Shown in pieces: positions 1-32,669 of a DNA stretch of 32,669 bases (position 1 is the stretch's first letter; each line of letters opens with the position of its first letter). The notes below the pieces were generated by a model. The model saw nothing but the letters and a program-made list of their open reading frames with translations. It was not told where the DNA came from and searched no databases. A program made the position numbers and the translations under genes. The stretch comes from Bacteroidia bacterium (lineage in GTDB: Bacteria > Bacteroidota > Bacteroidia > B-17B0 > Aurantibacillaceae): assembly GCA_026414605.1 (NCBI GenBank), contig JAOAIP010000059.1:1-32669 (forward strand). Direction: 5' to 3'.

Positions 1-10
1 TAAAATTCTC

Positions 11-44
11 TTTCAAAATTCACTAATTTATTTCGTACATTTAG
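11..44 (+). promoter_or_regulatory. possible fabD promoter
   Basis: TACATTTAG at 36-44 resembles the Bacteroidota -7 element TAnnTTTG, with TTTC at 11-14 in the -33 position (21-base spacer). Both boxes are imperfect. The same TACATTTAGC word sits just before plsC and TATATTTAGC before the 3-hydroxyanthranilate dioxygenase gene, which supports it as a local -7 variant. Confidence 0.4.
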
Positions 45-60
45 CGGAAATTTTTCGACT

Positions 61-945
61 ATGTCAAAAGTTGCTTATGTATTTCCAGGACAAGGTTCCC
101 AATTTTCAGGAATGGGAAAGGATTTGTACGAACAATATCCAAAAGCCAAAGAACTTTTTGAAATCGCTAACAACATTCTTGGATATCGTATTAGTGACAT
201 TATGTTTAATGGAACAGATGAAGAACTTAAGCAAACTAAGGTAACACAACCTGCAGTTTTTTTACATTCTGTCATCCAAGCCGCAGTTACAGAAAATAGC
301 CATCCCGATATGGTAGCCGGTCATTCTCTTGGTGAATTTTCTGCATTAGTAGTTAATAAAACACTCACCTTTGAAGATGGGTTAAAGTTAGTTTACATTC
401 GTGCAATGGCAATGCAAAAAGCGTGTGAAATTAACCCTTCTACAATGGCGGCAGTTTTGGGTTTAGAAGACCATAAAGTAGAAGATATTTGCCAACAAGT
501 TCAAAAAGAAACAGGAGAAATTGTAGTCCCTGCCAATTATAATTGTCCAGGTCAATTAGTTATTTCAGGTACGATCAAAGGCATAGAAGTGGCTTGCGAA
601 AGATTAAAAGCCGCTGGGGCAAAAAGATCACTTGTATTACAAGTAGGTGGTGCTTTTCATTCACCATTGATGGAACCCGCTAAAAAAGAATTGGAAGCAG
701 CCATCCAATCTACACCTTTTCATACACCCATTTGTCCAATATACCAAAACTACACCGCATTACCAGAAACCAATCCCGATAAAATTAAACAAAATCTTAT
801 CGCCCAACTCACTTCTCCTGTAAAATGGACACAATCCGTTCAAAAAATGGTAGAAGATGGGGCTACCAAATTTATAGAAATAGGACCCGGTAAAGTACTG
901 CAAGGCCTTATCAAAAAAATTGCTGCCCAAGTAGAAATCGCCTAA
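61..945 (+). CDS. fabD: malonyl-CoA:ACP transacylase FabD
   Basis: Moves the malonyl group from CoA to acyl carrier protein, supplying the extender unit for type II fatty acid synthesis in the cytoplasm. The 294-residue length is normal for the family. Visible are the oxyanion-loop GQGSQ (residues 10-14), the nucleophile motif GHSLGEFSAL with Ser89, Arg114 in IRAMAMQ, and catalytic His200 in GAFHSPLM. The closing IGPGKVLQGL is also typical. The ATG at 61 is the first in-frame start and lies 17 bases after a possible -7 element. The next gene has its own promoter that begins one base after the stop, so fabD looks monocistronic at its 3' side. Nothing is missing or odd. Confidence 0.97.
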   Translation: MSKVAYVFPGQGSQFSGMGKDLYEQYPKAKELFEIANNILGYRISDIMFNGTDEELKQTKVTQPAVFLHSVIQAAVTENSHPDMVAGHSLGEFSALVVNKTLTFEDGLKLVYIRAMAMQKACEINPSTMAAVLGLEDHKVEDICQQVQKETGEIVVPANYNCPGQLVISGTIKGIEVACERLKAAGAKRSLVLQVGGAFHSPLMEPAKKELEAAIQSTPFHTPICPIYQNYTALPETNPDKIKQNLIAQLTSPVKWTQSVQKMVEDGATKFIEIGPGKVLQGLIKKIAAQVEIA

Positions 946-978
946 TTTGCTTATGAAAAGATTATATTCGTATTTTTG
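946..978 (+). promoter_or_regulatory. consensus Bacteroidota promoter
   Basis: TTTG at 946-949, a 21-base spacer, then TATTTTTG at 971-978 match the -33/-7 consensus (TTTG, TAnnTTTG). Transcription should begin about 984, which places the ATG at 998 some 14 bases into the message and excludes the upstream in-frame starts at 947 (TTG) and 953 (ATG). Confidence 0.65.
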
Positions 979-997
979 TAATATTCAAAATATAGTA

Positions 998-1795
998 ATG
1001 GCAAAAGTATACAAAATATCTATATTATATTCTGCTTCTTTCATTATATTCCTTCTAAGTTTTACCCTATCTCTTAATGCTCAAAGAAAAGGAACTTACT
1101 ACTACCCCCAGTTTTTTAGAGGAGCAGGTTTATTTATTGCCGCCAATCATTCAATGCATCATTATGTCAATAACAATGAAGGATTAAAAGATTTTTTTAA
1201 TCCTGTTTTTACTTATTATTACCCACCTTCTCATTATTCTCGTGAGTATTTTTCTTGGGGCGTAGGGATATTTGCAGAACTTTTGCCTTTTGACAATATT
1301 CGGTGGCAAACAGAATTAGAATATACGCACAAAGGAGCCAAAGAAAGATTATTACTCGATTGGTTTTGGGGGGCTGTGTCGGACAAATTCTATCCCAACA
1401 AATATACTTATTTGCAGTGGAATAATTACTTAAAGTGGTTTTTCTTAAAAAATAATTATGGAACATTTTATTGGATGTTTGGTATTCGTTTAGAATATCT
1501 TTTAGGTCAATCCATTAGTGTTTATGCCCCTATTAGCAGTTCTTTTCCAAAACTATGGTGGAGTGGAGATATTGCACTGGGTTACGAATGGGATGTTACT
1601 TGGTTTCGCTATTTTCATCCTTTTGTTGAATATCATTGGAATCCCGATGTGATTTATCACAGATATAAAAAAGATCTATACGATGTCAAAGTAAGAAATA
1701 GAACTTTTGAATTACGATTTGGACTTATTTTTAGACCCAAAGGTAGAGCCATTGACGATTGCAATGCACCCAAATACAGAGGTGTGGAATTTTAA
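998..1795 (+). CDS. secreted outer-membrane-barrel-like protein
   Basis: No named family was recognised. From the ATG at 998 the product is 265 residues and opens with a signal peptide (MAKVYK, a hydrophobic run, then SLNAQ). The rest is rich in aromatic residues and alternates polar and hydrophobic positions, as in TYLQWNNYLKWFFL and FRYFHPFVEYHW, and it ends with ELRFGLIFRP. This pattern suits a small outer membrane beta-barrel, which is an inference. The open frame extends back to 947, but a promoter overlaps that stretch, so 998 is preferred. It is probably transcribed on its own. Substrate and role are unknown. Confidence 0.75.
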   Translation: MAKVYKISILYSASFIIFLLSFTLSLNAQRKGTYYYPQFFRGAGLFIAANHSMHHYVNNNEGLKDFFNPVFTYYYPPSHYSREYFSWGVGIFAELLPFDNIRWQTELEYTHKGAKERLLLDWFWGAVSDKFYPNKYTYLQWNNYLKWFFLKNNYGTFYWMFGIRLEYLLGQSISVYAPISSSFPKLWWSGDIALGYEWDVTWFRYFHPFVEYHWNPDVIYHRYKKDLYDVKVRNRTFELRFGLIFRPKGRAIDDCNAPKYRGVEF

Positions 1796-1808
1796 TTAAA
1801 ACAAAAGG

Positions 1809-1970
1809 TTACTGCACTTCAAAACTAAACCACAATAATTAGTTGAAAGTTCAAAGTGAAAAGTATTAAAACGCTACATCATTATATTGAAAAATATTTC
1901 TTCTTACTTTTCACTTTCTACTTTCAACTTTTCACTAATGCATTTTTCTGGTAAAATATAAATTGAACAC
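1809..1970. repeat. palindromic intergenic repeat, copy 1
   Basis: This fills most of the 205-base gap before the alanine dehydrogenase gene. A left arm with AGTTGAAAGTTCAAAGTGAA (1841-1860) is mirrored by a right arm TTACTTTTCACTTTCTACTT (1904-1923), which could form a stem of about 24 bp. Between them lies a core (1861-1900) that matches 13891-13930 at 39 of 40 bases. The flanks TTACT...GCACTTCAAA and TGGTAAAATAT also recur in copy 2. No ORF or transposase is present, so it behaves like a MITE-type or REP-like element. Confidence 0.75.
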
Positions 1971-2000
1971 TTATTACAAAATACAACAAAAACAAGATTT

Positions 2001-3224
2001 ATGTCAAAAGATGTATTATATTCATTGACGCAAGGGGCTTTGATTCCTCAAGAAGAAGCAGTATTATTAAAACAAAAGAAAAATGAGTTAGTAATTGGTA
2101 TTCCTAAGGAAATTGCATTTCAAGAAAATAGAGTGGCTCTGGTTCCTGACGCAGTGGCACTTTTGGTAAATAATGGTCATCGCATTGTTATTGAAAAAGA
2201 TGCGGGGAGGGCTTCTAATTTTGATGATCACGATTATAGTGAAGCCGGTGCAGAAATTGTGTATTCTGCTCAAGATGTTTATGAGAGATCCTCTATTATT
2301 TTGAAAATAGCCCCACCAACCATTGAAGAACTGGAATGGATGAAGCCCAAACAAATTTTGTTTTCAGCATTGCAATTGAGCATACAGCCGAAAGATTTTT
2401 TACAAAAATTGATTGCCAAAAAATTGAATTGTGTAGCGTATGAATTAATCACCGATAGTGAAAATATTTATCCGTTTATTCGTTCAATGGGAGAAATTGC
2501 AGGTGGTACCAGTATTCTTATAGCAGCCGAGTTATTAAGCAATATCAATGGCGGACCAGGATTTTTATTGGGTGGGGTTACAGGCATCTCACCTACTGAA
2601 GTTGTAATTATTGGAGCCGGAACTGTGGGAGAATTTGCAGCACGTGCTGCTATTGGGTTGGGGGCTAATGTAAAAGTATTTGATAATTCTATATATCGAT
2701 TAAGAAGATTACAAAACGCTTTAGGATCAAGGGTATTTACATCTATTATTGTTCCTCGCGTTTTAGAAAAACATTTGAAAACAGCCGATGTAGCAATTGG
2801 TGCAATGCGAGCAACGGGAGCAAGAGCCCCAATCATTGTTACCGAAAGGATGGTTGCAGAAATGAAAGCAGGATCTGTTATTATTGATGTCAGTATTGAT
2901 CAAGGCGGAGTATTTGAGACATCAAGGCCAACCAATCATTCTCAACCTACTTTCAAAAAACACAGTGTAATACATTATTGTGTGCCTAATATCCCTTCAA
3001 GAGTGGCTCGTACTGCTTCTTACGCATTTAGTAATTTACTCGCCCCCATTCTTATCAATATGGGAGAAGAAGGCGGATTTGATGCTCTTATTAGAAGGGA
3101 TTCGGGGGTTCGGAAAGGAGTATATGTGTACAACGGGATATTGACTAATAAATCGCTTTCAGAAATATTTAAACTTCCTTACAAAGACATTAATTTACTT
3201 ACCGCTAATCCATTAGCAAATTGA
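2001..3224 (+). CDS. ald: alanine dehydrogenase/PNT-family oxidoreductase
   Basis: Probably the NAD-dependent interconversion of L-alanine and pyruvate with release of ammonia. At 407 residues it is longer than classical Ald (about 370) because of an N-terminal extension of about 30 residues. The catalytic fold begins at IGIPKEIAFQENRVALVP (Arg44, substrate site), has Lys102 in ILKIAPP, and carries the Rossmann motif GAGTVG at 205-210 followed by an acidic residue (VFD). AGSVIIDVSIDQGG and the PSRVARTAS segment are family hallmarks. The position equivalent to the classical catalytic His (LHLA) reads LQLS, so Gln125 replaces it; activity on alanine is therefore less certain than the family assignment. 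A transhydrogenase alpha subunit is an alternative, but the long second domain and lack of pntB neighbours argue against it. Repeats flank both sides, so it is probably a single-gene unit. Confidence 0.85.
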   Translation: MSKDVLYSLTQGALIPQEEAVLLKQKKNELVIGIPKEIAFQENRVALVPDAVALLVNNGHRIVIEKDAGRASNFDDHDYSEAGAEIVYSAQDVYERSSIILKIAPPTIEELEWMKPKQILFSALQLSIQPKDFLQKLIAKKLNCVAYELITDSENIYPFIRSMGEIAGGTSILIAAELLSNINGGPGFLLGGVTGISPTEVVIIGAGTVGEFAARAAIGLGANVKVFDNSIYRLRRLQNALGSRVFTSIIVPRVLEKHLKTADVAIGAMRATGARAPIIVTERMVAEMKAGSVIIDVSIDQGGVFETSRPTNHSQPTFKKHSVIHYCVPNIPSRVARTASYAFSNLLAPILINMGEEGGFDALIRRDSGVRKGVYVYNGILTNKSLSEIFKLPYKDINLLTANPLAN

Positions 3225-3228
3225 CATT

Positions 3229-3345
3229 TAGTAGAAAGTGGAAAGTGGAAAGTTGAAGGTAAAAAGTTTTATGCCGCTATAACTTTAAATCTTTAAATTG
3301 CAAAAATACTCTCATTACTTTCATACTTTATACATTTCATTTTTA
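3229..3345. repeat. palindromic intergenic repeat, copy 3 (divergent)
   Basis: Starts five bases after the alanine dehydrogenase stop. The arms AGTGGAAAGTTGAAGG and ATTACTTTCATACTTTATAC have the same composition and order as copies 1 and 2. The core AAGTTTTATGCCGCTATAAC is a diverged version of the AAGTATTAAAACGCTA core. It is an older or more decayed member of the family. Confidence 0.5.
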
Positions 3346-3403
3346 AATTCTATAATTTGAATAATTAAAACTTGATAAATAATTCATATAAAAAACAAAT
3401 TCT

Positions 3404-4372
3404 ATGAAAAAGATATTAGCCAATGATGGAATAGATAAAATTGGAAAAGAACTACTTGAAAAAGCAGGTTTTGTAGTAGATACTGAAAAAATAAGTCAAG
3501 ATAAATTGATTGATATTATTAATGAAAAAGAGTATTCTGTATTAATTGTAAGAAGTGCTACACAAGTTCGTAAGGATATAATAGACGCTTGTCCCAATCT
3601 TAAAATTATTGCTCGTGGTGGTGTAGGAATGGATAATATAGATGTAGAATACGCTAAACAAAAAGGTATTGTTGTTATCAACACACCTGCAGCATCCTCT
3701 CATTCAGTTGCAGAATTGGTATTTGCACATCTTTTATCATTAGTGCGAAAAGTCCATTTATCAAATAGAGAAATGCCTTTATCTGGTAACAAAGAATTTA
3801 ATACTCTTAAGAAAAAATACTCAGATGGTATTGAATTAAAAGATAAAACAATAGGTATTATTGGTTTTGGTAGAATTGGTCAAGAAGTAGCAAAAATTGC
3901 CATTGGCTTACAAATGAATGTTTTGGCTTACGATCCTTATGTAAGTTCTGCCGAATTAGAGATTCTCTTTCCACAGGTGAATAAAAAACTGGATGTAACA
4001 ATCACGACGACAACTTTAGATGATGTATTAATAAATAGTGATTTTATCACGCTTCACGTCCCTGGCGGAGATATTATTTCAAAAAAAGAAATTGAAAAAA
4101 TGAAACAGGGTGTTTTTATTATCAATGCATCAAGGGGTGGGGTAGTGAATGAAAACGATTTATTAGAAGCATTAAATACAGGTAAAGTAGCAGGTGCAGG
4201 ATTGGATGTGTTTATGAATGAACCAACGCCCGATAGTAAATTACTAAGTCATTCTAAAGTATCCGTTACACCTCATATAGGAGCGTCTACAAAAGAAGCA
4301 CAACAAAGAATTGCAGTTGAATTATCTGAAAAAATTATACAGGCATATTCTAAATTACAGATTCATTCATAA
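3404..4372 (+). CDS. serA: D-3-phosphoglycerate dehydrogenase, short form
   Basis: Oxidises 3-phosphoglycerate to 3-phosphohydroxypyruvate with NAD, the first step of serine synthesis. At 322 residues it is the short type: the protein stops right after the catalytic domain and carries no ACT regulatory domain, so serine feedback through ACT is not expected. Visible are RGGVGMDNID (71-80), the NAD-binding GFGRIG (154-159), and the catalytic Arg244 (NASRGGVVNE), Glu273 and His291 (TPHIGAST). Its stop overlaps the ATG of the DUF1015 gene (TAATG), so the two are translationally coupled. The usual partner serC is not in this window. Other D-2-hydroxyacid dehydrogenases share these motifs; the DUF1015 neighbour favours SerA. 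Confidence 0.9.
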   Translation: MKKILANDGIDKIGKELLEKAGFVVDTEKISQDKLIDIINEKEYSVLIVRSATQVRKDIIDACPNLKIIARGGVGMDNIDVEYAKQKGIVVINTPAASSHSVAELVFAHLLSLVRKVHLSNREMPLSGNKEFNTLKKKYSDGIELKDKTIGIIGFGRIGQEVAKIAIGLQMNVLAYDPYVSSAELEILFPQVNKKLDVTITTTTLDDVLINSDFITLHVPGGDIISKKEIEKMKQGVFIINASRGGVVNENDLLEALNTGKVAGAGLDVFMNEPTPDSKLLSHSKVSVTPHIGASTKEAQQRIAVELSEKIIQAYSKLQIHS

Positions 4373-5577
4373 TGGCTACAGTTCTACCATTCAAAGGTAT
4401 ATTACCTCAAAAAGATTTGGCGGATAAGATCATTACTTATCCTGCTGACTCTTATTCATTAGACGAAGTCAAAAACATCTTACAAAAAAATGAATTATCT
4501 TATTTGAGTATAATTTATCCTGATTTTATTGATAAACAAAAAACAGCACCTCATTCCATTGAAAGATATAATAAAATTTACAACCGATTTCAACATTTTT
4601 TGAGAAATAATTATTTTGTGCAGGATTCAGATCCTTTGTATTATGTTTATCAACAGCAACATCCTGCGTATGTATTTAATGGAATTATTGCTGCTATTAG
4701 TGTAGAAGATTATTTACAGCAAAAAATTAAAATCCACGAACAAACATTAAGTGATAGAGAAATTAAACTCAAAGAATATTTGAAGCACTGCAAAATAAAT
4801 GCAGAGCCCGTTTTGTTTTTCTATGAAAAAAATAAATCCTTGCAAGAATTAATAACAAACATTCAACAGCAAACACCTGTTATTCAAATTGAAAGAGACG
4901 GAATTAAACATTATTTGTGGAAATCAATGCAAAGGGAAATTAACGATCAAATTTATCATCAATTCAAAGAAATGCCTTATATTTTTATTGGTGATGGACA
5001 TCATCGTTCGGCATCTTCGGTTTTGTTAGCCAAAGAATTGGGCACATCTTATAAAAGTGCACAATATTTTTTAGGATCTTTTTTTCAAGAAGATAGTTTG
5101 AAGATATTTTCATTTCATAGAGTATTAAAAAACGTTGTTATTCCTTCCAATTTATTGGAATTAGTAGCAAAACATTTTGAATGTATTGAAGTAAATAATG
5201 ATTATCCATTAAAACAAGGAAGCATAGGAATGTATTTTGATAATAAAAGATATTTATTAAAGTTTCGTTCAAATACAGATGCATTAGATACAGAAATTTT
5301 ATACCAATACATATTAAAAGATATTTTTCAAATACAAGATATTCGTAATAATCCAAGTATAGAGTATTTGCCTGAATATACTTATAGCATTCAAAGTGTA
5401 GAACACCTTGTAAATGAAGGGAAATACAATTTAGCATTTTTTACTTCTTCAGTATCTATTGATGTTATTAAAAAATATGCACTTTCAAACTTAACTATGC
5501 CCCCAAAATCAACGTATATTTTACCTAAATTATTAAATGCATTAGTGCTTTATAGTTTAGAAAATTCAATAGAATAA
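4372..5577 (+). CDS. DUF1015 family protein
   Basis: A 401-residue soluble protein of the DUF1015 family, whose biochemical role is not established. The family signature GDGHHRSASS is present at 207-216 (usual form DGHHR), as is IKIHEQTL at 119-126, which matches the conserved K-HE-T segment. There is no signal peptide or membrane segment. The start overlaps the stop of serA by one base. This pairing with serA is a known arrangement in Bacteroidota and hints at a link to serine metabolism, but that is association only. Length is normal and there is no sign of damage. Confidence 0.85.
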   Translation: MATVLPFKGILPQKDLADKIITYPADSYSLDEVKNILQKNELSYLSIIYPDFIDKQKTAPHSIERYNKIYNRFQHFLRNNYFVQDSDPLYYVYQQQHPAYVFNGIIAAISVEDYLQQKIKIHEQTLSDREIKLKEYLKHCKINAEPVLFFYEKNKSLQELITNIQQQTPVIQIERDGIKHYLWKSMQREINDQIYHQFKEMPYIFIGDGHHRSASSVLLAKELGTSYKSAQYFLGSFFQEDSLKIFSFHRVLKNVVIPSNLLELVAKHFECIEVNNDYPLKQGSIGMYFDNKRYLLKFRSNTDALDTEILYQYILKDIFQIQDIRNNPSIEYLPEYTYSIQSVEHLVNEGKYNLAFFTSSVSIDVIKKYALSNLTMPPKSTYILPKLLNALVLYSLENSIE

Positions 5578-5597
5578 TATCTTAAAAAAAACTAATT

Positions 5598-6860
5598 ATG
5601 GAAAGATTCACAGGTCTTATTGGCATTGCACTTATTTTGGGCATTGCCTATTTGGTTTCTAATAATAAGAAAAAAATTAATTATCGTTTGGTAGTAAGTG
5701 GTTTGGCGTTACAAACTTTAATTGCAGTGGCAATTATGAAAATTCATTGGGTACAAATGTTTTTTCAAGAATTAGGGAAAGGAATGCAAAAAATAGAACA
5801 ATTTGCAAAGAGTGGGGTTAATTTTGTTTATGGAGGATTAGCCGCAGTTTCAGGTCAAGAAATAGTAGATTATAGAACACCACATGTTTTTGTCTTTGCT
5901 TTTAATGTAACAGCGACTATTATTTTGGTTACAGTAATAGTGGCTATATTGTATCATTTGGGAGTGATGCAAAAAATTATTTCAGCCATTGCCTATGTAA
6001 TGAACAAAGTAATGCACGTGAGTGGAGCAGAAGCATTGAGTAATGTTGCCAGTGCCTTTGTAGGACAAGTAGAAGCACAAGTGATGATTCGTCCGTATTT
6101 ACCAACGATGACCAAAAGCGAGTTGTTAGCATCTATGAGTGGGAGTTTGGCTTGTATAGCAGGTGGAATATTAATTGTGTATGCTAATATGGGAGCACAA
6201 GCAGGTTTGAATTTAGCCCCTAAATTGATTATGGCAAGTTTAATGGCGGCACCGGGTGCATTAGTGATTTCAAAGATTGTTTATCCCGAAACGGAAACGC
6301 CAGTAACGATGGGAAAAGTAAAATTAGATATTAAGAGTGATTATAGTAATTTAATAGATGCCATTACACACGGAGCCGGCGATGGATTTAAGATTGCAAT
6401 GAATGTGATTGCAATGCTTATAGGTTTCATTGCATTAATAACAATGACCGATTGGATATTATTCAAAATTGGTCATCTTTTTAGTCCTGATTTAAATTTG
6501 AGTTTAAATTGGTTATTTGCAAAATTATTTTATCCAATGGCTTGGGCAATGGGTACACCTATTGAAGATGTCAATAATGTTGCTACTTTATTAGGACAAA
6601 AATTAACGATTAATGAATTTGTAGCATTTAGTAATCTTACTTCTCGTCAAGTGCCTGTGGTTACTGAAAAGGGATTAATGATAGTGAGTATTGCTATTTG
6701 TGGTTTTGCTAATTTTAGTAGCGTAGGAATGCAAATAGGCGGTATAGGGGTTTTAGTTCCCGAGCGTCGCAAAGACCTTGCAGAATTAGGAATGAAAGCA
6801 CTTTTGTGTGGTACTTTAGCATCTTATTTATCAGCCACCATTGCTGGTATTTTAATGTAA
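5598..6860 (+). CDS. nupC: CNT-family nucleoside transporter (NupC type)
   Basis: A concentrative nucleoside transporter of the inner membrane, importing nucleosides by cation symport. The 420 residues are largely hydrophobic helices. Family signatures are FVGQVEAQVMIRPYL at 154-168 (usual form GxTEAPLLIKPYL), SGSLACIAGGILIVY shortly after, and the later KLTINEFVAF and CGFANFSSVGMQIGG segments. The usual glutamate of the substrate site is present in QVEAQ. It lies 20 bases after the DUF1015 gene and may be in the same transcript. It meets the Ppx/GppA gene tail to tail with four bases between stops. Specificity (pyrimidine or purine) and ion cannot be read from sequence. Confidence 0.92.
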   Translation: MERFTGLIGIALILGIAYLVSNNKKKINYRLVVSGLALQTLIAVAIMKIHWVQMFFQELGKGMQKIEQFAKSGVNFVYGGLAAVSGQEIVDYRTPHVFVFAFNVTATIILVTVIVAILYHLGVMQKIISAIAYVMNKVMHVSGAEALSNVASAFVGQVEAQVMIRPYLPTMTKSELLASMSGSLACIAGGILIVYANMGAQAGLNLAPKLIMASLMAAPGALVISKIVYPETETPVTMGKVKLDIKSDYSNLIDAITHGAGDGFKIAMNVIAMLIGFIALITMTDWILFKIGHLFSPDLNLSLNWLFAKLFYPMAWAMGTPIEDVNNVATLLGQKLTINEFVAFSNLTSRQVPVVTEKGLMIVSIAICGFANFSSVGMQIGGIGVLVPERRKDLAELGMKALLCGTLASYLSATIAGILM

Positions 6861-6864
6861 AAAA

Positions 6865-7803
6865 TTAACTTAAATACTTCATTTTTTCAATAATAACGCC
6901 TTCTTTTAAGGAATAAAAAGAAACAATGAGTTCTTCAATTTTATACGTTTTCAAAACATAATCAATAATCAATAGAGACATAGTAATCATATCTGCACGC
7001 ATTGGTATGAGACCTTTGTATTGCAATCTATCTTGATAAGGTAATGGTAATATCTGATTAAAAATAGTGTAAAAATCTTTAAGATCTATTTTACAACAAG
7101 ATGAGTTTTTATGTAGTGGATGTATATTGGCTTCTATCATTTCTACAATGGAATCAAAAACGCCCGAAGAACCTACAAGAATTTTAGGAGAATATCGGGA
7201 TACGCTTTCAGCAAGTTCTTGTAAATGGGAATTTAAATAATTGTATGTTTTATCAATATCTTGTTGAGTAATGGGGTCTTGTGGCTTTAATTCATCTATT
7301 AAACGAGCCATTCCCAGTAAAAAACTCTTTTTCCATAAACAATTATCATTGTTAGATATAATAAATTCAGTACTTCCACCGCCAATGTCCATTATTAAAT
7401 AAGGGGTATCAAGTGATTGGTTGATGCAAGTATCTATGGCATATTTATTGGCTAAATAAATAAGTTCTGCTTCTCTATCACCATCTATGACGTGTACTTG
7501 TATTCCTGTTTCTTGCTTAATAATATCCAAAACTTCTTGCTGATTTTGGGCAGTACGAATAGAAGAAGTAGCAAGAGCAATAATTTCTTTTACTGAATAT
7601 TCTTCTACGATGTTTAAATATTTCTTCAAAACTTGAATAATTCTTTGAATGCCTTGTGAATCAATGCGGTGGAGGGTCTTAAGTTTTTGACCAAGTTTTA
7701 CAGGTTCTTTGGTAGAAAATAAAATTTCAAACTGATTCTGATGGAGTTCAGAAATAATCAGGTTGAAAGTATTAGTTCCCATATCTATAACGGCTAAACG
7801 CAT
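6865..7803 (-). CDS. ppx: Ppx/GppA family exopolyphosphatase
   Basis: A 312-residue single-unit Ppx/GppA phosphatase of the actin-like ATPase fold. It should hydrolyse polyphosphate or convert pppGpp to ppGpp; sequence does not separate the two. Phosphate loops are visible: IDMGTNTFNL near residues 6-15, ATSSIRTAQN at 78-87 and DIGGGSTEF at 139-147, plus GSSGVFDS further on. It lacks the C-terminal extension of E. coli Ppx and GppA, as is common in Bacteroidota. It lies 69 bases downstream of oxyR on the same strand, so co-transcription with a peroxide regulator is possible but not shown. Confidence 0.9.
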   Translation of the reverse strand: MRLAVIDMGTNTFNLIISELHQNQFEILFSTKEPVKLGQKLKTLHRIDSQGIQRIIQVLKKYLNIVEEYSVKEIIALATSSIRTAQNQQEVLDIIKQETGIQVHVIDGDREAELIYLANKYAIDTCINQSLDTPYLIMDIGGGSTEFIISNNDNCLWKKSFLLGMARLIDELKPQDPITQQDIDKTYNYLNSHLQELAESVSRYSPKILVGSSGVFDSIVEMIEANIHPLHKNSSCCKIDLKDFYTIFNQILPLPYQDRLQYKGLIPMRADMITMSLLIIDYVLKTYKIEELIVSFYSLKEGVIIEKMKYLS

Positions 7804-7872
7804 AAGAATTTATATCTGCTGCGAAGTATAATAAAAATAAATTTGTTTATTCTGGATATTAGCAAATTTATT

Positions 7873-8793
7873 CTAAGGTTGAATTATTTTTGTTTTAATG
7901 GTAGTATGTAATTCTTTTTTGAGCGTTTGAATGATGTGGTCGTAAAGTATATTGATTAAATGTTCTTTGATAAAGAGTTTATTTTGAACAATACTAATTT
8001 CACGGGCAGGCACAGGTTCTTTGAAGTACACAACTTTTTTTAATTGATCTTTATGTAAATATCTCATCATTAATTCGGGAATTATAGTTGTTCCGCCATG
8101 AAAGTCAATAAGTTTAATAATAGTATCTAAGTTTCCAGCAATGAATTGAATGGACGAATCACTTTGAGGTTGACAAATTTCTAATACTTGATTTCTCAAA
8201 CAGTGCCCTTCTTTTAGTAACCATAAATTTTGTTTCTTAATGTCTTTTAATTCAATTTTTTTCTTTTTTTGTAAAAATTTATCTGAGGTATAAACGAAAA
8301 ACTGTTCAATAAATAATTTTTTTTCTAAGATGTCTTTGTGATACAAAGGAGTGGCCAAAATGCCTATATCTATGAGACCTTTTTGTAATTGAGATACAAT
8401 TTCATCAGTGGTTATTTCTTGTATTTCAAGTGTTATTTCAGGATATTTTTCAGCAAAAGAGTGAAGAAATAAAGGCAATAAATAGGGAGCAATAGTAGGA
8501 ATAATACCTAACTTTAAATGTCCAGTTTGTTTATGATGAGCATCTTTTGCAATTGATTTTAAGGTTTCAATTTCAAATAAAATTTTTTGGGCTTGTTGAA
8601 TAATCTTTAAACCTTCTTCTGTGGGACTTAATGGATTTTTATGTCTATCAAAAATAATCACATTAAGTTCGTCTTCCAATTTTTTTAGCATCATTGAAAG
8701 GGTAGGTTGTGTAACATAACATTTTTCTGCGGCTTGGGCTAATGAACCGTATTGATAAATAGCCACAAGATATTCCAATTGTTGAAGATTCAT
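7873..8793 (-). CDS. oxyR: OxyR-type LysR transcriptional regulator
   Basis: A 306-residue LysR family regulator. An N-terminal winged helix-turn-helix (about residues 3-62, with LAQAAEKCYVTQPTLS as the helix-turn-helix) is followed by a periplasmic-binding-like effector domain. The redox centre of OxyR is intact: GHCLRNQVLEIC places Cys198 and Cys207 nine residues apart, as Cys199 and Cys208 in E. coli. It should therefore sense peroxide by disulfide formation. No catalase or peroxiredoxin gene lies next to it. Two identical 15-base words 31 bases apart precede its start and may be an operator. The isoaspartyl peptidase gene ends 82 bases upstream on the same strand. Confidence 0.9.
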   Translation of the reverse strand: MNLQQLEYLVAIYQYGSLAQAAEKCYVTQPTLSMMLKKLEDELNVIIFDRHKNPLSPTEEGLKIIQQAQKILFEIETLKSIAKDAHHKQTGHLKLGIIPTIAPYLLPLFLHSFAEKYPEITLEIQEITTDEIVSQLQKGLIDIGILATPLYHKDILEKKLFIEQFFVYTSDKFLQKKKKIELKDIKKQNLWLLKEGHCLRNQVLEICQPQSDSSIQFIAGNLDTIIKLIDFHGGTTIIPELMMRYLHKDQLKKVVYFKEPVPAREISIVQNKLFIKEHLINILYDHIIQTLKKELHTTIKTKIIQP

Positions 8794-8839
8794 ATAAATA
8801 AAATTTAATCTTGCGGCAATTTTAATAAATAAAATTTAA
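8794..8839 (-). promoter_or_regulatory. direct repeat upstream of oxyR
   Basis: The word ATAAATAAAATTTAA (+ strand) occurs at 8794-8808 and again, identical, at 8825-8839. The start-to-start distance is 31 bases, about three helical turns, and the proximal copy touches the oxyR start codon. This could be an autoregulatory site or a chance product of AT-rich DNA. Confidence 0.35.
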
Positions 8840-8875
8840 GGTTTACAACAGGGTGAAATAAATTTAATATCCCAT

Positions 8876-9838
8876 TTATTTCTTAAACAAAAATGTACCT
8901 TGACTTCCATCAGACAATTTATATCCTCTATACATACCAGTAGTATTGAAATCCATAGTGATGTTTCCATTTTTGTCAATGCCGATCATTCCGCCTGTTC
9001 CACCAACAGGAAGCAATTCATCAAACAGTACTTCATTTACTGCTTGCTGAAGGGATTTGTTTTGGTATAACATTTTGAGATGAACAGTATGAGCAGCCGC
9101 ATAGCGAATAAAATATTCACCATAGCCCGTGCAAGATATTGCACAAGTTGAATGGTGGGCATACGTACCAGCACCAATAATAGGTGAGTCGCCCACACGT
9201 CCTGGTAATTTATTCATCATTCCGCCTGTAGATGTTCCTGCGGCTAAATTCCCTTGTTTGTCCAATGCTACGGCACCTACTGTACCGTGTTTTTGCGGCT
9301 TTTGAGATTTTTTCCACTGTTCGTACTGCTTGGTGTCATAAAAGTAAGAAGAATCAACAAGTGGTAGTCCATTTGATGTCCAAAAGTTTTCAGCCCCTTT
9401 GCCAATTATTAATACATGGGGACTTTTGGTCATCACTAAATAAGCGGCTTCTATGGGGTTTTTAATTCTTTGAACACCCGCCACTGCCCCTGCTTTTAAT
9501 GTTTTTCCATCCATAATGGAAGCATCCATTTCTACTTTTCCTTGATTATTAAATACAGAACCTTTTCCGGCATTGAATAGGGGACTATCTTCTAAAATTT
9601 TAATTGCCGCAATGATAGCGTCTATTGCAGTGCCATTGTTTTCAAGAATCTTATAGCCCGTATCTAATGCTTGTTGTAAGGTTTGATGATATTCTTTTTC
9701 TTTTTCAGGTGTAAAATGTTCGGGCAAGATATTTCCTGCCCCGCCGTGTATCACGATGCCAAATTTTTGTTGAGCCATAAAATTTATATTTAATAACGAT
9801 ACTAATAAAATGAAAGTAAGATAATGTTTAGTATGCAT
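8876..9838 (-). CDS. iaaA: isoaspartyl peptidase/L-asparaginase (Ntn hydrolase)
   Basis: A type 2 asparaginase of the N-terminal nucleophile class, which removes isoaspartyl residues from peptides and can hydrolyse asparagine. The 320-residue precursor has an N-terminal export signal ending near FMAQ, so it acts outside the cytoplasm. IHGGAGN (30-36) is the family start motif. Autocleavage should occur at HGT with Thr186 as the new N-terminal nucleophile (HGTVGAVALD), and GRVGDSPIIGAG and the TGTGG-like GGTGGMIG complete the active site. Its start codon lies 12 bases after an RHS pseudogene remnant, so its upstream region has been rearranged. A protein isoaspartyl methyltransferase gene is elsewhere in the window at 28685. 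Confidence 0.92.
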   Translation of the reverse strand: MHTKHYLTFILLVSLLNINFMAQQKFGIVIHGGAGNILPEHFTPEKEKEYHQTLQQALDTGYKILENNGTAIDAIIAAIKILEDSPLFNAGKGSVFNNQGKVEMDASIMDGKTLKAGAVAGVQRIKNPIEAAYLVMTKSPHVLIIGKGAENFWTSNGLPLVDSSYFYDTKQYEQWKKSQKPQKHGTVGAVALDKQGNLAAGTSTGGMMNKLPGRVGDSPIIGAGTYAHHSTCAISCTGYGEYFIRYAAAHTVHLKMLYQNKSLQQAVNEVLFDELLPVGGTGGMIGIDKNGNITMDFNTTGMYRGYKLSDGSQGTFLFKK

Positions 9839-9846
9839 AGTATTTA

Positions 9847-10145
9847 TTTTTTATTTTGTTACTCGTATGTATATTTCTTTCTTTCCGCCTTTTCTTCAGC
9901 ACTTTCTTCACTGATCTATTTCCCATCGCATCATAATTCACCCTCAACTTCGTGCCTAATATCAAGCCATATTTTGGTGGTGTTAGTTTCATGCTATCAA
10001 TTTGTTTTACTTTGTTGTAGTAGGTTCAGTGTATTCGTGTGCTTTCGCTGATATCTTCTATCAATTTGGTGGTGTTTTGGTTGTCTATATCATTCGTAAA
10101 TGAACTCGCACTCATCATATCATTACAGGTATTACTTAATAATTC
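9847..10145 (-). pseudogene. RHS/YD-repeat gene fragment C (3' end)
   Basis: Reading the minus strand gives a clear RHS segment: NDMMSASSFTNDIDNQ, then LIEDISESTRIH-stop-TYYNKVKQI, then VNYDAMGNRSVKK. This is the usual Bacteroidota RHS order (DA..ASNY..DIDNQ, LI.D..E.I..I.W..YGK, YDAMGNRI.K). A TGA at 10026-10028 stands where the family has Trp (TGG), and about eight residues (the GNY.YD.IGN block) seem to be missing after DIDNQ. The fragment overlaps the end of the 108-aa gene and stops 12 bases before the asparaginase start. It fills the 297-base gap between those genes. Bases 9847-9932 are a near copy of 10466-10546, with a four-base length difference. Confidence 0.75.
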
Positions 10146-10462
10146 CAAATAAGTTTATTATCCACTTCTTCACAAACAATTATAGAAGATGTTCCTTCAC
10201 TTAATGCTAAATGAAATTCAATTTTATCAAATGGTTTTTGTAATTCTTTATTAGAGTTTATTAATTCTAATGCTGTTTCTTTAATTAAATTCAGTTCTCT
10301 AATAGCCTCCTCTTTCCTTAAAAAATCTAAATTCGTATAATTTGACCATCCTGTTACTATTAAAGTATTATTTTCCCACTTAAACCATATTGGTACCCCA
10401 TCAATATTTACTCCCATTCCATTTTCAATTAAAACTAATTCTCTTTGAGTTATCTTTCGCAT
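10136..10462 (-). CDS. 108-aa soluble protein in RHS remnant island
   Basis: No family was recognised. The product has no signal peptide or membrane segment, so it should be cytoplasmic. It is mixed alpha/beta in appearance, with a beta-rich N-terminal half (VNIDGVPIWFKWENNTLIVTG) and a helical middle (KEEAIRELNLIKETALELIN). The start lies six bases after RHS fragment B and its stop runs into RHS fragment C on the same strand. Small soluble genes directly downstream of RHS ends are commonly immunity proteins, so that is the best guess from position alone. It could equally be an unrelated passenger gene. The frame is open and intact. Confidence 0.6.
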   Translation of the reverse strand: MRKITQRELVLIENGMGVNIDGVPIWFKWENNTLIVTGWSNYTNLDFLRKEEAIRELNLIKETALELINSNKELQKPFDKIEFHLALSEGTSSIIVCEEVDNKLIWNY

Positions 10463-10465
10463 ATA

Positions 10466-10546
10466 TTTTTATTTTGTTATTTGTATGTATATTTCTTTCT
10501 GCTTTTTCTTCGGCACTTTCTTCACTGATCTATTTCCCATCGCATC
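10466..10546 (-). pseudogene. RHS/YD-repeat gene fragment B
   Basis: The minus strand encodes DAMGNRSVKKVPKKKQKE and ends in TAA at 10469-10471. It is the same RHS terminal segment as in fragment C. A stop codon lies directly before the Asp, so only the last part of the RHS tail survives. It starts eight bases after the stop of the DUF922 gene and ends six bases before the 108-aa gene. Compared with C it differs by four bases in length within the lysine-rich stretch, which shifts the frame in one of the two copies. Confidence 0.7.
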
Positions 10547-10554
10547 TTATTACA

Positions 10555-11235
10555 CTATTTACATCTACATCTTTTAACTATAACCAAATGTTTATTATAC
10601 CATTCCTTTGTCCTCTCTAACTCCTCATCTATCCATTTATCCCATCTTTCTTGGGCAGATCTGCCTTCCTTCTCTATTTCTGAATCGTATTGATTTTGTA
10701 TTTTCCTATATTCATCATAAAGATCATCAATATGCCTTAGGTCTTTCCAACTTAAACTTATTCTAAACCAAAATTTTCTCATTATCTTTTTTCTTAATTT
10801 CCTCGCTATTATCTCCGCTAAATCAAAATGTCTTTGCTCATGATTTAATACATATTGTATGTATTCTTCACTTTTTTTCTTATCTATCCAAGATTTACTT
10901 TTATCCATAGCAGCATATATCCTAAATACAACTTTCCCCCATAATATACTTGTTTCTACACCAACTACTATACCTATATATCCATGAACCTCATATTTCA
11001 ATTCAGGATTTTTTTGTTTTTCCCAAAAATCATCAATATCCAACTTATATTTTTCATCCCATATAATGATATTTTCCTTTTCAGGTAACTTACATTTTTT
11101 TTCTATTTCCATTCTTGCAAATTCCTTTTCACTTAATTTTTTTCTTACTTTATTCTGTCCTAACAATGTTTCACAAAATATACAAAATATAATGAATGTA
11201 TAGAGATATGTATTACTCGTCTTCATTCTTATCAT
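10555..11235 (-). CDS. secreted DUF922-like putative zinc protease
   Basis: A 226-residue protein with an N-terminal export signal (MKTSNTYLYTFIIFCIFCETLLGQ from the second Met). Its centre carries LNHEQRHFDLAEIIARKLR, with an HExxH zinc-site motif at 132-136. HEQxHFDL-E--ARKLR is the signature of DUF922, a predicted metalloprotease family of unknown target. The C-terminal part is helical and highly charged and ends RCRCK. It lies between RHS fragments A and B on the same strand. Isoleucine is mostly ATA and the gene looks more AT-rich than the core genes, which suggests transfer. Either of two in-frame ATGs (11235 or 11226) could be the start. Confidence 0.75.
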   Translation of the reverse strand: MIRMKTSNTYLYTFIIFCIFCETLLGQNKVRKKLSEKEFARMEIEKKCKLPEKENIIIWDEKYKLDIDDFWEKQKNPELKYEVHGYIGIVVGVETSILWGKVVFRIYAAMDKSKSWIDKKKSEEYIQYVLNHEQRHFDLAEIIARKLRKKIMRKFWFRISLSWKDLRHIDDLYDEYRKIQNQYDSEIEKEGRSAQERWDKWIDEELERTKEWYNKHLVIVKRCRCK

Positions 11236-11257
11236 TTTTTCATTATTATTTTGTTAC

Positions 11258-11386
11258 TCATATATTGCTATCACTATTACCACTTGCCACAATTGCCTTC
11301 ACATACCTTGTCAATCTCATAATATTCCCATCTCTATCATAACTAAACCTTTCTCTATATCCAATATCAATTATATTTCCAAAAAT
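11258..11386 (-). pseudogene. RHS/YD-repeat gene fragment A
   Basis: The minus strand encodes FGNIIDIGYRERFSYDRDGN followed by IMRLTRY, then TGA at 11258-11260. YRERFSYDxDGNIxxLTR is a typical YD repeat of Bacteroidota RHS proteins. It corresponds to a part of the protein that normally precedes the segment in fragment C. A stop codon lies just upstream in frame and no start is present. It sits between the 211-aa secreted gene and the DUF922 gene; the remaining 75 bases up to 11462 hold no recognisable feature. Confidence 0.7.
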
Positions 11387-11462
11387 TCAATCAATCAATC
11401 ATCAGTAGTTTTCATCCAAAAAAATTTTTTTAACTAATTTACAATTCAACTTAAAACTTGAT

Positions 11463-12098
11463 TTACTTGATAATATAGTAACCACTTGGTTTTTCACCCC
11501 ACCCTACATACCAAAATCTTTTATATTCAACAATCCATTTAAATTCCCTATCTGAAGCAATTCTTGAAATACTTACATATTTTGATTCCTTAGGAAAATA
11601 AAAATTTATTTTTTCTTTTCTAATATTTCTATTTAATAATAGTATCGTAATTATAATGTTTTTATTACTTTTAAACCAACAATGTATCTTTGGGCCACAA
11701 CCATTATTATAAAGATGTTCCCTATTTGAAATTAAATATAAATATGGCTCTTCATTTATAAAAATGTAAACTGAGTCTCCTTGATTGAGATCAAAAACAA
11801 TGTGTCGATATTTTAATTTTACTTTTCCAAGATTAAATTTTTCATCAATATATGGTTTATCTTCAATATAACTATAATGCATTACCATCTTTGTCGTGTC
11901 CATTATTTTCTTAATATATTTTTTATGTTCTTTATTTTTAACCTCAAAACACATCGATGAAATAATCGAATCACACCTTTTTTCTATCATCTCCAAAATT
12001 TTATCAATATCCATATTTGTCTGTGAATTTACCAAGTTGCTGATAAAAAAAGTGATTAAAAATAATGCTTTTTTAATTAGATTGTTGTTTCTCAACAT
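11463..12098 (-). CDS. 211-aa secreted protein of unknown function
   Basis: No family was recognised. The product starts with a signal peptide (MLRNNNLIKKALFLITFFISN, then a cut near VNSQ) and is otherwise hydrophilic with a beta-rich C-terminal half (SVYIFINEEPYLYLIS, FKWIVEYKRFWYVGWGEKPSGY). Four cysteines occur in the mature part. It should reach the periplasm or envelope. Like the DUF922 gene it is AT-rich with many ATA codons and lies directly upstream of an RHS remnant on the same strand, so it probably belongs to the same acquired island. The function is unknown; it could be an immunity-type or passenger gene. Confidence 0.65.
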   Translation of the reverse strand: MLRNNNLIKKALFLITFFISNLVNSQTNMDIDKILEMIEKRCDSIISSMCFEVKNKEHKKYIKKIMDTTKMVMHYSYIEDKPYIDEKFNLGKVKLKYRHIVFDLNQGDSVYIFINEEPYLYLISNREHLYNNGCGPKIHCWFKSNKNIIITILLLNRNIRKEKINFYFPKESKYVSISRIASDREFKWIVEYKRFWYVGWGEKPSGYYIIK

Positions 12099-12319
12099 TT
12101 TCTTTTATTTTTCTATTTGTTTTTTTGTTAAATTTATTGCTTTTGATTCATCTTCCTTATTAACTATTCACAGGTTGTATTTTATCACAAAGAACACAAA
12201 GGATTTGCATAAAGATTTAAAAGCATCTTTAGTATATTCTATTTGTTCATAAGGGGCTGCACTTATCTTTTTGTAGTTGATTAAAGCCAATTGGAATTAA
12301 TTATTAAGCATTAATAAAA
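12099..12319. other. intergenic spacer with dispersed repeat
   Basis: No gene is seen. Bases 12183-12208 read ATCACAAAGAACACAAAGG followed by ATTTGC. This resembles the ACCACAAAG...CACAAAGCAC word at 13663-13691 and the opposite-strand TTTGTGTT...CCTTGTG at 16783-16814, a common type of intergenic repeat. Confidence 0.4.
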
Positions 12320-13096
12320 TCACCATTTTCCACCAGAACCGCCGCCACCAAAACTTCCACCACCAAAGCCACTCCATCCGCTGCTTCCAGAAGATGAACC
12401 CCAAGAAGAACCACCTCCATAAAAACCACCACCACCATAAAATCTTCTTCCAGAAGTGTAAACAACCGCATTGTTTTTCTTAAACACAAAATATAAAATT
12501 ATCAAAATGATAATAAATACAATAATAGCACTTGAATTTGCATCATTGTCGGGCAAGTCCTTTTCGCTAATTTCACCTTTTGCCAATTGCATTAGAGCAT
12601 TTAGTCCTTTGTCTAATCCTTCATAAAAACGACCTTCTGCAAAAAGTGGTTGCATAATATTTTCACGAATTTTTTTGGTTGCTAAATCTGTAATGGCACC
12701 TTCTAATCCTAAACCTACCGCTATAAATAATTCTCTTTCGCCTTTTTTACCCGTAGGTTTTATAAGTATTACAATGCCATTGTCTTTGCCTTTTTTACCA
12801 ATGCCCCATTTTTCACCCAATAATGTAGCATATTCTGCAGCCGTATATCCTCCAAAATCATCTACAACCACTACCGCAATTTGATTACTTGTTTCTCTAC
12901 TAAATTTTTCTAATTTTTCTTCTATAGCATTGGCTTCTTCGGGACTTAAAAAATTTGGAAATTCTTTTGAAAAATTATTATATAATCTTGGTGGATTGGG
13001 CTTTTCAGGAATTTGAGAATGGACATCAAATAAAAAAGACCCTGAAAATATCGCAATCACCAAGAGTAGCCAATGATTAAAAAAACTTGTTTTCAT
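12320..13096 (-). CDS. TPM-domain (YgcG-like) exported membrane protein
   Basis: A 258-residue protein with a signal peptide (residues 1-28, ending VHSQ) and a TPM domain (also called DUF477 or TLP18.3/MOLO-1) at about 40-175: LSPEEANAIEEKLEKFS, QIAVVVVDDFGG, AEYATLLGEKWGIGKKGKDNGIVI. A single membrane helix (SSAIIVFIIILIILYFVF, about 188-205) follows. The end is a flexible glycine/serine tail (FYGGGSSWGSSSGSSGWSGF and on). This layout is that of YgcG-type proteins, whose role is not firmly known; some family members have phosphatase activity. Two bases separate it from the second TPM gene upstream, so they form one operon. The lemA gene that usually completes this group is absent. Confidence 0.88.
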   Translation of the reverse strand: MKTSFFNHWLLLVIAIFSGSFLFDVHSQIPEKPNPPRLYNNFSKEFPNFLSPEEANAIEEKLEKFSRETSNQIAVVVVDDFGGYTAAEYATLLGEKWGIGKKGKDNGIVILIKPTGKKGERELFIAVGLGLEGAITDLATKKIRENIMQPLFAEGRFYEGLDKGLNALMQLAKGEISEKDLPDNDANSSAIIVFIIILIILYFVFKKNNAVVYTSGRRFYGGGGFYGGGSSWGSSSGSSGWSGFGGGSFGGGGSGGKW

Positions 13097-13098
13097 AG

Positions 13099-13536
13099 TT
13101 AATAAGAAATTTCGTTACTTAATTCATTAGGATTATCTTCTGATGGTGGAAAATATCTGGCAAGTTCATTTCCAATAATAAGAATACATTCACATAATGT
13201 TTCGGATTTGTGATGATTTTGTTTTAAGGCATTAATAAGTTTTTGTGTAAGTTGATTCCATAGTTCTGATGGAACTTTTTGATAAATACCAACATCTCCA
13301 ATAATGGCTAATTTTCTACTGATTACAGCAAAATAAAATAATACACCATTTCTATTTTTAGTGAGATGCATTTGATTTTTGATAAAAACTTTTTCAGCAC
13401 GTTTTAATGGATTAGTAAAACAAAAGTTTTCAATATGAACTCGTATTTCTGCAGATGTTTTTTCTTCTGCATTTTGAATGGCTTGTATAATTTGTGCTTC
13501 TTCTTCTTTAGTAAAGAAATTTTTTGCAAAACGCAT
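13099..13536 (-). CDS. TPM-domain protein without signal peptide
   Basis: A 145-residue protein made of one TPM domain: FFTKEEEAQIIQAIQNAEEK, SAEIRVHIE, then NGVLFYFAVISRKLAIIGDVG. It has no export signal, unlike its partner. In the usual lemA-TPM-TPM arrangement this is the short middle gene; here it is first, and repeats start about 40 bases upstream. A possible -7 element TATCTTTG lies at 13555-13562 on the minus strand, about 19 bases before the ATG, so the pair is probably expressed from its own promoter. Confidence 0.85.
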   Translation of the reverse strand: MRFAKNFFTKEEEAQIIQAIQNAEEKTSAEIRVHIENFCFTNPLKRAEKVFIKNQMHLTKNRNGVLFYFAVISRKLAIIGDVGIYQKVPSELWNQLTQKLINALKQNHHKSETLCECILIIGNELARYFPPSEDNPNELSNEISY

Positions 13537-13639
13537 AATCTATAACATTGAATGCAAAGATAAGTAAAAATATAGTAAAAAGTTGAAAGTAAAAAGTTGA
13601 AAGTAAAATGTGTAATTTGAAAAACAGAAAGAATTTTTG

Positions 13640-14003
13640 TTACTAATCAGCACTTCAAACTTAACCACAAAGAAAAACTCACACAAAGCACACAATTAGT
13701 TTAAAGTTGAAAGTTAAAAGTATAAAGTATAAAGTGTAATGTGATGTGTCCCGTAGGGACAAAATATGGGTAGCCCCGAAGGGGCAAAATACAATAGCAC
13801 AGGGCAAAGCCCTGTGAAAATAAATCCACACTATTTCAAGCCCTGAAAGGGCGACACCTATAAAGAAGAAAGTTAAAAGTTAAAAGTAGAAAGTATTAAA
13901 ACGCTATATCATTATATTGAAAAATATTTCCTTTTACTTTCAAACTTTATACTTTCCACTTTGTACTAATGTGTTCTTGGTGGTAAAATATTAATCTGAA
14001 CAG
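13640..14003. repeat. palindromic intergenic repeat, copy 2, with insertion
   Basis: Same order of parts as copy 1 at 1809-1970: TTACT...GCACTTCAAACTTAACCACAA, AATTAGTTTAAAGTTGAAAG, core 13891-13930 (39 of 40 bases identical to 1861-1900), arm TTTTACTTTC...ACTTTCCACTT, and TGGTAAAATATTAATCTGAAC. It is longer because the left arm is interrupted by extra arm units and by the hairpin block at 13746-13857. Confidence 0.75.
13746..13857. repeat. block of four GC-rich hairpins
   Basis: Four compact inverted repeats follow one another: GTCCCgtaGGGAC (13748-13760), GCCCCgaaGGGGC (13773-13785), CACAGGGCaaaGCCCTGTG (13798-13816) and GCCCTgaaAGGGC (13840-13852). The block is framed by GTGTC and GACAC. 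It is the only GC-rich stretch in the spacer. Similar short palindromes are known as dispersed REP-like elements in Bacteroidota, mobilised in trans by REP-associated tyrosine transposases; no such gene is in this window. Confidence 0.75.
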
Positions 14004-14081
14004 TAACGAATTTTTTAAGATGGGGTGATACAGTGGTTTATTCGTAAGAATTGAACTAATTTTTAAATGAATTTAATTTTG

Positions 14082-14090
14082 TATATTTAG
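14082..14090 (+). promoter_or_regulatory. possible -7 element for dioxygenase gene
   Basis: TATATTTAG lies 23 bases before the ATG at 14114, with the same TTTAGCAC ending as the element in front of plsC. No convincing -33 box is found at the right distance. Confidence 0.35.
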
Positions 14091-14113
14091 CACACATTAA
14101 AAAATTACACATT

Positions 14114-14641
14114 ATGGCTAATGTATTACCGCCTATTAATTTTCAAAAATGGATAGAAGAAAATAAGGAATATCTCAAACCACCCGTTAATAATAGAGTA
14201 GTGTATAAAGATACTGAATTTATCATTATGGTAGTGGGGGGTCCAAATTCCAGAAAGGATTATCATTACAATGAAGGTGAAGAGTTTTTTTATCAACTTA
14301 AAGGCGATATCATTGTAAAAATACAAGAAAACGGACAAGCCAAAGAAGTGTCTATAAAAGAAGGAGAGATATTTTTATTGCCGCCCAAAATTCCTCACAA
14401 TCCTGTTCGTTTCAAAGATACTATTGGATTAGTCATAGAACGAAAAAGACGTGAAAACGAAAAAGATGGTTTGCTTTGGTTTTGTGAAAAATGCAATCAC
14501 AAACTTTACGAAGAGTATTTTAAATTAACGGATATCACTACTCAATTTCAAAAAGTATTTGAAAAATTTTACAATTCAGTAGAATTAAGAACTTGTAAAA
14601 ATTGTGGAACTGTATTAGAACCGCCACCTGTAATTGCTTAA
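14114..14641 (+). CDS. nbaC: 3-hydroxyanthranilate 3,4-dioxygenase
   Basis: Opens the ring of 3-hydroxyanthranilate with O2. The product cyclises to quinolinate, so the enzyme serves de novo NAD synthesis by the kynurenine route or tryptophan breakdown. It is a 175-residue cupin. The iron ligands His51, Glu57 and His95 fall at the same numbers as in the Cupriavidus enzyme (DYHYNEGEEFF, PHNPVRF). The second metal site of bacterial enzymes is intact: Cys124 and Cys127 (CEKC) with Cys161 and Cys164 (CKNC). No other kynurenine gene is in the window. The DUF502 gene begins five bases after the stop. Confidence 0.94.
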   Translation: MANVLPPINFQKWIEENKEYLKPPVNNRVVYKDTEFIIMVVGGPNSRKDYHYNEGEEFFYQLKGDIIVKIQENGQAKEVSIKEGEIFLLPPKIPHNPVRFKDTIGLVIERKRRENEKDGLLWFCEKCNHKLYEEYFKLTDITTQFQKVFEKFYNSVELRTCKNCGTVLEPPPVIA

Positions 14642-14646
14642 TAGAT

Positions 14647-15222
14647 ATGAAAAAGATATTCACTTATTTTGTTCAAGGGATAGCCATTTTGATTCCATTG
14701 ATTATCACTTTGTATATTATTATCAAACTTCTATTTATATTTATTGATTTTTTTGTATGGATTGGAATTACGGGTAATTTGTGGTTGGATATTATTTTAG
14801 GATTATTGGTAATGATGATTGTTGTAGTTGGTGTTGGGGCATTAGCATCTAATTATTTTTTTGGCAATTTGATGCATTTTCTTGAAACCCAATTTGAAAA
14901 ATTACCTCTTATAAGACATATTTATTCACCTATAAAAGATTTTACAGAAGCATTTGTAGGGAATAAAAAGAAATTCAAATATCCAGTACTGATTCAGACC
15001 TCACCACAAAATAACTATAAAGAAATTGGATTTATTACACAACAAGATTTAAATCATTTAGGAATGAATGATTATGTGTCTGTATATGTCCCGTTTTCGT
15101 ATTCTTTTGCAGGAAAATTGATACTGATTAAAAAAGAAAACATAGAACCATTAAATGTCCATCCTACCGATGCTATGAAGTTTATAGTATCCGGCGGAAT
15201 TTATGATATTGAAAATAAATAG
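14647..15222 (+). CDS. DUF502 family membrane protein
   Basis: A 191-residue inner membrane protein of the DUF502 family, function not established. Two hydrophobic helices lie at about residues 5-33 and 43-76, followed by a soluble domain with PLIRHIYSPIKDFTEAF and YVSVYVPFSYSFAGKLILIK, the conserved family segments. The frame is open back to 14602 inside the dioxygenase gene, but the ATG at 14647 gives the normal start MKKIFTYFVQGIAILIP and lies five bases after that gene's stop. The two probably share a transcript, though no functional link to NAD synthesis is evident. Confidence 0.85.
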   Translation: MKKIFTYFVQGIAILIPLIITLYIIIKLLFIFIDFFVWIGITGNLWLDIILGLLVMMIVVVGVGALASNYFFGNLMHFLETQFEKLPLIRHIYSPIKDFTEAFVGNKKKFKYPVLIQTSPQNNYKEIGFITQQDLNHLGMNDYVSVYVPFSYSFAGKLILIKKENIEPLNVHPTDAMKFIVSGGIYDIENK

Positions 15223-15328
15223 TAGTTATAACGACTTAAATCAAAAATTTTTCAATTAAAAAATACAGATTAAATTTTTTACAGAATCAAAATCAATCAA
15301 AGAACTTTAAGTATTGAAAAAATAATTT

Positions 15329-16672
15329 CTACGCTTCCTTAAAATTCCATTGTTCTAAAAATTTGGTAGAGTAGTTGCCTTTTTTGAAATCTTCGTTTTC
15401 CATTAGTTTAAGATGAAAAGGAATAGTTGTTTTAATTCCTTCAATAACATACTCGCTCAATGCTCTGTGCATTTTGGCAATGGCTTCTTCTCGGGTTTGA
15501 GCAACAGTAATAAGTTTACCTACCATACTATCATAATAAGGGGGAATAACATATCCACTGTAAATATGTGAGTCCACTCTTACGCCGTGTCCGCCAGGGG
15601 TATGTAAAGTAGTAATTTTTCCAGGGGAAGGTCTAAAATCATTAAAGGGGTCTTCGGCATTGATACGACACTCTATAGCGTGTAATTGTGGGTAATAATT
15701 TTTCCCTGAAATAGGCACACCAGCGGCTACTAAAATTTGTTCACGAATTAAATCATAATTGATCACTTCTTCTGTAATAGGATGCTCTACTTGAATACGG
15801 GTATTCATTTCCATAAAGTAGAAGTTGCCATGTTTATCTACTAAAAATTCAATGGTTCCCACACCTTCGTAGTTTATTGCAGAAGCAATTTTAATAGCGG
15901 CTTCTCCCATTTTATCACGAAGTTCTGGAGTCATAAAAGGAGAAGGCGTTTCTTCTACTAATTTTTGGTGTCTTCTTTGAATAGAACAATCTCTTTCTGA
16001 CAGATGGCATACTTTACCATATTGGTCGCCGACTACTTGTATTTCAATATGTCTTGGTTCTTCAATAAATTTTTCCATATACACAGCCCCATTTCCAAAT
16101 GCTGCTTGGGCTTCGGTAGTAGCCGTATTGAAAGCACTTTCTAATTGATCTTCTTCCCACACTACACGCATTCCTTTTCCGCCGCCACCAGCAGTGGCTT
16201 TTAATATCACAGGATAACCTATTTCTTTTGCAATACTTTTTGCATGTTCTACGTTTTCTAATAAACCATCAGAACCTGGTATAACAGGAGCCCCTGCTTT
16301 TTTGGCTGTTTCTTTGGCGTTGTTTTTATCCCCCATGGCATTAATCATTTCGGGGGTAGGACCTATAAATTTTATTTTGTTGAGTTGACAAATTTCAGAA
16401 AAGCGGGCATTTTCACTCAAAAAACCATAACCTGGATGAATGGCGTCGGCATTGGTAATTTCTGCGGCGGCAATGATATTGGCTATGTTTAAATAACTAT
16501 CTTTGCTGGCAGGAGGACCTATACATATTGCTTCGTCGGCAAATTTTACATGTAAAGAGTCCTTATCTGCAGTAGAATATACAGCCACTGTTTTTATGCC
16601 CATTTCGTGGCAGGTTCTAATAATCCGCAATGCAATTTCTCCACGATTGGCAATAAGTATTTTTTTGAACAT
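15329..16672 (-). CDS. accC: acetyl-CoA carboxylase, biotin carboxylase subunit
   Basis: Carboxylates the biotin on AccB with bicarbonate and ATP, the first half-reaction of acetyl-CoA carboxylase. At 447 residues it is full length. The N-terminal [17 protein letters not shown], the ATP-grasp glycine loop [10 protein letters not shown], and [16 protein letters not shown] are all present, as is [12 protein letters not shown]. It lies 183 bases downstream of accB on the same strand. That spacer contains TATATTTA (16697-16704, minus strand), a possible -7 element giving a leader of about 19 bases, so accC may have its own promoter as well as read-through. With fabD it supplies fatty acid synthesis. 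Confidence 0.96.
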
Positions 16673-16855
16673 TGGATTCGTTTTTTGGTGGTGGTATAAA
16701 TATAAAATTTTTCTTGTTAGTGTTGTTTTTAATTACACCAAAAGGACAAAAAAATTAATCGCAAATTTACAATGATGTTGGTTTAATTTTTTGTGTTAAT
16801 TTATTGTCCTTGTGTATTTTAATGTAGGAGTCGTTTATCTAACAAATTAATTTTT

Positions 16856-17380
16856 TTAGATATTTGTATCAATTAAAAATAAGGGTTGATCGTATTCAAC
16901 AGGGGTAGCGTTTTCCACTAATATCTTTACTATTTTACCTTTCACATCGCTTTCTATTTCATTAAATAATTTCATGGCTTCAATGATACACAAGGGTTGT
17001 CCTACTTCAACAACATCGCCGATATTTACAAAAGGTGGCTTGTCGGGAGCAGAGGATCTGTAAAAAGTGCCTATCATAGGAGATTTTACCACGTGGTATT
17101 TTTTATCTTCACTTTCAGATTTAGTTTCAGTTTTTGTTTCATTTACTTTGCTTGATGAGGAAGTATCGGCTGTAGGTGCAGGTGTGGTAACAGGTGCAGA
17201 GACCACAGCAGGTATTACAGGAGTTGTATTAGGTACAACAACTGGTTGAGGAATAGCAGATGTAGTAAGGTTTTTACCTGTTTTGATAACTATTTTAAAA
17301 TCTTTAGTTTCTAATTCCACTTCGCTCACATTACTTTTGGATACAAACTTAATTAATTCTTGGATTTCGTTGAGTTTCAT
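16856..17380 (-). CDS. accB: acetyl-CoA carboxylase biotin carboxyl carrier protein
   Basis: The biotin carrier of acetyl-CoA carboxylase. Its 174 residues divide into an N-terminal helical part ([20 protein letters not shown]), a long flexible linker rich in Pro, Thr, Val and Ser (about 40-90), and a C-terminal biotinyl domain (about 96-174). Biotin is attached at Lys137 in [12 protein letters not shown]. The thumb-like [17 protein letters not shown] (101-117) is typical of bacterial AccB. The next gene on this strand is accC. icd ends 89 bases upstream. Confidence 0.95.
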
Positions 17381-17469
17381 TGTTTTTTATTTTAAGTTAA
17401 TGATTAAGTATAAATTTTTTGAGTATCAGAGTAAAATTAGTTATTTATACATTTTTGAACAATTGGTTT

Positions 17470-18723
17470 TTATACTTTTACATTTGCTTCTGCCTTAAGT
17501 TTACTTTTTAAGGTAGCGTCAATGGCATCCATAAATTCTTCGGTGTAAAGATAATGTTCGCCATGTTTTACATTATTTCCGTGAATACAAACGGCTAAAT
17601 CTTTGGTCATTTTACCATTTTCAACAGTTTCAATACATGCTTGTTCAAGCGTTTCACAGAATTTGATAAGTTCGGGATTATTATCTAATTTTCCTCTAAA
17701 TGCTAATCCACGCGTCCAAGCAAAGATAGATGCAATAGGATTGGTAGAAGTAGGTTTGCCTGCTTGATAATCTCTATAATGGCGGGTAACTGTACCGTGT
17801 GCGGCTTCGGCTTCCATTGTTTTACCATCGGGAGTGATAAGAACAGAGGTCATAAGTCCTAATGATCCAAATCCTTGTGCTACTTGGTCAGATTGTACAT
17901 CGCCATCGTAATTTTTGCAAGCCCAAATAAATCCCCCTTCCCATTTTAATGCAGATGCTACCATATCGTCAATGAGGCGATGCTCGTAAGTGATACCTGC
18001 TTCTTGGAATTTTTGTTTAAATTCTTTTTCGTAAATTTCTTGAAAAATATCTTTGAAACGGCCATCGTATTTTTTAAGAATAGTATTTTTAGTAGATAAG
18101 TAAAGTGGCCATTTTTTTTGCAATGCCATATTAAAGCATGCGTAGGCAAAACCACGAATGGAGTCGTCTGTATTATACATTCCCATAGCGACACCTGCCC
18201 CTTTGAATTGAAACACTTCATGCTCTATAACTTGACCATCTTCGCCTTCAAATTTGATGGTTAGTTTTCCTTTTCCAGGAACTACAAAATCGGTGGCTCT
18301 GTATTGATCTCCAAATGCGTGACGACCAACAATGATAGGTTTTTTCCAAGTAGATACTAATCTTGGGATATTTTTAATAACAATGGGCTCACGGAATACA
18401 GTACCATCTAATATATTACGAATAGTTCCATTAGGGGATTTCCACATTTGCTTTAAGTTAAATTCTTTTACACGGGCTTCGTCAGGAGTAATAGTAGCAC
18501 ACTTAATTCCGACATTATATTGTTTAATAGCATTTGCAGCATCTATAGTTACTTGGTCATTAGTAGCATCTCTGTTTTCAATTCCTAAGTCAAAATACTT
18601 AATATCAAGGTCTAAATAGGGATAAATAAATTTATCCTTTATCATTTTCCAAATGATACGAGTCATTTCATCTCCATCTAATTCTACAACAGGATTTTGA
18701 ACTTTAATTTTTTTCATAGACAT
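17470..18723 (-). CDS. icd: NADP-dependent isocitrate dehydrogenase (eukaryote-type)
   Basis: Oxidative decarboxylation of isocitrate to 2-oxoglutarate in the TCA cycle. The 417-residue protein belongs to the homodimeric subfamily shared with eukaryotic NADP enzymes rather than the E. coli type: [18 protein letters not shown] at the start, [19 protein letters not shown] in the isocitrate site, and [15 protein letters not shown] with [12 protein letters not shown] in the cofactor region. Two in-frame ATGs (18723 and 18717) are equally possible. It is divergent from the GH18 gene with about 110 bases between. The length is normal and all motifs are intact. Confidence 0.95.
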
Positions 18724-18808
18724 AAATTTTTAGGTGGCCGCAATAATAAGGAATAATTTTTAATATAGATTTAAGATTTAAAAAGGCGGATATTTCAGAA
18801 TTATCTCG

Positions 18809-18816
18809 TATATTTG
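18809..18816 (+). promoter_or_regulatory. -7 element of GH18 gene
   Basis: TATATTTG fits the Bacteroidota -7 consensus exactly. Transcription would begin about 18822, so translation must start at the ATG at 18834 and not at the GTG at 18816, which is inside the element. A good -33 box is not seen. Confidence 0.5.
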
Positions 18817-18833
18817 TGGTCAAAATTAAGGTT

Positions 18834-21800
18834 ATGAGAACAACTATCATTGTTTTATTATCGTCCTTATTGACTGCTAATTATGCCCAAAATAAGTCCA
18901 TTATTCAAGAAGAAAGGGAAAAATATGGTAACTACAAATTAAAATATGAATATCAGTGGGATAGTTTGAGAATTGCCTTAGGTGTATCGCCTGCTAAAAG
19001 CCAACAAAATTTAAAGAATACTTTGCCACCTGTAACTACGACACTTTCGCCATCTTGCACATTAAATAAAAAGGTTTTTGGATGGTTTCCTTATTGGCAA
19101 GGTACTACCTATACCAATTTTCAATGGAATTTAATATCCGATTTTTGTTATTTTGATTATTCTATTTCTGCTTCTACGGGAAATAATACTAATTCTTCTT
19201 ATGCTTGGCTTACTTCAAATGCCGTAACAACTGCCAAAGCCAATGGTTGTAAAATACATATATGTGCGGCTTTATTTAGTGGACATAGTACATTCTTTGG
19301 CTCAAGTTCTGCCAAAAATACCTTTATCAATAATATCATTAGTGATCTTAATGCTCGGGGTGGTAATGGAGTAAATATTGATTTTGAAGGGATGAGTTCA
19401 TCGGACAAGACCAATTTTACTAATTTTATTATTCAATTAAAAACAGCCCTGCAAGCAGCAAATCCAAATTATGAAGTAAGTATTGCTTTATATGCTGTTG
19501 ATTGGAGTTCAGTATTTGACATTCCTGCTCTGGTGCCTTATGTAGATAATTTTATTATTATGGGTTATGATTATTATTGGAGTGGTAGTAGTCAAGCGGG
19601 ACCAACCGATCCTTTATACAATTTTCAGACATCTAATAATTATACTTTAAGTAAATCAGTAACTTATTATTTAAAACAAGGAGTACCACCGAATAAACTT
19701 TTATTAGGTCTTCCTTATTATGGGAGAGAATGGGAAACCACTTCTAATACTATACCTTCAAATACTACAGGTAATTTCTCCACTTCTCGTACTTATGCTT
19801 ATGTGCGAACTAATTCAACAGGATATTATACAAACGCCAATAAACAATGGGATCAAAATAGTTTTACACCTGCTTATGTGTTTCAAGTTTCGGGGGCTTG
19901 GCGTCAATGCTGGATAGATGATGCATATAGTATGAGCAGACGATTTGATTTTGTGAATCAAAGAGGTATAGGAGGTATTGGTATTTGGGCATTAGGGTAC
20001 GATGATGGTTACACTGATTTTTGGCAAGCCATTCAAGATAAGTTTACTTCTAATTGTAGAGTATGGCCTTGTTCAGATAGTTTATTTGATATGGGCGGTC
20101 CAAATAGAAATTATTATGATAATGAAAAATATACTTACACCATTTTTTCTCCTTCATCTACGCAACAATTAGTACTTCAATTTGCACCAACATTTACACT
20201 GGAAAATAATTATGATTCCTTATGGATCTATAATGGATCATCTACTTCATCACCTTTGTTTGGTGTTTATACAGGTGGAAATAATCCAGGAACATTAATT
20301 ACTTCGGGGAATGCCTTTACTATTCGCTTCAAATCAGATGGGGCAACCAATTCTGCGGGCTTCAAAGCCACCTATCAATGCACCACGATGGTATCAGGAA
20401 CGCCCACTACCAATATTGCTTCTGCTCCATCTTGGATTACTGCCAATTATACCGCCACTATCAATGACCTTCCACCTTCAGGCACTTCTATTCAAAAGGG
20501 TTATTATAGTGTAAGTTGTTTTAATGGCACACAATGGACTGCCAATAACAATCGTGGTTTCTTTTTTGATGATTTTAATACGATATCTTCTTTATGGACA
20601 ATAAAAACGGGAACTTGGAATGCAACTTCTGGTACTCTTTTACAAACCGATGAGTCATCATCTAATACCAATATCTATGCGGCTTTAACGCAAACTTTGT
20701 CCAATCGTTATATGTATCATTTTAAGATAAAATTGGACGGTACAGGTACTAATAGACGTGGTGGCTTTCACTTCTTTGCTGACAATGCAGATAGTTCTAA
20801 TAGAAATAATTCCTACTTTGTATGGTTTCGATTGGACAATCAAAAATTTCAATTATACAAAACGGTTAATAACACCTTTGGTTCGCCTGTGGTGGATATT
20901 CCACTGACATTTTCAGCCAATACTTGGTATGATGTAAAAGTAATTTATGATCGTACAACAGGTGAAATATGGACATATTGGAACAATCAACTCATTAATA
21001 AATGGCAGGATCCTTCTCCACATCCTATGAATAATGGGCAATTTGTGTCATTTAGAAGTGGAAATGCGAAAATGACAGTAGATAGTTTTAGAGTATACAG
21101 ATCAAGAACAAGCACACCTACCATTTTGGTGGGTACTGGCAATACGGATTTAATGTTTCAAAATCCTTCTCCAACACAATCTGCAGGTAAGATTTATTCA
21201 ATTTGTCAGGATAATGTTGATCAATTATCTAATATCGCTATTCAAACATTGAATGTTGATTGGACACCCCCTACATCCGTTGCTGTCAATGATGGATTAG
21301 GTTCAGACATCAACATTGCTTGCACAAAAGATACACTCAAAGCCAATTGGAGTAATAGTAGTGATCCGCATTCGGCATTAAGCAAATACTGGTGTAGTAT
21401 AGGGACATCGCCAGGATTGACGAATATCAAAGCATGGACAAATAATGGATTATCCGTTAATGTATCAACACCTATATCTGGATTAGTTCATGGGCAGACC
21501 TATTATTTTAATGTAAAAGCAGAAAATGGAGCCGGTTTACAAAGCCCTGTAAGTAGCAGTAATGGTCAAACAGTAGATACTACGTGTATAAACACATCTG
21601 CATTTGTTTTTATTGATTATAGAAAAGTGGATATTTATCCAAATCCCGCAAATACTACCTTATTCATTGATGGCATAGAAAAAGTAAGTGAATTTAAAGT
21701 TGAAATTTTAGATATTACAGGCAGAATAGTTTATTCATCTTCTCTTACAAAAACAATTGATGTATCTTCTTATAGTGATGGACAATATCTCGTTAAACTT

Positions 21801-21854
21801 TATGATAAATACAATCATTGTATCTATAATCATAAATTAATAATTCAACATTAA
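18834..21854 (+). CDS. secreted multidomain GH18 protein, T9SS cargo
   Basis: A 1006-residue secreted protein. After a signal peptide (ending TANYAQ) comes a GH18 domain of the YaaH/chitinase-like type, about residues 75-410: KVFGWFPYW, the catalytic GVNIDFEGM with Glu185 and Asp183 kept, and MGYDYYWSGSSQAGP. The first Asp of the classical DxxDxDxE motif reads Asn. A CUB-like domain follows (about 420-525), then a laminin-G/concanavalin-like domain (about 580-770), a fibronectin III domain (about 825-925), and a T9SS sorting domain (VDIYPNPANTTLFID to KLIIQH). It is probably surface-bound and acts on chitin- or peptidoglycan-like glycans; the substrate is inferred. Confidence 0.9.
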   Translation: MRTTIIVLLSSLLTANYAQNKSIIQEEREKYGNYKLKYEYQWDSLRIALGVSPAKSQQNLKNTLPPVTTTLSPSCTLNKKVFGWFPYWQGTTYTNFQWNLISDFCYFDYSISASTGNNTNSSYAWLTSNAVTTAKANGCKIHICAALFSGHSTFFGSSSAKNTFINNIISDLNARGGNGVNIDFEGMSSSDKTNFTNFIIQLKTALQAANPNYEVSIALYAVDWSSVFDIPALVPYVDNFIIMGYDYYWSGSSQAGPTDPLYNFQTSNNYTLSKSVTYYLKQGVPPNKLLLGLPYYGREWETTSNTIPSNTTGNFSTSRTYAYVRTNSTGYYTNANKQWDQNSFTPAYVFQVSGAWRQCWIDDAYSMSRRFDFVNQRGIGGIGIWALGYDDGYTDFWQAIQDKFTSNCRVWPCSDSLFDMGGPNRNYYDNEKYTYTIFSPSSTQQLVLQFAPTFTLENNYDSLWIYNGSSTSSPLFGVYTGGNNPGTLITSGNAFTIRFKSDGATNSAGFKATYQCTTMVSGTPTTNIASAPSWITANYTATINDLPPSGTSIQKGYYSVSCFNGTQWTANNNRGFFFDDFNTISSLWTIKTGTWNATSGTLLQTDESSSNTNIYAALTQTLSNRYMYHFKIKLDGTGTNRRGGFHFFADNADSSNRNNSYFVWFRLDNQKFQLYKTVNNTFGSPVVDIPLTFSANTWYDVKVIYDRTTGEIWTYWNNQLINKWQDPSPHPMNNGQFVSFRSGNAKMTVDSFRVYRSRTSTPTILVGTGNTDLMFQNPSPTQSAGKIYSICQDNVDQLSNIAIQTLNVDWTPPTSVAVNDGLGSDINIACTKDTLKANWSNSSDPHSALSKYWCSIGTSPGLTNIKAWTNNGLSVNVSTPISGLVHGQTYYFNVKAENGAGLQSPVSSSNGQTVDTTCINTSAFVFIDYRKVDIYPNPANTTLFIDGIEKVSEFKVEILDITGRIVYSSSLTKTIDVSSYSDGQYLVKLYDKYNHCIYNHKLIIQH

Positions 21855-21932
21855 TAAAACTGATTTTTTAATTGTGGTAATAAAGAACAAGTTTTGATAT
21901 TAAAAAACATTTATATTTCAAAAACATTTGTT

Positions 21933-23333
21933 ATGAAAAGTATAAGACAAAATTATTATTTTTACTTATTGATACTATTGATGGGTATTGCTTTTGGACA
22001 AACGTATTCATCTTGGCGAGTTCAATTAATAGCCCATTTGAAGCCCGATACTTATTTTTCGGGATGCTGGGGATGGTACGATCCTGCCAAAAACAGAGAA
22101 TACGCCATTTCGGGATCGCATAAGGGTACGTATTTTGTTGATATTACAAACCCTTCATCTGTTTACATTGCTGACTCTGTCATTGATATTCCAATCAATA
22201 CTTGGCGAGAAATTAAAAATTACAAAAATTATTGTTACATAATTAGTGATGACTATTTGAATACATTTCAAATCGTTGATATGTCTTATTTGCCTGATTC
22301 TGTGCATGTTTTAGCATCACCGCATAAGGGTTTATTAAGACAAGGGCACACACTTTGGGTAGATAGGCATTATTTGTATGTAGGTGGTCCAAGAGATAGT
22401 TTAGGGCATTTACATAGTATGGGGGTTTTTAATTTACATCCCGATCCTTCTAATCCAAGTTTTTTAAGATGGTTGGATCAGGATTTTCCCAATATATTTT
22501 ATGTACACGATATGTATGTGCGAAACGATACTGTATTTGCATCTGCGGCAAATCAAGGATTGCAAGTGTTTAAATACGATAGTATTCAAAATAAATTTGT
22601 TTTTATAAGTTCACTCACTAATTATCTTGAAGCAGGGTATAATCATAGCAGTGCTCTTACTCAAGATGGTAAAACATTAGTATTTATGGACGAAGTGCCC
22701 AGTGGTTTGTCTATTAAAGTAGCCAATGTGAGTGATATTAATAATATCCAAGTGATCAGTTACATCAAGCCCTACAATTACGGTGGATTTGTTGCACATA
22801 ATCCTTTTATATTGGGAAATAAATTTTTAGTGGCGTCTTGTTATCAAGATGGGACATTGATATACGATATATCAGATCCTTATAATCCTGTATTAAAGGG
22901 ATATTTTGATACCTATCCACAAGGCGGTGCCAATGTGGGTATTTATTCTTCTAATACTTATGATGGCAATTGGGGATCATATCCTTTTTTTCCAAGTGGT
23001 TTAATTTTTTCCAATGATATGACCAATGGTATTTTTATATTAAAAGCAGATAGTGCTTTGTCTATAAATGAAAACAATTATTTCTATCAAACATTGGTAT
23101 TTCCAAATCCTGTTCAAAAAGAAATTCATATTTACACCAATCTTCCAAATTTTATTCATATTCAATTATTAGATTGTACAGGGAAATTACTTATGGATAA
23201 ATTTATTAATCAATCCAATACACAGCAAGCCATTACTTTATCACTACCAGATATTGAAGATGGTGTTTATTTTCTTCAATTATCGTCAGAAAGTGAGTAT
23301 AGAATTACAAAGAAAATTATTGTAAAACACTAA
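21933..23333 (+). CDS. choice-of-anchor B family protein, T9SS cargo
   Basis: A 466-residue exported protein. A signal peptide (MKSIRQNYYFYLLILLMGIAFGQ) precedes LVIVD-type propeller repeats, for example YAISGSHKGTYFVDITNPSS, DDYLNTFQIVDMSYLPDS and GTLIYDISDPYNPVLKGYFD. Together with HDMYV and NHSSALTQDGKTLVFMDE these match the choice-of-anchor B family, whose members carry different C-terminal anchors. Here the anchor is a T9SS sorting domain (LVFPNPVQKEIHIYTN to KKIIVKH). The frame is open back to a TTG at 21894, but the ATG at 21933 begins the signal peptide. It lies 78 bases after the GH18 gene. The ligand is unknown. Confidence 0.85.
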   Translation: MKSIRQNYYFYLLILLMGIAFGQTYSSWRVQLIAHLKPDTYFSGCWGWYDPAKNREYAISGSHKGTYFVDITNPSSVYIADSVIDIPINTWREIKNYKNYCYIISDDYLNTFQIVDMSYLPDSVHVLASPHKGLLRQGHTLWVDRHYLYVGGPRDSLGHLHSMGVFNLHPDPSNPSFLRWLDQDFPNIFYVHDMYVRNDTVFASAANQGLQVFKYDSIQNKFVFISSLTNYLEAGYNHSSALTQDGKTLVFMDEVPSGLSIKVANVSDINNIQVISYIKPYNYGGFVAHNPFILGNKFLVASCYQDGTLIYDISDPYNPVLKGYFDTYPQGGANVGIYSSNTYDGNWGSYPFFPSGLIFSNDMTNGIFILKADSALSINENNYFYQTLVFPNPVQKEIHIYTNLPNFIHIQLLDCTGKLLMDKFINQSNTQQAITLSLPDIEDGVYFLQLSSESEYRITKKIIVKH

Positions 23334-23343
23334 TATCTCATTT

Positions 23344-24960
23344 ATGAAATTAAAAATAAACGTTTTGGGGATAATATCTATTTTATTATCTTTTCAAATA
23401 TATGCACAACAATCTTGTGTTTGGAATACGCTTTTAAGCAGTAAAAAAAATGATAAGATTAATCGTATTAAAATTATAAATAATCAACATTTATTGATTT
23501 GTGGAAGTGTTGAAGATACCGCTCAAATCAATGGTAATGCAGTATTTAATTGTACTGCACCATCGGGTATTATAGCAGAGTTAGATAATTCTCATAACTT
23601 GATGTTTTCAAAAGTTTTTCAAAATATCACATCATCTTCAAGTCCTTTATACTATTCATCATTTTCAGATTGTAAAGATGTATTAAAAGATAATGCTGGT
23701 AATTATTATGTTGCTATAAATTTTTCAGGCGATGTGTTATTAGACACTGTTTCATTAAATGCCGAAAATGGAATGATTATAGCAAAATTAAATCCTTCGG
23801 GAAAATTAGTATGGTATTATACTTTAGAAAACACAGTTCCAACAGCATTATTGTTGAATAATAATACTCTAAGTGTATTAGCGTTTTCTCCAATATATTT
23901 AGGTTATACGCCATCTCAACTCATTTTATTAAACCTTAATAGCACTAATGGGTCTATTAAAAAATACTTGATAGGGAATAATTCATTCAAAGATATTACT
24001 TCTCATCAAATGATTTTTCAAAACAATCGTTATTTACTATCTTGTACTTTTAGTGATAGTATTGTGTTTAATAATCACACTAAAATTGTTTCACTTGGTA
24101 AGTCATCTGCTATTATTCAATTAGACACAAATTTCAATATATTAAACTTTACAAGTTTTACAGGAAAAGATAATAAATCTAATATTATTAATGACATTGA
24201 AATGGATAATACAGGTAATGTCTATGCTATTGGAACATATAATTCTAATAATTTATATATCAAGGATACAATACGACTTACAAAATCAACAATAGCAAGC
24301 AGAATGTTTTTAGTACAATTAAATTCTAATTTGCAAGTAAAATGGACAAAGCAGGAAGCCCAAAATCCAAGTAATAATGCCAGTTTTGGAATACGAGAAG
24401 GATATGCTATTACCATTGATAACTCTACTAATACAATTTATACTTTATCATATCTGTTTAACTCTGTGATACTGAGCATTGATACATTATTCTCCAATTC
24501 TCTTTTACTTTCCAAATATACATTTAATGAGCAATATCTTTTATCCGAAAAAATAGCAGGGTCGCCTTCAAAAGTTTATGATTTAATTTTCAACAATTCG
24601 CATTTATATGCAGCAGTTCCTTTTACTAACACTATAACAATTTGTCAAAATACTATAGTATCAAGTGGTTTACAAGATGTGTACATCGTTGAATTAGATA
24701 AATTAACTAATTTACCAACTACACTATATCCAAATTCCGAAATTTTTATTTATCCTAATCCTGCAGATGACAAGGTTTCTTTTTCTTCAATGCTAACATT
24801 TTATCAATATAAAATCTTTGATATTTCAGGAAGAGAAGTAGATGCGGGATTTATCAACAATAATAGTATTTTTACTCAACATCTTAATAATGGCATTTAT
24901 TTGATTCAATTATTTAATGATAAAATTGTGGCATCATTTAAACTTATCATTCAACATTAA
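23344..24960 (+). CDS. secreted beta-propeller-like protein, T9SS cargo
   Basis: A 538-residue exported protein with a signal peptide ending YAQQ. The central part consists of repeated blades of the kind found in Bacteroidota SBBP/NHL-like proteins, for example DNAGNYYVAINFSGDVLLDT, IIAKLNPSGKLVWYYT and IEMDNTGNVYAIGTYNSNN. It ends in a T9SS sorting domain (FIYPNPADDKVSFSS to FKLIIQH). The last residues KLIIQH are identical to the GH18 protein end. It starts ten bases after the choice-of-anchor B gene, so the two are co-transcribed. The target is unknown. Confidence 0.82.
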   Translation: MKLKINVLGIISILLSFQIYAQQSCVWNTLLSSKKNDKINRIKIINNQHLLICGSVEDTAQINGNAVFNCTAPSGIIAELDNSHNLMFSKVFQNITSSSSPLYYSSFSDCKDVLKDNAGNYYVAINFSGDVLLDTVSLNAENGMIIAKLNPSGKLVWYYTLENTVPTALLLNNNTLSVLAFSPIYLGYTPSQLILLNLNSTNGSIKKYLIGNNSFKDITSHQMIFQNNRYLLSCTFSDSIVFNNHTKIVSLGKSSAIIQLDTNFNILNFTSFTGKDNKSNIINDIEMDNTGNVYAIGTYNSNNLYIKDTIRLTKSTIASRMFLVQLNSNLQVKWTKQEAQNPSNNASFGIREGYAITIDNSTNTIYTLSYLFNSVILSIDTLFSNSLLLSKYTFNEQYLLSEKIAGSPSKVYDLIFNNSHLYAAVPFTNTITICQNTIVSSGLQDVYIVELDKLTNLPTTLYPNSEIFIYPNPADDKVSFSSMLTFYQYKIFDISGREVDAGFINNNSIFTQHLNNGIYLIQLFNDKIVASFKLIIQH

Positions 24961-24990
24961 TTTTGAAGAATGTGAAAATAAAAGATAAGT

Positions 24991-25023
24991 TTTCTTTCTT
25001 AAATGGTATTTCGTTACATTTAG
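24991..25023 (+). promoter_or_regulatory. possible plsC promoter
   Basis: TACATTTAG at 25015-25023 is a variant -7 element with TTTC at 24991-24994. The ATG at 25028 lies five to six bases after it, so the message would have almost no leader. Confidence 0.4.
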
Positions 25024-25027
25024 CACG

Positions 25028-25816
25028 ATGAAAAAAGTACTTAGAACTATTTTTATTACTTTGTGGAAATCTTGGTTTGCTTTTGTTTTTGCATCAACAC
25101 TATTACTCCTATTTCCTTTTTTTTATATTTTGCTTATTACTAAGCAATACCGTGCTGTTTATACATTAAAAAAATTATGGGCGTTTTTAATTTGTCTGTT
25201 ATCGGGCTTAATTCCTCGTATTCGTTATCCTGAAGGTAAATTTGACTTTCCATCTCCATCAATCGTGGTGGCTAATCATACCTCGTATTTAGATATTTTA
25301 TTTAGTGTGTTTTATATCCCCAAAGCCGCTATTTATATGGGAAAAGCAGAACTTTTGAAAATTCCTGTATTCAATATCTTCTTTAAATACATTGATATTC
25401 CTGTAAGAAGACAAAATCCTAAAGATGCCGCCCGAGCATTTGAAAAAGCAGGTGAATGGATAGACAAAGGATATGTGGTGATTATATTTCCTGAAGGAAC
25501 AATATCTCCACAAGGTGTATTAAAGCCATTTAAGAATGGGGCATTCAAATTGGCTATACAAAAAAAAGTTCCTATTGTACCCGCTGTAAATTTAAATAAT
25601 TGGCATTTACTTGAAAATGGTGGTTTTTTTAAGAGCAATGGATTTCCTGGAATTGCAGACATTGTTGTTGGAAAACCCATTGATACTTCTTGCTATTCAG
25701 AAGAAAACTTAGTAGATTTGCAAACTAAGGTAAGAAACTTTATTCTCTCGCATTTGAATAATTATCATAACCCTTCAAACACAAAATTGGAAACAAAAAA
25801 TTACTTTGAAACTTGA
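25028..25816 (+). CDS. plsC: 1-acyl-sn-glycerol-3-phosphate acyltransferase
   Basis: Adds the second acyl chain to lysophosphatidate, giving phosphatidate for phospholipid synthesis at the inner membrane. The 262 residues have an N-terminal hydrophobic helix (about 17-38) and the acyltransferase core with NHTSYLD (83-89, the catalytic His84 and Asp89), VRRQN near 127 and FPEGTIS (154-160). These are motifs I to III of the PlsC family. Some family members use ornithine lipid or hemolysin-like substrates, which sequence cannot exclude. A hairpin overlaps the stop codon. It is separated from the preceding T9SS genes by a possible promoter. Confidence 0.92.
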   Translation: MKKVLRTIFITLWKSWFAFVFASTLLLLFPFFYILLITKQYRAVYTLKKLWAFLICLLSGLIPRIRYPEGKFDFPSPSIVVANHTSYLDILFSVFYIPKAAIYMGKAELLKIPVFNIFFKYIDIPVRRQNPKDAARAFEKAGEWIDKGYVVIIFPEGTISPQGVLKPFKNGAFKLAIQKKVPIVPAVNLNNWHLLENGGFFKSNGFPGIADIVVGKPIDTSCYSEENLVDLQTKVRNFILSHLNNYHNPSNTKLETKNYFET

Positions 25817-25835
25817 TGTTTATGAATAACATCAA
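25813..25835 (+). other. inverted repeat at plsC stop
   Basis: TTGATGTT, a seven-base loop, then AACATCAA form a perfect 8-bp stem that begins at the plsC stop codon. No T-run follows on the plus strand, so it is not a standard intrinsic terminator; it could stabilise the transcript end or act as an operator for the gatC group. Confidence 0.45.
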
Positions 25836-25896
25836 AGCATCAAAAAATAAAAGCAATTTATTAAATAAAAAAACAAACCATTAAAAACTTGCGTAT

Positions 25897-26190
25897 ATGA
25901 AAAAAATAAATGAAGAACTCATTGACCAATTAGCCCACTTAGCAAGATTAGAATTTGACCAACAAGCCAAACAAAATATCCTGAATGACTTAAATAGGAT
26001 ATTAGATTATATTGACCAATTAAATGAATTAGATACTTCAAACATAGAACCATTGATTTATTTAACACCTAATCAAAATATCTTGCGTGAAGATGAAGTA
26101 AAAGAAGTGTTGAAAAAAGAAGAAGCATTAGCCAATGCACCAAAAAAAGATTCAGATTATTTCAGAGTGCCAAAAGTTATTCAACAATGA
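25897..26190 (+). CDS. gatC: Asp/Glu-tRNA amidotransferase subunit C
   Basis: Small stabilising subunit of the GatCAB complex, which turns Glu-tRNA(Gln) or Asp-tRNA(Asn) into the amidated form. The 97 residues show the family pattern: IDQLAHLARLEFD near the start, ILDYIDQLNELDTSNIEPL in the middle and RVPKVIQQ at the end. gatA and gatB are not adjacent, which is usual in this phylum. The stop TGA overlaps the ATG of the next gene (ATGA), so a translation factor is coupled to an envelope protein. Confidence 0.93.
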   Translation: MKKINEELIDQLAHLARLEFDQQAKQNILNDLNRILDYIDQLNELDTSNIEPLIYLTPNQNILREDEVKEVLKKEEALANAPKKDSDYFRVPKVIQQ

Positions 26191-28682
26191 TAAAGCGTAC
26201 CATTTTATTTTTATCATTTATTATTTTCACTTCTGTTTCTATTGCCCAAACAATGAAGACCAAAAAGTGGCGTAGAACAGAAGTAGATTCATTAAATGAA
26301 GCATTACTTCTATTTGACGAAGGAAATTATTCTTTGGCTTATCCTATTTTTGAAACAATTTATTTACATCATCCTAATGAAACATACTTAAAATATGTAG
26401 TTGGAAAATTAATTATTCAAAGTGCGAGAAGTGATAAATATGATTTGGCATTAAAGTTATTAGAAGAAAGTTATTCCGTCAATCCAAAAATTGATAATAT
26501 CCATTATGATTTAGCCAAAGCGTATCATTACAATTACCAATTTGATAAAGCAGAAGAACATATCAATCAATTTTTAGCACAAAAAAAAATTCGTCCCGAA
26601 GACAAAGCCAACGCTTTGACATTAAAGAATTATATTCAGAATGCTAAAGTTCTGTATTCCAGCCCTACTCGTGCAAAAGTGATGAATCTTGAAAAACCAA
26701 TCAATTCAGAATGGGATGAATATGTACCTGTGATTTCAACAGATGAAACAGTAATGATTTTTACATATCGTGGTGAAAAGAGCAAAGGTGGGCGTCAAAA
26801 TGCTTCATTACTCCCTGACCCAAAAGGAATGTTTTATGAAGATGTCTTTATGAGTGAAAAAGTATTGAACAAATGGACAGAACCTAAACCTATTGATGCT
26901 CTTAATACCAACTCTCACGATGCGGCCATTGCTATGAGCCCCGATGGACAAATGTTGTTTATTTACAAAGATGATGGCATTACGCACGGTGATATTTATG
27001 TTTCTTATGTTTTAGGAAACAATGAATTTACTCCCCCAGAAAAACTCAGAGGTCTTGTGAATTCTTATGCGTGGGAAGGAAGTTGTTCTATCACAGCAGA
27101 TGGAAAAACGCTTTATTTTTCAAGTGAAAGACCCGGTGGTTATGGCGGCAAAGACATTTACAAAGCCACATTATTGCCAGATAGTACTTGGGGAAATATC
27201 GTAAATCTTGGAAGTGCCATTAATACTCCGTTTGACGAAGATGCTCCCTTTATTCATCCTGATGGTGTTACACTTTATTTTAGTTCCAAAGGACACAACA
27301 GTATGGGCGATTATGATATATTTGTGAGCAGAATGGAATTGTCGGATTCAACTTTTAAATCTGTTGAAAATATTGGTTATCCTATTAATACACCAGCAGA
27401 TGATATTTATTTTGTATTATCTGCCAGTGGTGAACACGGCTATTATTCCAGTGCTCGCCCTAATGGTGTGGGAATGAAAGATATTTATATTATTGAGACC
27501 AATTTTGATAACAAGCCCGTCAGTATGCTGGTATATGGAAGAGTTTTTTTAAATAAAAAATCGGCAGAGTCAAAAATTACAGCATTTATCCTTAAAGATG
27601 GAAAAGAAGAAGTTTATTATCAAACTAAAACAAACAAAGAAAATGGTAAGTATCTTATCAATCTGCCCGCTGGCTTTGAATTTAAAATAGAATGTAAATT
27701 AGATAGTAATTTTTTTGAGTCATTTACAATTAGTACAAAAGATTTGAAAGAATACAAAGAAAAAATGCATCTATTTAGTTTTGAAACTTTATCACCTACT
27801 ACGCCTTCTACTCAACCTACACCAACAGTGGCAACCACTACTCTTACATTAAATACACAACAATTAAATCCAGTCCAACAAGAAATTTATGAGTATTCCA
27901 AAGATTATGGAAACATTTCTGCCGAAGGATTAGTATTTAAAGTTCAAATTGCTGCATACAAGTATCCTAAAAATTATACTTATGATCACTTAAAAGGTTT
28001 AGGAAAAGTAGAAACCGTTCAATTGGAAGATGGGCTTACAAGATTTACTATTGGTGGCGATTTTAAAACCTTAGATGAAGCATTTCAACACAACTTAAAA
28101 GTAATTAAAGCAGGACAAAAAGATGCTTTTGTATTGGCTATTTACAAAGGCAAACGTGTGTACCTTTCAGATTTAGTAAAAATGGGCATTTACATAAAGA
28201 AAAATGAACAATTAGCACAAGAAATTAAAAAAGAACATACAGAAAATACATCATCAGTATCAACTAAACAGACGCATTTAGAAAGTTCAAAGCCATCTAC
28301 AACTATCATTGTCTCTAAAAACTCTCCACTTGATATTTCAGGATTATCATTAAATCCGTTTCAACAAAAGATTTTCACTTGTTCTGAAAAATATGGATCT
28401 TTAAGCAAAGACAATTTAGAATATGCTGTACAAGTTGGAATTACTAAAAATCCTAACAACATTGGTTTTACTCAACTCAAAAAATATGGCAAATTAGAAA
28501 CTTTTAGGTTAGAAACAGGTATGTACATTATTTACATTGGACATTTTAAAACACTTAATGAAGCATTGATGCTGAATAAAAAAATTATCCAAAGTGGTGT
28601 TAAAGATGCTTTTACCATTGGTTTTTACAATAATAAGCGATATTATATTGATCAACTTATTCAAAACAAAATACTTGACTAA
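26187..28682 (+). CDS. TPR/PD40 envelope protein with two SPOR-like repeats
   Basis: An 831-residue exported protein. A signal peptide ends SIAQ. TPR-type helices cover about residues 35-150 (EALLLFDEGNYSLAYPIFET, YDLAKAYHYNYQFDKAEEHI). A PD40 propeller follows (about 165-440) with blades such as GKTLYFSSERPGGYGGKDIY and DGVTLYFSSKGHNSMGDYD. A short carboxypeptidase-regulatory-like domain follows (about 445-525). The T9SS protein PorE has a similar front half but ends in an OmpA domain; here the end holds two related 100-residue units (about 567-672 and 728-831) resembling SPOR domains, for example VFKVQIAAYKYPKN and YAVQVGITKNPNN. It may bind peptidoglycan through these units, which is inference. 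It overlaps gatC and lies two bases from pcm. Confidence 0.82.
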   Translation: MIKRTILFLSFIIFTSVSIAQTMKTKKWRRTEVDSLNEALLLFDEGNYSLAYPIFETIYLHHPNETYLKYVVGKLIIQSARSDKYDLALKLLEESYSVNPKIDNIHYDLAKAYHYNYQFDKAEEHINQFLAQKKIRPEDKANALTLKNYIQNAKVLYSSPTRAKVMNLEKPINSEWDEYVPVISTDETVMIFTYRGEKSKGGRQNASLLPDPKGMFYEDVFMSEKVLNKWTEPKPIDALNTNSHDAAIAMSPDGQMLFIYKDDGITHGDIYVSYVLGNNEFTPPEKLRGLVNSYAWEGSCSITADGKTLYFSSERPGGYGGKDIYKATLLPDSTWGNIVNLGSAINTPFDEDAPFIHPDGVTLYFSSKGHNSMGDYDIFVSRMELSDSTFKSVENIGYPINTPADDIYFVLSASGEHGYYSSARPNGVGMKDIYIIETNFDNKPVSMLVYGRVFLNKKSAESKITAFILKDGKEEVYYQTKTNKENGKYLINLPAGFEFKIECKLDSNFFESFTISTKDLKEYKEKMHLFSFETLSPTTPSTQPTPTVATTTLTLNTQQLNPVQQEIYEYSKDYGNISAEGLVFKVQIAAYKYPKNYTYDHLKGLGKVETVQLEDGLTRFTIGGDFKTLDEAFQHNLKVIKAGQKDAFVLAIYKGKRVYLSDLVKMGIYIKKNEQLAQEIKKEHTENTSSVSTKQTHLESSKPSTTIIVSKNSPLDISGLSLNPFQQKIFTCSEKYGSLSKDNLEYAVQVGITKNPNNIGFTQLKKYGKLETFRLETGMYIIYIGHFKTLNEALMLNKKIIQSGVKDAFTIGFYNNKRYYIDQLIQNKILD

Positions 28683-28684
28683 CT

Positions 28685-29428
28685 ATGCATCCAAGAAAAA
28701 AAATTTTTATTGATAAAATTGTCCTATCTGATGCCGAACTAATGCTTTTAGAAGGTAAACGAAAACAACTTATTAAACAATTAGAAAAAAAGGGGATCAA
28801 AGACAAAAATGTATTGAATGCTATTGCAAAAATTCCTCGTCATTTGTTTTTTGATTTGCAAAATTTTCAATATGATGAAAAGTCCGATAAATTTATATCA
28901 CAAGGTGTATCGGTACTTTTGGATTATGTCTATTCTGACAAAGCCCTTCCTATTGGTTTTGGACAAACGATTTCACATCCATATACAGTGGCATTTCAAA
29001 CTCAAGCATTACAAATAAAGCCACAAGATAAAGTGTTGGAAATAGGCACTGGATCGGGCTATCAAACCGCAGTTTTATTAGAATTGGGGGCTATTGTATA
29101 CAGTATTGAAAGAATTAAAGAATTACATATTAAAAGTAAAAACATTTTAAACTTTTTAGGATATTCTAACTTTTACCTCAAATATGGCGATGGTTACGAA
29201 GGTTGGTCCGAATACGCTCCTTATGATAAAATCATTGTAACTGCGGCGGCTTCTTTTGTTCCTGAAAAATTATTACTCCAATTAAAAGAAGGTGGAAAAC
29301 TCATCATTCCCATTGATAATCAACAAACACACGAAATGTATTTATTTACTAGGGGAAAGGATAATAATTTTTACAAAGAAAAATTAGGTGATTTTGCTTT
29401 TGTGCCAATGTTGTATAATAGAGAATAA
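28685..29428 (+). CDS. pcm: protein-L-isoaspartate O-methyltransferase
   Basis: Methylates isoaspartyl residues in damaged proteins with S-adenosylmethionine, starting their repair. The 247 residues include IPRHLFFD (50-57), the family motif GFGQTISHPYTVA (91-103) and the SAM-binding LEIGTGSGYQTAVL (118-131). The region between the first two motifs has about ten more residues than usual and the N-terminus is also slightly long, making it longer than the typical 210-220. It starts two bases after the PD40 gene and is clearly in the same operon. A secreted isoaspartyl peptidase that acts on the same lesion is encoded at 8876. Confidence 0.92.
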   Translation: MHPRKKIFIDKIVLSDAELMLLEGKRKQLIKQLEKKGIKDKNVLNAIAKIPRHLFFDLQNFQYDEKSDKFISQGVSVLLDYVYSDKALPIGFGQTISHPYTVAFQTQALQIKPQDKVLEIGTGSGYQTAVLLELGAIVYSIERIKELHIKSKNILNFLGYSNFYLKYGDGYEGWSEYAPYDKIIVTAAASFVPEKLLLQLKEGGKLIIPIDNQQTHEMYLFTRGKDNNFYKEKLGDFAFVPMLYNRE

Positions 29429-29460
29429 GATATTTACAAAACCCTTAATTCAAAAAAATT

Positions 29461-29697
29461 ATGCCTATTATTTTACAATCAGTGATTACCTGTCCTGTCT
29501 GTGGACACAAAAAAGAAGAAACAATGCCCACAGATGCTTGTCAATTTTTTTATGAATGTGAAAATTGTCATACTATACTCAAACCCAAACAAGGCGATTG
29601 TTGTGTGTTTTGTAGTTATGGTACAGTGCCTTGTCCGCCTATTCAAGAAGAAAATCAAAAAGGTAATTCAAACAGTTGTTGTTCCTCCAAACATTAA
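29461..29697 (+). CDS. GDCCxC-domain cysteine-rich small protein
   Basis: A 78-residue protein with eleven cysteines. Two CxxC-type pairs (CPVC at 11-14, CENC at 33-36) suggest a zinc ribbon, and GDCCVFCSYGTVPCPPIQ (46-62) is the signature of the GDCCVxC family, in which some members carry selenocysteine and which often neighbours mercury or heavy-metal transport genes. Here all positions are Cys and no mer gene is near. The C-terminal NSCCSSKH adds another cysteine pair. It follows pcm by 32 bases. Function is not established; a metal- or thiol-related role is inferred. Its TAA overlaps the TAA of the opposite-strand DUF6029 gene in one TTAA. Confidence 0.8.
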   Translation: MPIILQSVITCPVCGHKKEETMPTDACQFFYECENCHTILKPKQGDCCVFCSYGTVPCPPIQEENQKGNSNSCCSSKH

Positions 29698-31367
29698 AAA
29701 GTAGAAGTGATGCTAATAGCCAAACCATTAGATGCAGGAACATTTCTACATACTCCACCTACACAAAATACGCCTGCCCTTTGTTTTCCATAAGTAATGC
29801 TAATTCTATTAGAGTCCTTTACAAAGCCCAATCCTATTGTGTAGTAATGTAATCTCAAATTCTCGTCAAGATTATCATAGTTGTATTGATCAATCAATGT
29901 CAAGTAAAAATGTGAACTGGGCGTCCATTCTACCAATCCTACTGCCCAACTACCGCCGTTAATATCTCTTTTATAAGCAAATCTACCTTGTGCTTCTATA
30001 CGAATAGAAGAGTGTGTTTTATATTTATAAGTAACATCCAATACCCCAATATGGGCTTGCATATTAGGAAATCCTGCATTGGGCGAATTAAACATCACGA
30101 TATTTTTGTTGTAAAATTGATTAGAATAGAGTGCTGTGAATTTCCATTTCTTATTGAGTTTGCGTTGAATTTCAATAAAAAAATCGTGGTAATAGGGATC
30201 GCCTATTTCATCCCAACGTGTGCTATAAAAGTGCATTGTTGTAGTAGAGTCCTTCAAAGGATGCTTAACTAGTCCATTTGCAAACGAAAAATTAATAGTT
30301 ACATCTGTTCCGTATGGACCACCAATGAGTGTGTTTTTAGGTAATTTGAATTGCACTTCTGCCATTCCTCCCACTTCACCATTAGGTTGCGTAGCATAAG
30401 GAAAAAAGGCAGGCATCAAGTAAGTATGTTGCTTGGTAGTAGCAGGCATATAATTGATGAGTAATTGTTGCAAAGTAGCGTCTCTTTCACTTCTAAAATC
30501 CATATTGTCTATCCTTTTGGCTTGCAAGATAAAAGCAAATCCTTGTGTAGCGTAAGAAAACGATGTGAATAATGCTTCTCCAAATTTGTAATTATACCCG
30601 TTCACATAAGAAGGATCATTAATCTTATACGCATATTCGGCAAAAAAATTAATGTGTTCATTAATAATATTGATTCGTCCTCCATACGCACCAACATTTT
30701 CAGGCAATACCAAATCAGGATCTCTATCAGGTTGGTATTTACTTACAAAACTTCCACCGATTATAAATCGTGTTTTTAATTTCAAAGAATCAAACAAATC
30801 GTTAATGCTTAATTCTCCATCAAATGCACGAACTATGCCTTCTCCAAGAGTGAAAAAATTTCTTTGTCGCCCAATCAAACCTTTGAAAGTAAGGGCTTTG
30901 TGTGGTGTAGCAATCACTCTTACTCCATCCAAAGAATTATCATACAACAATCCTGGTTCATAATACGTTCTAAACAATAATCCACTTCCAAATTGTTCAT
31001 ACACATTACCAATAGTAATGTCTAACAAATCCGTTTTATACCGAGCAAATCTGTAAGTAATACCTTGCCCTTTGTAACGTTTATCAAATCCTTGCATTAC
31101 GTTATTATATGCTTCATAACGAATACCTGCCGAAAATTTATCTTTTTCATAAACGATATTTCCGTACGCATTAGACAAGACCTTTTCAGGAACTTTTGGA
31201 GCCCCTATTAAAGAATCTGCTTCATAATATTGAGCATCTATTTGAAAATTACCGTGAATAGTGGCCTCGTTATTATTTTGAGCACTTATTTGTGTTTGAA
31301 AATAAAAAATACTTAAAGAAACAAGAAATAACCAACAGTTATTTTTGAATGTAAAACACCAATTCAT
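29694..31367 (-). CDS. DUF6029-type outer membrane beta-barrel
   Basis: A protein of 557 residues from the ATG at 31367 (an earlier in-frame ATG at 31403 is possible). The start at 31367 gives a signal peptide ending QISAQ. The mature protein begins with IHGNFQIDAQYY, then follows alternating-strand barrel sequence, including FARYKTDLLDITIGNVYEQF and GSGLLFRTYYEPGLLYDNSL. It ends in SNGLAISITSTF with a terminal Phe, as usual for outer membrane barrels. The opening NFQIDAQYY and the early GNVYEQFGSGL fit DUF6029, a Bacteroidota family of unknown substrate. It is convergent with the GDCCxC gene. Confidence 0.75.
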   Translation of the reverse strand: MNWCFTFKNNCWLFLVSLSIFYFQTQISAQNNNEATIHGNFQIDAQYYEADSLIGAPKVPEKVLSNAYGNIVYEKDKFSAGIRYEAYNNVMQGFDKRYKGQGITYRFARYKTDLLDITIGNVYEQFGSGLLFRTYYEPGLLYDNSLDGVRVIATPHKALTFKGLIGRQRNFFTLGEGIVRAFDGELSINDLFDSLKLKTRFIIGGSFVSKYQPDRDPDLVLPENVGAYGGRINIINEHINFFAEYAYKINDPSYVNGYNYKFGEALFTSFSYATQGFAFILQAKRIDNMDFRSERDATLQQLLINYMPATTKQHTYLMPAFFPYATQPNGEVGGMAEVQFKLPKNTLIGGPYGTDVTINFSFANGLVKHPLKDSTTTMHFYSTRWDEIGDPYYHDFFIEIQRKLNKKWKFTALYSNQFYNKNIVMFNSPNAGFPNMQAHIGVLDVTYKYKTHSSIRIEAQGRFAYKRDINGGSWAVGLVEWTPSSHFYLTLIDQYNYDNLDENLRLHYYTIGLGFVKDSNRISITYGKQRAGVFCVGGVCRNVPASNGLAISITSTF

Positions 31368-31462
31368 TTTTTGCCCTAAATAAAATGAATTTAATAGATT
31401 CAATCAAAGGTTGATAAATTTTTTGGGAAAATGTTTGCCACTAAATCTTTTTTATGACGGCA

Positions 31463-32191
31463 CTAATTTTTTTGTTCCTCGTTGTTGATATAGTTGGTAG
31501 TTTTGACTAATTGACCTTGTTCGTTATAAAATTTCCACTGCCCATTTTTTACATAATCATTCATATCTTTTTTAAAATTCAATGTGCCTTCTTCTTTGAC
31601 ATTGCCATTTTCATAATATTCTTTATAAGAATATATTTTATTTTTTTTGTCAATTAGTTCCATTATTACTTTTGGTTTTGAATCAGGATAATTGATAATT
31701 CGTTTGATAATAGAACCATCTTTTTTATCAATTTCCTCGTCCAATTCAACAGAACCATTTTCAAAAAAATCTTTTTGTTTAATTTCAACCCCTTCATAAT
31801 ACGTTATTTCTGAGCGAGCTTGTCCATTAGGATAATAAGTAAATAGTTTGCATCTCAAATTATCTACAGTAATTAACTCTCTTTCTAGGTTTCCATTTTC
31901 CCAATAATTTTTAAAAACTTTTATTTGACCATCAATATAAAAACCACGATGTAATAATTTTCCACTGGCATAATAATCTTCTTGCCAACTTTGAGCATTA
32001 TATCCAACTTTATTATAGCGAATAGAATCCCCTCCCATACAGGGCACTAATTTATTGTAAATAGTAATACCATAGTCGGGATCCACCACTTCTTGTTGAG
32101 TTGGTTTGTAAAGTTCTTTGGGTTTAATAACATTTTGCGAAAAAAAATAAATATGGATTAAAAGAAATAGAATTAAACAACAATTTTTCAT
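31463..32191 (-). CDS. exported MORN_2/YwqK-like repeat protein
   Basis: A 242-residue exported protein (signal MKNCCLILFLLIHIYFFSQ). It consists of about six MORN_2-type repeats of the form YYxNGxxxxE, such as YYASGKLLHRGFY, YWENGNLERELI, YYPNGQARSEITYYEG, FFENGSVELDEE and YYENGNVKEEGTL. Databases often label such proteins YwqK-type antitoxins; for an exported Bacteroidota protein that label is doubtful and no toxin partner is seen. The role is unknown. It has a well-placed promoter and is followed on the same strand by the DUF6029 gene about 96 bases later. Confidence 0.8.
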   Translation of the reverse strand: MKNCCLILFLLIHIYFFSQNVIKPKELYKPTQQEVVDPDYGITIYNKLVPCMGGDSIRYNKVGYNAQSWQEDYYASGKLLHRGFYIDGQIKVFKNYWENGNLERELITVDNLRCKLFTYYPNGQARSEITYYEGVEIKQKDFFENGSVELDEEIDKKDGSIIKRIINYPDSKPKVIMELIDKKNKIYSYKEYYENGNVKEEGTLNFKKDMNDYVKNGQWKFYNEQGQLVKTTNYINNEEQKN

Positions 32192-32210
32192 TCAAAGAAT
32201 TTTTCGCATT

Positions 32211-32241
32211 AAATATAAAGAATTAAAAATGTAAATACAAA
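32211..32241 (-). promoter_or_regulatory. promoter of MORN-repeat gene
   Basis: On the minus strand TTTG (32241-32238), a 19-base spacer and TATATTTA (32218-32211) fit the Bacteroidota promoter apart from the last base. Transcription would start near 32205, about 14 bases before the ATG at 32191. Confidence 0.55.
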
Positions 32242-32345
32242 TTAAGAGACATTTTGAATCATTTTATCATTTAAGGAAATTATATTTTACATCATTTTAT
32301 ATTTTGATTGAGATACCATTTTTGAAAAAAACTAAATTTATCTGC

Positions 32346-32404
32346 TTTCATTGAGTGAAATGTGCTTTTCATTTATTGAATGTGGCAGGTTTCATTTATT
32401 GAAA
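32346..32404 (+). promoter_or_regulatory. three tandem TTTCA-N5-TGAAA dyads (putative operator)
   Basis: Dyads lie at 32346-32360 (TTTCAttgagTGAAA), 32367-32381 (TTTCAtttatTGAAt) and 32390-32404 (TTTCAtttatTGAAA). Centres are 21 and 23 bases apart, about two helical turns, on one face of the DNA. The last dyad ends three bases before the -33 box of the promoter at 32407. This spacing suggests cooperative binding of a dimeric regulator, most simply an activator. Confidence 0.6.
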
Positions 32405-32406
32405 TG

Positions 32407-32439
32407 TTTGTTAATAAAACAAAATTATATTTATATTTG
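32407..32439 (+). promoter_or_regulatory. consensus promoter of glycine-rich protein gene
   Basis: TTTG (32407-32410), a 21-base spacer and TATATTTG (32432-32439) match the Bacteroidota consensus at every position. The start of transcription is expected near 32445, leaving a leader of about 63 bases before the ATG at 32508. The rest of the 316-base gap (32192-32345) holds only the opposite-strand promoter and AT-rich sequence. Confidence 0.75.
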
Positions 32440-32507
32440 CAGCAAAAAAGAATAGATTTTATACCAACTATACTTAAAAAACTTTCATATACATATTTAA
32501 GAAAATT

Positions 32508-32669
32508 ATGACCAAAATAAAAATTTCCATATTTTTAAGTTTAATATCGTTTTTTTTGAGTTCACAAACCGTGCTTCAAACTTTCTCTTGTACAGGAACT
32601 GGTTATACTTATGTTGTTCCTAATGATGTTTGTTTAATAAAAATAAAAGCATGGGGGGCTGGTGGTGGA
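32508..32669 (+). CDS. secreted glycine-rich-domain protein (5' part only)
   Basis: An open frame of 54 codons that runs off the window end. It begins with a signal peptide (MTKIKISIFLSLISFFLSSQ) and then shows FSCTGTGYTYVVPNDVCLIK followed by IKAWGAGGG. A short tail-fibre-like strand ending xxWGAGGGG opens the glycine-rich domain found in many Bacteroidota adhesins and surface proteins, so a large repetitive secreted protein is expected, possibly with a T9SS sorting domain beyond the window. The unusually elaborate upstream region (three dyads plus a consensus promoter and a 63-base leader) suggests regulated, strong expression. Confidence 0.75.
   Translation, partial: MTKIKISIFLSLISFFLSSQTVLQTFSCTGTGYTYVVPNDVCLIKIKAWGAGGG

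Follow-up and report, generated by a model that had tools for sequence, protein, structure and literature searches.

A decayed RHS locus in a Bacteroidia genome that probably retains orphan immunity genes

In rhs loci, incoming tips have been proposed to displace the resident tips by recombination in the core, which would leave strings of core fragments and tips, and GC-poor regions carrying core and tip fragments are found behind rhs genes (Jackson et al. 2009, PMC2935791). In Dickeya dadantii, the small genes that follow rhs genes were shown to confer immunity, and both an expressed orphan CDI immunity gene and orphan rhs-CT/rhsI modules have been described (Poole et al. 2011, PMC3150448). 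The T6SS clusters of Vibrio cholerae keep immunity genes after effector loss, by sequential displacement (Kirchberger et al. 2017, PMC5361080).

The locus described here lies within a 32,669-nt stretch of DNA (the window), which is contig C5 of a 2.48-Mb Bacteroidia genome. It is a 2.3-kb island in which three small intact genes alternate with three dead pieces of an RHS toxin gene (scraps A, B and C), flanked by a TPM-domain gene on one side and an asparaginase gene on the other. Read along the minus strand from 12098 to 9838, the 211-aa gene comes first, followed by scrap A, the 226-aa DUF922-like gene, scrap B, the 108-aa gene, scrap C and the asparaginase gene (Table 1). No tip ORF occurs at the locus between any scrap and the next gene, an intact RHS gene is absent upstream at the island, and there is no small gene between scrap C and the asparaginase gene. 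No other stretch of this size in the window is as poor in GC as the island: the 2.26-kb minimum, at 0.264 (window mean 0.317, sd 0.022), begins at 10051, within the island, and this low GC fits a foreign origin. The region adjoining the island (12320–13536, minus strand) carries two neighbouring genes with TPM_phosphatase domains. Intergenic repeats, about 72–84% identical and in both direct and inverted orientation, are present in the window at 1841–1969, 3232–3343, 13573–13744 and 13871–14002, and also at the start of contig C13.

Table 1. Features of the RHS island and its asparaginase flank, in window coordinates and in the order of the minus strand.
Feature	Coordinates	Strand	Evidence
211-aa secreted gene, intact, candidate orphan immunity gene	11463..12098	(-)	ORF; signal-like N-terminus by eye
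Scrap A (YRERFSYDRDGNIMRLTR), RHS core region upstream of C	11300..11410	(-)	relatives-only RHS profile
Scrap A, 3' end common to scrap C (ATATGAGTAACAAAATAATAA)	11243..11263	(-)	21-bp local alignment A-C
226-aa DUF922-like gene, intact, signal-like N-terminus, HEXXH motif (HEQRH)	10555..11235	(-)	Pfam DUF922 below cut-off
Scrap B (DAMGNRSVKK...EIYIQITK*)	10466..10555	(-)	88% DNA identity to 9848-9941
108-aa gene, putative member of an uncatalogued RHS immunity-gene family	10136..10462	(-)	homologue position
Scrap C (NDIDNQ...YDAMGNRSVKK...), RHS core	9847..10127	(-)	RHS profiles and C13 identity
Asparaginase (Asparaginase_2), chromosomal flank	8876..9838	(-)	Pfam E 9e-110

The scraps were identified with two RHS profiles. 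The first was built from RHS segments of relatives alone, with own-genome sequences excluded, and matched scrap C at E = 5.2e-11 and scrap A at E = 4.2e-6; scrap B is too short for a strong score alone (E = 0.0024 over six sequences), and the passenger genes gave no match to this profile. The second, which includes one row from the genome itself (C13) with the region of A lying outside that row, was searched against the whole genome and returned C at E = 4.6e-15 and A at E = 6.6e-4 with three in-frame stops. Scrap C shares 79% protein identity (E = 6e-33) with the scrap on C13, and 88% DNA identity with C13:1366–1528. Scrap B is a copy of the 3' part of C, the two being 88% identical in DNA sequence over 94 bp (E = 5.8e-28). 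All three scraps are broken, C by an internal TGA and a deletion, with its sequence cut short after KEIYIR, and A by stop codons that close its short frame. A previous, sequence-only reading of this DNA had given the gene order and coordinates as they are found here, and had taken the fragments for RHS, which the significant scores of A and C in both profiles bear out. It had also placed A upstream of C and regarded B and C as duplicates of one tail; the profile positions (A 58–81, C 104–191, B 171–187) show that this ordering was right, with B falling within C, and the DNA identity of B and C agrees. Its statement that only RHS scraps and passengers are left holds as well: nothing of the toxin parts survives, and each of the small genes is intact.

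All three scraps have a common 3' end, each about 4–10 bp ahead of the next start codon. Scraps B and C both end '...ATATACATAC[GA]A[GA]TAACAAAATAA', being cut identically after the KEIYIR codons and then continuing into TAACAAAATAA, while A terminates in a 21-bp match to the end of C (dinucleotide-shuffle p ~8e-4). Scrap B fills its entire gap, its first base being the last base of the stop codon of the DUF922-like gene and its end lying about 4 bp before the start of the 108-aa gene; scrap C starts about 8 bp past the stop codon of the 108-aa gene and ends about 10 bp before the asparaginase gene. In intact copies the RHS core continues past the cut point (KEVYVRDAQGN on C53 of the same genome, KDIYLRDPQGN in the same-genus genome G002), and in relatives roughly 150 further residues of core, judged by eye, precede the tip. 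Since the core of the relatives runs past the cut point, the core end and the tip are missing from all three scraps. The common cut point would also fit a second history, the copying of a single piece that had been truncated beforehand.

Neither Pfam nor NCBIfam offers a credible family for the 108-aa gene, and 87 genomes of the family yielded no credible homologue; three weak family hits turned out to fall in an outer-membrane-factor-like protein and a secreted repeat protein, and were rejected as chance. Among 84,980 species genomes scanned, four homologues were found (27–31% identity overall), and the resulting family has 18 invariant columns, VTGWS.Y.N among them. In Parapedobacter composti (L176), an RHS gene that has an Rhs_assc_core match (E = 4e-13) and an intact tip is followed by the homologue, whose ATG comes 1 bp after the RHS stop codon. 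The homologue of an Owenweeksia MAG is part of an RHS tip array, in which a related tip and a further small gene precede it. The RHS-distant members, two of the five (L177, L178), stand alone. In Flavobacteriales UBA852 (L178/L132; L178 5438–6318), the family gene is found beside broken IS3 transposase pieces, a setting that suggests an orphan gene moved without RHS. The predicted structure of the 108-aa protein (pLDDT 80) gave no credible PDB match in a fold search (best E 0.023, TM <0.45).

By the position of the Parapedobacter homologue, directly downstream of an RHS tip, the 108-aa gene is identified at the sequence level as a probable RhsI-type immunity gene; the copy in the window follows scrap B, with no tip. 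Because this relative lies directly behind a living RHS toxin, the island resembles a reserve of protective genes that was retained when the corresponding weapons decayed. With no toxin tip left, no passenger is paired in place with its toxin, and a search for a partner tip of the Parapedobacter type, run without a positive-control genome, found none in 59 relatives or in the window's genome. That tip, which starts YLYHYTS, was considered as an ADP-ribosyltransferase type, but Pfam gave no support and no activity is therefore claimed.

For the two other passengers, an immunity role is suggested by their position at the locus. The DUF922-like gene scores E = 1.7e-4 (22.2 bits) against Pfam DUF922, under the curated 27-bit cut-off, and its homologues share about 25–41% identity with it, chiefly across the middle and C-terminal portions. 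A joint query of seven passengers matched 99 of 395 genomes of the class, nearly all matches being to the DUF922-like gene, although at most two candidates per genome received a score and the absence of the other passengers cannot be read from it. None of 29 loci carrying DUF922-like relatives had RHS nearby (about 1.4 kb either side). This gene is thus the weak link in reading the small genes as RHS passengers, with no support beyond the island. The 211-aa gene has a GC content of 0.244 (window mean 0.316), no homologue in the 395 class genomes or plasmids, and no credible Pfam or NCBIfam family; its predicted structure was too poor for use (pLDDT 43).

RHS sequences occur at several other places in the same genome. 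On C13, a 143-aa gene is followed by the scrap that is 88% identical to C. On C35, three composite repeats, each an IS30-like scrap joined to an RHS scrap (about 400–446 bp, 91–93% identical), are spaced by three unrelated orphan genes of 148, 120 and 174 aa. Contig C53 carries two units. In the first, an RHS fragment has a CHAP-amidase tip and precedes a 265-aa gene; in the second, an RHS fragment has a 416-aa frame and precedes a 172-aa lipoprotein-like gene. RHS core also makes up the 3.1-kb contig C68. With the intact units on C53 and the scrap and orphan-gene places on C13 and C35, the genome holds both intact and decayed RHS arrays. The units on C53 (L133, 1311–5018) have a small gene directly behind each tip, and the second tip has an HETRH motif. 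The IS30-transposase-like scrap repeat (about 300–440 bp, partly RHS-fused) is located at 2871–3303, 3905–4349 and 4794–5190 of L050 (C35) and at 461–815 of L049 (C13); it has 15 matches genome-wide, spacing unrelated orphan genes. In the same genus, G002 has arrays of RHS fragment, tip and small gene on two contigs (L089, L090). A clean intact layout is seen in G043:C63 (L091, 5800–15718), where RHS fragments have different tips with one or two small genes after each. The window locus can be derived from a layout of the G002/G043 type through tip loss.

The favoured reading, with a probability of about 0.7, is that the island is what remains of a displaced RHS module array, now decayed, whose immunity genes have outlasted the toxins. 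The low GC of the island and the failure to detect the partner tip in the window's genome also speak for it; against it stand the lack of any tip or upstream RHS gene at the island, the two 108-aa family members away from RHS, the 29 DUF922-like loci without RHS and the lack of homologues of the 211-aa gene. An RHS weapon would swap its toxic tip plus the downstream immunity gene through recombination in the core, and displaced modules (core fragment, tip and immunity gene) would accumulate behind the RHS gene. The modules at the island would then have lost their tips and the ends of their core fragments, and what was left of the core would have been broken. The small genes, or at least the one of 108 aa, would persist as orphan immunity genes that could guard the cell against neighbours still using matching tips. 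Core fragments are detectable by homology, as in displaced module arrays, but the variable toxic tip after each core fragment is lacking, and with no tips the island is classed as a decayed derivative and not as an intact array. Sequence comparison establishes the RHS identity and decay of the scraps, their module-like order and the linkage of the 108-aa family to an RHS toxin, and intact arrays exist elsewhere in the same genome and genus. Displacement probably built the array, the 211-aa and DUF922-like genes may be immunity genes too, and the passenger genes are presumably expressed and protective.

In a distinctly less probable history, the truncated RHS piece turned into a dispersed repeat once the toxin was dead, and recombination later placed unrelated genes between its copies, so that the passengers would be mixed and not necessarily immunity genes. 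The shared 3' truncation of B and C, together with the last 21 bp of A, is easier to understand if an already truncated piece was copied, the composite on C35 recurs three times at 91–93% between three unrelated orphan genes, and the DUF922-like family has no RHS linkage elsewhere. However, the 108-aa family has a link to an RHS toxin, and the passengers of the island, C13 and C35 (108–226 aa) match the small genes behind tips in intact arrays in both size and position. It is also conceivable, though rather doubtful, that the truncated RHS scrap itself is a recombination platform, alone here and fused to an IS30-like scrap on C35, which spaced and collected stand-alone genes after toxin loss; toxin-free, integron-like arrays of orphan defence genes would then exist. 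The insertion by chance of RHS fragments among ordinary resident genes, functionally unrelated to them, would suit the small size of the scraps and a DUF922-like gene from a common family, but it is improbable: the scraps fill their gaps almost exactly, both C13 and C35 repeat the alternation, and the link between the 108-aa family and RHS already disfavours it. That free-standing effectors or tip remnants, and not immunity genes, are among the small genes, for example the DUF922-like protein as a protease by its intact HEXXH motif and signal-like N-terminus, is very improbable, as the 108-aa family is encoded separately, immediately behind the tip, like immunity genes, and the DUF922-like relatives are not RHS-linked.

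For the decayed module array, the sequence-only reading can be followed in part. Its proposal that passengers were kept after the RHS toxin decayed, and its expectation of relatives with an intact RHS gene and these passengers downstream, apply to the 108-aa gene, through the homologue of P. composti; the 29 DUF922-like loci support neither, and the 211-aa gene offers no homologue for comparison. The term 'graveyard' is apt for the toxin, but not for the passengers, which look like the retained part. A 'recombination hot spot', in the sense of a conserved chromosomal site, was not borne out, as the asparaginase gene has different neighbours in two genomes of the same genus and one of the same family (G001, G002, G005); synteny being unconserved, comparison of the flanks gave no empty site.

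The locus would provide a concrete Bacteroidota-type case of RHS immunity genes surviving the loss of their toxins. The putative immunity-gene family lies outside Pfam and NCBIfam, and with its partner tip named in P. composti, cross-species orphan protection is testable. Tiny RHS scraps could also serve as markers for orphan immunity genes that are invisible to profile libraries.

The kind of locus is already known; this member and the 108-aa family are new within the libraries searched. Orphan immunity-gene arrays in Bacteroidota-type bacteria are also found as rAID clusters, which the island would resemble in this respect, but those are recombinase-associated and T6SS-directed, whereas a Pfam scan recognised no recombinase among the genes at 7873–13536. 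As in the orphan arrays of V. cholerae (PMC5361080), immunity genes appear to have been kept and effectors lost. Those arrays, however, are T6SS effector loci without RHS scraps, and their orphans closely match the immunity genes of effector–immunity pairs in other strains, whereas the island has only a distant homologue pair. Enterobacterial arrays lie behind an rhs gene, and the island differs from them in having neither an intact rhs gene nor a tip. It is nevertheless like the dissociated rhs arrays of enterobacteria (PMC2935791, PMC3150448), which also include core fragments without an obvious tip, in that core fragments of variable length alternate with small genes in a GC-poor stretch.
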